64,000 bases of DNA, taken from Roseivirga sp. E12 (GTDB taxonomy: Bacteria > Bacteroidota > Bacteroidia > Cytophagales > Cyclobacteriaceae). The stretch spans positions 248,001 to 312,000 of the forward strand of contig NZ_JAGFMD010000002.1 in assembly GCF_017592825.1 (NCBI RefSeq). The letters are read 5' to 3'. Within the stretch, counting starts at the first letter, position 1. Every line of letters starts with the position of its first letter. This document shows, one piece after another, positions 1 through 64,000 of this stretch. Both the position numbers and the translations under genes were made by a program. The notes beneath the pieces were generated by a model. That model was not told the DNA's origin, did no database searches, and saw only the letters and a list, made by a program, of their open reading frames with translations.

Positions 1-459
1 GCCTAATGCACAGGCAGCGGAACAAATTGACCATCGGTCGTAATTCAGCGCTTCATAGTGGTCGTACTTAGTTATTCTTATCGGGTATAGATGGCATGAA
101 ATGGGTTTCTTGAACTTAGTCTTACCATCAATGTAAGCTTGCTCAATCCCACATTTCAAAACATTTTTTTCGTCATAGATGGCGAAAGCGCATTCTTTAC
201 CACCAATTGTAGTAGTGGAATAGTCTCCTTCAAAATCTTTAATATAAGTGCCTTCTTTCTCAATAGCCGCGATACCCTCTGGAGATAAGTATGGTTTTAC
301 AACCTCATAGCACTCTTCAAGTTCTTTGAGTTCAGATTCTTCTAGTGGGGCTCCTAGATCTCCTTCAACACAGCATGCTCCTTTACACTTGTCAATATCA
401 CAAACAAAGAACTGTTCTTTGATATCATCACTTATTACTGCGTTCTCTATTAAAATCAT
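1..459 (-). CDS. DUF3109 family protein, C-terminus cut by window edge
   Basis: The minus strand reads open from an ATG at 459 to the left edge, giving the first 153 residues. The N-terminus ([20 protein letters not shown]) is followed by a cysteine-rich run, [15 protein letters not shown], then [16 protein letters not shown] and WSICSAAC. This spacing is what I know from the DUF3109 (YkgJ-like) family of Bacteroidota, in which the cysteines probably bind a metal or Fe-S cluster; the biochemical function is not known. The rest of the gene lies left of the window. It is divergent from the glycosyltransferase at 540 and has a good Bacteroidota-type promoter just upstream. The family assignment is from memory of conserved motifs and fairly secure; the role is unknown. 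Confidence 0.85.
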
Positions 460-478
460 GACACTAATTTTTCAAAGG

Positions 479-513
479 CAAATATAACCATCACATCATC
501 TAATCGAATCAAA
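479..513 (-). promoter_or_regulatory. Bacteroidota-type promoter for the DUF3109 gene
   Basis: On the minus strand a TATATTTG box (479-486) matches the Bacteroidota -7 consensus TAnnTTTG exactly. A TTTG at 510-513 lies 23 bp further upstream, within the 17-23 bp spacing reported for -33 TTG elements. The start codon at 459 follows the -7 box by about 20 nt. Predicted from the sequence only. Confidence 0.55.
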
Positions 514-539
514 ATGCTAAATTGCAGCGATTTTAATCC

Positions 540-1313
540 ATGAGTCAATCCGTAAAAATTTCTGGTGTCATTATCACCTTTAATGAAGAAGAGAACATCA
601 AAAGATGTCTAACCTCACTTGAAGGTGTTTGCGATGAACTCTTGGTGGTCGATTCCTTTTCAACTGACAGAACTAGAGAAATTGCCAAAGGACTTGGAGC
701 CAGGGTTATTGAAAATCCTTGGAAAGGTTTTCTTGACCAGAAAAACTTTGCCCAAAACGCTGCTCAATATGACTATGTCTTACAATTAGATGCTGACGAA
801 GAACTTTCAGAAAGCCTAAAGGCTCAGATAGCAACCGTTAAAAACTCTTGGTCATATGATGGTTATTTCTTCAATAGGTTCACTAATTATTGCGGAAAAT
901 GGATCAAACATTCCGGATGGTACCCTGATTCAAAACTGAGGCTTTATAATCGAAAAAAAGGAAATTGGCGGGGATTAGACCCTCACCCAGAAGTGATTAT
1001 GAAGGCAGGTAGTTCAACAGTTGCCATAAAGGCAGATATCAATCACTATTCTTATACGAGTTATGAAGATCACATCAATCGTTCTGCCAAATACGCTAAG
1101 GAAGCGGCACTAGCAATGAAAGCTATGGGTAAGAACCCGAGTATTATAAAACTAATTGCCAGTCCATTTTACAGGTTTATCAATGATTATTTTTTTCGAG
1201 GTGGATTTAGAGATGGATTTGAGGGTTTGATCATATGCAAAACAGCCAGTTATTATACTTTCCTTAAATACATGTATTTGAGGCTCATTCATAAAGGCAA
1301 ATCTGTAGAATGA
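540..1313 (+). CDS. Family 2 glycosyltransferase, WaaE/KdtX-like
   Basis: This 257-aa protein is a cytoplasmic GT-A glycosyltransferase. The N-terminus has the family signature GVIITFNEEENIKRCL, followed by DELLVVDSFSTDRT and the metal-binding LQLDADEEL (DxD-type) near residues 81-89. The ENPWKGFLDQKN segment is typical of the WaaE/KdtX branch, which transfers a hexose to the lipopolysaccharide core. It heads a + strand run with an ArnT-like membrane glycosyltransferase and two FkbM methyltransferases, overlapping the next gene by 4 bp (ATGA), so the four genes probably form one envelope-glycan operon. The acceptor sugar cannot be read from the sequence. The start at 540 is the first ATG and gives the expected short N-terminus. 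Confidence 0.85.
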   Translation: MSQSVKISGVIITFNEEENIKRCLTSLEGVCDELLVVDSFSTDRTREIAKGLGARVIENPWKGFLDQKNFAQNAAQYDYVLQLDADEELSESLKAQIATVKNSWSYDGYFFNRFTNYCGKWIKHSGWYPDSKLRLYNRKKGNWRGLDPHPEVIMKAGSSTVAIKADINHYSYTSYEDHINRSAKYAKEAALAMKAMGKNPSIIKLIASPFYRFINDYFFRGGFRDGFEGLIICKTASYYTFLKYMYLRLIHKGKSVE

Positions 1314-2971
1314 ACAAGTTTCTGGATTATATAGCCCTTGATGGAGAGCACAAGAAACAAACAAGGTTTTTGATGCTCATCATCGCCTTGCTCTACCTTT
1401 TTAACTTTCATGTCAATGACATTTGGACTCCTAACGAAAGCTTTTACGCTGAGGCTGTCAGAGAAATGTTCGAGTCAGGAAACTTTCTAGAAATATTTTA
1501 TAATTATGAGCCGAGATACAATAAGCCCCCTCTCACCTATTGGTTAATTGCCACTTCTTCATCTATTTTCGGGCTGAATGAATTTGCCATTCGTCTTCCA
1601 ATCGTTCTTATGGCTTTAGGTAGTATCTGGTTTACTTACCTAATCGGAAGGCAGCTCTATGGCAATAAAGGAGGGCTCTATGCCATGATCATGATGGCCT
1701 TCAGTGTACAACTGCTTGCTGTCAAACAGTACGCCTCACCAGAAATACCTTTGACCTTTTTCTTTACCCTGACCATGTATTATTTCTTAAAAGGGTTCGA
1801 GTTGAAAAAGGGTAAATACATGATATTAGCCTTCGCCATATTAGGCCTGACAGTGCTTACCAAGGGATTCCCATATATTATTGTTATTGGAGGGATTATT
1901 GGCCTCTATGTATTGCTGAAGGGGCCTTTCAAATGGCAAAGAATCTGGGATGATATCAAACTACTAAAACTACACCTTGGTATACCTATTACACTGTTAA
2001 TTGGCCTCAGTTGGGTTATCTTCATGTATATAAAAGATGGAGCTGAGTTTTGGGAGATTTACTATCGGGAAACCTTCGGCAGGGCACTAAGTAAGAAGAC
2101 GAATGGCCCTAAACCATTCTTCTACCTTGAAGTAATCTCTTGGAGTATTCTTCCGTATTCGCTGGTATTTTTCTTTGCGCTAATCAAATGGATAAGAGAT
2201 TGGAAAAGAGCTTCGGCAGTACTATTTCCCATCTGCTGGTTTATAGTCATGTTCATTGTATTCACAATAGCCAAGGGGAAAATACCCACCTACATGATTC
2301 AAGCGCATCCAGCTATGTTACTGATGATTGTTCCTCTTCTGTTGCAATATGAGCCCAAATCAACTCTTTGGAAAGCCATATGGTCCGGTAGCTTTTTATT
2401 TCCTGCGGTTCTGATCATCGCTGCTAATGTGATTGCTATCCAACAGTTAAACCTTCACCCACTTACCTATTTAGCACCTGCGCTAGGTTTAGCCATATTG
2501 ATTTACTTCCATTTCAGAAAAGTGGAATCCAAAAATCAACTCTTGGTGGCAGCCCCTTTCTGGATCATTCTACTCTTTCTTTTTTGCTTCGCAACTGTAT
2601 TACCAAGACTGGAGAAGTTTAGACCTTATGATGAGATTGGTCAGGTACTAAATGAAAGTACCGTGGTAAGTGAAAAGACACCAATCCTAATAGAGGCTAC
2701 TTTAATTCATAATATCCCTTATTACGCCAAACGTTTTGCTCAACGGGATATGACACCCGAGCAAATCAATAATAAAACAGGTGAAACCCTTGCCTTAATT
2801 AGAGATGAGAGTTTATCAGAACTATCCGGTTTTGAGTTACTATGGTCAGGTTTCATCTACGATTTTCCTAGTGAATCGCAATTTGCTAAATTCATTATAG
2901 CATGTATAGATGCCGAAAATGGGGATTTATCTAAGTTCGCCAAGTACCACCTTGTTCATCGAAACCAATAA
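1310..2971 (+). CDS. ArnT/PMT-like membrane glycosyltransferase (GT39/GT83 type)
   Basis: This 553-aa integral membrane protein has about a dozen hydrophobic helices. After the first helix comes DIWTPNESFYAEAVREMF, the loop that in ArnT and PMT enzymes carries the catalytic acidic residue, then YNKPPLTYWL, another family hallmark. Such enzymes use a polyprenyl-phosphate sugar and glycosylate lipid A, proteins or other envelope acceptors on the periplasmic side. The C-terminal region (about 430-553) is a soluble periplasmic-type domain. It overlaps the upstream GT2 gene by 4 bp and is followed 6 bp later by an FkbM gene. A DPM1-like gene that could make a polyprenol-linked sugar lies at 31797, but that link is only inference. 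Confidence 0.85.
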   Translation: MNKFLDYIALDGEHKKQTRFLMLIIALLYLFNFHVNDIWTPNESFYAEAVREMFESGNFLEIFYNYEPRYNKPPLTYWLIATSSSIFGLNEFAIRLPIVLMALGSIWFTYLIGRQLYGNKGGLYAMIMMAFSVQLLAVKQYASPEIPLTFFFTLTMYYFLKGFELKKGKYMILAFAILGLTVLTKGFPYIIVIGGIIGLYVLLKGPFKWQRIWDDIKLLKLHLGIPITLLIGLSWVIFMYIKDGAEFWEIYYRETFGRALSKKTNGPKPFFYLEVISWSILPYSLVFFFALIKWIRDWKRASAVLFPICWFIVMFIVFTIAKGKIPTYMIQAHPAMLLMIVPLLLQYEPKSTLWKAIWSGSFLFPAVLIIAANVIAIQQLNLHPLTYLAPALGLAILIYFHFRKVESKNQLLVAAPFWIILLFLFCFATVLPRLEKFRPYDEIGQVLNESTVVSEKTPILIEATLIHNIPYYAKRFAQRDMTPEQINNKTGETLALIRDESLSELSGFELLWSGFIYDFPSESQFAKFIIACIDAENGDLSKFAKYHLVHRNQ

Positions 2972-2977
2972 AAGGTT

Positions 2978-3733
2978 ATGTCAAAAGGGAATTTTTCTAA
3001 AATCAAGTTTTTGTATCGCGCTGTGAAGTATAGATACAAAGACGATGCACCTGAGTTAGGGTATATCCTTAAGAACATCAATTCTGGTGATTCGGTATTG
3101 GACATAGGTACACATAAAGGCGGTTACCTGCATTGGCTGAGAAAGGCAGTTGGCGATAGTGGCTCAGTGATAGCATTCGAGCCGCAACCAAGTCTTTACA
3201 AGTATGTGAGTGAGGCTATCAACGCTTATGGTTACAAAAACATAACACTTCACCATGCTGGTGTGTCTTCTCGAGAGAGTACGCTAGAATTATTCATCCC
3301 AAAGGCCGAGGGCCTGACTTCACCTGGGGCTACTTTTGAGAAAAGACATGACACTAAGGACGGACACTTCATTACAGTACCAGTAATACAGCTTGACAAG
3401 CTTCTCATGGATAGAGTAAAGCCAGTGAACTTTATAAAAATGGATGTAGAAGGTCACGAACTTCAAGTTTTTAAAGGTGCCAATGACATTCTAACAGTCG
3501 ATAGACCAAAACTCATATTTGAGTGTGAAAATCGGCACTTGAATAGCATCAAAGTAGAAGACGTTTTTGAGTATTTGAAATCATTAGATTACCAAGGCTT
3601 CTTCTTCTTAAATGGAAAGCTCACTAGTATAGATCAATTTGATGCTTCAAAACATCAGGCTATTGATGATAATAAAGAGATTATCAATAAGCAGCTCTAC
3701 TCCAATAACTTCGTCTTTGAACCAAAGAACTGA
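2978..3733 (+). CDS. FkbM family SAM-dependent methyltransferase (first of two)
   Basis: This 251-aa protein has a Rossmann methyltransferase fold. SAM motif I is SVLDIGTHKGGY (about residues 39-50), the acidic loop is VIAFEPQPSLYKYV, and the FkbM-typical block FIKMDVEGHELQVFKGA comes near residue 150. FkbM enzymes O-methylate sugars or other secondary metabolites, and in glycan clusters they usually decorate surface polysaccharide. It starts 6 bp after the membrane glycosyltransferase and ends 1 bp before the next FkbM gene. The two neighbours are clearly different in sequence (251 against 273 aa, different N-termini), so they are not a recent duplication. The substrate is unknown. Confidence 0.87.
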   Translation: MSKGNFSKIKFLYRAVKYRYKDDAPELGYILKNINSGDSVLDIGTHKGGYLHWLRKAVGDSGSVIAFEPQPSLYKYVSEAINAYGYKNITLHHAGVSSRESTLELFIPKAEGLTSPGATFEKRHDTKDGHFITVPVIQLDKLLMDRVKPVNFIKMDVEGHELQVFKGANDILTVDRPKLIFECENRHLNSIKVEDVFEYLKSLDYQGFFFLNGKLTSIDQFDASKHQAIDDNKEIINKQLYSNNFVFEPKN

Positions 3734-3734
3734 T

Positions 3735-4556
3735 ATGGGATTTATTCGATCGATAAAAAATATTGCTAATAGTTTATATGCCCCGATTCAAGATAAATTA
3801 AAGCTCTACTATCGACCTAAGCAGTACATTAGGAAGTTCGGCAAACCTAAGGGTTTAGCCCTTTACCATAAGTTTTATACCGATACTAAGGCAAATAGAG
3901 TAGTAGACTTCAATGTGGAAGGGTATTCGGCCAAACTCTACCTAAGACAAGAAACTTCAGACGTACCTACATTTCAACAAATCTTTCTGAATACCAGATA
4001 TGAAATGGAGTTACCGTATGTACCAAAGACTATAATTGATGGTGGAGCAAATGTCGGATTTGCTTCTGTTTTCTTTGCAAATAAGTATCCAAATGCAGAA
4101 GTATTAGCCGTAGAGCCCGATAGCTCTAACTTCGAATTAGTTCAAAAAAACACAAAGGAATTCTCAAATATCAAAGCATTAAAATCCGCTATTTGGGGAA
4201 AAACCTCACATCTTAGAATCAAGAATCCTGATTTTGAAAAGTGGGCATTTGAAGTGGAAGAGACTGACGAATCAGCAGAGGGTGCCTTTCAAGCCTACTC
4301 CATTAGTGACTTGATAACACAAATGGGATGGGAATCTGTAGACTTTCTTAAACTAGATATTGAAGGGTCCGAAATGAACGTATTCACCTCTGATTATGAA
4401 TCCTGGTTACCGAAAGTAAAGCTTCTAATTGTAGAGCTCCACGAAAAAATGCAACCTGGGTGTACCCAGGTATTTGAACAAGCCGTTTCACGATACAGCT
4501 TTACAAAAACTGTTAGCGGTGAGAACCTTATTTATATTAACGAAGACCTAAAATAA
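3735..4556 (+). CDS. FkbM family SAM-dependent methyltransferase (second of two)
   Basis: I start this 273-aa protein at the ATG at 3735, directly after the upstream stop codon; the reading frame extends further upstream, but only inside the preceding gene. A roughly 80-residue N-terminal part (MGFIRSIKNIANSLYAP...) precedes the methyltransferase fold: TIIDGGANVGFASVFFA (motif I), VLAVEPDSSNFELV and VDFLKLDIEGSEMNVF, all FkbM hallmarks. It probably methylates a hydroxyl on the same glycan as the neighbouring glycosyltransferases. A strong bidirectional terminator begins within its stop codon region, closing the operon. The substrate is unknown. Confidence 0.86.
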   Translation: MGFIRSIKNIANSLYAPIQDKLKLYYRPKQYIRKFGKPKGLALYHKFYTDTKANRVVDFNVEGYSAKLYLRQETSDVPTFQQIFLNTRYEMELPYVPKTIIDGGANVGFASVFFANKYPNAEVLAVEPDSSNFELVQKNTKEFSNIKALKSAIWGKTSHLRIKNPDFEKWAFEVEETDESAEGAFQAYSISDLITQMGWESVDFLKLDIEGSEMNVFTSDYESWLPKVKLLIVELHEKMQPGCTQVFEQAVSRYSFTKTVSGENLIYINEDLK

Positions 4557-4579
4557 AAATGGGCCTTACGGCCCATTTT
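4556..4579. terminator. Bidirectional intrinsic terminator
   Basis: A perfect 10-bp stem (AAAATGGGCC with GGCCCATTTT) closes a 4-nt TTAC loop, with A/T runs on both sides. It sits between the convergent FkbM (+) and ahcY (-) genes and can end transcription from both directions. Confidence 0.88.
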
Positions 4580-4603
4580 CTAATCTCACTATACTCCTTA
4601 ATT

Positions 4604-5908
4604 CTAGTACCTGTAGTGCTCTGGCTTATAAGGGCCTTCAACAGTAACACCGATATACTCAGCCTGCTCTTGAGTAAGCTCTTCAAGTTCCACACCAATA
4701 TTGGCAAGATGAAGTTTGGCTACTTTCTCATCCAAGTGCTTAGGCAGTGTATATACTGCGTTTTCATAAGCTTCTCTATTAGTCCAAAGCTCAATTTGAG
4801 CCAGTGTTTGGTTTGTAAAAGAGTTAGACATTACGAAAGAAGGGTGTCCCGTAGCACAACCAAGGTTCACCAAACGACCTTCAGCCAAAACGATAATATC
4901 ATTACCGTTTAGGTTATAAAGATCCACTTGAGGCTTAATCTCTATTTTGCTATCACCATGGTTTCCGTTTAACCATGCCATGTCAATTTCATTATCGAAG
5001 TGACCGATGTTACAAACAATGGTCTTATCCTTCATAGCTTCAAAGTGTCTCTGCTGGATAATATTGTAGTTACCCGTTGCAGTCACAATAATGTTAGCTC
5101 TAGGAATAGCGTTATCCATTTTCTGAACTTCGAAACCATCCATTGCCGCCTGAAGCGCACAAATTGGGTCAATCTCGGTAACAATCACTCGGACGCCAGC
5201 ACCTGCCAAAGAAGCAGCAGAACCTTTTCCAACGTCACCATAACCTGCTACAACAGCCACTTTACCTGCAAGCATTACGTCAGTAGCTCTTCTGATAGCA
5301 TCTACTAGTGATTCCTTACAACCGTATTTGTTATCAAACTTGGACTTAGTCACTGAATCATTAACATTGATCGCTGGCATTGGAAGAGTACCATTCTTCA
5401 TGCGCTCATAAAGTCTATGAACTCCTGTGGTAGTTTCTTCGGACAATCCTTTGATTTCAGGTACTAACTCTGGGTATTTGTCCAATACCATATTAGTAAG
5501 ATCACCTCCATCATCAAGAATCATGTTTAAGGGCTTTCCACCCTCAAACGCAAACAATGTCTGCTCTATACACCAGTCAAACTCTTCATCATTCATGCCC
5601 TTCCAAGCATAAACTGGGATTCCAGCTTTCGCAATGGCTGCAGCAGCATGATCCTGCGTGGAGAAAATATTACATGAAGACCAAGAAACCTCTGCACCAA
5701 GCGCGGTAAGGGTCTCAATCAAAACCGCAGTCTGAATTGTCATATGCAAACACCCTGCAATTCTAGCTCCCTTAAGAATTTGAGATGGACCAAATTCCTC
5801 TCTCAAAGACATTAAACCTGGCATTTCAGCCTCAGCTAATTCAATTTCTTTTCTACCCCAATCAGATAGATTGATATCTTTTACTTTATGTTCAAGCGTT
5901 TCTTGCAT
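4604..5908 (-). CDS. ahcY: Adenosylhomocysteinase (S-adenosylhomocysteine hydrolase)
   Basis: This enzyme hydrolyses S-adenosylhomocysteine to adenosine and homocysteine, clearing the by-product of all SAM-dependent methylations. The open frame reaches 6025, but the natural start is the ATG at 5908 ([20 protein letters not shown]), which gives 434 aa, the normal family size; the extra upstream part would run into birA. Visible motifs are [41 protein letters not shown], the NAD-binding glycine loop [12 protein letters not shown], and the C-terminal [15 protein letters not shown]...PYKPEHYRY. It lies 67 bp downstream of birA on the same strand and shares a terminator with the FkbM gene. With two FkbM methyltransferases next door the neighbourhood is SAM-related, though this may be chance. 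Confidence 0.97.
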
Positions 5909-5975
5909 AATTCGTTGATTAATTGCGGCACAAAGGTAAGCTAAGTGAATAGGAAAATCAAAGATTGTCAAAAGA

Positions 5976-6734
5976 TTAAAGAATGAAATCGATCTCCTTA
6001 AAACTAAAGTTTTCAGACCTCCCATTAATAGAAACGGATAACTGGCCAGACTCTGTTACATCCTGAATTGTCCCCTCAAACTCGTACTCTGTTCTGAACT
6101 TTAGCTTGGATCTATAGCCCAAAAGAGACCTCAAATATTCCTCCTTGATTGCCAAACTTTTACCTGCCTTCAGCTGTAGATAATAAGCTTCAACATTTTC
6201 CACTAACTTTTGAAATATGAGTTCAAGGTCACTATCCTTATCTAACTCATCTTTCAATGATGTCGCCTGCAGTCCTCCGAAATCAGACTGATTGACATTC
6301 AATCCAATACCAATGACTGAATAATCCAAAGTTTTCCTACTGAGGCCATTTTCAATAAGCATTCCAGCGATTTTTCTTCTCCCTACATAAATATCATTTG
6401 GCCATTTAATACTAGCCTCATTATCTGCCAGCTGGTCATTAACCGTCTTTAACACTGCCAGTGATATTGCCATATTCAAAGGATACTGTTTGGATGCTTC
6501 CAAGAATTTCGGCTTAAGCAATAAGGACAGTGTAATGTTCTTGCCTGGTGAAGCATGCCAGCTATTTCCTCTCTGACCCCTACCCTCAGTCTGGTCATCG
6601 GTTATTATGACAGTCCCTTCCGTGATGTCAGAGTTTCTAGCCATTTCCAGAGCGATGTCGTTGGTAGAATGACAACTTGGCATGTAAATAACCTTTTTGC
6701 CCAGAAATAAGGTATTAGCAAGGATTTTGTACAA
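5976..6734 (-). CDS. birA: Biotin--[acetyl-CoA carboxylase] ligase
   Basis: This 252-aa enzyme attaches biotin to the carboxylase carrier protein through biotinyl-AMP. Motifs include [10 protein letters not shown] near residues 19-28, the biotinyl-AMP loop [18 protein letters not shown] (the GRGRxG-type motif reads GRGQRG), [20 protein letters not shown] and [10 protein letters not shown]. It is the short form without an N-terminal DNA-binding domain, so it is not expected to act as a repressor. The start codon is TTG at 6734: [14 protein letters not shown] is the N-terminus usual for Bacteroidota BirA, so I prefer it over the internal ATG at residue 18. It is divergent from rsfS and ftsH, an arrangement I recall as common in this phylum. 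Confidence 0.95.
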
Positions 6735-6790
6735 TGAATTTTTAGTAGTTTTGATCCTTAAAATAAGTTAAAAATCACTTACCCAATTGA

Positions 6791-7147
6791 ATGAATTCTG
6801 AAGAATTGAGCAACATCGTTGTTAAGGGGATGGAAGAGAAGAAAGCTGAGGACATTGTTGTTATGGACCTTAGAGAAGTGAAAGGTGCAATCAGTGATTT
6901 TTTCATCATTTGCTCTGGAAACTCTGACACTCAAATTGAATCCATTGCCGAGTCTGTAGAACATGAGGTAAAAACAGATTCAAAAGAAAGCCCATGGCGT
7001 AAAGAAGGATTCACAAATAGAGAGTGGATTCTAATCGATTATGTGAATGTAGTGGCTCATATTTTCAATAAAGCAAAGCGTGACCATTACGCCATAGAGG
7101 AATTATGGGGTGATGCAAAAATCAGTCGTGTTTCTCAAAATGCATAG
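6791..7147 (+). CDS. rsfS: Ribosome silencing factor RsfS
   Basis: This 118-aa protein is of the RsfS/Iojap family, which binds ribosomal protein uL14 and blocks joining of the subunits when nutrients are scarce. The family core is visible: [23 protein letters not shown] (given here as a short core, with [16 protein letters not shown] most telling), then [29 protein letters not shown] and [20 protein letters not shown]. It is divergent from birA across 56 bp and sits 59 bp upstream of ftsH on the same strand, probably co-transcribed with it. Confidence 0.95.
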
Positions 7148-7206
7148 CTAACATTATTGTTAAGAGTGCGTTATTAAGTAGGTTTACAAAATTTAAAATA
7201 TATAGA

Positions 7207-9321
7207 ATGCCGGATAACCCAAGAAAGAAGAATATACTAGGCAAGCCAGGCCCAGGTGGTAAAAGACCTAATAACCAGGTTTGGATATTCGTATCCCTTA
7301 TTATTGTATTTTTCGCTGTATCGTATTTCACAAGTCAAAGTACCGGAATTGCTATCACTCCATCCCGTTTTGAGGACATGGTGAAAAGCAATGACGTTGC
7401 ACGTGTGGTCTTTATTAATGGCCAAAACACTGTAGAAGTTACACTTAAGCAAGAAGCTCTACAGAATGCGAAATATAAGACTGAATTAGACGGCAATAGC
7501 GTATTTGGCTTTAATAGCGGACCACATTATACAATCCAAAAGCAATTCTTCTCGGCTGAAGATTTTCGTACTTACTACGATAACTTCGTTGACACGAATA
7601 AAATCCCTAAGCAACAGCAAGTAAGAATAGAATTCGATGATAGAACAACTATCATGGACTTCCTTAGCACATGGGGATTCTTAATACTTATTGTACTATT
7701 CTTCTGGCTGATGATGCGCAGAATGACAGGCAATGCCGGTCCTGGTGGTCAGATTTTCAATATTGGGAAATCACGTGCGGCTCTGTTTGATGCAGAGAAC
7801 AAAGTCAAAATCACATTCGACAATGTTGCTGGATTGGATGAAGCCAAAGAAGAAGTAAAAGAGATTGTTGACTTCTTAAAGAACCCTTCGAAATTCACCA
7901 AATTAGGTGGGAAAATACCTAAGGGAGCCTTACTTGTAGGACCTCCAGGTACAGGTAAAACCTTGTTAGCAAAAGCTGTTGCAGGAGAAGCAGCGGTACC
8001 GTTCTTCTCTCTATCAGGTTCTGACTTTGTTGAAATGTTTGTTGGTGTGGGTGCAGCTCGTGTACGTGACCTTTTCAAACAAGCCAAAGAAAAGGCGCCA
8101 TGTATCGTCTTTATAGATGAGATAGATGCTATAGGTAGATCACGTGGAAAAGGTCAAATGCCCGGCTCAAATGACGAACGTGAAAACACGCTTAACTCAT
8201 TGTTAGTAGAAATGGATGGTTTTGCGACTGACTCTGGAGTAATCATTCTCGCGGCTACCAACCGACCTGATGTATTAGACAATGCACTTTTAAGGCCAGG
8301 TCGTTTTGACAGACAGATTGGCATTGACAAGCCAGACATTGTGGGTAGAGAAGCTATTTTCAAAGTTCACCTAGGCCCTATTAAATTGGCTAAGGATATA
8401 GATCCTAAAAAGTTATCCGCTCAAACACCAGGTTTTGCCGGTGCTGAGATTGCTAACGTCTGTAACGAAGCCGCTTTGATTGCTGCTCGAAAAGACAAGA
8501 AGGCCGTTGATATGGAAGACTTCCAAGATGCGATTGATAGAGTGATTGGTGGTCTTGAAAAGAAAAGCAAAATTATTTCTCCTGAAGAAAAGAAAATTGT
8601 TGCTTACCACGAGGCTGGCCATGCGGTAGCAGGTTGGTTTTTAGAACATGCCGATCCATTGGTAAAGGTTTCTATTGTACCAAGAGGAGTCGCAGCATTA
8701 GGTTACGCTCAATACCTTCCGAAGGAACAATTCCTTTACCAGACAGAGCAACTCATAGATGAGATGTGTATGACTCTAGGTGGTAGAGCAGCAGAAGAAA
8801 TTATTTTCAATAAGATTTCTACTGGAGCACTGAGTGACTTAGAAAGAGTTACCAAAGTGGCTTACAGCATTGTTACCGTCTATGGTATGAATGAAAAGGT
8901 TGGCCATATCTCATTCTATGATTCTAAACAGAATGAATACGGCTTCTCGAAACCGTATTCTGAAGACACGGCAAAGACAATTGATGAAGAAGTGAAAAAG
9001 ATCGTTGATAAGGCCTACAAAAGGACTATCGATCTACTTACTGATAAAAAGTCTGAATTAGAAGTCTTGGCAAAAGAGCTTTTGGCAAAAGAGATCCTCT
9101 TCCAATCAGATCTGGAAGGTCTTATTGGACCTCGACCTTTTGAGAAGCAAACCACTTACGAGGCTTTTACCAATAACAATGGAAAAGCCCAAGAAGAAGA
9201 AGAAGAAGAAGAAGAAGAGGCTATTGAAAAGGCTAAGACTGACAAGGTGGTCGAAGAAGCACCAATAGTCGAAGACAATGTTGCTCCTGAGGCTTCTGCG
9301 GAAGATCCAAAGACAGAATAA
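7207..9321 (+). CDS. ftsH: ATP-dependent zinc metalloprotease FtsH
   Basis: This 704-aa membrane-anchored AAA+ protease degrades damaged or regulatory membrane and cytosolic proteins. Two membrane segments (about residues 26-42 and 157-173) frame a periplasmic domain. The AAA domain has Walker A GPPGTGKT at 245-252, Walker [12 protein letters not shown] and the second region of homology ([20 protein letters not shown]). The zinc site HEAGH is at 468-472. The C-terminal tail is acidic and contains nine consecutive Glu coded by a GAA repeat. It follows rsfS and ends at a strong terminator. A typical full-length FtsH; the start [12 protein letters not shown] fits a cytoplasmic N-terminus. Confidence 0.98.
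9193..9219 (+). repeat. In-frame GAA trinucleotide repeat in ftsH
   Basis: Eight GAA codons and one GAG encode nine glutamates in the disordered C-terminal tail of FtsH. Slippage here would change the tail length in whole residues without breaking the frame. Confidence 0.9.
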
Positions 9322-9341
9322 AGAGATAGTTTCAATACATT

Positions 9342-9369
9342 AAAAATCAGGTTTAACGACCTGATTTTT
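9342..9369 (+). terminator. Intrinsic terminator of ftsH
   Basis: An 11-bp stem (AAAAATCAGGT with ACCTGATTTTT) with a 6-nt loop is followed by more T residues, 20 bp after the ftsH stop. The A-rich left arm makes it usable in both directions, but only ftsH lies upstream of it. Confidence 0.88.
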
Positions 9370-9409
9370 TTATTTACACAGGTTTTGCAATTTTTACTTT
9401 GCTTCACTT

Positions 9410-10171
9410 ATGAAATTAAATCCTGCTTCACATCAAAAAGTCTATTTCGCATCAGATTTCCATCTTGGGGTTCCGACAGCTGAGATCAGTTTGGAGCGAG
9501 AGAAAAAGATCATTCGCTGGCTAGATGAATGCAAAAAAGACGCGCATACGATTTTCCTTGTCGGTGACCTTTTTGACTTCTGGTTTGAGTACAGGTCAAC
9601 TGTACCCAAAGGCTTCTCGAGATTTTTGGGCAAGCTGTCTGAGATAGCGGATGCTGGAATCAACCTAGTAATCTTCACTGGCAATCATGACCTCTGGATG
9701 TTCGGCTATCTAGACCGAGAATTAGGAGCTAAAGTCATCTACGATCCTATTGATGTTTTCATCAATGAGAAAAAACTCTTTGTGGGGCATGGTGATGGTA
9801 TTGGACCTGGAGATAGTGGCTATAAATTTTTGAAAAAAATCTTTAGAAATAGATTTTTCCAATGGTGCTTCCGTTGGTTACATCCCAATATCGGCATTGG
9901 TTTAGCTAACTTCTGGTCGGGTAAAAGTCGTGCTCAAGCCAATGATACAGAACAGAGGTTCATGGGTGACGATGAATGGCTTTGGAGCTTCTCTAAAGAG
10001 ATGGAGAAGGTCAATCACTATGACTATTACATTTTTGGCCACAGACATCTTCCTTTAGATTTGGAGGTGGGACAGAACAGCAGATATGTTAACCTAGGCG
10101 AGTGGCTTAACTATTACACTTATGCGGAGTATTCTGATGGTGAAATAAAGCTTAAGACGTTTGAGGGCTAG
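9410..10171 (+). CDS. lpxH: UDP-2,3-diacylglucosamine diphosphatase (LpxH-type)
   Basis: This 253-aa calcineurin-like phosphoesterase probably cleaves UDP-2,3-diacylglucosamine to lipid X in lipid A synthesis. The metal-ligand motifs appear in order: SDFHLG (about 15-20), VGDLFDFWFEY, FTGNHDLWMFG, FVGHGDGIGPGD and FGHRHLP, followed by YVNLGEWL at the C-terminus. DFWFEY and the overall length favour LpxH over other phosphoesterases. It begins after the ftsH terminator and overlaps the next gene by 11 bp. No other lpx gene is in the window, so the assignment rests on motifs alone. Confidence 0.9.
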   Translation: MKLNPASHQKVYFASDFHLGVPTAEISLEREKKIIRWLDECKKDAHTIFLVGDLFDFWFEYRSTVPKGFSRFLGKLSEIADAGINLVIFTGNHDLWMFGYLDRELGAKVIYDPIDVFINEKKLFVGHGDGIGPGDSGYKFLKKIFRNRFFQWCFRWLHPNIGIGLANFWSGKSRAQANDTEQRFMGDDEWLWSFSKEMEKVNHYDYYIFGHRHLPLDLEVGQNSRYVNLGEWLNYYTYAEYSDGEIKLKTFEG

Positions 10172-10964
10172 TATATACATATTCTCTTTTCTTCTCATTT
10201 ACTTTTGTAGCCCTGCTCAAGAATTAGTCAAGGTTGACTCATTCAATCTAGGTTACACGCCTACAGCGGCTTCAATAGATAGACGAGGCTATCTGTATTT
10301 TTCAAATAATCAGGGAGCAATTGACAAATTGGATCAAACAGGAAAGCAGGTGTATCACTTCTCTCCCCAAAAACAAGGGACTCCAACATTAATTGATGCA
10401 TGGCAAGGATTAAGGACCTTTGTGTACTACCAAAGCTTTCAAGAATACCTTCTGCTAGATAGATTTCTAAATACTTCTGAAAGGTATTCTATCAATAATA
10501 ATCAGATCAGCAATTTTTCAGGTTTGGCAACACTAGCAAGCGACAATAACCTCTGGATACTGAACAATCAGGAATTAAGCTTGATTAAAGTTGATATTAA
10601 TGACAGAGAAGTACTTGCCGAAAATAAGCTGAACCTAAGTCTAGATTTGGAGAATTGGGAAATGAAATTTATTAGGTCCTACCAAAACTATCTCTTTATT
10701 GCAATTGAAGAGGAAGGCATTCTAGCTTTTGACAACCTTGGTAACTACATCGAAAAAATCACAGGCCAGAGTACGAATAATTTCACATTCAATCAGGATG
10801 AGATCATCTTCATTAGTGATTCCAAGCTTTATATGGTTCACCTCTATAAAAAAACAAAAAGGGAAATCAGTTTACCTGACCTCCCTTATCAATTTGTACT
10901 TATGGAAAACAATCAAATTTTCTTAGTGCATAACCAAACTGTGGATGTATTCAAACTTAATTAG
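10161..10964 (+). CDS. Exported beta-propeller-like protein of unknown function
   Basis: This 267-aa protein begins with a TTG codon inside the end of lpxH; no closer ATG gives a signal peptide. The N-terminus is hydrophobic (IYIFSFLLIYFCSPAQE) and reads as a Sec signal with cleavage near the AQE. The rest carries short recurring segments of the NHL/beta-propeller kind (RRGYLYFSNNQGAIDKLDQTG; ASDNNLWILNNQELSLIKV; FDNLGNYIEKITG). I do not recognise a named family. Translation is probably coupled to lpxH by the 11-bp overlap, hinting at an envelope role. Its stop overlaps the convergent tolC-like gene by 8 bp. Confidence 0.75.
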   Translation: MRASIYIFSFLLIYFCSPAQELVKVDSFNLGYTPTAASIDRRGYLYFSNNQGAIDKLDQTGKQVYHFSPQKQGTPTLIDAWQGLRTFVYYQSFQEYLLLDRFLNTSERYSINNNQISNFSGLATLASDNNLWILNNQELSLIKVDINDREVLAENKLNLSLDLENWEMKFIRSYQNYLFIAIEEEGILAFDNLGNYIEKITGQSTNNFTFNQDEIIFISDSKLYMVHLYKKTKREISLPDLPYQFVLMENNQIFLVHNQTVDVFKLN

Positions 10965-12300
10965 AGTTTGCGGGATCCAATTCACCTGTGTAAATATCCA
11001 GAATAGCTTTTCTTAAAAGGATGCTATACTTAGCTCTAATAAGCTCCAACTCACCTCTATTCTTGCCATTCAAACTTTGTAAATAAGTAACAAAGTCAAT
11101 AGTTCCGCTTTCATATCTATTCTTTGCGAATTCATAGGCATTATCAAGGTTCAAAAGACTCGTTTTAGCCGCTGAATATGTGGATTGCGCGTTGACTAAA
11201 TCCAAATAAGCCTGCTGAACTTGGTTGGTTAGCGTGTTTTTTGCCTGCTCTAGATTCAATTCAGAGTTCAAGTATTGGATTTTAGACTGTTGCATCTGAG
11301 TCCTGTTTTGAAATCTAGTAAAGAGTGGAATTCCAAGGTTTAGGCTCGCGTTTTTCCTTCTATTTGTATCAAACTGATCTGACAGATCAACGACCGAGCC
11401 ATCTTGATTTCTTAAGTTGGAAGACCAGCTTGTACCAGTTGCAGCACTAGCACTTAATGATGGGAGCCAAGCGAACTGAGCAATCTTCAAGGTTTTCTTA
11501 GAAGCTTGCAGGTTTAGTTCAGCTGATTTTACTGCCGGAGAAAATTCCATTGACCTAGAAAACACAGTACCGTACTCTTCGATTTCTTGTTCTAGTGTTA
11601 CATCATCACCAGTTATTCCCTCGAATGTGTACTCCTCCGTTGGATCTAAGAACAATAATTGAAGTAGTGTAAGTCTGTTGCTCTGCAAAGAGTTCCTCAG
11701 GTTTACAATTGCTAGGTCCTGCGAAGCAATCTGTGAACGGAAATTGTAAACCTGCTCCATGTTGCCAACTCCAGCTCTCTCTCTAATTTCCTGTTGCTCC
11801 AATTGTTCTTGCAACAACTCCTTTGTTTGTTCTGCGATTTTCAGGTTCTCACCAGTGGTAATCACTTGTAGAAAAGAGAATACAATACTTGCTTCCGTAG
11901 CCTGAACATTTCCTTTGACATCTTGCTCTGCCGCTTGATACAGGAGATTACTACGCTGCATTCCCAATCTATTGGAGAACCCATTGAATATATTGAGGTT
12001 TGCACTGATTGAACCACCTCCACTTAATGTGGTTGTGTTCACAAGCCCTCCTGATGTCTGGTCAAATGACAGACCTTCTGCCCAGTTGTGGGAAGCACCC
12101 GCATTCAACGAAGGCAAGAAATTAAATTTGCTTTGAGTAAAAGTAGACTTGGCAATTAGAGCATTATTTCTTGCTCTCTTAATACTTATGTTATTATCAA
12201 GAGCAATATTAATACACTCTTCGAGCGTTAAGGTACGCTGTCCAAAGCTTACACTTGACAGCATGAGGAATGCCAAGCACGTGTAATATATTTTTTTCAT
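10957..12300 (-). CDS. TolC family outer-membrane efflux protein
   Basis: This 447-aa protein carries a signal peptide (MKKIYYTCLAFLMLSSVSFG) followed by RTLTLEECINIALDNNISIK, the usual TolC opening. Two OEP repeats alternate long coiled-coil helices (ENLKIAEQTKELLQEQLEQQ; KIQYLNSELNLEQAKNTLTN) with short amphipathic strands. It should form the trimeric outer-membrane channel of a tripartite pump. It is last in the operon adaptor-ATPase-TolC, 111 bp downstream of the ATPase, with a marked hairpin in between. The family is certain; the substrate is unknown. Confidence 0.92.
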   Translation of the reverse strand: MKKIYYTCLAFLMLSSVSFGQRTLTLEECINIALDNNISIKRARNNALIAKSTFTQSKFNFLPSLNAGASHNWAEGLSFDQTSGGLVNTTTLSGGGSISANLNIFNGFSNRLGMQRSNLLYQAAEQDVKGNVQATEASIVFSFLQVITTGENLKIAEQTKELLQEQLEQQEIRERAGVGNMEQVYNFRSQIASQDLAIVNLRNSLQSNRLTLLQLLFLDPTEEYTFEGITGDDVTLEQEIEEYGTVFSRSMEFSPAVKSAELNLQASKKTLKIAQFAWLPSLSASAATGTSWSSNLRNQDGSVVDLSDQFDTNRRKNASLNLGIPLFTRFQNRTQMQQSKIQYLNSELNLEQAKNTLTNQVQQAYLDLVNAQSTYSAAKTSLLNLDNAYEFAKNRYESGTIDFVTYLQSLNGKNRGELELIRAKYSILLRKAILDIYTGELDPANSN

Positions 12301-12361
12301 AATGGTGTTTTCTATCTTTTAGGCAATACAATACCAGGAAGCTATTTAAAAGCTTCTTTTA

Positions 12362-12391
12362 ACATCCACCTGCCATTAGGCAAGTGGATGT
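12362..12391. repeat. Long hairpin between ABC ATPase and TolC genes
   Basis: Arms ACATCCAC and GTGGATGT enclose a second stem TGCC/GGCA with an ATTA loop, separated by one mismatch. It is not followed by a T-run on the minus strand, so it is more likely an RNA-stability or processing hairpin that sets the ratio of ATPase to TolC than a terminator. A smaller hairpin (GAAGCT/AGCTTC) lies about 20 bp further on. Confidence 0.5.
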
Positions 12392-12411
12392 AAACCCATA
12401 AGGGAATATTA

Positions 12412-13125
12412 TTAAACTAGAGAGTTCTCTTTAGAATTGATGTTCTCAGATACTACCTGACCATCAAATAGGTTAATTACTCTGTGAGCGTATTCTGCAT
12501 CAGTTGCAGAGTGAGTAACCATTACTACGGTAGTTCCTTTGGCATTCAAATCGCTCAATAAAGTCATTACTTCTTGACCATTTGTTGAATCCAAGTTACC
12601 AGTAGGCTCATCCGCAAGAATAAGGTTTGGTTTAGCAACTACAGCTCTAGCTACCGCAACCCTTTGTTGCTGACCACCAGAAAGCTGCTGAGGGAAGTGA
12701 TCTTTTCTGTGCATGATCTGCATAGTCTCTAACACTTCTTCTACTCTCTTCTTTCTATCCGCAGCAGGGTACTTCAAGTAAATTAAAGGAAGCTCAACGT
12801 TTTCGTAAACTGTAAGCTCGTCAATCAAGTTAAAGCTCTGGAATACGAAACCAATGTTCTTCTTCCTTAGCTCAGCTCTTTGTCTTTCAGAATATTTTGA
12901 AACCTCTTCATCATAAAAGAAGAACTCACCTTCAGAAGGGTTGTCCAGTAGACCAATGATGTTTAGTAAAGTAGATTTTCCGCAACCAGAAGGACCCATG
13001 ATTGCCACGAATTCTCCTTCGCCAATCGCCAGATTAACGTTGTTTAGTGCAGTAGTTTCGATCTCGTCAGTGTAATAGAACTTCTTCAGACCTTTTGTTG
13101 TAATAATGTTTTTACCATTTTCCAT
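12412..13125 (-). CDS. MacB/LolD-type ABC transporter ATP-binding protein
   Basis: This 237-aa stand-alone ATPase has Walker A GPSGCGKST (about residues 44-52), Q-loop FVFQSFNLIDELTVYENV, signature LSGGQQQRVAVARA, Walker B NLILADEPTGNLDS and the H-loop VMVTHS. The sequence around NLDSTNGQEVM places it with the MacB/LolD/FtsE group that energises FtsX-type permeases. It lies between a MacA-like adaptor (32 bp upstream) and TolC. No permease is encoded in this operon; candidate permeases at 28752 and 51833 are far away. It probably drives export of a drug, lipid or peptide. Confidence 0.95.
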   Translation of the reverse strand: MENGKNIITTKGLKKFYYTDEIETTALNNVNLAIGEGEFVAIMGPSGCGKSTLLNIIGLLDNPSEGEFFFYDEEVSKYSERQRAELRKKNIGFVFQSFNLIDELTVYENVELPLIYLKYPAADRKKRVEEVLETMQIMHRKDHFPQQLSGGQQQRVAVARAVVAKPNLILADEPTGNLDSTNGQEVMTLLSDLNAKGTTVVMVTHSATDAEYAHRVINLFDGQVVSENINSKENSLV

Positions 13126-13157
13126 AATGTAAAAAGTTATCGGTTGTTTGAATTAAT

Positions 13158-14405
13158 TTATTGTTTGATTATTAGTTTGTCTTTATCGTCATACCCTTCG
13201 TAGGATGAAAATATGACTTTTTCTCCAGGTTGTAAACCTTCAAGCACTTCATAGTGACGTGGCGTCTGGTTTCCAATTCTGATTTGTCTTCTTGTTGCAA
13301 CGGTTCCTGACTCGTCTACAACGAAAATCCAGTTCCCCCCTGTAGTTTGGAAAAAGCTTCCTCTAGGGATTTGAATAGCATTCTTTTCTTCGCTCAATTG
13401 AAGTCTGATAGAGATGGTCTGCCCTCTACGAACACCTTGAGGCACTTGGCCTACCATTTCTACTACGAAAGTACCGTTATTAATCTCTGGGAATTTTTTT
13501 CTGATCTCTAAAGAGTAAGTAGAGCCCGCAAAGTCATAAGTACCTACTAGGCCTTCATAAACTCTTGGTAAATAGTGTTGATCAACATTTGCTTGAATTT
13601 TAAAGCCCTCTAAGTCATCAATTTGAGCGATCGTAGTTCCTTGACCAATACTCTGACCAATTTCAGCATTTACAGTGGACAATAGTCCATTAACAGGTGC
13701 AGTAACCCACAAATCGTCTAACTGGCCTTCAACAATTCTCAAACTCTCTTGAGATGTGATGAGCCTTTGGGTGTTTTGACTAACCTGATTCACAGAATTA
13801 AGAGAATCAAATTCTTTCGTTTTTATAGTGTTAACACGTGTTGCTATTAAGCGATCATAAGTACGCTTTGAATTAAGATATTCTTGTTCAGAGATTACTT
13901 TATCCTTCCAAAGCTGTTGATTTCTTGTATAAACGTCTTTCGCAGCATCAATATCAAAATCAATCCTGATTACTTCGGCATTCGACCTAAAGAGAGACTG
14001 TTTCAAACCATTGTTGGTATTTTCTATCTCATTCCTAAGACGGTTGGTTTGAGTTTGTTGACTTATATAGTTCATTTCGAGAGAACTATTCTCAAGTTTA
14101 AGAATTGTATCTCCTTTTTGAACTTCTACACCGCCTTCCAAGAATTTTTCTTGAACGTTACCACCTACTTTCGCGTCAAGCCTGAATGTCGCTTTGGGTT
14201 GAACTGTTCCTTCTATAGGTATGTATTCTTGAAATGGTCCTTCAACCACTTCGGCCATACTGATTTTCTCTGAATCTACATTGAGTTTTGAAGCCTTATC
14301 GGCAAAAACAAAAACATATAGTATAAGGAATACTAATCCTGCGCTACCAAGTACTGTTACGACCCGCTTGGTAGTGAATGTTTTCTTTTTGATTTTTTTA
14401 TCCAT
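13158..14405 (-). CDS. Periplasmic adaptor subunit (MacA/HlyD family)
   Basis: This 415-aa membrane-fusion protein starts with a basic tail and one membrane anchor (VVTVLGSAGLVFLILYVFVF). The lipoyl half-motif EGTVQPKATFRLDAKVGG and VQKGDTILKLENSSLEM come next, then a coiled-coil hairpin (about 100-220) and the second lipoyl half LWVTAPVNGLLSTVNAEIGQ. The C-terminal beta-barrel and membrane-proximal domain contain IPRGSFFQTTGGNWIFVVDE. It links the inner-membrane transporter to TolC. First gene of the operon, with a candidate sigma-54 promoter about 40 bp upstream, facing away from the response regulator. Confidence 0.93.
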   Translation of the reverse strand: MDKKIKKKTFTTKRVVTVLGSAGLVFLILYVFVFADKASKLNVDSEKISMAEVVEGPFQEYIPIEGTVQPKATFRLDAKVGGNVQEKFLEGGVEVQKGDTILKLENSSLEMNYISQQTQTNRLRNEIENTNNGLKQSLFRSNAEVIRIDFDIDAAKDVYTRNQQLWKDKVISEQEYLNSKRTYDRLIATRVNTIKTKEFDSLNSVNQVSQNTQRLITSQESLRIVEGQLDDLWVTAPVNGLLSTVNAEIGQSIGQGTTIAQIDDLEGFKIQANVDQHYLPRVYEGLVGTYDFAGSTYSLEIRKKFPEINNGTFVVEMVGQVPQGVRRGQTISIRLQLSEEKNAIQIPRGSFFQTTGGNWIFVVDESGTVATRRQIRIGNQTPRHYEVLEGLQPGEKVIFSSYEGYDDKDKLIIKQ

Positions 14406-14443
14406 TGCTGTTGTTATAGTGTTTTCTAATCCGGCCAGCTATA

Positions 14444-14459
14444 GACAACAAGAGTGCCA
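14444..14459 (-). promoter_or_regulatory. Candidate sigma-54 promoter of the efflux operon
   Basis: On the minus strand TGGCACT (14459-14453) is followed after 4 bp by TTGTC. The -24 element is a perfect match to TGGCAC; at -12 the usual GC is GT. Spacing between GG and the -12 dinucleotide is the required 12 bp, and the adaptor gene starts about 40 bp downstream. The adjacent NtrC-type regulator makes this plausible. Confidence 0.5.
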
Positions 14460-14593
14460 CTTTTTCAAAAAACTGATTTACAGCTTGTTACGACAATATT
14501 ATAGATTTCAGTCTGGCTCAAAGTGTACAATTATAACACACGGATTGATCGTATTCGAACACTTTATGGTTAAGACTATTGACAGGAGGGAAT

Positions 14594-14625
14594 AAAAAAA
14601 GGCTCAGTATGGTCAGTACCGAGCC
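14594..14625 (-). terminator. Rho-independent-type terminator with no gene before it (minus strand)
   Basis: GGCTC and GAGCC arms, extended by GTA/TAC after one mismatch, enclose a 7-nt loop; on the minus strand the hairpin is followed by seven T. No minus-strand gene lies between it and the response regulator, so it may end an unannotated small RNA, or insulate the efflux operon from antisense transcription. Confidence 0.5.
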
Positions 14626-14650
14626 CAAAGGTCAAAAACTCAAAATATCT

Positions 14651-14672
14651 GAATTAATATTTAAATTAATTC
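14651..14672. promoter_or_regulatory. AT-rich palindrome between divergent operons
   Basis: Eight-bp arms GAATTAAT/ATTAATTC flank a 6-bp centre. It lies about 190 bp from the efflux -24 element and about 280 bp from the regulator -24 element, a position where NtrC-type activators often bind. AT-rich palindromes also arise by chance, so this is tentative. Confidence 0.25.
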
Positions 14673-14948
14673 AAAACAACGTGTGCAATATATGTACTTT
14701 AATCACTTCTGCAAAATCTTCGTTCCTTAAATATTGTGTTTTTTTATACCATCGGTTTCAGTTACATGTACATACCCTTTATATAAAATTCATCCTTCAA
14801 TAATTACAATTACAATTGAACATGGAAATTAGACACAATCATTATCCTCCAATGAAAGCTCAAAAACATGTCCATATTCGATCAATTTTTGTTACGGATT
14901 CGGACACATAAGTATCTAAAACCTATATATTAGATGCATTAAGGCTAT

Positions 14949-14965
14949 TGGCACTATTTAGGCTT
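14949..14965 (+). promoter_or_regulatory. Candidate sigma-54 promoter of the response regulator gene
   Basis: TGGCAC at 14949-14954 is followed by GGCTT with the conserved GC at 14962-14963, exactly 12 bp from the GG of the -24 box. The predicted start site falls near 14975, about 23 nt before the GTG start codon at 14998. This would make the NtrC-type regulator autoregulated. Confidence 0.55.
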
Positions 14966-14997
14966 AAGAAACGCCATTCGAATAAACTAACGACACT

Positions 14998-16374
14998 GTG
15001 GATAAAGAATTAGGTAAGATTTTAATAATCGATGATGATGAGGATGTTTTGATTGCAGCTAAGCTGCTCTTGAAAAAACATGCCAAAGAAGTAATCATAG
15101 AGAAAAACCCTAAGAAGATTCCGTTCTTAATGAACAATGGTACTTATGACGTCATTCTGCTGGACATGAATTTCAGCAAAGACATTACAAGTGGCAAAGA
15201 AGGTTTCTATTGGTTAGAGCAGATTCTTGATGCAGACCCACAAGCTGTCGTCATCCTAATAACCGCGTTTGGTGATGTTGAAATGGCTGTCAAGGCACTA
15301 AAAGAAGGTGCTACAGATTTTGTTTTGAAGCCATGGCAAAATGAAAAACTCATCGGTACATTATCTGCAGCTATCAAACTAAAAGAATCTTATAAAGAAG
15401 TCGATAAGCTTAAAAGTGCTAAGAAACAGTTAGAGGACGATATCAATAAGCCTTTCAAGGATATAATTGGTGACAGTCCGGCAATGAAAAACGTCTTTAG
15501 TATCATTGACAAAGTTGCTGGCACTGACGCCAACGTTTTGATACTTGGCGAAAATGGTACCGGTAAAGAATTAGTCGCTAGAGCGATCCATCAAAGATCA
15601 TTACGAAAGGACAATGTATTTGTAGGTGTCGATATGGGAGCCATTACTGAGACTTTGTTCGAGAGTGAGCTCTTTGGGCACAAGAAAGGAGCCTTCACGG
15701 ATGCTAAAGAAGACAGAGCAGGTCGCTTTGAAATCGCTACTGGCGGTTCTCTCTTCTTAGACGAAATTGGCAATCTCAGTATGCCATTGCAATCTAAATT
15801 ATTATCGGTTTTACAAGGGCGACAAGTGACCCGCATTGGGTCTAACAAAGCTGTTGATATTGACATTAGGCTCGTCTGTGCAACAAATATGCCTGTCTAT
15901 GACATGGTGGCTGAAAATACTTTCAGGCAAGATTTGCTATACAGAATTAACACGGTAGAACTTCACTTACCTCCTCTTAGAGAGAGACAAGATGATGTAA
16001 ATCTCCTTGCAGAACACTTTGTTAAGGTTTACTGTGATAAATATCGCAAGCCTCACAAGAAAGTAGCTTCCTCAACAATGAAGAAGCTTAGCAAATACCC
16101 TTGGCCAGGGAACATCCGTGAACTACAGCATGCTATTGAGCGAGCAATAATTATGAGTGAGGGCAATATTCTTATGCCTGACGATTTCTTCTTCCTTGTT
16201 CAGAAAACAGATAGTCAAACCGAAGCTGTAGACAACCTTAATCTTGATGATGTCGAAAAGAACATTATCCTAAAAGCTGTCAACAAACATTCGGGCAACA
16301 TATCGAAGGCTGCCAAAGAACTTGGACTCACAAGAGCATCATTATATAGACGTTTAGAGAAGCATGGGCTTTAA
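14998..16374 (+). CDS. NtrC-family sigma-54-dependent response regulator
   Basis: This 458-aa protein has three domains. The receiver holds DDDEDV near the N-terminus and the phosphoacceptor Asp56 in ILLDMNF, with LITAFGDVEMAV and the conserved Lys in FVLKPW. The AAA+ domain has Walker A GENGTGKE (184-191) and ESELFGHKKGAFTDA; the sigma-54 contact loop is GAFTDA (231-236) instead of the classic GAFTGA. The C-terminal Fis-type helix-turn-helix is SKAAKELGLTRASLYRRLEK. It starts with GTG at 14998. It overlaps the kinase gene by 11 bp, so they are one operon, and it is divergent from an efflux operon with a similar promoter, which it probably activates. Confidence 0.95.
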   Translation: MDKELGKILIIDDDEDVLIAAKLLLKKHAKEVIIEKNPKKIPFLMNNGTYDVILLDMNFSKDITSGKEGFYWLEQILDADPQAVVILITAFGDVEMAVKALKEGATDFVLKPWQNEKLIGTLSAAIKLKESYKEVDKLKSAKKQLEDDINKPFKDIIGDSPAMKNVFSIIDKVAGTDANVLILGENGTGKELVARAIHQRSLRKDNVFVGVDMGAITETLFESELFGHKKGAFTDAKEDRAGRFEIATGGSLFLDEIGNLSMPLQSKLLSVLQGRQVTRIGSNKAVDIDIRLVCATNMPVYDMVAENTFRQDLLYRINTVELHLPPLRERQDDVNLLAEHFVKVYCDKYRKPHKKVASSTMKKLSKYPWPGNIRELQHAIERAIIMSEGNILMPDDFFFLVQKTDSQTEAVDNLNLDDVEKNIILKAVNKHSGNISKAAKELGLTRASLYRRLEKHGL

Positions 16375-17713
16375 AAATATTCGGCTACTTCTCGTACTCC
16401 GAATAGTTTTACTGATCGGTTCAATTATGCTTTTGGCATATGTGGTATTTCAGGTACCTAATAGTGTCAATACCACCTTTTTGACAATGATCATTGCCAT
16501 TCAGATCTATTTCTTGGTTAGGTCTATTGACAAGACTAATCGAGAAATATCTGGCTTTCTGAGTTCAATCAAATACGATGACTTCACTACCACCTACCCC
16601 ACTCATGGTCGTGGACAGTCAATGAATGAACTTTATAACGAGTTCAACAATGTAATCAAGAAGTTTAGAGAAATACGCGCTGACAAAGAAGCCAATTATC
16701 ATTACTTCCGAACAATTGTTCAGCACGTTGGCATTGGACTTATCACTTTCAACAAATTAGGTGATATTCAGATTATCAACAGCTCTGCCAAAAAACTAAT
16801 TGGTATAGAATCTATTACTAACATCTTCGAGCTGAGTAAGGTCAGTGCAAAACTGGTGGAATCATTAGTGAAGCTCAAGACTGGTGGAAGCGCTCTTATT
16901 GAGCTTACGAATGAAGGTAATCGTACTCAACTTTCGGTTTACGTGATTGAGTTGGTTTTAAGAGGCGAAGAATTCAAACTAGTCTCTATACAGAACATCC
17001 AAAGTGAACTGGAAGAAAAAGAAATGGAGGCATGGCAAAACCTGATCAGGGTTTTGACACATGAAATCATGAATTCTGTGACTCCTTTATCTTCCTTAGC
17101 TGCGACTGTAGAGGAAAACCTTGTAGACAATATTGAAGATGATGTTCCAATAGAAAAGGAAGAGCTAGAAGACATTTACCTCGCAGTCCAAACGATCAAG
17201 CGAAGAAGTGAAGGACTAATTCGTTTTGTATCTGACTTTAGAAACTTAACGAGAATTCCAGAGCCAAAACTTCAAGAGATAGAAGTTCAAAAAGTGCTAG
17301 ATCATATCAGTCTTCTTTTGAAACATGAAATAGCTGCTAAGGGTATCGACTTCAGACTAAAAATTGAGCCGAAAGGCTTGATGTTTAACATAGACAAGGA
17401 GTTAATCGATCAGGTACTGATTAATCTATTGCAAAATGCAATTCATGCCCTAGACGAGAATGATGGAGACAAAATGATTATCCTAAATGCCTTCATTAAC
17501 GAATACGGAAGGCCTACGCTTACCATCAGAGATAATGGTGTAGGAATTGATGAAGAGGCACTCGGTAAAATTTTCATTCCATTTTTCACTACCAAAAAAC
17601 AAGGTTCAGGTATTGGGCTAAGTTTGTCTAAACAAATAATGAGAAAACATGGTGGTGCTATTACCGTTAAGTCTGTGATGAACGAGGGCACAGAATTTAC
17701 ACTGAGGTTTTAA
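16364..17713 (+). CDS. Membrane sensor histidine kinase (NtrY/NtrB-like)
   Basis: This 449-aa kinase has two close N-terminal membrane helices (about 6-26 and 32-50) with hardly any periplasmic loop, so it probably senses a signal within the membrane or through its partner. A PAS-like segment (YFRTIVQHVGIGLITFNKLG) follows. The phosphoacceptor is His233 in LTHEIMNSVTPLSSL. The ATPase domain shows the N-box LINLLQNAIHAL, G1 DNGVGI, F-box FIPFFTTKKQGSGIGLSLS and G2. It overlaps the response regulator by 11 bp and is its obvious partner. The signal is unknown; envelope stress is an inference from the linked efflux pump. Confidence 0.95.
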   Translation: MGFKNIRLLLVLRIVLLIGSIMLLAYVVFQVPNSVNTTFLTMIIAIQIYFLVRSIDKTNREISGFLSSIKYDDFTTTYPTHGRGQSMNELYNEFNNVIKKFREIRADKEANYHYFRTIVQHVGIGLITFNKLGDIQIINSSAKKLIGIESITNIFELSKVSAKLVESLVKLKTGGSALIELTNEGNRTQLSVYVIELVLRGEEFKLVSIQNIQSELEEKEMEAWQNLIRVLTHEIMNSVTPLSSLAATVEENLVDNIEDDVPIEKEELEDIYLAVQTIKRRSEGLIRFVSDFRNLTRIPEPKLQEIEVQKVLDHISLLLKHEIAAKGIDFRLKIEPKGLMFNIDKELIDQVLINLLQNAIHALDENDGDKMIILNAFINEYGRPTLTIRDNGVGIDEEALGKIFIPFFTTKKQGSGIGLSLSKQIMRKHGGAITVKSVMNEGTEFTLRF

Positions 17714-17766
17714 ATATTTTAAAGGAATCGGTTATCTTCCGAAATCATTTCATTCAAGAGTCCCCA

Positions 17767-18006
17767 ATGAGCAATACGCTAGAAAAAGTAATTCAAATAC
17801 TTGTTGAAAAAATAGGTATCGCACCGACCGAAGCCACGACTGACGCAAATTTTATAAAAGACCTAGGTATCGACTCCTTGGACTATGCCGAAATAGTAAT
17901 GGAATTCGAACAAACCTTTAATATCAGAATTCCTGATAGTGATGCAGAAAGACTTCAAACCGTGGGGCAGGCGGTAGAATATATAGAGGAAAAAATATCA
18001 GCTTAG
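17767..18006 (+). CDS. Acyl carrier protein-like protein
   Basis: This 79-aa acidic helical protein has the phosphopantetheine attachment motif LGIDSLDYAEIVMEFEQTF with Ser37. It looks like a standard acyl carrier protein, carrying acyl chains as thioesters. No fatty-acid gene lies beside it; a FabF is 38 kb away at 56185. The genome probably also has the main acpP next to fabF elsewhere, so this may be a second, specialised carrier. It lies 53 bp after the histidine kinase and could be co-transcribed with it. Confidence 0.9.
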   Translation: MSNTLEKVIQILVEKIGIAPTEATTDANFIKDLGIDSLDYAEIVMEFEQTFNIRIPDSDAERLQTVGQAVEYIEEKISA

Positions 18007-18039
18007 AACAGGGTTAGTGTCGTCTTAGAGGGTTGACCC

Positions 18040-18621
18040 TCAGTAGAAAATCAGCCCTTCGTTAGGATCGCCAGATCTCTTTTCGTTAGCCGTACTCATA
18101 TTGTGGATTGCCATGAGCGCTAAAACGCTATCTAAATCATGACTAGTCTCCACTTTGGACTCAGGAGCCAGCTGAAAGCCTCTTTTTCCCAATACTTGAA
18201 GCATAGCGTTGTAATCAGATGCCTTGGAACGATACCCAAATTCCTTTAATCCCAAGCCTCCGCCCGTCTGAACAGGATAAGTCTCAAACACCTGCACTCC
18301 TTCTACACTTAGTTGATCTTTTAGTTTGATAGCTCGAGCGGTCAACCCTCCCAAAAACATAGGAGACATGGCTTTCAATTCCTTGTCACATAAACGATAG
18401 TGATAATCTTCATATCCTTTCAGGTTAGTATAGACTCCTGGCAAAGACAATGGCGCATCTATCCCAACCATTTGAGGTTTTTGTTCCCTCACAAACTCGA
18501 TGATCATTTGATCAGCATCCTGATTCTTTATGGACTTCTCGAAATAAATCAGTCCATCTTTTTGATAAGCGATCACGGTTGTACCTGCCAGTTTACTCCC
18601 AAAATCTATCCCAATTTTCAT
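18040..18621 (-). CDS. DUF429-like predicted nuclease (RNase H fold)
   Basis: This 193-aa protein opens with KIGIDFGSKLAGTTVIAY, in which Asp5 fits the first acidic residue of an RNase H-like fold, then MVGIDAPLSLPGVY (second acidic strand) and SHDLDSVLALMAIHN (third). This matches the DUF429 / COG2410 group of predicted nucleases as I know it; activity has not been shown to my knowledge. It is a single gene, divergent from msrBA. Family confidence is moderate. Confidence 0.75.
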   Translation of the reverse strand: MKIGIDFGSKLAGTTVIAYQKDGLIYFEKSIKNQDADQMIIEFVREQKPQMVGIDAPLSLPGVYTNLKGYEDYHYRLCDKELKAMSPMFLGGLTARAIKLKDQLSVEGVQVFETYPVQTGGGLGLKEFGYRSKASDYNAMLQVLGKRGFQLAPESKVETSHDLDSVLALMAIHNMSTANEKRSGDPNEGLIFY

Positions 18622-18634
18622 GACAAAATTATTG

Positions 18635-18667
18635 TTGCAAATTCAAACTAATCCTTTCATAGATTTG
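18635..18667 (+). promoter_or_regulatory. Bacteroidota-type promoter of msrBA
   Basis: TTG at 18635-18637 is followed after 22 bp by TAGATTTG (18660-18667), an exact match to TAnnTTTG. The ATG of msrBA lies 27 bp downstream of the -7 box. Confidence 0.55.
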
Positions 18668-18693
18668 TTCTTTTAGCAAAAGAAAGGAATAAT

Positions 18694-19680
18694 ATGCTCA
18701 CGTGGATTGATGTGATCAAATTTGCCAATAATGGCAACCCAAGCCCTGACAGAAGGGTAGAAAAAACAGAAGATGAGTGGAGGGCAATTCTCACACCAGA
18801 ACAGTTCCAAATTGCAAGACTTAAGGGCACTGAAAGAGCCGGAACGGGCGCTTTCTGTGAAAGGCACGAACCAGGCCTATATGGCTGTGTTTGCTGTGGA
18901 ACTCCACTATTTGATTCCAGAGTAAAGTTTGAATCTGGAACAGGTTGGCCGAGTTTTGCTCAACCCGTTAAGGAAAATGCTATTGGATACATAAAGGACA
19001 CGAGTTATGGTATGACGCGTGTTGAGGTGGTATGCAATACTTGTGATGCACACCAGGGACATGTGTTTCCGGATGGCCCTGAGCCAAGTGGTTTGAGGTA
19101 CTGTATCAACTCAGCTTCCATGCAATTGCTGGAAGATGATAACAAAGAAGCAACTGCAATAATTGGTGGTGGTTGTTTCTGGTGTACCGAGGCAGTTTTT
19201 CAGAGAGTAAAAGGTGTAAGTCATGTGGAATCTGGCTATTCAGGTGGACAGATTAAAAACCCGACATATAGAGAGATTTGTTCGGGAAGAACGGGTCATG
19301 CCGAGGTGATTAAGATTACTTATGATCCTGAAGTACTGGATTATGCTGATTTGTTGAGGATATTCTTCTCAACACATGATCCGACTACTTTGAACAGACA
19401 AGGCTACGATCAAGGAACGCAATATCGTTCTGTGATTTTCTATCAAGACGATAAGGAAAAGCAAGTAGCAGAAGAAATTGTCTTGGAAATGAAGGACTAC
19501 TTTGACGATCCGATTGTCACCGAAGTAAGTCCGCTAGCAGCTTATTACCCTGCAGATGCAGATCATCAGAATTACTATAATGATCATCGAAGTCAAGGTT
19601 ACTGCACAGCGATTATTGACCCCAAAGTTGCCAAACTAAGGGCAATGTTTGCCGATAGGTTAAAACCAGAGATGAACTAG
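18694..19680 (+). CDS. msrBA: Bifunctional methionine sulfoxide reductase MsrB-MsrA
   Basis: This 328-aa fusion repairs both R- and S-methionine sulfoxide. MsrB comes first (about 1-145): zinc CxxC pairs are visible in CVCCGTPLF and CNTCDAHQGHVFPDG, and the catalytic Cys lies in RYCINSASM. MsrA follows (about 155-325) with the catalytic GCFWCTEAVF, then YSGGQIKNPTYREICSGRTGHAE and THDPTTLNRQGYDQGTQYRS. The order B then A is the reverse of the Neisseria-type PilB fusion and common in other bacteria. There is no signal peptide, so it is cytoplasmic. It stands alone with its own promoter and a strong terminator. Confidence 0.96.
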   Translation: MLTWIDVIKFANNGNPSPDRRVEKTEDEWRAILTPEQFQIARLKGTERAGTGAFCERHEPGLYGCVCCGTPLFDSRVKFESGTGWPSFAQPVKENAIGYIKDTSYGMTRVEVVCNTCDAHQGHVFPDGPEPSGLRYCINSASMQLLEDDNKEATAIIGGGCFWCTEAVFQRVKGVSHVESGYSGGQIKNPTYREICSGRTGHAEVIKITYDPEVLDYADLLRIFFSTHDPTTLNRQGYDQGTQYRSVIFYQDDKEKQVAEEIVLEMKDYFDDPIVTEVSPLAAYYPADADHQNYYNDHRSQGYCTAIIDPKVAKLRAMFADRLKPEMN

Positions 19681-19686
19681 TTAAAC

Positions 19687-19716
19687 AAAAAGACCCCGCC
19701 AGTGCGGGGTCTTTTT
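19687..19716 (+). terminator. Strong intrinsic terminator of msrBA
   Basis: A perfect 13-bp stem (AAAAAGACCCCGC with GCGGGGTCTTTTT) with a CAGT loop lies just after the msrBA stop. It also works for the convergent lipoprotein gene. Confidence 0.93.
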
Positions 19717-19752
19717 CAACCTTAAACTTCTAACTACAATTGGAGAGTAGAA

Positions 19753-20133
19753 TTAATTGTCTCCGGTAATGTCTTCAATAAAAGTAAGTTCCAGAATATC
19801 AATACTGTTATCACCAAAGGCCAATACATTTCCAACAGGATTGTTATTACTACGGAAATGGCCTGAGAATCGCACTTCACTTTCCTCCGTAATCAGAAAG
19901 TCTGGGAATTCGTTGTTACAGACCACACCTACTCTGAACGAATCTATGGTTCCTGGAATGAAATAGGTAATGATACGTTGACCGCTTTCTTCTTTGATGG
20001 AGCCAACACCATTTTCAACCGTAAGAATTATTTCTCCTGCCTCTAAACATGACTCTGGTAGTGTGTCTTCTTCTCCACAAGAGCTGATCACAACCAAGGT
20101 CATCATCAACAATAAGTATTTGAGCTTTTTCAT
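19753..20133 (-). CDS. Small lipoprotein of unknown function
   Basis: This 126-aa protein has a lipoprotein signal with lipobox VISSC (MKKLKYLLLMMTLVVISSCG). The mature part contains two further cysteines (SCLEAG, VVCNNE) that could pair, and beta-rich sequence. No named family is recognised. It lies 67 bp downstream of pbpC on the same strand, separated enough for its own promoter, and converges on msrBA. Confidence 0.8.
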   Translation of the reverse strand: MKKLKYLLLMMTLVVISSCGEEDTLPESCLEAGEIILTVENGVGSIKEESGQRIITYFIPGTIDSFRVGVVCNNEFPDFLITEESEVRFSGHFRSNNNPVGNVLAFGDNSIDILELTFIEDITGDN

Positions 20134-20200
20134 TTGCCTTTGAGCTTTGTCTATGTCTTTGACACACTTCCATTAAATGAGGTTGTAATGAGACTCCGTT

Positions 20201-22573
20201 TTATTCATCACCTTCCTTGGAAAGCACTTTGAATGCCCTCACCAATTCGTTGCCTTCTGGGTCAATCACTCTTAGCACATGCTCACCGGCTGTAGGCTGT
20301 AAGCCCATGACATGTTGGTCACTGGTACTACCCAGGTATTTATCATCCAAATGCCAATGCAATTCTGAAGCTTGCTTCCGGTGAGTTGCTTCAAAAACCA
20401 ACTGACCTCTAGTCCCATCTTGCTGAATTGGGATATATAAGGTAGCATTTGGTTCTGGATAGATCATATCCATCACCACCAAGGATAATTCTTCATTGGT
20501 ACAATCGCTTTTCAGCGGTGGTAACTCTTGATAAGTAGGATTCTTTTTCTTGAAGTAGAAAGCCTGTTTTGGAGGCAATACAAACCAGTTCTTTGAGACT
20601 ATATCATTCAATGGATAACACCCGGAATTTACCCTGAAAGACTCTGTCTTGTCCAAATGGACCCTTTGGTGATAAGGGCTTGCTACAGTTCTTAAGCCAA
20701 CCTTCGGAATAAATACCGTATCGACTTCATCTGAGTATGGAGAGGCCAAATAACCACTCTGACGATCAACAGCTGCCACGGTCAATTCCCGCCTTGGAGG
20801 TAAAAACCAACTAGTCTTTGGCAATAGATTAAACACATCAAACATAATTGGAGCAGCTGCCTTTATGCCCGTCAACCCAGGCCTGCCTTCTCCATCGGCA
20901 TTACCAACCCACACACCGACTACGTATTCAGGGGTAACACCAATAGCCCAGCCATCACGATAGCCGAAACTCGTTCCCGTTTTCCAAGCTACCTTTCGTG
21001 CACTCGAGTACATTTTCCACGAAGCATCCTCGTCAGGGCGATAAACTTCTAGCATGGCCTGAAAAGTAAACCATAGACTGGCTGCATTCAAAGGGGACGA
21101 CTCCATTGATTCATCCACACTCGGTGTTTTAGCACCTGAATAAGTGGCAAATTCAAAGTCATTGGCCTTGTATAAAGCCGATCTACTCTCATTAAAACTT
21201 GACAGCGATCTGGCCATTCCGGCATAGATATTTGCCATATCCCAGAGTGTACCATCAGAGCCCCCTAAAATCATCGCAAGCCCGTAATGGTCGGCAGGTT
21301 GCGTCAATGTCGACATACCTAATTCCCTCAATTTTTGATGAAACTTGGGGTAGCCATATAGCCTGAGCATATTCACCGCTGGAACATTCAATGATCTCGC
21401 AATGGCCATATCGGCCTGCACTGCTCCGTCATACCTTCTTGTAAAGTTCTTAGGTGCAAAGTCAGCATAGAAGGTCGGAACATCAGGTATTAAAGTCTTC
21501 GGTAAGATCAGGCCCTCATCAAGTAGACTAGCGTAAAGCATTGGCTTTAGCAAACTCCCCGTACTTCTTGGGGCTTGAATCACATCTACCGAAGTCGCAT
21601 GATCCTTGCCCGCTGTTAGCACATTACCGTTATACGATAAAACCCTATTGGCCTTCACATCAAGCACAAGGACCGCAGCATTGTGAATACCATCAGTTTT
21701 CAATAGTTGATGATGCGCCTCTAACACTCCATTCACTCTATCTTGAAGATGACCATCAACACTGGACAATGTCACCCTTCCTGACTGCCCATTACTGGCT
21801 AGGTAGTTAAGGAAGTGACTCGATTTCTGAGGCAAGTTGCCTGGTCCATCCGGGAGTGGCTCAGCTTTCGCCAATTCAAGTGAAGTAGCATCCATATACC
21901 CTTCGGCATAGAGCCTATCTAACAGTCGATCTCTTTTACCCTTTAGTTTTTCGTTTCTTCTACCTGGGAAAAGTAATGACGGTTGGTTGGGGAGTATAGC
22001 CAGTAAAGCAGACTCGGCCCATGATAAATTCTCAGGAGGACGTTGAAAGTACCTCCATGAAGCAGCACTTAACCCAACTGTATTACCTCCAAAAGGAGCA
22101 TGAGACGCATAAAGCTTGAGGATACTAGACTTTTTATAGCGAAGCTCGAGTCGCGTTGCCAAAGTCATTTCAATCAACTTTTCGGCCAGCGATCGCCCTC
22201 TACCCTTTCGTGAGAGACGAATCACTTGCATAGTAATGGTACTTCCTCCACTGACTACCTTTCCCTTGCTTACATTCTGCCATAAGGCTCGGCCTAGGGC
22301 TATTGGGTTTACCCCTGGGTGCTGATAAAAGTGCTGGTCTTCAAATAGCAACAGTGCTCTTTCATATTTATCTGGTATCTCGGTGACCTCAGGAAAGCGC
22401 CACTGACCGTCTTGGGCAATTCTGGCAGACATCAATTCACCTCGAAAGTCATTGACCACGGTGGCATAAGGATCATCGAATAGCTCCTTTGGCAGGGCAA
22501 AGTAATACACTATACCCACCAAAGTGGCAAAGGCCAATAGCCATTTACGATATCGTCTTATATAGACTCTCAC
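20201..22573 (-). CDS. pbpC: Penicillin-binding protein 1C
   Basis: This 790-aa class A penicillin-binding protein is anchored by one N-terminal helix. The glycosyltransferase domain shows EDQHFYQHPGVNP (78-90) and GGSTITMQVIRL. The transpeptidase domain has SLLK with the active Ser340, the SLN motif in ARSLNVPAVN, and KTGT with Lys531. The C-terminal part is the PBP1C-type beta-sandwich (BiPBP) domain. It overlaps the alpha-2-macroglobulin gene by 4 bp (ATGA); this pairing is well known in Gram-negative bacteria, where PbpC is thought to repair peptidoglycan after a breach that the macroglobulin guards. All catalytic motifs are present. Confidence 0.96.
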   Translation of the reverse strand: MRVYIRRYRKWLLAFATLVGIVYYFALPKELFDDPYATVVNDFRGELMSARIAQDGQWRFPEVTEIPDKYERALLLFEDQHFYQHPGVNPIALGRALWQNVSKGKVVSGGSTITMQVIRLSRKGRGRSLAEKLIEMTLATRLELRYKKSSILKLYASHAPFGGNTVGLSAASWRYFQRPPENLSWAESALLAILPNQPSLLFPGRRNEKLKGKRDRLLDRLYAEGYMDATSLELAKAEPLPDGPGNLPQKSSHFLNYLASNGQSGRVTLSSVDGHLQDRVNGVLEAHHQLLKTDGIHNAAVLVLDVKANRVLSYNGNVLTAGKDHATSVDVIQAPRSTGSLLKPMLYASLLDEGLILPKTLIPDVPTFYADFAPKNFTRRYDGAVQADMAIARSLNVPAVNMLRLYGYPKFHQKLRELGMSTLTQPADHYGLAMILGGSDGTLWDMANIYAGMARSLSSFNESRSALYKANDFEFATYSGAKTPSVDESMESSPLNAASLWFTFQAMLEVYRPDEDASWKMYSSARKVAWKTGTSFGYRDGWAIGVTPEYVVGVWVGNADGEGRPGLTGIKAAAPIMFDVFNLLPKTSWFLPPRRELTVAAVDRQSGYLASPYSDEVDTVFIPKVGLRTVASPYHQRVHLDKTESFRVNSGCYPLNDIVSKNWFVLPPKQAFYFKKKNPTYQELPPLKSDCTNEELSLVVMDMIYPEPNATLYIPIQQDGTRGQLVFEATHRKQASELHWHLDDKYLGSTSDQHVMGLQPTAGEHVLRVIDPEGNELVRAFKVLSKEGDE

Positions 22574-25500
22574 CGATCGCTTCTCTCAACTTTTACCCAT
22601 TGACCGGCTGTATTGGCACTAATAGTATCATCATACATGGCTTCAACCTTGACCGCTGGTAAATAGTATTGCCCAGCATAAGTAGCATTTAGCGCAACTC
22701 GAAACTTCTTTCGCTCATTAGGTCTTAGGTCGAAATACGTGAACACTCGATCATCTCTAATATCACGATAATCATAGTCTACTTTTTGAACCGTGCCTGA
22801 AACTTCGTTCAATCGATCATTCAGTATCTCCCAACCTGAGGGGAAGATTTGGCTTAACGCCAGGTCTTTGTAAACTCCTTTGGTCCCTGGGTTGTAAATA
22901 GAAACCTCTGCAAAAAAGTCAGCACCCTGATCTAGACTATTCGGATCAATCACATTCCCGTTTCTATCGGTATAAGTGACTGAAAGGCGCAGGCCTTCCT
23001 CAGCAGGTTTTTCCTGTCCAGCAAGAGGCTGTCCTTTTCTGATCGCTCTCACGAAGAGCACGCCAGTACCTTTGTTCTCTACTTCTACCTTGGTAGATTC
23101 TTTCGCACGAATTGGAGCATCTACCAACACAATAGGTCTCGCGGTTAACACCTGTTGCATGGCATTATCATTCACCTTGTAGCTAGCTTCGACTCCATTA
23201 TTGGTTTTATCAGCACCTGCAAACTTGATGATCGACAACAAAGCATAGGCCGTTGTTTGTGTACTCATCCACCGGTCTTCACTCAGCGATTTCGCTATCG
23301 ATCGCATTAGCGTCAGTCCTTCATCCTGCATATTCAAGAGACCAAGGGTTTCAAGAATCATAGCGTTATCTCTGAGCATGGATCCGTAATAATAGTAGTT
23401 CGACTTTCTTGCCGACTCGATAGACAAATCATTAATGATTTCTCTGGCAACCTGGGCTCTGCCAGTGAGCGCATAGGCGGCAGCTAATCGCCATTTGGCT
23501 TCCAAACTGAGTCTTTCATCTTCCCTCAATCGATTCATAGCTCCGAGCTCTGGAACCTGTGCCTTTGCCAATACATATAAACGATAGGCTTGTACTAGGT
23601 CATCATTGTAAGCAGAGTACCTGCTCCAGCTACGAGCTCGTTTTCTCTGATATTTTTTCCAATTGTTTAGAAGACGCGAAGGAATGAAATAGCCTTTATC
23701 CTTGGCTTCCAAAAGAAAGTGACCTCCGTAATTCGTACCCCAATCATTGTCATCGCTATTGCCTGGCCAATAGGCGAACCCTCCTGTAGCAGTTTGGAAT
23801 TTCCCGATGCGATCAATTCCAGCCTTCACATTCCTTTGTACATCCTCAACTTCTCTTTCGGAAAGCTCAGTAATGTCACTAAGGAATAGCTGTGGAAATA
23901 CGGAAGAAGTAGTCTGCTCGATACAACCATGCGGATAACGCATCAAATAACTCAGCCTCCTACCCAGATTAATGGGTGGAATAACGCTCAGTTCAAGAGT
24001 GAACTCATTGGTGCCGACCATACCGACCTGTTCGAAGGTATTATTCAGACTTTCTCCTGATTGAAGGGTAAATTCCTTTACATCAGTGATAAAGGGGTTA
24101 GGGTTCCGGACTTGGACCTCGACTTTATAAGTAGCTCGCTCTCTACCAGAAGTAGCCACTATTTCTACTTCTCCAACACCTACTGATTCGCTTACCTCAA
24201 ATTCAAAGTCAATAACCTGATCGCCTATTTCATCGAATCTCATTGATTGATTTTTGGCACTCACGATTTTCAACAAATCGTTTCCTTTAACACTCACTTG
24301 AACATCCTTCACATTGCCATCCATGACAAAAACCGAAACAGGTAGCTTGATTTTTTCTCCCGGCCCTACCACTCTTGGTAACGTACCGAGTACCATCAAA
24401 GGCTTTCGAACTGGGGTCGCCTGCTCAGTTTTTCCATAAGCACCGTCCTGTCCTGCGATGACCATTGTTCTTACTGAACCGACATAATTAGGCATCTGAA
24501 AGCTATGCGATGCCGACTCTCCCGCATTCAATTCAAACGGTCCCAAGTGCATTACAACAGGCTTAAACCGATTGGCCTTCACTTTTTCTGGCCTTGCTGC
24601 TGAGCCATCACCTCCGAGTGCGAGTAGTCGCGATAAGTCACCGTTATATGCTCCGATCACATCATCGTAAACATCCCAAGTCTTGACACCCAAGGCTTGT
24701 CTAGCAAAAAAGGTATTCCAAGGATCGGGTGTCCTAAAACGTGTAATATCCAATAAACCTTCGTCAACCACAGCAATTGTATAAGTCATTGGACTCCCGT
24801 TTTGCTCGGATACTTGCACGGTCACTTCAGACTCAGGCTCTAGTACATCTGGAAGTAGAATCTCAGGAGTTAACTTAGTGCTCTGATCACTGATATTGAT
24901 GGGCACAATCCCATAAAGCCTAATTGGTAAATCATTTCTAGTCTGGGCATGAGGTTGTAAAAGTGTAGCATGCACATAGGCATTGGGCACCATTTCTCGC
25001 GTGGTCTCAAACACAAATTCGTTGGCGCCTTCTTTGGTTTCTACCCAATATGAGGCGACCACTTTACTCCCGTTCTCAATGCTTACCAATGCACGGCCTT
25101 CTGCACTGGCAGGAATGTTGATTTTTACTGGTTTACCGACTTCATAGTCTTCAGCATCGGTTGAAAAGTTAAGCAGTGCAGCTCCACCCGGTCTACCTTC
25201 TTCAGCCCAACCCGGCCAATCGAAGTAAGTGATGGCACCGGCAGAATGTCCAGACTCCGTGTCTCTTACTCTCACATAATACCGACCCCAATCTCGGTTT
25301 GGAATATTCAACTTAACAGAGGCCTTACCTTCATTGGTTTCAACCACCTGCCGATCATAAGGCTGGTTGTAGTTACGACTGATGTAATAAGCAAGATCAT
25401 CAGAGGATCTATCCCACCACCAGCGCCAATTGAGCTTGAAAACCTCAACCACAAGACGCTTTTTATTTATTGGATTCCCTTCAGTACTAACTGAAACAAG

Positions 25501-28119
25501 CTGTAAGACATGATCTTTCTCAGTCAGGAGTTGACCTCTTCGATCGCCCTCGGGCTTCTGTATACCCACAAAACTTTCATAAGGATAAAAGGGAATACTA
25601 AACTGATCGATGCTGAAATCACCCCCTGGCTCGAAAACCTTGCCACTGAAAGTAGCGGTCAGCATGCCTGGAGAATTCGACTTCTTGTTTAGGGAAACAT
25701 TAACATTCGCATGACCTTTTGCATCGATTGTACCACTGAAGATGCTCTCTTTTTCAGATTGAAATTCTTTTGCTCGGTCATCGAACATATAGTTAGGATA
25801 ATCTTCGAAAGTGGTTCTAGAAGGGCTCAATGAAACATCAAACTCTGCTTTCAGGTTTTTAGCTGGCGCCCCACTCAACCACTGGACATCAAGATCACCT
25901 TTCAAGGCACCACTACCTGCAGTAATCCGATCTTTATCAAATTTCAAATCAATCTTCAAGCGATTGGGCTTTACAGTCTCAATCTTAATACGCTTGGTGA
26001 ATTCAGTGCCTCCAATTTTAACCCTCGCTAGCCAGTTTCCGGTCGGAGCATCATCTTGCGTTTTGAGTGGAAAGTGATAGAACCCATTTAAAGATCCCGT
26101 CTCAACCCTCCTCACTTTCACATTTCCCGAAGGATCGACTAATTCCATCACTACTGGATGGTCCTTTGGAAGGTTGGCATCTGCATCTTCCAGCATAAAA
26201 TTGAGGTAGATATTATCTCCAGGCCGCCAGACACCTCTTTCTCCATAGATAAAACCCTTGATGCCACGCTGAACTCTGGCTCCTCCCACATTGAAGTTAC
26301 TCAGCGATAGCGAATGTCCATCCCAAAGCTTCAGGTATCCTCTTTCAACGCCTCTTTTAACAACCAGTAGAAAGGGCTTTCTGTCAAGATTCAGGCTCAC
26401 TTTTCCCTCACTGTCGGTAGTTAGACTTTCAATGATTGTTTGTTGAAAATCATATACCTCCACAACTGCATTAGAAATTGGCTTAGTCGTACGCAGGTCC
26501 GTTACAAAAGCATCCAGCTTTCTGTTGTTTCCGATCTTAGCGATAAGCCCAAGGTCAGATGCGAGAATATTAGTATCGACTATTCTATTATTACCATAGT
26601 AGTAGCTGTCACTACAAGGATTATCACGCTCACGCCAGTCATAGTTAGCATTGTATCTGTAATTATAGTAGCTATCATAGGCACCGCTATTTTCCCCACT
26701 ATTGGCATCCCACTGATCTTCTTCAATCTCACCTTCTAATGGCAACTCGTCAAGGGTACCCTCACCACAATTGTATAGTGAATAGGCCTTTTTAAAACTT
26801 AGCCTCACCTGATAAATAGCCCCTGGCTCGGTATTGATTAATTCTGACAGATCAAGATTGAAGCGGTTCCAACCCGAAAGGTCAAGTAGATTGGATTCGT
26901 CCAAAATCACACGACTTTCATGGATTGGTCTCCCAACACTTCTCAGTTGCTGATTGCCATCGAGATTATTGGTTTGTAGAAATTGAATGACATTGTCTTC
27001 AAAAATTTTGATGACCGTCACATCAACAGCCCTTAAGTTTACAGCATCAAAAGGCAATACCAAGCCATCGGTACTCGGCAGAATAGTTCCCTTATTGGCA
27101 ACCTTAACTTCTGGTTTTGTTTGAGCAAATGAAACATTGGTATCAAAGCTGTTTTGCATTTTATAGTCCAGCTTGTTTTTGATACCCGGGTAAACCGAGA
27201 GTCTTTTCGACCCTGTCAAGTTAGTCGAAGTATACACCCTGACCTGGTTTTCGGTGATTGAAAACCTAAGATTATTATCATCTTCAAGGGTGATCAAACC
27301 GTGCAAATCCTGGCCTTCATTGAGCGGGTCTGAAAAACTCAAAAGCACATAAGGGCTTCCCACCTTAAAAACCCTGCTTGTCACAACTTTGAAGTCACTC
27401 AAGGCTGGAATGTCAATTTTACCCCTGCTAGATCGTACTACACCTATTGCTTCCCCATTAAACTCATAGCTAAGCTGCACAGCTTCATCCTTACGCTTTG
27501 CACCAGTAATGGTAAATGAGTGGTTGGTTCCAGCATTTTTATCAAAATCCCAGCGTATCTCTAATTCTGCACCTGGCTGTCGGGCTATTAAAGCTCGACT
27601 TATCTTCAATGTATCGGCATAATCTGCTGTCTGCAATTCGCCATTGACCACCTGTTTTGTCATGGGTTCATCAGAGTCGCTAACAACGCTCGTGATCCTA
27701 AAGTCAAAATCCTGAGCAATGGCTTCAAACAGAAACTCAAAATCCTCACTACCTTCTTCAACCTCGAGGCCTAAGTCCATTAGGTTCAGCTTAGCCTTGT
27801 ATTCCTGTCCATTCTTTAAAGCACTGTTAGGCCGAAATTCAATAACGCGATCAGTAAGCCAGTTAACCTCGCCCTGCAGTGATGGGGAAAAACTCAAAAC
27901 ATCCTTCCGCTGCAAATCCTGTGGCACCTCACTGGCTAATTGTACGGTCACGAAAGACCGTGAAGAAACCTGACCTGTGGTATAAGAGGAAATGTATGCG
28001 GTGAATCGCTCATCCGCCCTCCGATCAAGCTCACTAGAAGACTCTTTCTTACTACTACAAGCAGCAATTAAGAATATGATCATCAGGTTGAAGATGGTTA
28101 GTTTGATACTTCTGGACAT
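22570..28119 (-). CDS. Bacterial alpha-2-macroglobulin lipoprotein (YfhM-like)
   Basis: This 1849-aa exported protein begins with a lipoprotein signal (lipobox IAAC in FLIAACSSKKESS). Many MG-type beta-sandwich domains follow. The thioester motif CIEQ (Cys1399-Gln1402) is intact in YPHGCIEQTTS, followed by the alpha-helical TED domain with PATGGF-like QTATGGFAYWPG. Such proteins trap proteases through the thioester after cleavage of a bait region. It is about 200 residues longer than E. coli YfhM, and has a Tyr/Asn-rich insert near residues 467-514. Upstream partner of pbpC, with a 4-bp overlap, supporting a shared envelope-defence role. Confidence 0.95.
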   Translation of the reverse strand: MSRSIKLTIFNLMIIFLIAACSSKKESSSELDRRADERFTAYISSYTTGQVSSRSFVTVQLASEVPQDLQRKDVLSFSPSLQGEVNWLTDRVIEFRPNSALKNGQEYKAKLNLMDLGLEVEEGSEDFEFLFEAIAQDFDFRITSVVSDSDEPMTKQVVNGELQTADYADTLKISRALIARQPGAELEIRWDFDKNAGTNHSFTITGAKRKDEAVQLSYEFNGEAIGVVRSSRGKIDIPALSDFKVVTSRVFKVGSPYVLLSFSDPLNEGQDLHGLITLEDDNNLRFSITENQVRVYTSTNLTGSKRLSVYPGIKNKLDYKMQNSFDTNVSFAQTKPEVKVANKGTILPSTDGLVLPFDAVNLRAVDVTVIKIFEDNVIQFLQTNNLDGNQQLRSVGRPIHESRVILDESNLLDLSGWNRFNLDLSELINTEPGAIYQVRLSFKKAYSLYNCGEGTLDELPLEGEIEEDQWDANSGENSGAYDSYYNYRYNANYDWRERDNPCSDSYYYGNNRIVDTNILASDLGLIAKIGNNRKLDAFVTDLRTTKPISNAVVEVYDFQQTIIESLTTDSEGKVSLNLDRKPFLLVVKRGVERGYLKLWDGHSLSLSNFNVGGARVQRGIKGFIYGERGVWRPGDNIYLNFMLEDADANLPKDHPVVMELVDPSGNVKVRRVETGSLNGFYHFPLKTQDDAPTGNWLARVKIGGTEFTKRIKIETVKPNRLKIDLKFDKDRITAGSGALKGDLDVQWLSGAPAKNLKAEFDVSLSPSRTTFEDYPNYMFDDRAKEFQSEKESIFSGTIDAKGHANVNVSLNKKSNSPGMLTATFSGKVFEPGGDFSIDQFSIPFYPYESFVGIQKPEGDRRGQLLTEKDHVLQLVSVSTEGNPINKKRLVVEVFKLNWRWWWDRSSDDLAYYISRNYNQPYDRQVVETNEGKASVKLNIPNRDWGRYYVRVRDTESGHSAGAITYFDWPGWAEEGRPGGAALLNFSTDAEDYEVGKPVKINIPASAEGRALVSIENGSKVVASYWVETKEGANEFVFETTREMVPNAYVHATLLQPHAQTRNDLPIRLYGIVPINISDQSTKLTPEILLPDVLEPESEVTVQVSEQNGSPMTYTIAVVDEGLLDITRFRTPDPWNTFFARQALGVKTWDVYDDVIGAYNGDLSRLLALGGDGSAARPEKVKANRFKPVVMHLGPFELNAGESASHSFQMPNYVGSVRTMVIAGQDGAYGKTEQATPVRKPLMVLGTLPRVVGPGEKIKLPVSVFVMDGNVKDVQVSVKGNDLLKIVSAKNQSMRFDEIGDQVIDFEFEVSESVGVGEVEIVATSGRERATYKVEVQVRNPNPFITDVKEFTLQSGESLNNTFEQVGMVGTNEFTLELSVIPPINLGRRLSYLMRYPHGCIEQTTSSVFPQLFLSDITELSEREVEDVQRNVKAGIDRIGKFQTATGGFAYWPGNSDDNDWGTNYGGHFLLEAKDKGYFIPSRLLNNWKKYQRKRARSWSRYSAYNDDLVQAYRLYVLAKAQVPELGAMNRLREDERLSLEAKWRLAAAYALTGRAQVAREIINDLSIESARKSNYYYYGSMLRDNAMILETLGLLNMQDEGLTLMRSIAKSLSEDRWMSTQTTAYALLSIIKFAGADKTNNGVEASYKVNDNAMQQVLTARPIVLVDAPIRAKESTKVEVENKGTGVLFVRAIRKGQPLAGQEKPAEEGLRLSVTYTDRNGNVIDPNSLDQGADFFAEVSIYNPGTKGVYKDLALSQIFPSGWEILNDRLNEVSGTVQKVDYDYRDIRDDRVFTYFDLRPNERKKFRVALNATYAGQYYLPAVKVEAMYDDTISANTAGQWVKVERSDR

Positions 28120-28294
28120 GCTAAAAATGATTAATTGTTGAAGGCAGTTGCCGCCTTAATAAATATAGAATATTAAGTAGCCAATTTGGCTTACCGATTT
28201 AATAACTATATTTTTAGTTTTTATTGTACACTGAATTACTCAAACTGTAACCTTTTTTTAAAAACTCACCTCCAAGCTTAAAAACTCAAACATT

Positions 28295-28693
28295 ATGACC
28301 AGACAATCAAAATTCCTTTTCAGACTATTTGTCCTTATCGCATTCACATCATTTGCCCAACTAGCGACAGCTCAAACTACATCAAGCGATGCACATAAAA
28401 TTGAAAACAAGGAGTTGAAAGCCTATGTAGGCGAGTATATCTATGATAACAATTCTGAGCAAGGATTTGACATAACAGTTAGTATGGATGGCGGTGCCAA
28501 ACTAATGGCGCAGCCCACCAATAAATCTCAGCCAATAACACTTCTTGTGGCATTCGAAGAAGATAAGTTTGACCTTACTAATACCGGAGGGTTAAAAATG
28601 GAATTCAAGAGAAATGACAAGAAGGAAATTGTATCGCTCACTATTTGGAGTGACGGGCATTCATTTACCTGTTTGAGAAAAAAAGGGAGTTGA
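28295..28693 (+). CDS. Small exported protein with DUF3471-like fold
   Basis: This 132-aa protein has a signal peptide (FRLFVLIAFTSFAQLATAQT). The mature part (LKAYVGEYIYDNNSEQGFDI, then FDLTNTGGLKMEFKRNDKKE) resembles the lipocalin-like DUF3471 domain often found behind beta-lactamase-type hydrolases, here on its own. The role is unknown. It is 58 bp upstream of a MacB-like permease and divergent from the alpha-2-macroglobulin gene. An inverted repeat GATGCAA/TTGCATC follows its stop codon. Confidence 0.75.
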   Translation: MTRQSKFLFRLFVLIAFTSFAQLATAQTTSSDAHKIENKELKAYVGEYIYDNNSEQGFDITVSMDGGAKLMAQPTNKSQPITLLVAFEEDKFDLTNTGGLKMEFKRNDKKEIVSLTIWSDGHSFTCLRKKGS

Positions 28694-28751
28694 TGCAACC
28701 TTGGAGATGGCTTTTGCATCTCACTAAGCATAAGGTCAAAACTCAACCAAC

Positions 28752-31112
28752 ATGCTTAAATCATATCTCAAAACTACTTTGCGGACTATTAAACGTAGTC
28801 CGCTAGCTTCTTTTATTAATATTTTCGGATTGGCCATGGCACTAGGCGTAGCCATTATGGTATATGCCTTTGTGGATATGGAGTATACTACCGACCAGTT
28901 TCACGAAAACAAAGGTGATATATACATGGCCACCTCCTTTCTTAACCGAAGTGGTCAGGAAGCCGAATATGGTATAACCCCCTCTCCTTTTGCCGAGGTC
29001 TTAATGAATGACTTCCCGCAAATCGACCGGGTAGTGAGAGTAGAACGATTAAGTGGAGTTTTAAAGAATGGTGCTAACGTATTCAATCAAAGCTTCAGTT
29101 TTGTTGACCCTGAGTTCTTAGACATGTTCACCTTCCCATTGAAATGGGGAGATAAATCAGCACTCAATCAGCCAAACAAGATTATCATAAGTGAGAACAC
29201 CTCAATTAAGTATTTCGGTGATAAAAACCCACTAGGGGAATCCATGACCTTCGAATTCGGGTCTAATCGGTATACTTTTGAAGTAGCTGGAGTAGCCAAA
29301 AAGTTTCCATACAAGAGAAGCATGGCCTTTCAAGTACTAGTCAACTTCGATCAACTAAAACAGGTAAATCCGGATATTGACCTAACAAGCTGGGGTAGAT
29401 TTCTGGATGCCACATTCATTCAACTTGACGATCCTTCGGCAATAAGCAACATCACTCAAAACGTACAGCAATATGTAGCGCTTCAAAACGAGGTGAGAAA
29501 GGACTATCCTGCAACGCGCTTTCGTTTCTTCGCATGGACTGATTTGTACACCAAGGGTGATCATATGAGGAATACCATCACAGGGAGTACAGATGGTATT
29601 GGGAGTCTAGTATTATCAATTATAGCTGGGTTTATTCTCGTCCTGGCGATTTTCAACTACATCAACATAGCGATAGTATCTGCAACCAAACGGCTTAAAG
29701 AAATTGGTGTTCGCAAGGTCATGGGGAGCACTCGGAAATCATTGGTTTTTCAATTTCTAGCAGAAAACGTATTCCTAACACTAGTAGCCTTGGTGTTTGG
29801 TTTTATCCTAGGTACCACCGTTTTAATTCCAGGCTTCGATCAGATGTTTGATATCGGAATGGAATTCGATATTGCTCAACCATCACTTTGGGTTTTCCTT
29901 TTGATATTGGTTGTATTTACTGGGCTTGCCTCAGGGGCCTATCCGGCATTGTACATATCCAATTTCAGCGCAGTACACATCTTTAGAGGGAGGTTGAAGT
30001 TTGGAGGCAAGAACAAGATGACGAAGGTATTTCTAACCTTTCAGTACATACTGGCCTGCATTGCGGTAGTTGGTGGCATAATGTTCACCCAAAATACTAC
30101 CTTCCAAAAAAGTCAGGATTGGGGGTACAATGAAGAAGCCACCATTAGTGCCAACGTCTTTCCAGCCACAGAAGCAATGCAGTTAATGGCAGCAATGGAA
30201 GCCAACCCTAATATAGAATCGATAGCACCATCAAAACATCACCTCAGTAGACGGGCTACCCGAATGGAAATCCAAATCTTGGAAGAAGACTTGGATATAC
30301 TCACTTTGGAAGTAGGGCCTGAATACATTGAAACCATGGAACTAGAAGTTGTTACAGGTAGATCGTTTGAAAAGGGTCGTGAAGCAGATTTTCAAAACGT
30401 ATTGGTCAACGAGCGTATGGCCAGAATAATTAACCCAGAGGGTGCTCTTGGCGAACGCTTCAAATCAGATACCTTGAGTTATGCCGTAATAGGCATTATC
30501 AAAGACTTTCATCAGGATGACTTCTCTGAAGAAATCGAACCAATGATTATAAAGCTTAGTCCAGAAGATGAGTACTCTTTTGTTTCTATGAGAGTAAAAC
30601 CCGGAACTCTGGTTTCCACTTATGAAGCACTTGAAGACAAGTGGGCAGAGCTATTTCCCGAAAAGCCATTTGGAGGCTTCTATCAAGAGGCGACACTTGA
30701 GAACTATTTCAGAGAAATTGACGGACATGGGAAGCTCATGCGTATTGTCGCATCTATGTGCATTATTCTATCATGCCTTGGATTGTATGGACTTGTATCG
30801 CTCAATGTTGCTAGCAGAACCAAGGAATTCAGCATTAGAAAAGCCCTAGGCGCTGGGTTGAAAAACTTAGCCTACGTCATAAACAGGCAATTTGTAGTGT
30901 TCTTGGCAGTGGCGCTTATCCTTGGTCTTCCAATAAGCTATATGCTAATGAGCTCACTATTCGAGACGGTCTATGAAGTACATAAACCCATAACTGTTAT
31001 ACCATTTGCAATTGCTTTTGTGATAGTGGTAGCCATGGTTATCACTACCGTTTCATCGCAGATTAGAAAGGTAATGACAACTGCGCCAACTGAAGGCTTA
31101 AGAAGCGAATAA
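28752..31112 (+). CDS. MacB/FtsX-like ABC transporter permease (orphan)
   Basis: This 786-aa permease has the two-half layout common in Bacteroidota: helix 1 (ASFINIFGLAMALGVAIMVY), a periplasmic MacB_PCD domain, three helices with the FtsX motif ATKRLKEIGVRKVMGSTRKS, then a second periplasmic domain and three more helices with ASRTKEFSIRKALGAG. There is no ATPase domain. It needs a partner ATPase; the nearest of the right type is at 12412. It stands alone on its strand and ends at a shared terminator. The substrate is unknown. Confidence 0.92.
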   Translation: MLKSYLKTTLRTIKRSPLASFINIFGLAMALGVAIMVYAFVDMEYTTDQFHENKGDIYMATSFLNRSGQEAEYGITPSPFAEVLMNDFPQIDRVVRVERLSGVLKNGANVFNQSFSFVDPEFLDMFTFPLKWGDKSALNQPNKIIISENTSIKYFGDKNPLGESMTFEFGSNRYTFEVAGVAKKFPYKRSMAFQVLVNFDQLKQVNPDIDLTSWGRFLDATFIQLDDPSAISNITQNVQQYVALQNEVRKDYPATRFRFFAWTDLYTKGDHMRNTITGSTDGIGSLVLSIIAGFILVLAIFNYINIAIVSATKRLKEIGVRKVMGSTRKSLVFQFLAENVFLTLVALVFGFILGTTVLIPGFDQMFDIGMEFDIAQPSLWVFLLILVVFTGLASGAYPALYISNFSAVHIFRGRLKFGGKNKMTKVFLTFQYILACIAVVGGIMFTQNTTFQKSQDWGYNEEATISANVFPATEAMQLMAAMEANPNIESIAPSKHHLSRRATRMEIQILEEDLDILTLEVGPEYIETMELEVVTGRSFEKGREADFQNVLVNERMARIINPEGALGERFKSDTLSYAVIGIIKDFHQDDFSEEIEPMIIKLSPEDEYSFVSMRVKPGTLVSTYEALEDKWAELFPEKPFGGFYQEATLENYFREIDGHGKLMRIVASMCIILSCLGLYGLVSLNVASRTKEFSIRKALGAGLKNLAYVINRQFVVFLAVALILGLPISYMLMSSLFETVYEVHKPITVIPFAIAFVIVVAMVITTVSSQIRKVMTTAPTEGLRSE

Positions 31113-31118
31113 AGAATT

Positions 31119-31144
31119 TAGGAGCAGGTTTAAACTTGCTCCTA
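31119..31144. terminator. Bidirectional terminator
   Basis: TAGGAGCA and TGCTCCTA form a perfect 8-bp stem that extends inward by a G-T and three Watson-Crick pairs. CTTTTT follows on the plus strand. The right arm includes the stop codon of the convergent HAD gene. Confidence 0.75.
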
Positions 31145-31654
31145 GCTTTTTCCAACTATGAGTTTAACGGCCTCTCTCAGGTTTGCTGAAGCACTATCAG
31201 CCAAAGGTGATGGTGTCTCTGGAGTAATTTGAATGGTTTTTAGCCCGACTTTCTTAGCCGGAATCATATCACTTTCTCTGTCACCAATCATCCATGAATT
31301 CGTAATGTCAACATTATGCTTGGCAATGGCTCTTTCAAACATTAGAGAACCTGGCTTTCGTGATAATGACTTGCTGACGGAATCATAGCCTGGAGCGAAA
31401 TAGATATCGTCAAGTACATTCTGAGACACTGCCTGAAGGCGTTGGTGACAGTCCATCACAAAGGCATCATCATAAGTCCCCTTAGCAATACCGCTCTGAT
31501 TGGTCACAACGATCAAAGTAAAACCAGATTTCTTGAGTCTCATTAAGCCTTCGGCAACTCCTTCTTTGATTTTGAACTCATCCATTGAAGTTACCTGGTA
31601 ACCCAGTTCTTCATTGAGAACCCCATCCCTATCTAGAAATACAGCTTTTTTCAT
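31142..31654 (-). CDS. HAD-IIIA phosphatase, GmhB/HisB-like
   Basis: This 170-aa HAD enzyme has motif I FLDRDGVLN (nucleophile Asp8, acid Asp10), motif II VVTNQSGIAKG, motif III Lys in SRKPGS and motif IV MIGDRESDM. It most resembles D-glycero-D-manno-heptose 1,7-bisphosphate 7-phosphatase, used for LPS heptose. The zinc-binding Cys/His loop usual in GmhB just before the motif III Lys is absent: the stretch APGYDSVSKSLSRKPG has no Cys. So the substrate could differ. It converges on the permease gene. Confidence 0.8.
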   Translation of the reverse strand: MKKAVFLDRDGVLNEELGYQVTSMDEFKIKEGVAEGLMRLKKSGFTLIVVTNQSGIAKGTYDDAFVMDCHQRLQAVSQNVLDDIYFAPGYDSVSKSLSRKPGSLMFERAIAKHNVDITNSWMIGDRESDMIPAKKVGLKTIQITPETPSPLADSASANLREAVKLIVGKS

Positions 31655-31796
31655 TTAACAATTATTGAGACATGGTTGAAAACTATCCCTTTCCTGAGAC
31701 GTTCAACCATTTACCGAAGTACAAGTGGCTTAAAGTAAATTAATTTTCACGACCTGAAGCCCGTATTTGAGATTATATTAGATTTGTGTGCCTCAT

Positions 31797-32582
31797 ATGA
31801 GCGATAGCCTAGTTATCATACCGACCTATAACGAGAAAGAGAACATCGAAGAGATGATCGAGGCAGTGATGTCTCAACCTTCGAACTTCCACTTACTTAT
31901 AGTCGATGATGGGTCACCAGATGGTACTGGGGCTCTAGTCAAAGCGAAAATGGAGGCTTATCCCGATCGTATCTTCATAGAAGAACGCTCTGGAAAATTG
32001 GGATTAGGTACTGCTTATATCCATGGTTTCCGATGGGCATTAAAGCGAAACTATCAGTACATTTTTGAAATGGATGCTGACTTCTCTCACAACCCAGAAG
32101 ATCTTAATAGACTCTATTCAGCTTGTAAAAATGATGGCAACGAAATGGCTATCGGTTCGCGGTACGTCACAGGAGTTAATGTGGTTAACTGGCCTATGAG
32201 TAGGGTTATGCTGTCATATTTTGCCAGTCACTATGTGAGGATTGTAACGGGCATGCCAATAAGTGACACGACTGCAGGTTTTAAGTGCTATCATCGATCT
32301 ATTTTGGAAACAATTGAACTAGACAAAGTTCGGTTTATGGGGTACGCATTCCAGATAGAAATGAAGTTCCTCACTTGGAAGTATGGATTTAAAATCACCG
32401 AAGTGCCTATCATTTTTACCGATCGGACGAGAGGTGAATCTAAAATGAGTGGCGGCATTATAAAGGAAGCCGTAATTGGCGTAATGCAAATAAAAATCGG
32501 AAGCCTCTTCCGTTCCTACCGAAGAGAGATGGAGACCACTCAATTAATCGAAGCGAATGGCCTTGACAGGGCTAATTCTTGA
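31797..32582 (+). CDS. Polyprenol monophosphomannose synthase-like glycosyltransferase
   Basis: This 261-aa GT2 enzyme opens with LVIIPTYNEKENIEEMIE, then LLIVDDGSPDGTGALV, GLGTAYIHGFRWAL and the metal site EMDADFSHNPEDL. These are hallmarks of dolichol-phosphate mannose synthase homologues, which make a polyprenyl-phosphate sugar for membrane glycosyltransferases. There is no membrane tail. The frame also has a GTG at 31788, but the ATG at 31797 gives the usual N-terminus. A TAGATTTG box lies at 31779, very near the start. Its 3' end overlaps the convergent LolC/E-like gene by 39 bp. Confidence 0.9.
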   Translation: MSDSLVIIPTYNEKENIEEMIEAVMSQPSNFHLLIVDDGSPDGTGALVKAKMEAYPDRIFIEERSGKLGLGTAYIHGFRWALKRNYQYIFEMDADFSHNPEDLNRLYSACKNDGNEMAIGSRYVTGVNVVNWPMSRVMLSYFASHYVRIVTGMPISDTTAGFKCYHRSILETIELDKVRFMGYAFQIEMKFLTWKYGFKITEVPIIFTDRTRGESKMSGGIIKEAVIGVMQIKIGSLFRSYRREMETTQLIEANGLDRANS

Positions 32583-33764
32583 AATCACCGCTGTCGGAAT
32601 AATTAATACCAGTGCTACAATTACCAATGTCAGTAGGTTAATACCTATTGTACTCAACCAATTCCAATCAATCGGCACATGATCCATATAATATGTAGAA
32701 GGTTCTAGTGGTATCAGTTCGAAGTAATATTGAAGTACACCAAAGGCAATGGCGATCACATTACCAAGCAGAAGTCCTTTGATAACCAATCGCACGCCAT
32801 TGTAAGCGAATATTCTTCTGATTAGTCTATTCGTTGCACCAAAGGCCTTGAAGGAGCCAATCATCTGGGTTCTCTCCATAATTAGGATGAATAAGACCGA
32901 GATCATGTTAAAGCAGGCTACAAATAAGATCAGGGTAATGAGGATATATACGTTCTGGGACAATAGACCCAACCAATCAAAAATCTGCACGAACTTCTCG
33001 TTTACCTTTTCGGTGTATTGCTCTACACTAATTTTCTGAATGATGGAATCGTCAGCCTCATCTAGTCTGTCCACATCTTTAACAAAAACTTCATAGCCAC
33101 CCACCTGATCGGCAGTCCAGTCGTTAAGGCTTCGAATCATGTTAATGTCCCCGATGACAGTCTTTTCATCGAAGTTATCGAGGCCAGTATTGAAGATTCC
33201 TGAAACCACCATGCTCCTTCTGCGGGGAGGGTCCATAATGAAAACCGTCACCAATCGATCGCCCAGCTCGACATTCATCCGATCTGCCATACGTTGACTC
33301 AACATGACGGTGTTCGTCACTAACTTGGTCGTGTCAAAAACAGGGATTTCACCCGCGACCATATAATCTTGGAAGGCCTCACGATCGAAAGAATTGCCTA
33401 TTCCTTTGAACAGCAAGCCAAAATTCTCACCATTGCGGTTTATCAAACCTGGCTTATGAGCAAACTCCTGAATGTGCCTTACATAAGGATCGTTTTTTAG
33501 TAATTCCATCCGCTCATCCGTAACAATGATCGGCTCTTCTTCAAAAGAGTTATTGAGCGAGAATTTCTTAATCTGAATGTGCCCCGAAAAAGTGAATATC
33601 TTATCCTTGATGTTATTCTGAAAGCCTCCCAGCACTTGAAAAGAGATAACCATTATGGCAATACCCAAGGCGACACTGGCGATAGCCACGCGATGGATGA
33701 TAGATGAAAAACTACCCTTATCTGTAGCATTGATTCTTTTGGAAATGAAATAAGGGAGGTTCAA
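32544..33764 (-). CDS. LolC/E-like ABC transporter permease
   Basis: This 406-aa protein starts MNLPYFISKRI with a TTG codon. It has a first helix (VAIASVALGIAIMVISFQVL), a periplasmic MacB_PCD domain, and three C-terminal helices with MERTQMIGSFKAFGATNRLI, the FtsX-type coupling motif. The length and four-helix layout fit the LolC/LolE lipoprotein-release permease rather than the 790-aa MacB-like ones. It is alone, without LolD or a second permease beside it. A TATATTTG box lies about 30 bp upstream on the minus strand. It overlaps the convergent gene by 39 bp, yet ends in the normal ISPVKAIRFD. Confidence 0.88.
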   Translation of the reverse strand: MNLPYFISKRINATDKGSFSSIIHRVAIASVALGIAIMVISFQVLGGFQNNIKDKIFTFSGHIQIKKFSLNNSFEEEPIIVTDERMELLKNDPYVRHIQEFAHKPGLINRNGENFGLLFKGIGNSFDREAFQDYMVAGEIPVFDTTKLVTNTVMLSQRMADRMNVELGDRLVTVFIMDPPRRRSMVVSGIFNTGLDNFDEKTVIGDINMIRSLNDWTADQVGGYEVFVKDVDRLDEADDSIIQKISVEQYTEKVNEKFVQIFDWLGLLSQNVYILITLILFVACFNMISVLFILIMERTQMIGSFKAFGATNRLIRRIFAYNGVRLVIKGLLLGNVIAIAFGVLQYYFELIPLEPSTYYMDHVPIDWNWLSTIGINLLTLVIVALVLIIPTAVISRISPVKAIRFD

Positions 33765-33810
33765 GATTATGGTTAATTTTAACGCAATTCCTCAAATATA
33801 AACGAAGCGA

Positions 33811-34962
33811 ATGATTCGACTACTGCTCGCCCTCTGCATTTTTTCTGTTTTTGCCTGTTCCAATGCGCAAGAACTTCAGCTTGGGGCCGAAAGAATGGAG
33901 GCATACCTACCTAGTCTTGAGGAAAAAAGAGTAGCCTTGGTGGTTAATCAAACCTCAGTAATCAATAATACGCACCTGGTTGATACGCTGATTTCCAGAG
34001 GAGTCAATGTCGTAAAAGTGATGGCTCCAGAACATGGTTTTCGAGGTGAAGCTCCTGACGGAGCCAAAATAGATGATGCAAAAGATGAGAAAACTGGCCT
34101 GCCGATCATTTCCATTTATGGTAGAACAAAAAAACCAAGTCCAGAAATGCTCGAGGATGTCGATGTGCTGATTTTCGATATTCAGGATGTAGGCATTAGA
34201 TTTTACACTTTTATCAGCACCATGCACTACGTAATGGAGGCTGCTGCCGAAAATGATAAAGAGGTCATTGTACTAGACCGACCTAATCCTAATGGCATGT
34301 ATGTGGACGGACCAGTGAAAGACGATGATATCAACGCCTTTGTGGCTATGCACCCCATTCCAATTGTACATGGCTTAACAGTTGGTGAATTAGCATTGAT
34401 GATTAATGGTGAAGGATGGCTAAGTGATGCCGTTAAATCAAAGTTGACAGTAGTCGCAATGGATGAATGGGATCATAATTCAATCTATGACCTTCCTATC
34501 AAACCTTCGCCAAACCTACCTAATGATAACGCAATTGCCCTCTACCCTACGCTTGGCCTTTTTGAAGGATCGGTAGTCAGCGTTGGCAGGGGAACCGATT
34601 TTCCCTTCGAAGTAATTGGGCATCCAGACTATTCAAAAGGCACTTTTAGCTTTACACCTCAACCTAATGGAGGCTCAAAGTATCCGCCCATGGAAGGCAA
34701 ACTATGCCAAGGTAAATACTTTGGTGACGAAGCTGCCCCGAGAGAGTTGACCTTAAAATACCTTCTTGACTATCATGCTGACCTGAAGGATGACACCACG
34801 TTTTTTAGGTCCTACATAGACCAGCTTTCAGGGACTAAGGAGTTTAGGAAGCAGGTAGAAGCAGGTTGGTCTGAAGAAGAGATTAAAGCCACTTGGCAAC
34901 CTAAGTTAGATGCTTACAAGGCCATGAGAAAGAAGTATTTACTTTACCCTGATTTCGAATAA
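33811..34962 (+). CDS. namZ: NamZ-type exo-beta-N-acetylmuramidase (DUF1343)
   Basis: This 383-aa protein has a lipoprotein-like signal (CIFSVFACSNAQ). The DUF1343 hallmarks are VALVVNQTSV, APEHGFRGEAPDG, YGRTKKPS, LIFDIQDVGIRFYTF, LDRPNPNG and PSPNLPNDNAIALYPTLGLFEGS, ending in the family-typical WQPKLDAYKAMRKKYLLYPDF. DUF1343 members were shown to be NamZ, which removes terminal MurNAc from peptidoglycan fragments for cell-wall recycling. It is divergent from the LolC/E-like gene and abuts fmt with no gap, so it probably heads a namZ-fmt-folA operon. Confidence 0.93.
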   Translation: MIRLLLALCIFSVFACSNAQELQLGAERMEAYLPSLEEKRVALVVNQTSVINNTHLVDTLISRGVNVVKVMAPEHGFRGEAPDGAKIDDAKDEKTGLPIISIYGRTKKPSPEMLEDVDVLIFDIQDVGIRFYTFISTMHYVMEAAAENDKEVIVLDRPNPNGMYVDGPVKDDDINAFVAMHPIPIVHGLTVGELALMINGEGWLSDAVKSKLTVVAMDEWDHNSIYDLPIKPSPNLPNDNAIALYPTLGLFEGSVVSVGRGTDFPFEVIGHPDYSKGTFSFTPQPNGGSKYPPMEGKLCQGKYFGDEAAPRELTLKYLLDYHADLKDDTTFFRSYIDQLSGTKEFRKQVEAGWSEEEIKATWQPKLDAYKAMRKKYLLYPDFE

Positions 34963-35883
34963 ATGCAGGATCTACGCATCATATATATGGGAACACCAGA
35001 GTTTGCAGTGCCAAGTTTGCAAATACTGGTAGAAAACGGCTTCAATGTAGTGGCAGTCATTACAGCCCCCGACCGTCCGAAAGGTAGGGGTCAAAAGGTA
35101 GCCACAACACCGGTGAAAGACTATGCCGTTTCGCAGAACATTCCCGTTTTGCAACCTACCAACCTAAAGTCTCCAGAGTTTCTTGAAGAGCTGAAAAGTT
35201 ATAACGCTAACCTTCAGATAGTAGTGGCTTTCAGAATGTTGCCGGTGGCTGTCTGGGATATGCCCGAAATTGGCACTTTCAACCTGCATGGTTCTTTGCT
35301 TCCACAATATAGAGGCGCTGCACCTATCAATTGGGCCATTATTAATGGCGAAAAAGAAACTGGTGTCACCACCTTCTTTCTGAAACACGAAATCGATACA
35401 GGCAATATCATATTTCAAGAAAAGGAGACCATTGAAGAAGATGATACTGTCGGAGATGTCTATGGTCGACTTATGGAAAAGGGAGCACACTTAGTGCTCA
35501 AAACCGTTCGGGCCATCCAAGCTGGTGATTATCCGCAAGAGCCTCAAGACACGAATCAAGAGATTAAGCATGCCCCAAAAATCTTTAAGGAGACCTGCGA
35601 GATTGACTGGACCAAATCTTCCGAAGAGGTCTACAACTTTATAAGAGGCTTATCTCCTTACCCTGCAGCATGGACACATCTAAATGGAAAGAAGTTCAAG
35701 ATTTTTGGAGCCAAAAAATTGGACTTTACCAGCGTTGGTGAAAAGCCAGGTGACTATGAAACGGACAACAAGTCTTACTTGCATATCCAAACCGGAGGCA
35801 ATGCAATAGCCATCACCCAACTGCAAATGGAAGGAAAGAAGCGTATGGACATTAAGTCATTTTTACTAGGAAACACCTTATGA
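34963..35883 (+). CDS. fmt: Methionyl-tRNA formyltransferase
   Basis: This 306-aa enzyme formylates initiator Met-tRNA with 10-formyl-THF. The N-terminal domain shows RIIYMGTPEFAVPSL, TAPDRPKGRGQKV and the catalytic HGSLLPQYRGAAPINWAI, in which the Asn-His-Asp set is expected (NLHGSLL; HEIDTGNI). The C-terminal OB-like domain includes NFIRGLSPYPAAWTHLNGK. It starts on the base after the namZ stop and overlaps folA by 4 bp; pairing with a folate enzyme makes metabolic sense. Confidence 0.97.
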   Translation: MQDLRIIYMGTPEFAVPSLQILVENGFNVVAVITAPDRPKGRGQKVATTPVKDYAVSQNIPVLQPTNLKSPEFLEELKSYNANLQIVVAFRMLPVAVWDMPEIGTFNLHGSLLPQYRGAAPINWAIINGEKETGVTTFFLKHEIDTGNIIFQEKETIEEDDTVGDVYGRLMEKGAHLVLKTVRAIQAGDYPQEPQDTNQEIKHAPKIFKETCEIDWTKSSEEVYNFIRGLSPYPAAWTHLNGKKFKIFGAKKLDFTSVGEKPGDYETDNKSYLHIQTGGNAIAITQLQMEGKKRMDIKSFLLGNTL

Positions 35884-36386
35884 TCAGGACAATAGTAGTA
35901 GCCAAAGCCAAGAACAATGCGATCGGTAAAGACAATGATTTACTATGGAGATTGCCTGATGACTTTAAGTTCTTCAAAGAGGTGACCGTTGACCATTTTG
36001 TCATTCTAGGTCGCAAAACATTCGATTCACTACCAGGCCTTCTCCCAAGAAGGACTTTTGTGATAATAACCAGGCAGCAAGATTATGTGGCACCAGAAGG
36101 TCACTTTGTGGTACATAGTTTAGAAGAAGCCTTTGAGCTTTGTGAAGTTCAGCATTCGCTAAAAGAAGTCTTTATTATTGGTGGTGGTGTTATTTACAAA
36201 GACTCCATCGATAAGGGCATGGTAGATAAAATGTTGATCACTGAAGTAGATGCTGAGATTGACGGAGCGGATACTTTCTTTCCTGAGTTTAATGAGCACG
36301 AATGGAATGAAGCCGGTCGCATTCACCACACTGCAGACGATCGCCACAAGTATGCCTTTGATTTTGTGACCTACACGAAAAAATAA
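35880..36386 (+). CDS. folA: Dihydrofolate reductase
   Basis: This 168-aa enzyme reduces dihydrofolate with NADPH. Motifs are VVAKAKNNAIGKDNDLLWRLPDDFKFFKE, in short IGKDNDLLWRLPDD with the catalytic Asp, VILGRKTFDSLP, and EVFIIGGGVIYKDSI. It overlaps fmt by 4 bp (ATGA) and is the last gene of that operon. Directly after its stop codon comes a block of palindromic repeats, starting at 36388. Confidence 0.97.
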   Translation: MIRTIVVAKAKNNAIGKDNDLLWRLPDDFKFFKEVTVDHFVILGRKTFDSLPGLLPRRTFVIITRQQDYVAPEGHFVVHSLEEAFELCEVQHSLKEVFIIGGGVIYKDSIDKGMVDKMLITEVDAEIDGADTFFPEFNEHEWNEAGRIHHTADDRHKYAFDFVTYTKK

Positions 36387-36387
36387 A

Positions 36388-36429
36388 CTCCTCCCCTTGT
36401 AAGGGGAGGTGCCTGAAAGGCGGAGGGGT
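36388..36429 (+). repeat. Palindromic element A, left copy
   Basis: A 9-bp stem CCTCCCCTT/AAGGGGAGG with a 2-nt loop is followed by TGCC and a small GCCT/AGGC hairpin, then a GGAGGGG tail complementary to the start. It begins 2 bp after the folA stop codon. An inverted relative lies at 36506-36547. Confidence 0.8.
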
Positions 36430-36549
36430 ATGAGAAACTTACATCACAAAACAATTTGGATTACTGGAGCCTCCTCAGGCGTAGGCGAAGCCAAACAACT
36501 CAGCCAACTCCCTCGCCTTCGGCACTCCCTCTTCAAAGAGGGAGATTAA
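36430..36549 (+). pseudogene. Duplicated 5' fragment of the downstream SDR gene
   Basis: A 39-codon frame (ATG 36430 to TAA 36549) reads MRNLHHKTIWITGASSGVGE and then AKQLSQL before running into a palindromic element. The stretch 36439-36509 matches 36804-36880 of the SDR gene at nearly every base (two substitutions in the first 54 bp, then a 6-bp deletion and one change). The deletion removes the codons for LSK-type residues. Only the nucleotide-binding TGASSGVG turn is present, so it cannot be an enzyme. It is bounded by inverted palindromes on both sides. I call it a duplication scar; whether the short frame is translated is unknown. Confidence 0.85.
36506..36547 (-). repeat. Palindromic element A, right inverted copy
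   Basis: Read on the minus strand, a 9-bp stem CTCCCTCTT/AAGAGGGAG with a 2-nt loop is followed by TGCC and a GCC/GGC hairpin, matching the layout of 36388-36429. The stem sequences differ, but the changes keep pairing, which points to a conserved structure. Confidence 0.78.
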
Positions 36550-36732
36550 TATTGACAACAAAATCATTTCCAGCCTAAGATCATATAATAAATGAAAGTT
36601 GGCTGACCTGCGCGGGTGGAGATCCAACATCAGCGTGACCATCGACCGATAAAAAAACTAAGGGCACAATTCCACTTCGATGGTTTTGATACCTGCCTTT
36701 GTCGGCAGACAGGTTGGTCGCCTTTTCTTTTG

Positions 36733-36766
36733 TTACTTTTCTTTTGGAGAATCAAAAGAAAAGTAA
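36733..36766. repeat. Perfect 14-bp hairpin element
   Basis: TTACTTTTCTTTTG and its complement CAAAAGAAAAGTAA flank a 6-nt GAGAAT loop. A second copy of the CTTTTCTTTTG word lies just upstream (36722-36732). Similar pyrimidine-rich foldbacks recur in Bacteroidota genomes as I remember them, but I cannot check copies here. It lies 28 bp before the SDR start and has no T-run typical of a simple terminator. Confidence 0.75.
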
Positions 36767-36794
36767 ATTCCACTGAATCGCGTATTTTACTGCC

Positions 36795-37586
36795 ATGCCG
36801 TATTTACATCAAAAAACCATTTGGATTACTGGAGCCTCCTCAGGCGTAGGCGAAGCCCTATCCAAACGACTCAGCCAACTTGATGTAAACCTAATTCTTT
36901 CCGCAAGAAGAGAAGCAGAACTACTTCGAGTACAACATGAATGCGAGAACCCTGATCGCATTAAAGTATTACCATTAAATCTTACTGAGACTGATTCGCA
37001 TGTTGAAAAGACATCCGAGGCCATCGAAGCTTTGGGTCAAATAGATATTCTCATCAACAATGGAGGTCAAAGCCAAAGATCACTAGTTAAAGACACCCTT
37101 TTGGAAGTGGATCGCGATTTAATGGAAGTCAACTATTTCGGTTCTGTGAGTCTTACCAAACTACTAATCCCCCATATGCTGGAAAGAGGTAATGGACACT
37201 TTGTGGTGATCACCAGTCTTACAGGTATTTTTGGAACGCCATATCGCTCAGGTTATGCTGCCAGTAAACATGCGCTTCATGGCTTCTATGACAGTATGCG
37301 AGCAGAGTTAGAGGATAGTGGTATCAAAGTGACGCTTGCTGCTCTTGGTTTCATCAAAACCAACCTGTCAATCCATGCGCTGAAAGGTGATGGGACGGCC
37401 TTAGGGTCAATGGACGATGCACAGGCCAACGGACTCAGCCCAGACCGTTGCGCTGAAAAAATCATCAGAGCAACTAAGCATCAAAAAAGAGAAGTTTATA
37501 TTGGGAAAGAGTCTTATGCAGCCTATGTAAAACGCTTTTTCCCAGGCCTATTTGCACAAATCATTAAAAAGGCCAAGGTGAGGTAA
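36795..37586 (+). CDS. Short-chain dehydrogenase/reductase
   Basis: This 263-aa SDR has the classical cofactor turn TIWITGASSGVGEAL (TGxxxGxG, residues 12-19), LSARREAEL (Arg suggests NADPH), the NNGGQSQRSL strand-4 motif, catalytic Ser in VITSLTGIFG and YAASKHALHGF (Tyr-x3-Lys). Position LNLTETDSH follows the usual Asp strand. The C-terminal KRFFPGLFAQIIKKAKVR resembles the DHRS7-like or YqjQ group. The substrate is unknown. A partial copy of its first 30 codons lies 365 bp upstream. The next gene follows after 10 bp. Confidence 0.93.
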   Translation: MPYLHQKTIWITGASSGVGEALSKRLSQLDVNLILSARREAELLRVQHECENPDRIKVLPLNLTETDSHVEKTSEAIEALGQIDILINNGGQSQRSLVKDTLLEVDRDLMEVNYFGSVSLTKLLIPHMLERGNGHFVVITSLTGIFGTPYRSGYAASKHALHGFYDSMRAELEDSGIKVTLAALGFIKTNLSIHALKGDGTALGSMDDAQANGLSPDRCAEKIIRATKHQKREVYIGKESYAAYVKRFFPGLFAQIIKKAKVR

Positions 37587-37596
37587 AAACTGTAAG

Positions 37597-38088
37597 ATGA
37601 GTAAACTTAAGCTTGAAAATCATATCAATGAACTGATAATTATCTGCATCTCTATAAAGATGGGTATCGTGCCAATTGAAAGAGTAACCACATTTTCGGA
37701 TGAGACATTATTGAAAGAAGAGGATCCTCACCCAATATTCATTGACCTCTCCCTTTATTCCTCGGATAAAAATGCCATTCTAGAAATTCTTGGGACAGTC
37801 ATTCTAGATAATCATCATTTGATTGACGAGAGTATTTTGATCAACATAATTGGTGAGCAATATGAAAAGGGCGCATTCTCTTTAGAAAACTCAGTTATGG
37901 CTCTGAATAAACTTTCTTTGGAATACGACCTGGACGAAAAAATCTCTTCGATGATCTCCTCGCTGGATGATCAATACCATCTAATTTCAAATGAATATGT
38001 ATTAGAAACAATGATCGATTTCGAAAGGGAGCTAAAGGCATTTTTTAGAGAACATCACTTAAGCCAAAAAATGATCATCCTTGACTAA
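37597..38088 (+). CDS. Hypothetical acidic protein
   Basis: This 163-aa protein is not a family I recognise. It has no signal peptide or membrane helix and looks mainly helical, with many acidic residues (DLSLYSSDKNAILEILG; ALNKLSLEYDLDEKISSMIS). It follows the SDR by 10 bp, so the two are probably co-transcribed. The stop is followed at once by a terminator hairpin belonging to the duplicated paaN tail. Codon use looks like that of the neighbours. Confidence 0.7.
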   Translation: MSKLKLENHINELIIICISIKMGIVPIERVTTFSDETLLKEEDPHPIFIDLSLYSSDKNAILEILGTVILDNHHLIDESILINIIGEQYEKGAFSLENSVMALNKLSLEYDLDEKISSMISSLDDQYHLISNEYVLETMIDFERELKAFFREHHLSQKMIILD

Positions 38089-38090
38089 AT

Positions 38091-38118
38091 AAAAAGCCAT
38101 CCCTCTCGGAATGGCCTT
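38091..38118 (-). terminator. Second copy of the paaN-type terminator
   Basis: On the minus strand GCCATTCC/GGGATGGC (one G-T pair) with a GAGA loop is followed by TTTTTATTTA. It stands in the same place relative to the duplicated paaN tail as the real terminator (38624-38652) does to paaN. Confidence 0.75.
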
Positions 38119-38137
38119 AATTAATTTTCAGGCAGTC

Positions 38138-38173
38138 TTAAGCTCTTGGAGCTGGTTCTCTCATTCCTACCCA
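38138..38173 (-). pseudogene. Duplicated 3' end of paaN
   Basis: The minus strand encodes WVGMREPAPRA and a stop, identical in protein to the last codons of paaN (38679 onwards), with only two base differences in 36, both silent. Upstream of the Trp codon similarity ends, 12 bp before the inverted repeat of the GIY-YIG cassette. It lacks every catalytic part of the dehydrogenase and is a remnant. Confidence 0.8.
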
Positions 38174-38185
38174 TATATCATCTAA

Positions 38186-38213
38186 CGTCATTCCCGCGTA
38201 GGCGGGAATCTCC
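38186..38213 (+). repeat. 28-bp terminal palindrome, left copy
   Basis: The core is ATTCCC, eight bases, GGGAAT, with an inner 7-bp stem TTCCCGC/GCGGGAA and a GTAG loop, preceded by CGTC and followed by CTCC. The core pattern is the one I know from the neisserial dRS3 repeat. Confidence 0.88.
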
Positions 38214-38513
38214 TTAATTGAAACGAAAGACCTGCTCGTTAAGCCTTTTCTGCTCGGGATTCAAGGTCTTAATTTGCCGTTCTTTCCACTCGCGATTCCA
38301 TTTTTTCATTGCCTTTTCTCGAGCAATGGCTGACTCAATGTTATCAAAAACTTCATAGTAGATGAGGTCTACACAATTATACCTCTTGGTAAACCCCTTA
38401 TTTAAACCTGTTTCATGTTCATATACTCTAGATTCCAAATCGGAGGTGACACCGATGTATAACACAGTCCGGTGGACGTTCGACATAATATATACATAAC
38501 CTCCTTTCTGCAT
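38214..38513 (-). CDS. GIY-YIG nuclease family protein (UPF0213/YhbQ-like)
   Basis: This 99-aa single-domain nuclease has the GIY equivalent YVY (6-8), the YIG motif (19-21) in VLYIGVTSDLESRV, the catalytic Arg29, His33 in VYEHE, the metal-binding Glu66 in AIAREKAMKKW and Asn85 in TLNPEQ. All positions expected for catalysis are kept. GIY-YIG domains cleave DNA in homing endonucleases, UvrC and restriction enzymes; the role of these small stand-alone forms is not settled. It reads from ATG 38513 to a stop that touches the inner edge of the left repeat. Such an enzyme could cut or nick the flanking palindromes, which is a hypothesis. Confidence 0.93.
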   Translation of the reverse strand: MQKGGYVYIMSNVHRTVLYIGVTSDLESRVYEHETGLNKGFTKRYNCVDLIYYEVFDNIESAIAREKAMKKWNREWKERQIKTLNPEQKRLNEQVFRFN

Positions 38514-38535
38514 AACACAATTTACTAAGAGATAG

Positions 38536-38563
38536 GGAGATCCCCGCCTGCGCGGGAATGACG
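38536..38563 (-). repeat. 28-bp terminal palindrome, right inverted copy
   Basis: Read on the minus strand it matches the left copy at 26 of 28 positions (loop GCAG for GTAG, and one A to G change in the right arm). The CGTC end points away from the gene in both copies. Confidence 0.88.
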
Positions 38564-38623
38564 AAACCTGATGTTGTTTTCGTTAAGTATTAAGGAAACT
38601 AGTAGGTCAAGAGTCTTTAAAAC

Positions 38624-38652
38624 AAAAAGCCACCCCGATATATCGAGATGGC
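38624..38652 (-). terminator. Intrinsic terminator of paaN
   Basis: On the minus strand GCCATCTCGA pairs with TCGGGGTGGC (two G-T pairs) around an ATAT loop, followed by TTTTTGTTTT, 26 bp after the paaN stop. Confidence 0.85.
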
Positions 38653-38678
38653 CTCTTGATTAAAGTTTTCAAACAGTA

Positions 38679-40355
38679 TTAAGCTCTTGGAGCTGGCTCT
38701 CTCATTCCCACCCAAGTAAATCTACGATTCACATAATCAGGGTTAGTAAATGAAGCATTTCCCGCAGGGTTACCACCAGTCACATGAAAGTCAGAGAATG
38801 CTGCATTTTGATTCACGAATATCTGTCCTACCAAGTTGAAAGAAACCGGTGTTGCAGCCAGAGACATCTCGTCAGCAATGTATTCCTTCATTTCAGCATC
38901 GGTAGTATAGGCACCACAAGAAATAGCGCCATAAGACTCAGCCATTTCTTTAGCTAAAGCGACAGACTCTTTCGTGTCTTTCGTTTTGATCAAGAAAGCG
39001 ATCGGGCCGAACATCTCTTTTGAGAACTTGTCCTTATCACCTGCTGTCAATTCAATTACTGTAGGTGTCTGTGTTCTAGCATTCTTAAAATAAGGAATGC
39101 TCTGTTCGATATTTCTAGTTTCTAACCAAGTCTTTCCACCAATTGCTTTAGAAGCACCAACAGTTCTTTCTGCGGTAGCAGGATTTTGGATAGTACCTGC
39201 CACAAATGGTCCGGCCTTAGGGTTGTTAATCAAACCATCCGTAAAGTCCGCAAACTTCTGTGCCACTTCATCGAATGAAACGATCCCGTCAGGAGTTTTA
39301 ACTCCTCCTTCAGGAATAAAGAAGTTCTGTGGAGCAGTACACATCTGTCCAGAGTAAAGGGCCACAGAGAAAGTAATGTTCTGAATTACTTTGTCAATGT
39401 TTTCAACAGAATCGAGAATGATAGAATTTACTCCTGTTTTCTCAGTGAAAACAGCTTTGGGCAATGACTCCAAATACGACCCAAACTCTGAGTTTCCAGT
39501 AAAGTCCACGACCTTAACTTTAGAATGCTCCGCTAACTCTTTGGCTAGAGGCTTGCTTTGCGTATCAACCGCTAATTGACATACCTCAGGGTCAAAACCA
39601 GCATCTCTTAAGGCATTTCTTATCTCGGCAACAACAATTGCCATTGGTAAAATCGCACCTGGATGTGGCTTGACAATCACAGAGTTACCCATCATCAAAT
39701 CGGCATAGACACCCGGTACGGAATTCCATGTTGGGAAAGTAGAACAACCGATCACAAGGCCAATGCCCTTAGGAACAGCTCTCCATTCTTTATTAATCAC
39801 AAGGTTGTATTTGCCCATTGGCTTGTCCCAAACAGTAGACTCAGGGAAGCGACCTAGCTCTTCATAACCCGCAGCAATAGCTTCTAATGCTCTATCTGCA
39901 GCATGTGGGCCTGAGGCCTGAAAAGCCATCATATAACCTTGCCCGGTTGTGTGCATTGTGGCATAAGCGTTCTCGAAGAAGCGCTTAGAAAATCTTTCAA
40001 GAGAATCGATCAACACAGATGCTCTGTCATCTTTAGAGACCTTTCTCCAAGAGTGAAATGCACCTTCTGCACGTTCAATTAAAGTATCGACAGAAAAAGC
40101 CGGGTACTTAGTACCTACAGGCTCTGCAAAATAGGGAGAATCCTCCTCGCCAATCCATTCGCTTGCTCCTTCTTGCTTTAGTTCTTCGAAGTTGCCTTTT
40201 CTTAAGGCTTTAAAGGCATTTTTACCATCCTCATCCGCTGTTTCTCCATAAATTTTTGGAGATGGATGCTCTGGATATTGTGCATGAAAAACACGAGTAT
40301 GCAAGGCTTCAATGGCCTTGTCTAAGATCTCTTTTTGTGAAGATGTCAATCCCAT
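38679..40355 (-). CDS. paaN: PaaN-type aldehyde dehydrogenase (phenylacetic acid degradation)
   Basis: This 558-aa protein of the aldehyde dehydrogenase superfamily matches my memory of the PaaN group (phenylacetic acid degradation protein PaaN). The NAD-binding part has IGLVIGCSTFPTWNSVPG and MMGNSVIVKPHPGAILPM; the active Cys lies in ALYSGQMCTAPQNFF; the late Glu-type motif is SKEMFGPIAFLIKT; VTGGNPAGNASFTNPDYVN and WVGMREPAPRA close the protein. PaaN is thought to oxidise the ring-opened aldehyde in phenylacetate breakdown. No other paa gene is in the window, so the pathway link rests on family alone. Its 3' end exists in a second copy beyond the GIY-YIG cassette. Confidence 0.88.
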   Translation of the reverse strand: MGLTSSQKEILDKAIEALHTRVFHAQYPEHPSPKIYGETADEDGKNAFKALRKGNFEELKQEGASEWIGEEDSPYFAEPVGTKYPAFSVDTLIERAEGAFHSWRKVSKDDRASVLIDSLERFSKRFFENAYATMHTTGQGYMMAFQASGPHAADRALEAIAAGYEELGRFPESTVWDKPMGKYNLVINKEWRAVPKGIGLVIGCSTFPTWNSVPGVYADLMMGNSVIVKPHPGAILPMAIVVAEIRNALRDAGFDPEVCQLAVDTQSKPLAKELAEHSKVKVVDFTGNSEFGSYLESLPKAVFTEKTGVNSIILDSVENIDKVIQNITFSVALYSGQMCTAPQNFFIPEGGVKTPDGIVSFDEVAQKFADFTDGLINNPKAGPFVAGTIQNPATAERTVGASKAIGGKTWLETRNIEQSIPYFKNARTQTPTVIELTAGDKDKFSKEMFGPIAFLIKTKDTKESVALAKEMAESYGAISCGAYTTDAEMKEYIADEMSLAATPVSFNLVGQIFVNQNAAFSDFHVTGGNPAGNASFTNPDYVNRRFTWVGMREPAPRA

Positions 40356-40523
40356 AACTAACGTTTGTTTGGTTTCGAAATTAAGATATTGGTTTGAGAA
40401 TTAACAGACATGTATTGCTATTGTTAGACCACCAATAAGAAAAGAAGCATTCTTTATTACAAACTTGAACCCCTTGTCTGCATTACACACTTCCTTATTG
40501 GAGTAAGTCTATTAAATTCAAGC

Positions 40524-40976
40524 ATGAAAAAAATGGCACTCTCCTTATTGCTAACACTACTAATAATTAGCTGTGCCGAAATAAGTCACGATGATCTTAA
40601 TGGTAAATGGCAAGTGTTAGTAGACGATGGTGAGTATTATGAGCGCTGGGTAAGTGATACCTTAGTCATTTGGTTGAACTCTCAAGGACAAATTGAGACA
40701 TGGGTAACGAGGATTTCAGGGAATGAGTTGATATATGAACAGTCTTATAATAAAGCTCTCGATGAATTCGGAAAAACAGAACTAGTCGAAAAAATAAAAG
40801 TACAAGATCACGAAAACCTCAAGATTAATTTGAAATCAAAGTCTGATATCACCTATCGATTAATTAAGATCAATGATCAAGTTTTTATGAAAGACTTTCG
40901 ACTGATTGACTTTGATGAGGTTTTAAAAGAATTCAAAAAGAGACAATATCAGTACTTTGAACTACCAAATAAATGA
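40524..40976 (+). CDS. Small lipoprotein of unknown function
   Basis: This 150-aa protein has a lipoprotein signal (lipobox IISC in LLTLLIISCAEIS). The mature part starts DLNGKWQVLVDDGEYYERW, a pattern seen in lipocalin-like small lipoproteins that begin with a GxW strand, and is rich in charged beta strands. No family is assigned. It overlaps the next exported protein by 4 bp and starts a four-gene run of exported or membrane proteins (40524-43735). Confidence 0.8.
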   Translation: MKKMALSLLLTLLIISCAEISHDDLNGKWQVLVDDGEYYERWVSDTLVIWLNSQGQIETWVTRISGNELIYEQSYNKALDEFGKTELVEKIKVQDHENLKINLKSKSDITYRLIKINDQVFMKDFRLIDFDEVLKEFKKRQYQYFELPNK

Positions 40977-41740
40977 CTATGAAAAACTTCCTGATCACTC
41001 TTTTCCTTTTCTCTTGCTTCTCCGCCTTCTCTCAAGAAGATAAAAGGACAAAAATCATTGTTCGGACCAAGGCCAAGGACGCTAAATTCATTGGTACTAG
41101 TATGGGTGGTTCTATGATAGTACTGAGAGATGCACTAACGGATGAAGTTCTAGCTAAGGGCCTCACTTCAGGTGGAACAGGTGATACCGACCTCATTATG
41201 AAAACTGCTCATGAAAGAAACACCGATATCACAACTGGTGCTGCCTTCTATGAGGCGAGTCTTTACTTAAGCAAACCACAGTATATTACCATTCAAGCCT
41301 TATCTCCACTTAACCATGAGGAAGCTCGAATCTTTGCCCAAACACAAGTCTGGATGATTCCTGGAAAACATATGGATGGAGCAGGTATCACCCTAGAGAT
41401 TCCCGGTTTCGTTGTCGATGGTCTCTATCCACAAACCCATCAGGGACTTTCGCTTGAAAAAGATAAAACGGTAGAAATCAAGGCCAATATGGTCATGATG
41501 TGTGGGTGTACTATTTCTAAAGGGGGCTTGTGGGATTCTGAAGAGATAGAAGTAGAAGCAATGATATACGTCAATAGCAGATATTGGAAAACGATACCCA
41601 TGTCAATTTCAGAGGCCAATACCTTTACTGCACAGCTCGCTCTTGAGCAAACCGGTAGCCATGAAGTAATAATTACCGCCTATCACCCTCGGTCTAAGAA
41701 TACAGGTGTAGATCAGTTAAATTTCAGAGTATCTAATTAA
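40973..41740 (+). CDS. Exported protein of unknown function
   Basis: This 255-aa protein has a signal peptide (MKNFLITLFLFSCFSAFSQE). The first ATG at 40973 overlaps the upstream stop as ATGA; a second at 40979 gives the cleaner signal and either could serve. The mature part is beta-rich (IIVRTKAKDAKFIGTSMGGS; TTGAAFYEASLYLSKPQYIT) and suggests two immunoglobulin-like layers. I do not recognise the family. A single CGC pair (MMCGCTIS) lies near residue 180. It probably works with the neighbouring lipoprotein. Confidence 0.75.
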   Translation: MTMKNFLITLFLFSCFSAFSQEDKRTKIIVRTKAKDAKFIGTSMGGSMIVLRDALTDEVLAKGLTSGGTGDTDLIMKTAHERNTDITTGAAFYEASLYLSKPQYITIQALSPLNHEEARIFAQTQVWMIPGKHMDGAGITLEIPGFVVDGLYPQTHQGLSLEKDKTVEIKANMVMMCGCTISKGGLWDSEEIEVEAMIYVNSRYWKTIPMSISEANTFTAQLALEQTGSHEVIITAYHPRSKNTGVDQLNFRVSN

Positions 41741-41746
41741 TTGAGC

Positions 41747-42598
41747 ATGCGATTTTTATTAGCCCTTAGCCTCTTACTTTTTACGGCTCCAATCTTAGCC
41801 CAGCAAAATGGTCCTTATGTAATCTATAATGCTAAAGGCAAAAAGGTCTCATATAAAAAGATGCTCAAACAACTTGAAAAACCAGATGTAATCTTCTTTG
41901 GTGAACAGCACAATAACCCAATAGCCCACTGGCTACAATTTGAGGTAACTGCAGCGCTACACAAGAAAAGAGATTTGGTTCTGGGTGCTGAAATGATTGA
42001 AGCTGATAATCAAGATGAACTCAGGAATTACCTCGGGGGTAAAATTGACGCGAAAGGATTAGATACACTGGCTCGACTATGGAAAAACCACCAAACAGAC
42101 TATGCACCTCTCGTGAATTTCGCGAAGCAGAATAACCTAGACTTTGTAGGAACAAATATTCCAAGAAGATATGCCAATATGGTCTACCAAAAGGGCTTTG
42201 AAGTATTGGAAGGTCTCACAGATGAAGAGAAATCATGGATAGCACCTTTACCGATTGCTTTCGATCCCGACCTTCCTCGTTATATAAACATTCTTACAAT
42301 GATGGGCGATCATGGCACACCTAACTTGGTTAAATCCCAAGCTTCAAAGGACGCTACCATGGCATATTTTATTAATGAGAATCACCCATCAGGAAAACTA
42401 TTTATCCACTACAATGGCGCATACCACTCTGATTATCATGAAGGAATTTTATGGTATCTCAATAGGCTGAATCCATCAGCCAAAGTACTGACGATATCAA
42501 CTGTGGAGCAGGATGACATCACCAAGCTCTCGGCCGATCACATTGGGAAAGCTGACTTCATTATCTGCGTTGATGCGAATATGACGAAGACCTACTAA
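41747..42598 (+). CDS. ChaN-like (Tiki/TraB superfamily) exported protein
   Basis: This 283-aa protein has a signal peptide (MRFLLALSLLLFTAPILAQQ). Conserved motifs are VIFFGEQHNNPIAHWLQFEV (here with GEQHNN as the hallmark), LVLGAEMIEADNQDEL and LFIHYNGAYHSDYHEGILWYL, matching ChaN/DUF399, whose founding members bind haem or resemble Tiki proteases (both carry the GE-x-H pair). The frame also has a TTG 6 bp upstream, but ATG 41747 gives a proper signal. Function could be iron-related or proteolytic; motif evidence alone cannot tell. Confidence 0.85.
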   Translation: MRFLLALSLLLFTAPILAQQNGPYVIYNAKGKKVSYKKMLKQLEKPDVIFFGEQHNNPIAHWLQFEVTAALHKKRDLVLGAEMIEADNQDELRNYLGGKIDAKGLDTLARLWKNHQTDYAPLVNFAKQNNLDFVGTNIPRRYANMVYQKGFEVLEGLTDEEKSWIAPLPIAFDPDLPRYINILTMMGDHGTPNLVKSQASKDATMAYFINENHPSGKLFIHYNGAYHSDYHEGILWYLNRLNPSAKVLTISTVEQDDITKLSADHIGKADFIICVDANMTKTY

Positions 42599-42673
42599 CG
42601 GACAAAAAATAGTGATTCTCAAAACATTAGTTACCCATAATCGGTATACCTTTGCGGCAGCAAATTCATTTGA

Positions 42674-43735
42674 ATGAACGATCGCAGAACGACCAATCTT
42701 CTACTTCTTATTATTGTGATTCCTTTAGTATTCTATATGCTGAAGACTCTGTCGTTTATCTTCATTCCACTTATTTCTGCAATGTTCATTGCCTTACTCT
42801 TTTTGCCGTTAATGCGGTGGCTAAAAAAGAAAGGCAGTCCAAAAGCACTGAGCCTAATCATTGTCATACTCATTATTGCCGTCTTCTTTAAACTTGGGGG
42901 TGAACTTATCCAGCTCTCAAGCAAAGAGATTCTCTCAACAGATAATGCATACTTTGACAAGGCCAAAGTGAAAATTGCCTCTCTTATTTTCTCGGTTGAA
43001 TCCTTCTTCGGTGTCGATTTCCTTCAGGACGAAAATGCCTTAGCCTCTCTCATCAACAAAGAGACTTTAAGCAAAAACTTTGCACCAACAGTTGGCTTTA
43101 TTACCGACACATTGACCATGACACTGTCCTCAGCTTTTATGGTCATCTTGCTCCTCGCTGGTTCAGTTGACATTCAAAAAGTGTTGCAAAATACAATCTT
43201 CAAAAAGCAGTTTTCCTCTGTCAAAACCTTTATGAAAATTGAGAAAGACTTGATCAAATTCATCAAGGTAAAGTTCTTTATTAGCCTCTTCACAGGCATT
43301 GGTATAGGACTGGCCTGTTGGGGTTTTGGCGTTAGCTTCCCTGTATTCTGGGGACTCTTTGCCTTCGCTATCAACTTCCTTCAATTGGTGGGTTCAGTAA
43401 TTAGCGTCATTCTACTCGCGGTTTTCTCCTTTGTAGAAATTGAAGCCGCTTCTTACCTCCTCTTCTTTGTTATTACCATCACAGGTGTTCAGGTGTTATT
43501 TGGTGGAATACTTGAACCGATATTCATGGGGAAATCTTTCTCCATCAATGTGATCACAATCTTGGTTATGCTCATGCTTTGGGGTTTTGTCTGGGGAATA
43601 CCAGGTTTAATTATGTCCATTCCCATCACTGTCTTTCTTAAAATCCTATTCGATCAGTTTCCGAGTACAAAAATCATTTCAGGTCTGATGGCAGGAAATT
43701 CCGAAGGGATTAAAGTGAAAATCGGTAAATTGTAA
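42674..43735 (+). CDS. AI-2E family transporter
   Basis: This 353-aa membrane protein has the two-pair helix layout of the AI-2E (YdiK/PerM/TqsA) family. N-terminal helices IPLVFYMLKTLSFIFIPLIS and LSLIIVILIIAVFF are followed by a soluble coil, then FFISLFTGIGIGLACWGFGV, the family segment LLAVFSFVEIEAA and the C-terminal ILEPIFMGKSFSINVITILV, with a typical Pro-rich MSIPITVFLK end. Members export small molecules or exchange ions, so autoinducer-2 need not be the substrate. A TACCTTTG box (42647-42654) about 20 bp upstream may be its -7 element. Confidence 0.93.
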   Translation: MNDRRTTNLLLLIIVIPLVFYMLKTLSFIFIPLISAMFIALLFLPLMRWLKKKGSPKALSLIIVILIIAVFFKLGGELIQLSSKEILSTDNAYFDKAKVKIASLIFSVESFFGVDFLQDENALASLINKETLSKNFAPTVGFITDTLTMTLSSAFMVILLLAGSVDIQKVLQNTIFKKQFSSVKTFMKIEKDLIKFIKVKFFISLFTGIGIGLACWGFGVSFPVFWGLFAFAINFLQLVGSVISVILLAVFSFVEIEAASYLLFFVITITGVQVLFGGILEPIFMGKSFSINVITILVMLMLWGFVWGIPGLIMSIPITVFLKILFDQFPSTKIISGLMAGNSEGIKVKIGKL

Positions 43736-43755
43736 GGCCCATTGCTTTACGATTT

Positions 43756-45210
43756 ATGAAGAAATCTTTTCTCGCCTTACTCGTCATTGTTTTACTTTTC
43801 GTTGGATTCATTTTGGTGAAAACTTTGACTTTCACCTCCAGTCAACTAAAGGTTGATGTCATTGAAAAAATTACTATCCCGGAAGCTGCCATAGGTCATT
43901 TGCAACAAGCACTACGGCTGAAGACGATCTCGTTCGAGAATGAAAGTGAGTTCGACTCTACTGGCTTCGAAGCTTTCAACCGGTTGTTGCAAGAAAACTA
44001 CCCCCTGATCGATTCGCTTCTCGAGCACAAAGTATTTAGTCAATACAGTCATTTATACAAATGGCAGGGTTCCGATGCGACACTCAAACCCATCGTCTTA
44101 ATGGGTCATATAGATGTGGTGCCAATTGCATCTCCAGACAAGTGGACAGTCGATCCCTTTGCCGGAGAAATAAAGGACGGCAAGATTTGGGGCCGTGGTA
44201 CCATTGACGATAAGTTTTCAGTAATCGGGATTCTAGAAGCTACAGAAATGCTCTTGACTGATGGTTTCGAACCCAAAAGGACTGTCTATCTTTCCTTTGG
44301 TCATGATGAGGAAATAGGCGGTGATAAGGGCGCTGTCTTGATTGCTGAATATTTGACTCGACAAGGCGTTGAAGCAGAATTTGTCTTAGATGAAGGGTAT
44401 GCCATTACCCAGAAACTCATACCCGGTATTCAGCCTGACGCTGCACTTATTGGGATAGCTGAAAAAGGCTCGACCACGATAGAATTTACTGTTGATATGG
44501 AAGGCGGTCATTCTTCACAACCCGCCAAAGAGACAGCTATTGATGTGCTTTCCAATGCCATGGCTAAACTTAAAGCCAATCCCTTAGAACCCACATTATC
44601 AGAGCCCATGCAAGGCTTTATGGATCAACTTGGACCTGAAATGGGTTTTGTTAATAAGATGGCATTTGCCAATCGGAATCTGTTCAAGGGCATGATCATT
44701 AGTACCTATGAAAATGCTAGCGGGGCAGGCAATGCGCTGGTAAGAACCACTACCTCTCCAACTATCTTTGAAGCAGGAATTAAAGAAAATGTAATTCCCA
44801 CTTATGCCAGGTCAGTCGTGAACTTCAGGATCATCCCAAGGCAAACGGCTGACGATGTAATGACTCATGTCAAAACGGTAATCGATGATGGGAGGGTCAA
44901 ACCAAAGTTCTATGGATTCAACACCAACCCATCCAAGGTATCTCCCATTGATAGCCATGGGTACAAATCCATTAACAAAACGATCAAGCAAGTATTTGAC
45001 AATGCCTTGACTGCTCCCAATTTGGTGATTGCCGCAACAGATTCTAGGCATTTCGGAAGTGTGAGTTCAAACATCTACCGCTTTGTCCCCTATCACATCA
45101 ATGAAGACAATATCAATACATTTCACGGGGTTGATGAACATATTCCCGTTGAAGACTATAAAGATGCGATTCGATTCTATCACCAATTAATCAAATCTAG
45201 TCTTGATTAA
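43756..45210 (+). CDS. M20 family peptidase, PM20D1-like
   Basis: This 484-aa metallopeptidase has an N-terminal membrane anchor or signal (FLALLVIVLLFVGFILVKTL). Zinc-site motifs are VLMGHIDVVP (His, Asp), WGRGTIDDKF, SFGHDEEIGGDKGA (Glu pair) and VDEHIPVEDY (His) at the C-terminus, with the dimerisation lid domain between. Its closest known relatives are the Gly-x carboxypeptidase/PM20D1 group that cleaves N-acyl amino acids or dipeptides. It lies 20 bp after the AI-2E transporter and may share its transcript. The active side is probably periplasmic. Confidence 0.93.
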   Translation: MKKSFLALLVIVLLFVGFILVKTLTFTSSQLKVDVIEKITIPEAAIGHLQQALRLKTISFENESEFDSTGFEAFNRLLQENYPLIDSLLEHKVFSQYSHLYKWQGSDATLKPIVLMGHIDVVPIASPDKWTVDPFAGEIKDGKIWGRGTIDDKFSVIGILEATEMLLTDGFEPKRTVYLSFGHDEEIGGDKGAVLIAEYLTRQGVEAEFVLDEGYAITQKLIPGIQPDAALIGIAEKGSTTIEFTVDMEGGHSSQPAKETAIDVLSNAMAKLKANPLEPTLSEPMQGFMDQLGPEMGFVNKMAFANRNLFKGMIISTYENASGAGNALVRTTTSPTIFEAGIKENVIPTYARSVVNFRIIPRQTADDVMTHVKTVIDDGRVKPKFYGFNTNPSKVSPIDSHGYKSINKTIKQVFDNALTAPNLVIAATDSRHFGSVSSNIYRFVPYHINEDNINTFHGVDEHIPVEDYKDAIRFYHQLIKSSLD

Positions 45211-45243
45211 TTCTCATAAAAGAGATACCTTATTACTCACATT

Positions 45244-45921
45244 ATGAGCAAAATATTCTTCTCAATTACAATTATCCTCCTTTTTGCTGGAGGACTTTAT
45301 CTGGGTACCGGAGGCTTTATGCTTACAAAGTATGAAGGATACAGTGCAGAACATGCCGAATTTGAACGTCTGAAAAGAATAAAGAGTCGAAAGCGAAACG
45401 ATATAAACAATGAAATTAAAATACTTAGTCAGTTACCCACTTCAAACAGTCTTGACTCTCTTATCAGTGTGAAAAAGTACGAGGTATATAGCTCATATGA
45501 TGACGATGAATTCTTCATAGGAATATCAAGTTACCTCAACCTTGAACATTATGATGTTGAATTGCAACTCAACAAGTTAAAAAATGTATTCTCCTGGTTA
45601 TATGGATTGCCCACTGACTTGGTCTACTTCTTGACTTCTTGTGCGTTCGGAATTGTAGGAGGGATCATAAGGCTCACAAGAGCATCAATAATTGGCCAGA
45701 AGCAAACGATTCAGAAACAATTTCAATACGTTTTAATGGGAGTAATGATGGGCATTATCGTTGTCGGTGTTTCTTACATCCTTCCAAATTTCTTATCATC
45801 ATCGTCCATTGAAATCAATAGCACCACACTTATGTTCCTCAGCCTTTTTGCTGGTATCTTTTCAGAGACATTTTTCAAAAGGTTAGAGGCAACATTCAAA
45901 TCCACTTTCAAAAATGAATAG
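45244..45921 (+). CDS. Membrane protein of unknown function
   Basis: This 225-aa protein has one N-terminal helix (FFSITIILLFAGGLYLGTGG), a charged extracytoplasmic stretch (about 27-110) with a DDDEF cluster, and three helices (YFLTSCAFGIVGGIIRLT; YVLMGVMMGIIVVGVSYILP; TLMFLSLFAGIFSETFF). I recognise no family. It overlaps the next gene by 8 bp, so membrane protein and exported protein are probably made together and may interact. Confidence 0.72.
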   Translation: MSKIFFSITIILLFAGGLYLGTGGFMLTKYEGYSAEHAEFERLKRIKSRKRNDINNEIKILSQLPTSNSLDSLISVKKYEVYSSYDDDEFFIGISSYLNLEHYDVELQLNKLKNVFSWLYGLPTDLVYFLTSCAFGIVGGIIRLTRASIIGQKQTIQKQFQYVLMGVMMGIIVVGVSYILPNFLSSSSIEINSTTLMFLSLFAGIFSETFFKRLEATFKSTFKNE

Positions 45922-46429
45922 ATTAGGTTTAGTACTCTCGCTCTTTGTTATCTCATTTACATCCTATTCACAAGGCATTGAGAAAAATTCGCTTTACCAA
46001 TTCAATTATAAAATTGGATCGAGCCGTAAGATTTTGAATAGCAATCAGTTGAATAAAAAAGGAACACTAATCGTGAAGAGTATAGATGACGTTCTAAAAG
46101 TAGGTCAACAGGTTGGGAACGTATTTATTATCGATCCGAGCTATACAGCTAAAATGGAGGAAGATGGCAAAATACAGATCAACCAATCTAGGAATGGTTT
46201 AATACTACAGTACAATTTTACCTTTGGACTTAATATTCCCTCAGCAGAAACAATCAAACTATTAGATCAACAGGGAGAAGTTGTGAAGAACTTTCAACTA
46301 ACAACACGGTCGAGGGCTGTTGCACTAGCCTTGTGCTCAAATCACAACCCTCCAATTGGCCCACATGGCTGTGAACCCAGTGATGAAGGTAAAAAGGTGT
46401 GCCATGAAGAGCATAAATGTATTTTTTAG
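45914..46429 (+). CDS. Exported protein with Cys-rich tail
   Basis: This 171-aa protein has a signal peptide (LVLSLFVISFTSYSQG). The middle part is beta-rich (GTLIVKSIDDVLKVGQQVGN; LILQYNFTFGL). The final 35 residues hold four cysteines (ALCSNHNPP, HGCEPSD, KVCHEEHKCIF) and several His, suggestive of disulphides or metal binding; no family is recognised. It is translated through an 8-bp overlap with the membrane protein and ends 3 bp from the convergent gene. Confidence 0.72.
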   Translation: MNRLGLVLSLFVISFTSYSQGIEKNSLYQFNYKIGSSRKILNSNQLNKKGTLIVKSIDDVLKVGQQVGNVFIIDPSYTAKMEEDGKIQINQSRNGLILQYNFTFGLNIPSAETIKLLDQQGEVVKNFQLTTRSRAVALALCSNHNPPIGPHGCEPSDEGKKVCHEEHKCIF

Positions 46430-46432
46430 ACT

Positions 46433-46870
46433 CTAAAACCAACCTGCTCCCAGGTTTCTAAATGGCCAAGGAATAGACGCCAGAATTAGAATTAAACCGA
46501 TCAGATAGAAAGTTGCTACAGCACCAAACTTCTTAGCATCACTGGCAGCTCTCTTAGCTTTGCTATAACCCACTGTGATCAGTGCAATAGCGATAAGCAT
46601 TAGCAAGATGTGTTCAACCGCATAGAATCGATAGACAGGATTCTTCATAAAGCCCTCGACAAACTGAACTTTCTCACTAATAAAGTAGAGGGCAAGGCCC
46701 GCTAACAATTGAATATGTGTAAAGACCATCGCGAAAAGTGTGATTTTCTTATCCTTAGCGGTCCAAGCTCCTCCTTTTTTCTTTGAGAATGCATTGAAGA
46801 TTGCTGCTATTAATAATACCAATACGACCCACCTTAGGCCCGAGTGCATGTGTAAAAGTCCGTTGTACAT
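46433..46870 (-). CDS. Four-helix membrane protein, possibly cytochrome-like
   Basis: I start this at ATG 46870 ([20 protein letters not shown]), giving 145 aa; an ATG at 46900 would add ten residues. Four helices are clear, and His residues lie at the ends of helices 1-3 ([29 protein letters not shown]), a pattern that could bind haem. The closest thing I know is a small membrane family common in Bacteroidota, without an assigned function. It is divergent from the alcohol dehydrogenase. Confidence 0.78.
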
Positions 46871-46954
46871 AGCTTTAAGTTTGTTCCACAAATAAAGCAC
46901 AGAAAAATGATAATTGTTTGCTTATTTAGGTTCAGTTCAGAATCGTCACAAAAA

Positions 46955-47992
46955 ATGAAAGCTGCCCTTTATTCAAAGTTTCAAGGTCCCGTTACGATTG
47001 AAACTCTTCCTGACCCAGCACCTGTAGCAGGTGAAGTAGTGCTAAAAGTCGAGGCCACCGGCTTGTGTAGATCTGATTGGCATGGATGGATGGGACATGA
47101 CAGTGACATTGAACTGCCTCACGTACCAGGACATGAATTGGCTGGAACAGTTGTTGAACTTGGGAAGGACATTACCAGATTTAAAGTAGGCGATCGTGTC
47201 ACGGTACCTTTTGTTGGGGGTTGTGGTAAATGTCCAGAATGTGCTTCAGGCAATCATCAGGTCTGTGATAATCAGTTTCAACCTGGCTTTACCCATTGGG
47301 GTAGCTTTGCGGAATATGTTGGTATTCATTATGCGGACATCAATCTGGTACGTCTACCTCAAGAGGTGACTTTTGAAACAGCTGCTAGTTTGGGATGCCG
47401 ATTCATTACCTCATATCGAGCGGTCGTTTATCAGGGGCAAGTAAAACCAGATCAGTGGGTAGCGATTCATGGCTGTGGTGGCGTTGGGCTTTCAGCAATT
47501 ATGATTGCAAAGGCAAAAGGGGCAAAAGTCATTGCCGTAGATATTAATGAAGAGGTACTCAAAATGGCCCAATCCATCGGTGCCGATCACTGTGTTAATG
47601 CTATTGAAATAGATCCTGTAGGAGCAATCAAGGAACTATCTGCAGGTGGAGCTCATGTTTCATTAGACGCCCTCGGAAATAAGACCACTTGTTACAATTC
47701 TATAGCCAGCCTTAGAAAAAGAGGTAAGCATATTCAGGTTGGCTTAATGGCTGGAGATGACTATGATCCAAAAATCCCAATGCATCTGGTTGTCGCTAAC
47801 GAACTGGAAGTGATTGGTAGCCATGGCATGCAAGCTCATGTTTACCCAGAAATGCTCGACATGATCAAAACGGGGGATTTAACACCAGACAAACTTATTG
47901 GCGACTTAATCTCACTAGAACGAGGGGCAGAACTACTGCCCAGAATGAACGAGTTCAAAAGCAATGGAGTGACTGTAATCAATCAGTTCTGA
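46955..47992 (+). CDS. Zinc-dependent alcohol dehydrogenase
   Basis: This 345-aa medium-chain dehydrogenase starts at ATG 46955 ([13 protein letters not shown]); the frame runs 16 codons further upstream but without family similarity. The catalytic zinc ligands are Cys in GLCRSDWH and His-Glu in VPGHELAG; the structural zinc loop is [17 protein letters not shown]. The Rossmann turn is [15 protein letters not shown] and VIAVDINEE implies NAD. The physiological alcohol is unknown. It is divergent from the four-helix membrane protein and converges on the sensor ATPase with no spacer. Confidence 0.94.
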
Positions 47993-50900
47993 TCAAGTAG
48001 TTGATTTATTAAATAAAAAGTTCTTCGCACCATTTACAATTGCTGGAACGATAGCAATGACTGCTGTTAAGATAGCAAGTGCTTTATCCACCATATGTTG
48101 CTCTGCCAGGGTCAAAAACAACAAGAGTGAAAGAATGATAAGTATAGTAATCATTCGGTACGTGCTCCAGCGCCCCTTTCTGTTGGCTTCCAACTCAACC
48201 TTTAGTACCTCATCGCTATTGGCCATTGAAAGGATGAAATTTCCGAAGCTTTCATTCATCAATTTCGGACCTCTTTCTCCGACAATAAGCAGACCTGATT
48301 TTAGTAAACGATTAATTACAGCTCTATTCGATGAATTGAGGTAGCCATCCTCAGCCGAATCATACAGTACCAGTCGCTCTTCTTTACCACAATTTTTCCA
48401 TAGTGATAAATAATATGGTGTTGCAATCTCCTGAATTTTCAGGATCAAATTCTCTCGTACATTCTGGTTGAACAAGTCCCCGTATATCTTCTTCCTTTCT
48501 GCATAAAAATCCGTGTAGAGACCTTTTAAATACCGACCATGCATAAGCTCTATCTTCAAGAAGTCTTCCATGTTTGAAGCCTTTTCAGAAAATTCCACAT
48601 CTTCTTTCAAAGCTACTCGGAACACATAAAAATCATAGAGAAGTGATTGCCATAAGGCTCGATCTAAGGTAAATGCCGTACTGGCGTCTCCTTCCTTAAT
48701 CTCCTGGTCATAGTTTTCTAGAATATGGATAATATCAACTGAGGAAGTGATCAGAACAACAGGTTTTTTACCGCTCGGACTATCATAAATATGATGTTTG
48801 ATTTTCGTGAGTAAACTTAATTTCACTCGGTTCGCCTCTTCATCCTCTACCTTATAGCCAAGTTGTTTTACAATGATAATCTCCGGACTACCATCAATCT
48901 TAAAATCTTGTTTATGATCGGTGGCCAAGTTCATACCCATAACATCAAAAGACTTGACCTTATCCTCTGGATAAGCCTCACAAACAGATTCAATCAACTT
49001 GTTTTTACCAGAAAATGGTAAGCCCACTAACATACAATTACTACCTTTTTTAAGATACTTCATTATATGAGCCACTTCTAAACCAAGGTCTCCATGGTTG
49101 GTCGGATAGTTGTATTTGTAAAAGAAGAGCCTCGACCGAATGACGTTTATATATAGCCATATACAAGGCACCACTGCTACAAACAATAATAATACCCACC
49201 AATAAGTATGTTCAAACTCTCCTTGCGAGCCAATGTATGTATTCAATGGTTTCATACCACTGTGGGACATACTCTCCTTATTGGGTGAATTCTTTATGGA
49301 CCAATTGATATCAAATATTATAGGGGTATCACCCAAGTCAGTTAACACGCCCACTCTAAGCAAATCATAGACAGGGTCGGCTGAAATCATTGCCTTCTCT
49401 GGTAATGGTATTGTAGACCAATTGACCAGCTTGTTTTCATAAGCACCAGAGACATAGGAGAAGGTAATAGACGGCAAAAACGAAACCGCTATGATCCAAC
49501 TGGTCATGAAAAAGCCATAGATCAAGGATCTGTATTTTATATACATACGCCCATTTTCAATTTTCTTAATGAGCATATCCTTATTAAGGATGGTCAGCAT
49601 GGTCAAAAACAAAAGCAGACAAGAAGGAATAGTATACTTTAAGTCCAGTTTGAATACTAGCATTAAGCTGAGTAGCAAAACGGAGATTAAAGGCAGAATA
49701 AATTTATTCATCGCAAATCGCCCGCCTTCATCTTGATTGCCATGACTAGTCAAGACGAGAAAACTTGCGACACACGTCAATAACACCACTACTAACTGGA
49801 TTATCAATAAAGTTGCAAAGCTTATAGACTCATGAGCTACTAATAGATATACCTGAAAACATGAATAGAGGATAAATAACAATCCCAGCAAATAGTATTC
49901 GCCATCTCTACCATTGCTGGGAAGCAACCATGGAAAACCAAAGCGCTTCTTCGCCAAAGCACTTTTCCTGTGATACATCTTTCGGATGAGCCAGCCAATT
50001 GTAATGAGGAGAAGAAATAATAAAAGATTCGAAATGAAGGTGACGCTTGAACTCGCTGCCAAAAATTGATTAGCCTGATCGAAACTGTAAAAGGCTGCAA
50101 CATAGTAATCCCTAACGGGAATAATCTGATTGTCAGCACTCGTAATGTTCAATCGTTGAAGGTTTAAATAGCAATTTTGGTCTTCAAAATTAATATTCAT
50201 CACTTCGGACTGCTCCTCACCACTATTGAGAAAGCCCACCAAGTGCTCATCATTGAAGGTGTAATCGATCAGCGTACCACTGATGTTTACAGGCCTAGAA
50301 TCAAAGTAAATATTACCCTGATCGTCTATTATTTGATAGAAGAAACGACTATCCTCATTTGTTCTAGTCAAACCAGCGGGTGTTGCCGTGACTATGTTAA
50401 TTGCATCAAGAGACCTGCGTTTAGAAAGAGCAAGTTCAGTATTAGAACTTGTGATCGACTTTACGAATTCCAGGTAAATCGGATTTTTTGATATTGGACT
50501 ATACTGATTCGCACGCTTAATATAATCTCTGTGTCCAAGTGAGTTCCCCTTAAGCTCTTTTTCAGCATTATTGACAACGTTAGCGGATCGATCTCCTCGC
50601 CAAATAATAATGCTTTGCACTTCACCATCAACCGAAGTCCAAAATAGTTCATTTATCCCGGCTACATCTTCTGCAAAAGTCTTGGAATCATTGAGAAAAT
50701 CATCATATGACTCAATTGATTTATTAAATGATTTCGCAATTAATGTTCCGTTTTTTTCTAACTGCTCATGTGATTTAAAGCGTATTTGGACAAAGCTAAG
50801 TATGAAATAAGTGGTGATTGTTAGAAAACCAACAATAAAAAAGAGAGTTGATGATACTCTGAAAATGTCCTTATGACTCAGCCTTTCTGTATAACTTAGG

Positions 50901-51730
50901 TTGTTCACTTTGATATGTGGCACAAGCGAAATCAATAAAATCACCCCGATCAAAAACCCTATAGATAACATGGGGTCAACAGATCGCTTTTTTGCCAGCC
51001 ATTCGGTCTTTTCCTTGAAACCTAAAAGGCTATATCGTTTTCCTTTAAGGTGAAAACTCGAAATAAATACTTTGTAATCCACCTGCTTGAAGACCATTTC
51101 CGTTGTTCTAACTTCGAAGCCATCCGCTGAGTCTAGATTTGCGATGATTAGCTCGGGCCTACTGATCTGAAAATATGATTGGCTATAGTAGACATTCTCT
51201 TCATCCAGTATGAGGTATCGATCGAAGAATTCATGTTCCTCTGTGAGTGTGTGAAAAAAATCATTCACCGAAATGAAGAAGGAAAGCGGCTTCGATGTAG
51301 ACAGGTTGGCTGTTTTTGCAATATATTTTAATGAGAATTCTTCACCCTTGTGGTAAAATCCCACCGTGTCTAGGTGATCAACCCTCCTAGTTGAATCAGG
51401 TGTAGAACAGTTGAATTTAGAATCAAAACTTTGATCCAAGTACTCACAACTTGTCTGGGAATTACTCTCTGCAACAGTTTTAAAGAATTGGTCTCTGGCC
51501 TCAATACCTTGCATAAACTGTTGCAGTTCATGTGCACTCTGTTGATTGAGTAGCCTTTCGTTATCCTCTATATAAATAAGGAAATAATAGGCGTATGCTA
51601 ATCCTACAAGTGCAAAGACGCCCCAAAAAAGCCAATTGACTTTTTTCGAAGCCCTTTTGGTCCGTTTTGAAAGTGGCATGTGTGTCAGGTTGACGGTTGG
51701 TTTTGGTCGTTGCTCGTCAAAACAACGCAT
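47993..51730 (-). CDS. Large membrane sensor protein with P-loop ATPase domain
   Basis: This 1245-aa protein is not a family I can name. Layout: a basic N-terminus, helix 1 (WLFWGVFALVGLAYAYYFLI), an extracytoplasmic domain (about 55-250), two helices, a second Cache-like outer domain (about 330-560) and a block of about seven helices (about 560-870). A cytoplasmic P-loop domain follows, with Walker A GLPFSGKN (903-910), EIIIVKQLGY as a possible Walker B and VVLITSSVD as a sensor strand. A winged-helix-like part (YLNSSNRAVINRLLKSG) and two C-terminal helices close it. The domain order recalls STAND ATPases. A second ATG at 51679 is an equally good start. It lies 102 bp downstream of a MacB-like permease. 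Confidence 0.8.
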   Translation of the reverse strand: MRCFDEQRPKPTVNLTHMPLSKRTKRASKKVNWLFWGVFALVGLAYAYYFLIYIEDNERLLNQQSAHELQQFMQGIEARDQFFKTVAESNSQTSCEYLDQSFDSKFNCSTPDSTRRVDHLDTVGFYHKGEEFSLKYIAKTANLSTSKPLSFFISVNDFFHTLTEEHEFFDRYLILDEENVYYSQSYFQISRPELIIANLDSADGFEVRTTEMVFKQVDYKVFISSFHLKGKRYSLLGFKEKTEWLAKKRSVDPMLSIGFLIGVILLISLVPHIKVNNLSYTERLSHKDIFRVSSTLFFIVGFLTITTYFILSFVQIRFKSHEQLEKNGTLIAKSFNKSIESYDDFLNDSKTFAEDVAGINELFWTSVDGEVQSIIIWRGDRSANVVNNAEKELKGNSLGHRDYIKRANQYSPISKNPIYLEFVKSITSSNTELALSKRRSLDAINIVTATPAGLTRTNEDSRFFYQIIDDQGNIYFDSRPVNISGTLIDYTFNDEHLVGFLNSGEEQSEVMNINFEDQNCYLNLQRLNITSADNQIIPVRDYYVAAFYSFDQANQFLAASSSVTFISNLLLFLLLITIGWLIRKMYHRKSALAKKRFGFPWLLPSNGRDGEYYLLGLLFILYSCFQVYLLVAHESISFATLLIIQLVVVLLTCVASFLVLTSHGNQDEGGRFAMNKFILPLISVLLLSLMLVFKLDLKYTIPSCLLLFLTMLTILNKDMLIKKIENGRMYIKYRSLIYGFFMTSWIIAVSFLPSITFSYVSGAYENKLVNWSTIPLPEKAMISADPVYDLLRVGVLTDLGDTPIIFDINWSIKNSPNKESMSHSGMKPLNTYIGSQGEFEHTYWWVLLLFVAVVPCIWLYINVIRSRLFFYKYNYPTNHGDLGLEVAHIMKYLKKGSNCMLVGLPFSGKNKLIESVCEAYPEDKVKSFDVMGMNLATDHKQDFKIDGSPEIIIVKQLGYKVEDEEANRVKLSLLTKIKHHIYDSPSGKKPVVLITSSVDIIHILENYDQEIKEGDASTAFTLDRALWQSLLYDFYVFRVALKEDVEFSEKASNMEDFLKIELMHGRYLKGLYTDFYAERKKIYGDLFNQNVRENLILKIQEIATPYYLSLWKNCGKEERLVLYDSAEDGYLNSSNRAVINRLLKSGLLIVGERGPKLMNESFGNFILSMANSDEVLKVELEANRKGRWSTYRMITILIILSLLLFLTLAEQHMVDKALAILTAVIAIVPAIVNGAKNFLFNKSTT

Positions 51731-51832
51731 TGAATATAATTAGATATTCAAATAATACCAATTAGCCAAGCTCCAAGACTAGAAGGTCAGTTTGTCCAAA
51801 AATAAATAGACACCGACCGAACATTGATCGCC

Positions 51833-54220
51833 CTACTCATACCTGAGCGAATCAACAGGATTCCTTCTTGCGGCAACATAGGTTTGGCCTATCACTGTCA
51901 GCAATGCTAGTATTAAGGTCAACAGGCCTGCCCCTCCAAATAACCACCAACTGAGTGTGGTCTGATTGGCAAAATTGGCTAACCATCCATTCATAAAATA
52001 CCACCCAAGCGGACAGGCTATCACAAAGGCGAGCAAGACCCACTTCACAAACGACACACTCAGCAGCCTTACAACCTCTGATACATTAGCACCAACAACT
52101 TTCCGGATACCAATCTCCTTGATCCTCTTCCGAGTTTCGTAAAGTGCGAATGTGAATAGACCAATAGATGACAGTGCCAGACCAACCAATGTAAATAGAA
52201 TAAAGATTTGAGAAAGCTTCTTCTCACGGTCGTACTGAGCCTGTACTTTGTTTTCTAACAATGTATATTCAAAAATCCTCTTTGGGTTGACTTGACCAAA
52301 AAGTGTCTTCACCTCCGAGATCGTTTCTTGGAATCTCTCTCCATTAAGTCTAATTAAAAATTCCTTCTCAACATCATTGAAGAAAGTCATAACCAGAGGC
52401 TCTACCTTCTTCGACAAATGCTCAAAGTGAAAATCTTTAACTACACCAATCACCTGCCATGGATCATCTTCTCCACTCCATGAGCTGCTGGCTATTTTCG
52501 CATCTTCTACGTCATCGATGTTCCAATATTTCATAGCTGCCTCATTGATAACTACTTTATGCTGCCTAGAACGATCTAGCGAGTCCGAAAAGAACCTTCC
52601 TTTTACCACTTCGAGGCCTAGTATTTCTTGATAAGTCGGTTCTAAAGTCATCAGGTTCACATCCGTATATTCGTACTCACTATTTGCCAATTTCCATGCC
52701 ATGGAAGAAGCACTACCATCTACTGGCAGCGGCCCTTGCGAAAAGGAAACAACTCCTGGTATCTTGAGCAACTCACTTTTGACCAACTTATAGTCTTCTC
52801 TTTGCTTCAGTTCTTGTTGTCTTGTAATCTCTGGATTATCGAAGTTATAAGGCACCCTTTCGAAAAAGTTGATACCCACTACATTCTCTTCCTCATAACC
52901 CAAAGACTTGTTTTGCATGTAATTGAACTGCTTAAAAACAACCCCTGTCACAATGATCAAGGTTATAGCAAAAACATATTGAACTGTTGTGAGAAACTTA
53001 CCTGCATTGGACTTTTTGCTCTTATTAAGATTGCCCATCAAGGCTTGAGAAGTGACAACACTAGAGGTTTGAAAAAGTGTAATAAGAGCAGATAACATTA
53101 CGAATACACTTATCCCTATTAGAAGTGTCAATAATAGTTCGAGGGTAGTGAAGTTTTGACCTATACCAAGAAAGTTCAAGTAATAAGGTTTGATCAATTC
53201 AAAGCATAAAAAAGTGACTACGATGCATGTGCCAGCATAAATAAACCTGTTAACAAAAAGTTCTAAAGTAAAATCAGTCTTACTAGCGCCATTAACTTGC
53301 TTAATACCCCGAGTTTTAAGTTGTGATATCGTTAGAGTAGTCTGGAGATTAGTGAAATTGAAAATGCTGACAAACAGCACAACCAACGCTACCAAAATCA
53401 AGGTATTGACCTCATCTCTATTACCGAATTTAACGAAGAGATCTTGTGAGAATCGGTAGTCAAAATAGATGTTAGTGAATGCAACTGTGGAAAGTATACT
53501 CTCCTTAAACTGAGGGTGATTTCTACCCACATGTTTGAAGGATTCGTCAAAGGCAGCTTTGTCAAAACCTTCTTCCACAAGTAAGAATTCCTGAGATGCG
53601 ATGCCCCAGAACTTATGCATATGAGAAGGCACCATAAAATCAAAGCTAATTGAGCTATTGGAAGGAATATCTTTCATGATGGCCCTGACTTCAAAGTATC
53701 CGGTTCTGTCACATTCTAGATAAAGCGTCTCTCCTATAGGGTCCTGATCTCCGAAAATCTTCTTGGCCATTGACTCAGTAATCACAAGGCTTGTCGGGTC
53801 TTTCATGACATTTTCCCGGTCACCCTCCAGCAATTCAAAATCGAAGAAGTCAAAGAAGGTACTATCTGTTACAAGGCCTCGCCCTCGATATTCCACTTCG
53901 CCCTTCACCAACTTAATGCGATTCTCATTGTATAAGGCAGTACTGAGAACACTTTTGACTTGTGGATAGTCTCCGTAATTGACCTTGAAAAAAAGTCTCG
54001 CTCCAATAGGGCTGACTTGATCAATTGGGCTCTGCTGGAATACGGTCAAGTAGATATTGTCTACGTTTTTGTGCAATCGGTCGGTAGACAACTCATTATC
54101 GACCCAAACATAAATGAGACAGGCACTTAATACCCCCACCACCATACTCGTCAAGCTGCCAAAGGCAATGAGTTTATTTCTGAATAATTGTCTTAAGGCG
54201 AATTTGAAATGATGTTTCAT
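51833..54220 (-). CDS. MacB/FtsX-like ABC transporter permease (second orphan)
   Basis: This 795-aa permease shares the two-half plan of the one at 28752: helix LIAFGSLTSMVVGVLSACLI, a MacB_PCD domain with DIYLTVFQ-like start (NVDNIYLTVFQQ), three helices, a second periplasmic domain, then YETRKRIKEIGIRKVVGANV with the coupling motif and a C-terminal AARRNPVDSLRYE. In the first half the coupling motif is altered (SQLKTRGIKQVNGAS). No ATPase gene is nearby. It lies 62 bp downstream of a DsrE-like gene and 102 bp upstream of the sensor ATPase. Confidence 0.92.
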   Translation of the reverse strand: MKHHFKFALRQLFRNKLIAFGSLTSMVVGVLSACLIYVWVDNELSTDRLHKNVDNIYLTVFQQSPIDQVSPIGARLFFKVNYGDYPQVKSVLSTALYNENRIKLVKGEVEYRGRGLVTDSTFFDFFDFELLEGDRENVMKDPTSLVITESMAKKIFGDQDPIGETLYLECDRTGYFEVRAIMKDIPSNSSISFDFMVPSHMHKFWGIASQEFLLVEEGFDKAAFDESFKHVGRNHPQFKESILSTVAFTNIYFDYRFSQDLFVKFGNRDEVNTLILVALVVLFVSIFNFTNLQTTLTISQLKTRGIKQVNGASKTDFTLELFVNRFIYAGTCIVVTFLCFELIKPYYLNFLGIGQNFTTLELLLTLLIGISVFVMLSALITLFQTSSVVTSQALMGNLNKSKKSNAGKFLTTVQYVFAITLIIVTGVVFKQFNYMQNKSLGYEEENVVGINFFERVPYNFDNPEITRQQELKQREDYKLVKSELLKIPGVVSFSQGPLPVDGSASSMAWKLANSEYEYTDVNLMTLEPTYQEILGLEVVKGRFFSDSLDRSRQHKVVINEAAMKYWNIDDVEDAKIASSSWSGEDDPWQVIGVVKDFHFEHLSKKVEPLVMTFFNDVEKEFLIRLNGERFQETISEVKTLFGQVNPKRIFEYTLLENKVQAQYDREKKLSQIFILFTLVGLALSSIGLFTFALYETRKRIKEIGIRKVVGANVSEVVRLLSVSFVKWVLLAFVIACPLGWYFMNGWLANFANQTTLSWWLFGGAGLLTLILALLTVIGQTYVAARRNPVDSLRYE

Positions 54221-54282
54221 AGTTTGAGAGAGGTTTTCTTTCTATTACGATGGTCCTTCGACAAAAAAAGTTGTATCCAAAA

Positions 54283-54825
54283 CTAAAACTTCAATGCTGC
54301 ATATCCTTTCAGTTGATAAGTGGTCATGGTAGTAAGCATAGATGTAGCGGTTTCTAGACCAGGCGCAAGTTTCGTGTGATCGATATTTCTACCCATCATT
54401 GATTGAGAACAAACGAAAATCTTCACACCAGCTTCTTGAAGCTCTTTAAAAAGAGGGATATGTGGATTATCAATGCCATACTTCTCCTTGTACTTATCAT
54501 TATTTAATACAGACCAAACCGCACCACCATGAATAGCCAGAACTACCTTCATGTTTTCCTTCTTCACTCCACCCATTGCATGTAAGTTCATAAGTCGAGC
54601 TACATTAGAAATGGAGTAAAAAGGGTCATCCATTTTTGATGATCCCGTAGCGACATCTATAATCACCTTATACTCCATATTAGGGTCAGGCTTTTCAGTG
54701 GCATGTGGGGCATCAAATATGCCTCCGTAACTTTTGATTACCGGGTTCACCATCTCTTGAGAAAGAGCGGTATTGGCTAGGAATAAAACGAATAGTACGG
54801 GAATAAAACGCTTAATATTGATCAT
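54283..54825 (-). CDS. Exported DsrE-like protein (second of pair)
   Basis: This 180-aa protein has a signal peptide (FIPVLFVLFLANTALSQEMV) and a DsrE/DsrF-like fold: EYKVIIDVATG, NVARLMNLHAMGG, MKVVLAIHGGAVWSVLNN and VKIFVCSQSMMGRNI, with one Cys in VCSQS where sulfur-relay proteins carry theirs. DsrE proteins usually work in the cytoplasm; this one and its neighbour are exported, so a periplasmic sulfur or redox role is a guess. It shares over a third of residues with the upstream gene, including the ends TTMTTYQLKGY and TVMSTYQLKGY. Confidence 0.85.
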   Translation of the reverse strand: MINIKRFIPVLFVLFLANTALSQEMVNPVIKSYGGIFDAPHATEKPDPNMEYKVIIDVATGSSKMDDPFYSISNVARLMNLHAMGGVKKENMKVVLAIHGGAVWSVLNNDKYKEKYGIDNPHIPLFKELQEAGVKIFVCSQSMMGRNIDHTKLAPGLETATSMLTTMTTYQLKGYAALKF

Positions 54826-54891
54826 GAGAGGATTGATTTATCTTGATTCCTCAATAGAGTGAATTTTCAAGACTTAGTCAATCATTCTTTT

Positions 54892-55446
54892 TCAAGATCC
54901 GCCCATCTTAAAAAATGAGTACCCTTTGAGTTGATAAGTACTCATAACAGTCAGTGCAGAAGTGGCAATCTTAATTTGAGGCACCACGTCTTCTGGTTGG
55001 TGCCCAAACATGTTCAAGGATTGACCACAGACAATCATCTCCACTCCAGCCTCATCCAATGCCTCGTAAAACTTGACATACGGGCTTTCCACTTTGTACT
55101 TCTTTTCATATGCCTCCGCATTGATTACTGAATTAGTAGCTGCCGCATGGATGACAACAGTCACGTTGAGGTTTTCGGGTTTAACACCCCCAATGGCATG
55201 AAGGTTAATTAAACGAGCCACGTTATTGGCGTAGAAATTCAAACGCCCTGGTTTTTTCATATCGTGTACGATCTCGATCAGAATCTTATACTCCATATTC
55301 GGATCGGGGGTCACGGCTACATTTTCTAGGTCTAGAATTCTTCCATAATCCTTAATAATGGGATTGGCCCAAGGCTTGTCTTGCGCAAATGAAAGGTTAA
55401 CAATTGAAAGAATAAAAGTTGTAAGAATAAGCGTTTTGAACTTCAT
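54892..55446 (-). CDS. Exported DsrE-like protein (first of pair)
   Basis: This 184-aa protein has a signal peptide ending in SFAQ (TFILSIVNLSFAQD). It repeats the pattern of its neighbour: NPIIKDYGRILDLENV, EYKILIEIVHD, NNVARLINLHAIGGVKPENL, VTVVIHAAATNSVIN and VEMIVCGQSLNMFG with a single Cys. The two are tandem paralogues separated by 66 bp. The gene is divergent from tetR-fabF; the TetR-type operator at 55558 lies in the shared intergenic region, so this pair may be under the same control. Confidence 0.86.
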   Translation of the reverse strand: MKFKTLILTTFILSIVNLSFAQDKPWANPIIKDYGRILDLENVAVTPDPNMEYKILIEIVHDMKKPGRLNFYANNVARLINLHAIGGVKPENLNVTVVIHAAATNSVINAEAYEKKYKVESPYVKFYEALDEAGVEMIVCGQSLNMFGHQPEDVVPQIKIATSALTVMSTYQLKGYSFFKMGGS

Positions 55447-55557
55447 GGTACCGGTTTAGAAAGATTAAATACGAGATAATCCATTTCGATATCAAACCGA
55501 CTATGGAAAACCACGGTGTTTAACGGTACTTATTAGATCATGTTTTCCTTGGATTAA

Positions 55558-55573
55558 TATACCGATTGGTATA
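55558..55573. promoter_or_regulatory. Palindromic operator for the TetR regulator
   Basis: TATACC, four bases GATT, GGTATA is a perfect 16-bp dyad, 13 bp before the tetR start. Its ACCgattGGT centre is typical of TetR-family operators, and its place over the promoter suggests autorepression. Confidence 0.65.
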
Positions 55574-55586
55574 ATTTTATTATAAG

Positions 55587-56192
55587 ATGAAAAAAGCGGA
55601 TAGAACGAAAGCTTTCATAATAGAAAAAGTAGCTCCCATCTTTAATAAAAAAGGAGTGTATGGCACCAGTCTTTCAGACATGACATCCGCCACAGGCCTT
55701 ACCAAAGGTGCCATTTATGGCAACTTTGGGAGTAAGGACGCCTTGGCAATGGCTTGTTTCGAATTCAACCTACGCTTCCTTCAAAAGGGCCTCTATAAAT
55801 CGATCGCCATTAACGGCAATGCCATCGACAAGCTATCTGCCCTAGTCACCTTCTATCAACATCACTATAGAGATGTTGCTGAGAACGGAGGATGCCCATT
55901 AATGAATAGTGCCATTGAAACTGATGATGCACATCCACTGTTAAAGGAAAAGGTGCAAACGACTTTCGATCTTTGGCGTAAGGAAATTATAACCATCGTT
56001 ATAGATAGTCAGCGTAAGATGGAGGTGAGTCCGATGGTTGATCCATCAAGCTTTGCAAACACTTTCATTGCACTTCTTGAGGGCGGTATTCTGGTCTCAA
56101 AAACATTGAATGCACCAGAATACTTTAATGAGGTTACAAATAGTTTACAGAAATTTATTGAATCGAACTTAGCACAAAACGATCATGCGTAG
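55587..56192 (+). CDS. TetR/AcrR family transcriptional regulator
   Basis: This 201-aa regulator has the TetR helix-turn-helix near the N-terminus (AFIIEKVAPIFNKKGVYGTS, then LSDMTSATGLTKGAIYGNFGSKDALAMACFEF, with TKGAIYGNFGSKDAL as the hallmark). The C-terminal ligand-binding half contains GGCPLMNSAIETDDAHP, a stretch I recall from a TetR subgroup with a C-terminal domain of the TetR_C type. The ligand is unknown. It overlaps fabF by 8 bp and has a dyad operator just upstream. So it probably represses its own operon, and perhaps the divergent DsrE-like genes. Confidence 0.93.
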   Translation: MKKADRTKAFIIEKVAPIFNKKGVYGTSLSDMTSATGLTKGAIYGNFGSKDALAMACFEFNLRFLQKGLYKSIAINGNAIDKLSALVTFYQHHYRDVAENGGCPLMNSAIETDDAHPLLKEKVQTTFDLWRKEIITIVIDSQRKMEVSPMVDPSSFANTFIALLEGGILVSKTLNAPEYFNEVTNSLQKFIESNLAQNDHA

Positions 56193-57429
56193 AGTAGTTG
56201 TTACGGGAATGGGAGCACTGACTCCAGTTGGAAATAATCTGGAAAGTTTTTGGACAAACTTAAAAGCCGGTCAAAGTGGTGCGGCCGAGATCACCAGATT
56301 CGACACCTCTAAATTCAAGACACATTTTGCTTGTGAGTTGAAAGATTTTGATCTCAACGAGCACATTCCAAAGAGCGAGTCAAGACGTTATGACAGATTT
56401 ACTTCTTATGCCTTGGTGGCTGTTGAAGAAGCGATCAAAAATGGTGGGATTGATTTTGAAACCCTCGATAGAAATCGTGTGGGCGTCATTTGGGGTTCTG
56501 GTAATGGAGGTATTGAAACCTTCACGGAAGAAATGATCGACTTTGTTAAGAATGGTGAGACTCCTCGTTTCAATCCTTTCTTCATTCCGAAAATCATTGC
56601 TGACATTGCTTCAGGTATCATCTCGATTAAATATGGGCTCAGAGGCCCAAATTTCACGACAATATCAGCATGTGCTACCTCCACTACTGCCATTATAGAT
56701 TCCTTTAATCACATTCGTTGGGGCAAGGCGGATATGATTGTCACGGGCGGGTCCGAGGCTCCAATTACCATCGCAGGTCTTGGAGGATTCAATGCCTCTA
56801 GAGCATTATCCACTAACAATGAAGATGCCGCTGGTGCCTCTAAGCCTTTCGATGTTAACCGAGATGGATTTGTTATGGGCGAGGGAGCTGGTGCTCTGAT
56901 TTTAGAATCGTTGGAGCATGCACAGGCTCGCGGAGCCCACATCTATGGAGAAGTAGTTGGTGGTGGTATGGCGGCAGATGCTTACCACCTTACTGGTACA
57001 CACCCTGATGGCGAAGGTGCTTACCTGGGCATGAATGAAGCCCTCAGAGAAGCGGAAATTAAGCCGGAAGATATTGACTATATCAACATGCATGCTACCT
57101 CTACTCCTATGGGCGATGTTAGCGAACTTAAAGCTATAGCAAGGGTGTTTGGTGAGAATCCAGATCTAAACATCAGTGCCACTAAATCCATGACAGGCCA
57201 CTTACTAGGTGCCGCTGGAGCTATTGAGGCCATTGCCAGCATTATGGCAACGATAGACGACATCATCCCTCCTACCATCAATACTAAAGATGTTGAACCA
57301 GATTGGGCAGACAAATATGATTTGACTCTTGGAACAGCGAAGAACAGGACAGTTAATTACGCCATGAGCAATACCTTCGGCTTTGGTGGCCATATTGCTA
57401 CGGCAATCTTCAAGAAGTACAAAGCTTAG
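56185..57429 (+). CDS. fabF: Beta-ketoacyl-ACP synthase II (FabF-type)
   Basis: This 414-aa condensing enzyme elongates acyl-ACP with malonyl-ACP. The N-terminus is RRVVVTGMGALTPVGNNLES; the active Cys lies in ISACATSTTAIID; the two catalytic His are in NMHATSTPMGD and TFGFGGHIATAIF, with Lys in ISATKSMTGHLLGAAG. Length and motifs are those of full FabF. Being in a TetR operon, not beside acpP, it is probably a second, inducible FabF. It overlaps tetR by 8 bp, and its stop overlaps the convergent LRR gene by 4 bp. Confidence 0.95.
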   Translation: MRRVVVTGMGALTPVGNNLESFWTNLKAGQSGAAEITRFDTSKFKTHFACELKDFDLNEHIPKSESRRYDRFTSYALVAVEEAIKNGGIDFETLDRNRVGVIWGSGNGGIETFTEEMIDFVKNGETPRFNPFFIPKIIADIASGIISIKYGLRGPNFTTISACATSTTAIIDSFNHIRWGKADMIVTGGSEAPITIAGLGGFNASRALSTNNEDAAGASKPFDVNRDGFVMGEGAGALILESLEHAQARGAHIYGEVVGGGMAADAYHLTGTHPDGEGAYLGMNEALREAEIKPEDIDYINMHATSTPMGDVSELKAIARVFGENPDLNISATKSMTGHLLGAAGAIEAIASIMATIDDIIPPTINTKDVEPDWADKYDLTLGTAKNRTVNYAMSNTFGFGGHIATAIFKKYKA

Positions 57430-59858
57430 TAGAAGACGACTTTCACCTTTGGTTGGGACCCTTTGAGCGACTCAATATCCTTTCCGTTCAACTTGCTATT
57501 GAAGCAAATGACTTGCTTCAATTCCGGGAGCAGAAATAGATCATCGAGCCTTGATACTCGTGTATTAGAACAGTCTACTGTTTCGAGGTTCACCAACCTG
57601 TCAAGCCCTCTTAGCCTTTTGACAGTAGTCCCTGAGAAGTTCAACTCTTTCAGCTTTATCATCACTGATAGATCGCTCAGGTCAGTGATAGCTGTATTAC
57701 TGATGTCCAGGTTCGTAATGTTTTCAAACCGCAACAAAGAATTCAAGTCCTCGAAAGGAGTTTGGGTAATACTAAGGCTAGTCAAGGTCTGAATATCCGG
57801 AAGCTCAGTCAAACTGGTTAAACCGGTTCTAATAAGCTTAAGAGATTTCAAGTTGACGAATTCATCGAGTGTAGTTAGGTCACTCGGATCAATCGGTCCA
57901 TTAACTTCTAATGCTTCAATGTCGACCAATGCATGCAACTCATCAGAACTAGGCCTAGTCGAAACATTTGCGTTTTGACGTAAAATAGTCTGCATGTCTC
58001 CACTTAATCCTGTCCACCAACTCATCAAGGATCCTGTTTGAAAACGTAGCTTCAGATGAGGTATAGCATCCATTAAGGTTCGAGCATCTCTTTTGGTTAC
58101 TGAAGATCCATCAACGTTGAGATATGTCAATTTTGATAGACTGGTTAGGGATTTCACTTCTCGGGCTCTAGTATTTTCTGCTTCGATCACTTGAAGGTTA
58201 ACCAATCCTTTTAAAGGTCTCAAATCATTTACATTCGTATTATTTAATTTGATCTCTACTAAGTAGGCAAGTTGTTCCACTCCCTTGAGGCTGGTAATAA
58301 TATTGTCGCTAACATTGAGTTTAGATAGCTTTTTGAGCATTACTAGTGGTTCTAACGTCTTAATACCAGAATTACCTGCGTTCAATTCGGCAAGGTTAAG
58401 CAGTGGCACCAACTCTTCTGTTGCTGGGTTCTGCCTGTTGAGTTGAGTGACCAGAAGCGTCTTCCATTCAGGGGAAAGTGAATCCCACCAAGCCTTAAGT
58501 GCTGCTATATCACGGATAAGCAGGGCGTCATTATTCTCGACAAAACTGTCTATCTGACTATTCTCTAAACTCAACCCATCTACATATAGCTTGCTCAAAG
58601 AACCGACACTTATCAGCGGGCTTATATCACTGACATTGGTGTCCGAAATGGTCAGTAAAACAAGGCTCTTAAGCCCACCTAAATTTTCGACACTATCAAC
58701 TGAAGTAAATTGAATATTGAGTTCTTTGAGTTCAACCATTCCCTCAAACCCATTCAAACCATTAAGATCACTTTGCTGAAGGCTCAGGTGCTGAAGGTTT
58801 ATTAGTTGAGAGTAGTCAATGGTATTGGTTCCCGTTGCGCTAGCCAAATTGAGTTCTGTGAGCGTTTTCAGGCTTGAAATGAAAGACAAATCCTCAAACT
58901 GTGAGCCCATTAGATCAAGCCGTTTGAGTTTTTCAAAAAAGCCCAACACGGAGAAATCAGTTACGTGACTATCATGCAAAATCATATGCTCTATATCCGT
59001 ATGATACTTCAATGCATTTAAATCGTGTACCGATGTTTGGGAAATATCGAGAGTTCTCAAGCGATTAATAGAAAGCAATGGGCTCAAATCGGTTATAAAA
59101 GAATCTGAGAGCTTCAGGTATGATAAATCGGTCAAGACATAAATTGGATCAAGATTAACTACCTGATCGTTACCGGATAAATCTAAGGAGTCCATCCCCG
59201 CAATTCGCGTAAGCTCATCCACCGTGAGACTATCATCGTATATACCGATCTCATCCTGAAAAATCTGCTTCCACCCCACTGAAAGATTAAGCCACCAAGC
59301 CTTCAGCTGTCTCTCGCGATTAATCTTATTAGTGTATATACTAGCGACTTTGATCTCTCTCTGCGGTCCATCAAAATTCAACTCTATAAACCGCTGTCCA
59401 GAGATTTTCAATGTATCATCAGCTATACCTATAGCATTAAGGTTTCTAGTAATATCGGCCTTAAAATAAGGGACACTATCGGCAGTGTAGAGCCGCTCTA
59501 CTGAGTTGATTTCAAAATCAAAAACCACCTCCTTAAAGAAGAAATCAATATCCTTTAAGTAAGCTTGAATGTCTTTGAATATCTGAGTGGAACGGTTCTC
59601 TTGCAGATCATCTTCCACCTGAACGCGATCATCCAAAAAGAGCTTTTTGTAGCTCTCATTAATAATTGTTTCCTTCTCGCGTGTTTTGGTCCGCTTAGAA
59701 CCTAGCAAATTGAAGTAGTACTCAACAGCCTCCACCATAGCCATAGCCTGTTCCTTTTCCGGATCGGGCAAAGTGTCTGTTGGATTTTCAGTTTGGGCAA
59801 TGGCACAGACTGAAAAACAAAGTATGATAAGAGGAAGAAATACTCTAGTTCTGATCAT
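57426..59858 (-). CDS. Exported leucine-rich repeat protein with three WW-capped blocks
   Basis: This 810-aa protein has a signal peptide (VFLPLIILCFSVCAIAQ). Residues 30-180 form an NTF2-like domain (YFNLLGSKRTKT; YFKADITRNLNAIGI). Three blocks follow, each opened by a cap of the form KAWWxxLSxxWK (Trp pairs at about 188-189, 457-458 and 614-615) and then LRRs of about 22 residues of the type LxxLxxLxLxxTxVxDLxxL. No anchor is seen at the C-terminus. It is the last gene of a four-gene operon of exported proteins and overlaps the upstream gene by 14 bp. It probably binds a protein partner at the envelope; the function is unknown. Confidence 0.88.
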   Translation of the reverse strand: MIRTRVFLPLIILCFSVCAIAQTENPTDTLPDPEKEQAMAMVEAVEYYFNLLGSKRTKTREKETIINESYKKLFLDDRVQVEDDLQENRSTQIFKDIQAYLKDIDFFFKEVVFDFEINSVERLYTADSVPYFKADITRNLNAIGIADDTLKISGQRFIELNFDGPQREIKVASIYTNKINRERQLKAWWLNLSVGWKQIFQDEIGIYDDSLTVDELTRIAGMDSLDLSGNDQVVNLDPIYVLTDLSYLKLSDSFITDLSPLLSINRLRTLDISQTSVHDLNALKYHTDIEHMILHDSHVTDFSVLGFFEKLKRLDLMGSQFEDLSFISSLKTLTELNLASATGTNTIDYSQLINLQHLSLQQSDLNGLNGFEGMVELKELNIQFTSVDSVENLGGLKSLVLLTISDTNVSDISPLISVGSLSKLYVDGLSLENSQIDSFVENNDALLIRDIAALKAWWDSLSPEWKTLLVTQLNRQNPATEELVPLLNLAELNAGNSGIKTLEPLVMLKKLSKLNVSDNIITSLKGVEQLAYLVEIKLNNTNVNDLRPLKGLVNLQVIEAENTRAREVKSLTSLSKLTYLNVDGSSVTKRDARTLMDAIPHLKLRFQTGSLMSWWTGLSGDMQTILRQNANVSTRPSSDELHALVDIEALEVNGPIDPSDLTTLDEFVNLKSLKLIRTGLTSLTELPDIQTLTSLSITQTPFEDLNSLLRFENITNLDISNTAITDLSDLSVMIKLKELNFSGTTVKRLRGLDRLVNLETVDCSNTRVSRLDDLFLLPELKQVICFNSKLNGKDIESLKGSQPKVKVVFY

Positions 59859-60678
59859 AGATTATCTTCAATAGCTGTTCCTTTTGGGGCTTATTGATTG
59901 CTGTCAGGTCAGAGATTAACCATCCAGTATTATAACCGGCTCTGTTAAAGTTGTTAAGTGCAAAGTACCAACCATCAAGGCTGAAGAAGTGAAATTTAAT
60001 TCGGTTGACAGTGTTGAATTTTAGCAGACCCTTTTTCACTTCATAAATGAATAGCGTTAAGTAATCTGGCTCATAATCTGCGAGTGTATAAGATTCAGGG
60101 CTTCCATTTTTCACCAGAGCTTTTCTCAAATTCATGAAATCCAATTCATGACTCATGGGATGAAGGAATTCTTTGGTCTCTCCACGTTGTTTGTCAAACA
60201 TTTGCTTATATCGGCCGAAAGAAACTTTCGAAATGACCCACTCATAACCGAGGCCTTCCTGTTGCATCTCCATATATAATGTTATTGCCTCTTCTCTTCC
60301 CTCATACTCAAAGGTGGTATTGACAACAGCAAACCACTCGTCTGATCTCAGCCCTAAGAATTGTGGACTGTCAGACTTGGTAGCATCGGATATAAACCGT
60401 GTTTTAAGGTCTTTCGAGATTTGAGCATATTCCTCATCGAAGAGCATACTCAAATACCTCTTTCTCAATCTTGCATTGCGATACTGTCGATCGCCAGGTT
60501 CGAATTCAACACCCTTGTTATTCTCCTCACCATTAAATCGCTTAAAGAACTGATTGAGCTGTTTGGTACTCGCTAATAATTGTTGCTCAATGTCATAATC
60601 GTCATCAAGCACTTGGGCGTTGCCAACACTGACAACGCCACAAAGTAATACTATAAATAAGCTTAATTTCTGAATCAT
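59845..60678 (-). CDS. Exported protein of unknown function (LRR operon)
   Basis: This 277-aa protein has a signal peptide (LFIVLLCGVVSVGNAQVL). It starts with a helical part (DIEQQLLASTKQLNQFFKRF) and continues with beta-rich sequence (AVVNTTFEYEGREEAITLYM; YEWVISKVSFG), recalling an NTF2-like domain, then a second alpha/beta half from about residue 170 (LDFMNLRKALVKNG; FHFFSLDGWYFALNNFNRAG). No family is recognised. It overlaps both neighbours (4 bp and 14 bp), which points to tight co-translation. Confidence 0.78.
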   Translation of the reverse strand: MIQKLSLFIVLLCGVVSVGNAQVLDDDYDIEQQLLASTKQLNQFFKRFNGEENNKGVEFEPGDRQYRNARLRKRYLSMLFDEEYAQISKDLKTRFISDATKSDSPQFLGLRSDEWFAVVNTTFEYEGREEAITLYMEMQQEGLGYEWVISKVSFGRYKQMFDKQRGETKEFLHPMSHELDFMNLRKALVKNGSPESYTLADYEPDYLTLFIYEVKKGLLKFNTVNRIKFHFFSLDGWYFALNNFNRAGYNTGWLISDLTAINKPQKEQLLKIIYDQN

Positions 60679-61256
60679 ACAGAGGTTTCTGATACTCTTA
60701 TGTCTCCTAAAATAACATCCCAGAACTCAACTGTTCTACCAGCAATTTGGGTCGACTTCTTTTCAACATAGATTGTAATGTCCTTTTTGGTAGTATCCTT
60801 ATACTTCAGTAAGTCACCACTTCTTCCTTCGAACTTTTGGTAAACGGTCACGACCCCAACATATTTTCCGTCAGGCTGTCTTTCCAAATCAGAAATGTAC
60901 TGAACGTCATACCATTCAATGGTCACCTTGTCATAGTTCAGGGCCATTAATCGCTTGAAGTATTCACGGACTTTATAATACTCAATCTCTTCTGACGCTA
61001 AAGAGGAAACTCCCATTTCACTCCCTGGAGCAAAAAGCTCTTCAGCACGATCCATCACTCTGGTCGCTTCAGAAAAAGGGGTGTCTTTGTTACCAATAAT
61101 ACTGATGTACTTACCGAGATCCTTTACTTTTTCAAGCGCCAAAGAGTCAATTGCTTTTTCTCTATTTGGATCTACAGCTGTCTGGGCCGAAAGATTGATA
61201 CCCAAGAAACAGATGATTGCAAGCGTAATAGATAGTCTTGTTATATACTTTTTCAT
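60675..61256 (-). CDS. Exported NTF2-like protein of unknown function (LRR operon)
   Basis: This 193-aa protein has a signal peptide (RLSITLAIICFLGINLSAQT). The mature part DSLALEKVKDLGKYISIIGN...SEATRVMDRAEELFAPGS, then YYKVREYFKRLMAL, VTIEWYDVQYISDLE and KYVGVVTVYQKFEGR, follows the same order as the N-terminal domain of the LRR protein two genes on (helices, then V-x-F/W-x-x-x-I/V-x-x-V/I strands). I infer a shared NTF2-like module. It starts 21 bp after the lipoprotein gene. Confidence 0.76.
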   Translation of the reverse strand: MKKYITRLSITLAIICFLGINLSAQTAVDPNREKAIDSLALEKVKDLGKYISIIGNKDTPFSEATRVMDRAEELFAPGSEMGVSSLASEEIEYYKVREYFKRLMALNYDKVTIEWYDVQYISDLERQPDGKYVGVVTVYQKFEGRSGDLLKYKDTTKKDITIYVEKKSTQIAGRTVEFWDVILGDIRVSETSV

Positions 61257-61277
61257 AATGTCTTCAATAAAGGTGAA

Positions 61278-61775
61278 TTACTTTTTAACGAGAACTAGTT
61301 CTTTGACTTTACCCTGAGCGTCCATTACTAATTCTTTCACCTTATGAGGGTTCTTTCCTTGGTCTTTTAGGTAATTCAAGTATTTCGAAATCGTAGTAGG
61401 CTCGTCAAAATCTTCTTGGCCATTTGCGGCATAAAAAATAATAAGCACTGGTGCCTCTGAGCTACCGAACATACGGAGCGCTTCTTGAATGCTACTGTTA
61501 GCAGCACTTGTAGATGATGCATTGGCAATACCAGAGAAGTAGGAATTCAGACTGCTAGTAATTCTTTCCTCTGCACTTGGTTCTTTAGGCTTTACTACTG
61601 GCTCTGGTTCAGGCTCTGGTTCAGGCGTCTCCACAACCACGACCTCTTCAGGAGTCTCCGGAGCTACATCAGCTAGTGCCTTCTGACTTTTACAAGAAGC
61701 TGTTGTTAAAATAATGGCTCCCACAAAGGCCAAACCCTTGAGGGAATTAAAAAGTAGAGTTCTTTTAATTTTCAT
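61278..61775 (-). CDS. Lipoprotein with Pro-Glu spacer (LRR operon, first gene)
   Basis: This 165-aa protein has a lipoprotein signal (lipobox TASC in AIILTTASCKSQK) and then a stiff Pro-Glu spacer (VVETPEPEPEPEPVVKPKEP), which may reach across the periplasm or out from the surface. The C-terminal part is helical (ERITSSLNSYFSGIANASS) and then a small domain with VLIIFYAANGQEDFDEPTTI, which recalls DUF4476-like nothing I can confirm. It starts the operon of four exported proteins. Confidence 0.78.
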   Translation of the reverse strand: MKIKRTLLFNSLKGLAFVGAIILTTASCKSQKALADVAPETPEEVVVVETPEPEPEPEPVVKPKEPSAEERITSSLNSYFSGIANASSTSAANSSIQEALRMFGSSEAPVLIIFYAANGQEDFDEPTTISKYLNYLKDQGKNPHKVKELVMDAQGKVKELVLVKK

Positions 61776-62040
61776 CTGTTATAAGTTTTGAATAGGCCTC
61801 TTTGGCTAATCCATGTTTCAATTAATAATACGCTATACAGTGAGTTATCTACAAGAAATGTAGACGATAACCCAGATCAGCAATCATGCCTCATAGGGTT
61901 GAGATAGGTTTATCAGTTTTTAAACTGATGTTTAAAGTTACGGGTTTAATCTGAAACTGTTGTAATAGATAGACCGAACGGCAACCCAAAAACGTGTTTT
62001 TTTTGATCTTTTAAGAAAAAGTCAACTAAAATTGAAGGTC
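61776..62040. other. Intergenic region upstream of the LRR operon
   Basis: About 326 bp separate the lipoprotein gene (61775) from the DUF6503-like gene (62102). Its right end is the terminator 62041-62078. An ATCAGTTT/AAACTGAT hairpin with a 2-nt loop lies at 61912-61929. The left half should contain the LRR-operon promoter, but I found no clear TAnnTTTG box. No convincing ORF. Confidence 0.6.
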
Positions 62041-62078
62041 AAAAACTAAAAAAGCCTCAATCTCATCGATCAAGGCTT
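62041..62078 (-). terminator. Intrinsic terminator of the DUF6503-like gene
   Basis: On the minus strand an 11-bp stem (AAGCCTTGATC with GATTGAGGCTT, two G-T pairs) and a GATGA loop are followed by TTTTTTAGTTTTT. It lies 24 bp after the gene stop. Confidence 0.85.
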
Positions 62079-62101
62079 CAAAATCAATCTTTTTAAGTCT
62101 C

Positions 62102-62893
62102 TTACGTAGCAGGGTTGGTAACATCCTGGGCACCCTCTGGCATGTTGAAATTATCCATGGACGGATACTCCTTTGACACGTTAATATTTTCGAATACTCG
62201 TGCTCCTCCTCTTGGCTCCCCAACAACGCCATCAGTGTATTGATACCACTGTAGAGAACTCGGCAATACAACCCCTTCATATTCCTTCCAACCTTCATAT
62301 CTTATCAAACTAAAACGATCACTCGATTCAGTTCTACCAAAAGTAGCCGTATACATCAACCAATTCATTTGGTTAGTCTCAGGATCGGATAATACGATAT
62401 AGTTGTCTTTAGGAGAATCACCAATGCCATCGCCATAAGAAACTTTTACGGCATTATAGCTCTTGCCTTGCAATTCAATTGGCTCCAAATCCTCATAAGT
62501 AATACCAGGATCACCTACTACAAAAGGAAAAGAGTAGAAGTAGAACATAAGATTGTACCTCATTCTTTGTCTGGAAGCATTCTCACTTGGTGGGTTGACC
62601 CAAACTTTCTCACCATCAAATCCAACTGTTTGATTTTCTGATTCAATGCGGGTGTACCTATTCTGAAGTTCCACTATGGTATGTTGCCCACCGTTGTCAT
62701 ATGACAGCGTTTTCAAAGCACTCCAGTTCTCGAAACCACCATGGGCCTCGAACACTTTCGAAATAGATACAGTATGGTGATCAGCATTTGAAGTCTCTAT
62801 GACTTCTGGCTCACTCTTTATTTTTGATTCACTTTTTTTCCCTTCACAGGCCATTAAGATCGTCAATAGACTGAGGAATAATAATTTTTTCAT
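62102..62893 (-). CDS. DUF6503-like lipoprotein
   Basis: I start this 263-aa protein at ATG 62893 (MKKLLFLSLLTILMACEG); a TTG three codons earlier also fits the frame. The lipobox is LMAC. The mature part has VFEAHGGFENWSALKTLSYD, YTRIESENQTVGFDGEKVWV, YFYSFPFVVGDPG and EGVVLPSSLQWYQY, which I recall from exported DUF6503 (LolA/outer-membrane-lipoprotein-sorting-like fold) proteins of Bacteroidota. Role unknown. It has its own terminator and stands alone. Confidence 0.82.
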   Translation of the reverse strand: MKKLLFLSLLTILMACEGKKSESKIKSEPEVIETSNADHHTVSISKVFEAHGGFENWSALKTLSYDNGGQHTIVELQNRYTRIESENQTVGFDGEKVWVNPPSENASRQRMRYNLMFYFYSFPFVVGDPGITYEDLEPIELQGKSYNAVKVSYGDGIGDSPKDNYIVLSDPETNQMNWLMYTATFGRTESSDRFSLIRYEGWKEYEGVVLPSSLQWYQYTDGVVGEPRGGARVFENINVSKEYPSMDNFNMPEGAQDVTNPAT

Positions 62894-63012
62894 GTTTGAC
62901 AATTTTAGGACAAAGATTCACTTGTAAGGCCTTATCTTTTGTCAGCAGCATTACGTATTGGCAAACCTAATACACAGCTCCCAAAGAAATATGCCACTAA
63001 AATAACTTAGCG

Positions 63013-63333
63013 ATGACAGCTTCAGAAAAAATATTCAAAAGCATTCTATCAGATTTATCAATGCACCCGGAAGTAGCCGAGGGCAAAATGATGTCATCCT
63101 CTGGTATTCAATACAAAGGCAAAAACTTTGCTTTTCTGTGGGGAGATAAGATGGTATTTAAGCTCGGAAGAGATTTTGACCCGAGCTCGGAGGGTATTCA
63201 TAAGTACGAACTACTAAACCCATTCAAAAACAAACCACCTTTAAAAGATTGGTTTGTAATAGCAGAGACATCTTCTGACAAATGGGTATTACTTGCCGAA
63301 ATCGCTTATCAGAAGATGTCAAAAAGCCTATAA
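63013..63333 (+). CDS. Small TfoX-N-like protein
   Basis: This 106-aa cytoplasmic protein has AEGKMMSSSGIQYKGKNFAF followed by WGDKMVFKLG, the pattern of the TfoX N-terminal domain (MFG-x-G-x-Y-x-G-x-F-A, then a short strand with Lys). KDWFVIAETSSDKW and AEIAYQKMSKS complete the domain. TfoX proteins regulate competence in some gamma-proteobacteria; these short forms have no known function. It overlaps the convergent lipoprotein gene by 6 bp. Confidence 0.72.
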   Translation: MTASEKIFKSILSDLSMHPEVAEGKMMSSSGIQYKGKNFAFLWGDKMVFKLGRDFDPSSEGIHKYELLNPFKNKPPLKDWFVIAETSSDKWVLLAEIAYQKMSKSL

Positions 63334-63774
63334 AGAATCTTTGGCCAAGGTAGTAGCAACATCACAGCCAGTTTCAGTCTCATTACCTTGAAGAGTCAAT
63401 GTTCCATTCTGTATCTCAAATGTAGCCACCTGAACATCCATTCCTTCGGTGATAGTAAGTTGATCACCTGATACCGAATAAGTACCATTATTATTGACGG
63501 TAACACCATCTTCCAAGTCTGTGCTGACAAATGTTCCGTCAGACTTAAATTCAACTTTCAGACAATCAGTGGTGGTGCAAACTGTACCAAACGATCCATT
63601 CTCATTTGCATCATCACAATTCGCTGCCACGGCAGAGGTGACTGTCCAAACACCAACCAATTCGCTGCCGTCATCTTCTGGTGTGGTGCTTGGTTCATTA
63701 TCACAGGCATTTATTAAAAGGACAATCAAAAGAAGTCCGCCTATTCTCTTTAGTATTGATCTTTCCATTTTCAT
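63328..63774 (-). CDS. Lipocalin-like lipoprotein
   Basis: This 148-aa protein has a lipoprotein signal (lipobox INAC in GGLLLIVLLINACDNEP), a Thr/Pro/Asp spacer, and the lipocalin-like start LVGVWTVTSAVA with later strands CLKVEFKSDGTFVSTD, NNNGTYSVSGDQLTIT and FEIQNGTLTLQG. These match small Bacteroidota lipocalin_4/5-type lipoproteins. Three cysteines in the mature part may form disulphides. The ligand is unknown. It overlaps the convergent TfoX-N-like gene by 6 bp. Confidence 0.82.
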   Translation of the reverse strand: MKMERSILKRIGGLLLIVLLINACDNEPSTTPEDDGSELVGVWTVTSAVAANCDDANENGSFGTVCTTTDCLKVEFKSDGTFVSTDLEDGVTVNNNGTYSVSGDQLTITEGMDVQVATFEIQNGTLTLQGNETETGCDVATTLAKDSL

Positions 63775-63837
63775 TATTTCTATTTAATCATTTACAAACT
63801 TTTCCAAGACTGGCTATCCACTAGCGAGAAGAGCAAT

Positions 63838-63845
63838 TATCTTTG
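63838..63845 (+). promoter_or_regulatory. -7 box candidate for the metZ-type gene
   Basis: TATCTTTG matches TAnnTTTG exactly and lies 18 bp before the ATG at 63863. No clear -33 TTG is visible at the right distance. Confidence 0.35.
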
Positions 63846-63862
63846 GTCAACAATTAATTGAC

Positions 63863-64000
63863 ATGGACAAAGCTCAAAAATTTGAAACTCAAGCCATCCG
63901 ACAGCAAATCGGAACAACACATGCGCAAGAGCATTCAACACCACTTTATCTTACCTCAAGCTTCACTTATGAAGATGCAGAGGAAATGAGAGCCGCATTC
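63863..64000 (+). CDS. Cys/Met metabolism PLP-dependent enzyme, metZ-like, cut by window edge
   Basis: Only the first 46 residues are in the window: FETQAIRQQIGTTHAQEHST, then PLYLTSSFTYEDAEEMRAAF. This is the standard start of the trans-sulfuration family, with the PLYLTSSFTY segment and AIRxQ motif most like O-succinylhomoserine sulfhydrylase (MetZ), which makes homocysteine. The active-site Lys lies outside the window, so the exact member (MetZ, MetB or MetY) is not certain. Confidence 0.8.
   Translation, partial: MDKAQKFETQAIRQQIGTTHAQEHSTPLYLTSSFTYEDAEEMRAAF

Follow-up and report, generated by a model that had tools for sequence, protein, structure and literature searches.

A GIY-YIG nuclease gene between inverted palindromes

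The window, by which we mean the whole 64-kb stretch of DNA analyzed here (on contig C22 of the host's own 4.7-Mb genome, G000), contains a gene for a 99-aa GIY-YIG nuclease that lies between two inverted 28-bp palindromes (Table 1). As the initial annotation had proposed, the repeats agree at 26 of 28 bases (left repeat, CGTCATTCCCGCGTAGGCGGGAATCTCC; reverse complement of the right repeat, CGTCATTCCCGCGCAGGCGGGGATCTCC) and the stop codon of the gene abuts the left repeat, which the reading frame, Pfam and the sequence itself confirm; the gap between the start codon and the right repeat is 22 bp. The sole Pfam match of the gene is GIY-YIG (E = 1.7e-18, residues 5-77), and Y8, Y19, R29 and E66, the last of which we take to be the catalytic position, are invariant across 66 aligned nuclease sequences. 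Compared with the homologue in genome G003, synonymous differences amount to 0.81 and non-synonymous differences to 0.136, and judging from these values the nuclease is under purifying selection.

The palindrome has the architecture CGTC-ATTCCCGC-N4-GCGGGAAT, and a repeat search lengthens the two repeats to 40-nt arms that are 83% complementary. With up to three mismatches, the pattern GTCATTCCCGCNNAGGCGGGAATC occurs in the 64 kb only at the two cassette sites, compared to 0.00 in 100 shuffles. The core ATTCCC-N8-GGGAAT originally ascribed to each repeat holds for the left one, which forms the full hairpin as single-stranded DNA (-8.9 kcal/mol, z = -4.7, none of 200 shuffles as good), but not strictly for the right one, where the hairpin is weaker because one stem pair is broken (-6.3 kcal/mol, z = -2.1, 10 of 200 shuffles as good). 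The right repeat also misses the looser REP motif used below, of which the window contains ten further matches that are chance-like in appearance.

Ahead of the cassette lies a gene for a paaN-like aldehyde dehydrogenase, whose terminator the cassette follows (paaN is what the initial annotation called it; Pfam gives Aldedh). The end of this gene and its terminator are partly duplicated on both sides of the cassette, a feature that the initial annotation does not mention, at 90% over 49 nt (38125-38173 and 38666-38714) and over a longer stretch with gaps. The two copies have diverged, the terminator of the far one resembling those of G003 and G017 and that of the near one the terminator of G001, a mix that looks as if a relative's DNA had recombined in.

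Table 1. Features of the nuclease cassette and its surroundings, in window coordinates
Feature	Position	Strand	Basis or detail
GIY-YIG nuclease gene, 99 aa, Slx1/UPF0213-like minimal domain	38214..38513	-	ORF, Pfam, model, profile and fold matches
CGTC-tagged REP on the gene's 3' side, tag outward	38186..38213	+	tag 38186-38189, stem 38190-38197 and 38202-38209, tail CTCC
CGTC-tagged REP on the gene's 5' side, tag outward, one stem pair broken	38536..38563	-	sequence, fold
Codons of residues 71-73 (Lys-Trp-Asn), covarying with REP stem bases 5-6	38295..38303	-	coordinates from ORF
Codon of catalytic-type Glu66, in the helix before residues 71-73	38316..38318	-	invariance; helix 59-71 in model
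Diverged copy of paaN 3' end and terminator, beyond the cassette	38087..38173	.	repeat comparison
paaN 3' end and its own terminator, adjoining the cassette	38620..38714	.	sequence, repeat comparison
REP types non-cognate to the window nuclease: ATTCCTGC, ATCCTGAA, ATTGCGAG

Palindrome class and copies in the host genome

A 2013 survey describes a super-family of REPs that carry a CGTC tag (or TGTC, CCTC) at one end of the stem, occur in many copies per genome and have an 8-9 bp stem beginning with AT, a loop of 4-5 nt and an unpaired tail that is mostly CCA (Di Nocera et al., 2013, PMC3733652). There, the class is reported from five phyla and includes the neisserial dRS3 repeats, which are equated with CGTC-1 REPs, as well as RPE-4 and RPE-6 of Rickettsia; the survey states that these REPs "apparently lack a dedicated transposase" and reports no RAYT gene with CGTC REPs in its flanks. 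The window palindrome fits this super-family in having a CGTC tag in both copies, an 8-bp stem starting with AT and a 4-nt loop, the left copy matching in stem and loop and the right copy with one broken pair. The likeness to dRS3 that had been noticed from the sequence is borne out both by the survey and by a gonococcal homologue of the nuclease, which sits in an array of CGTC REPs. The tail of the window palindrome is CTCC; most CGTC REPs, but not all, fit CCA, and CCA is common in the nuclease relatives. The window palindrome also differs from the class in copy number, with five sites at one mismatch in its own genome, two of them in the cassette; the same pattern reaches up to 81 copies in other genomes.

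No nuclease remnant was found at those lone palindrome sites of the host genome that were examined. Elsewhere in this genome, two direct copies 276 bp apart (L016 and L017, C11:505334 and 505610) carry ATTGCCGC and ATTCTGAC palindromes; no nuclease match turned up in the surrounding 3 kb. The paralogues of the nuclease in the same genome (L002-L005) adjoin other repeat types, in forms such as TCACTGCGAG, ATTCCGAG and ATCCCGAG...CCGAGGGA; L004 and L005 have repeats in their flanks, yet no tagged motif.

Linkage of nuclease genes to tagged palindromes

We analyzed 80 genome loci, which are the best 80 of at least 574 relatives from a genome-contig scan with a Rhizobium query and include many alpha-proteobacteria. 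A strict GTC-tagged palindrome lies within ~500 bp of the gene in 51 of these best 80 loci, and on both sides in 34. The density of strict GTC-AT-stem palindromes in this set is 3.89/kb at 0-100 bp from the gene, decreases to 2.83, 1.45 and then 0.48/kb (300-500 bp), and ranges from 0.04 to 0.11/kb beyond 500 bp out to 10 kb (~0.05/kb at 5-10 kb). The GTC tag is found on 153 of 470 AT-stem palindromes near the gene, as opposed to 72 of 1,673 far from it. By record title, the palindrome-bearing relatives include members of the alpha-, beta-, gamma- and deltaproteobacteria, Sulfurovum, Bacteroidetes, Omnitrophota, Planctomycetes, Nitrospirae, LCP-89 and candidate-phyla bins.

A looser motif is present at 105 of 126 loci, in comparison with 114 of 864 control windows taken more than 2.5 kb from the gene at those loci with long flanks. 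The 126 loci comprise 34 from the host and related genomes, 12 plasmid-collection homologues and the 80 genome loci; L006 and L007 were excluded as members of a sister family. This motif replaced a very loose one that matched 126 of 126 loci and was uninformative. It was also detected at 28 of 30 later, unseen loci from Bacteroidota genomes. The initial annotation had named a lack of excess of linked copies among its refuting outcomes; linked copies are in great excess in all three counts.

Some of the 21 loci without the looser motif carry variant REPs by eye, and at L079, L110, L145 (the same as L076) and L147 no REP was seen even by eye. Similarly, long-loop or wobble variants can be seen by eye in both flanks of ~22 of the 29 genome loci without the strict motif, as in Mesorhizobium. 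In a flank-pair test, 16 of 79 loci beat the 99% level of mismatched pairs (9 of 29 among those without the strict motif), a level that is raised by related loci with common REPs. In the host and related genomes, 25 out of 36 GIY-YIG loci have flanks that resemble each other more closely than any of the 35 mismatched pairings; the match is REP-like in most of these 25, but a repeated gene end, not a REP, accounts for it in L001, L006 and L007.

Ten of the 12 plasmid-collection homologues have the looser motif. Strict palindromes occur within 400 bp in Azospirillum lipoferum, Sinorhizobium, Rhizobium sp. CIAT894, Shinella, Aeromonas, Photobacterium and the gonococcal record; the strict matches in Sphingobium and Spirosoma look like chance, and none was found within 400 bp in Novosphingobium, Planktothrix and Rhizobium tumorigenes. 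The records of L068 (Neisseria gonorrhoeae, 2.17 Mb) and L073 (Aeromonas caviae, 4.94 Mb) are chromosome-sized and are labelled plasmids in the collection. Across 164 loci, the tag points outward in 62 of the 82 nearest upstream and 64 of the 84 nearest downstream REPs, and both tags do so in 42 of the 66 loci having a REP on each side. These comparisons of flanking DNA show a general linkage of nuclease and palindrome, usually in a tag-outward arrangement.

A sister GIY-YIG family of the YIYILKS type (loci L006, L007, L228, L230, L231, L235, L238, L239, L240, L244, L245 and L246) has the looser motif in 2 of 26 matched stretches, which belong to a single locus; with one exception, its loci are free of CGTC REPs. 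In 12 of 22 loci of this family the gene lies within ~55 nt downstream of a tRNA gene, and at several of its loci the GIY-YIG gene is followed by a repeat of the tRNA 3' part, often including the terminator. From its surroundings, the sister family looks like a second, tRNA-linked GIY-YIG element.

Covariation of nuclease residues and stem bases

Across genomes of one genus, the motif that follows the helix bearing the conserved Glu goes with the stem of the REP. In 98 non-redundant loci (out of 125 with a stem, among 164), excess information is highest for residue 73 paired with stem base 6. Within stems of the form ATTCC[C/T], Asn73 is accompanied by C in 17 cases and T in none, and Lys73 by T in seven cases and C in none (p = 3e-6). 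Residues 71-73 predict bases 5-6 with a purity of 0.82 over 144 unique loci (of 153), versus 0.385 after shuffling and a maximum of 0.484 in 2,000 shuffles, which do not control for relatedness. The most consistent combinations are KWN with CC (23 of 24), RWY with TC (16 of 17), NWH with TG (9 of 9), KWK with CT (6 of 6), EWK with CG (4 of 4) and GWK with TG (4 of 4); less pure are RWP with TA (9 of 13), KWR (six CG and five CC) and RWN, which is mixed. In an AlphaFold2 model of the nuclease (mean pLDDT 88), residues 71-73 form the turn between a helix at 59-71, which bears Glu66, and a helix at 74-84.

A Mantel test gave r = 0.42 (0 of 2,000 permutations as high) with host relatedness uncontrolled, and a tree test was used in its place. 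The tree was built without residues 68, 71-73 and 76 and covers the 33 of 144 loci that have Trp72, Asn or Lys at position 73, C at stem base 5 and C or T at base 6; outside this set fall, for example, EWK-CG (4), GWK-TG (4), NWN-TG (2), KWN-GG (1) and FWK-TG (1). Residue and base are matched at all 33 tips, with at least six changes of the residue and at least six of the base, Fitch counts being minima and the tree having no branch support values. Shared ancestry alone fails to explain the matched changes.

The rule for residue 73 was derived from part of the data and was fixed before the later set of 30 loci. In that set, Asn73 went with C in five of six cases, the exception being a protein with KNWNRQWK and the stem ATTCTG; a KKWKQ protein gave T as expected, and the lone Lys73 protein with Glu71 gave G, not T. 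Taken together, the sequence evidence strongly supports the view that the nuclease recognizes its own flanking REP.

Co-occurrence and signs of mobility

Searching for the palindrome with and without the nuclease, as suggested at the outset, we found the window's palindrome type (one mismatch) in 48 of 296 Bacteroidota genomes. A member of the nuclease family, of any variant, was detected at E = 1e-15 in 39 of these 48 genomes versus 81 of the other 248 (odds ratio 8.9), counts that ignore host relatedness. Where the palindrome is present in at least ten copies, 13 of 14 genomes have a family member at this threshold. Of the nine palindrome genomes lacking such a match, six have weaker GIY-YIG matches, some perhaps of the sister family, and three, G136 (13 copies), G315 and G339, have no nuclease match even at E = 1e-3.

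A paaN-like gene is present in fifteen genomes of the genus set, including the host's own, at the cut-off used. A comparison of these loci for empty sites, which had been recommended initially, did reveal cassette-free regions: in the ~700 bases downstream of paaN, the cassette occurs only in the host genome and G003. It is missing there from G001, which has the closest protein (98%). Judged by coordinates, G002 and G011 have other family members 259 and 338 bp, respectively, upstream of the paaN-like gene, and G016 has broken family pieces ~1 kb downstream of it. In G131, two copies with 99% identity over 420 bp occupy separate intergenic REP arrays at a distance of 6.45 kb. On the right, the identity ends 3 nt past the REP tag; on the left, it ends in a spacer common to the arrays. 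These copies could stem from recombination between REP arrays. What the sequences show is that the cassette is present in some genomes and absent from others downstream of paaN, and that a second, nearly identical copy exists in G131. The nuclease is usually found in few copies per genome. Family members were also observed inside a DISARM defence locus on a Planktothrix plasmid (L070) and between sufB and sufC on an Azospirillum lipoferum plasmid (L066).

A proposed nuclease-palindrome system

GIY-YIG enzymes hydrolyze DNA without a covalent intermediate. We consider it probable that the window cassette is one copy of a widespread two-part system, consisting of a minimal Slx1-like GIY-YIG nuclease and its own CGTC REP, in which the nuclease helps to spread REPs and itself. 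The order in such a system is REP, gene, REP, and the tags face outward in most cases. The nuclease would read the REP stem via the turn after the Glu66 helix, with residues 71-73 matched to stem bases 5-6, and would cut its own REP once this has formed an extruded hairpin or cruciform. The resulting breaks may then be mended from other REPs or from the REP-flanked gene, and such repair would multiply REPs, enlarge arrays and copy the gene into REP sites, a homing-like route rather than transposase chemistry. Cutting of the REP and mobility of the element are what we infer from these patterns. The suggestion of the initial annotation that a GIY-YIG nuclease takes a RAYT-like role withstands the two refuting outcomes named there, as the excess of linked copies and the co-occurrence show, and gains independent support from the matched residue and base changes; that the enzyme moves the element is our interpretation.

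With somewhat less confidence, though we still favor it, we extend this reading to the class: CGTC REPs, including dRS3, would form with a GIY-YIG enzyme a selfish system of nuclease and palindrome that parallels RAYT and REP independently, with a readable code by which residues 71-73 determine bases 5-6, making cognate pairs predictable from sequence. The GIY-YIG nuclease may then be the dedicated enzyme that these REPs were said to lack.

Alternatively, the REPs may be only a landing site, the nuclease homing to a REP and inserting its own gene while something else spreads the REPs. This would account for the REPs in the flanks, for the matched changes and for copies lying within REP arrays; however, REP-rich genomes free of the nuclease should then be common, and only 1 of the 14 genomes with at least ten copies is of this kind (at E = 1e-15, host relatedness ignored). 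We regard this alternative as unlikely. Slx1 is a branched-DNA nuclease, and UPF0213 and Slx1 are the nearest solved folds. One could imagine a host maintenance enzyme that trims REP hairpins or cruciforms in replication, or hairpins formed by REPs in RNA, and stays close to its substrate with no selfish spread, which would also suit the purifying selection and the usually low copy number. A substrate, however, need not flank the gene of its enzyme, and the patchy presence at paaN, the sufB/sufC and DISARM placements and the near-identical G131 copies look mobile, so that we find this explanation improbable.

Y1_Tnp is the domain of RAYT. A third possibility, that a RAYT or another transposase moves these REPs with the nuclease as a passenger, draws on the frequency of Y1_Tnp genes in the phylum (203 of 296 Bacteroidota genomes, with two matches in the host genome). 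Y1_Tnp nevertheless predicts the palindrome weakly (40 of 48 palindrome genomes versus 163 of the other 248; odds ratio 2.6), and a Y1_Tnp match is lacking in eight palindrome genomes, including G335 with 43 copies, which weakens the case for a RAYT as the mover. This possibility, which we think very improbable, also leaves the match of residues and bases unexplained and sits poorly with the survey's failure to find a RAYT gene flanked by CGTC REPs (PMC3733652). Least credible is chance or passive proximity, with REPs gathering in intergenic gaps and the gene lying in one by accident: REPs are indeed intergenic and clustered, and most loci have REPs merely nearby with no fixed layout, but the sharp fall of density with distance, the control windows, the sister family and the residue-base match all contradict it.

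If the proposed nuclease-palindrome system is correct, it gives an enzyme to a widespread repeat class that the 2013 survey left without one (PMC3733652), gives a role to a large group of standalone GIY-YIG genes and offers a simple residue-to-base code; pairs of REP and enzyme would then have arisen at least twice from unrelated enzymes.

Comparison with known systems

Both halves of the pairing between GIY-YIG nuclease and CGTC REPs are already known. We regard the pairing itself as a new kind, since the cassette was examined for the features that define REPtrons, insertion sequences and I-TevI-type homing enzymes and does not have them; the pairing did not appear among the matches listed from the open-licence PubMed Central literature.

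The nuclease has the domain and the conserved Tyr, Tyr, Arg and Glu of the GIY-YIG superfamily. It is Slx1/UPF0213-like: the nearest solved sequences are the UPF0213 structures 1zg2 and 1ywl (profile matches, E = 1.8e-7 and 1.2e-5), and Foldseek with the model returns 1zg2 (E = 8.6e-4) and then Slx1 (from E = 0.0098). It shares the minimal single domain with the Slx1-like standalone GIY-YIG family, for which a predicted repair role is cited (Dunin-Horkawicz et al., 2006, PMC1564403); a term search of that paper gave no 'palindrom'. GIY-YIG homing endonucleases of the I-TevI type, which the same paper places with UvrC and not Slx1 (PMC1564403), spread by cutting and repair, as proposed here. 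They have extra DNA-binding (NUMOD) domains, whereas the window nuclease has 99 aa, one Pfam match and no second domain, and the sequence it recognizes is apparently the flanking REP. A homing endonuclease of any type cuts the element-free allele and is copied into it; for the cassette, regions downstream of paaN that lack it were observed. The cassette resembles an insertion sequence in its inverted repeats but has no transposase domain.

The window palindrome has the CGTC tag, 8-bp stem starting with AT and 4-nt loop of the CGTC REPs and differs from them in its CTCC tail, where CCA is usual, and in its few copies; the survey, looking among transposases, found no associated enzyme, whereas here a nuclease gene is linked (PMC3733652). 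For Moraxella catarrhalis, a RAYT gene and a GIY-YIG gene are both listed among clade-specific genes, with no link drawn between them (PMC9465073).

A close parallel is offered by the RAYT/TnpA-REP REPtrons, which likewise have a small REP-flanked enzyme gene, an enzyme type that follows the REP type and REPs that are also dispersed. RAYT moves GTAG REPs, and a REPtron has an HUH/Y1 transposase between its REPs and a GTAG tag, whereas the cassette has GIY-YIG as its sole Pfam match and a CGTC tag. The nuclease-REP system would work like a REPtron but is not one.
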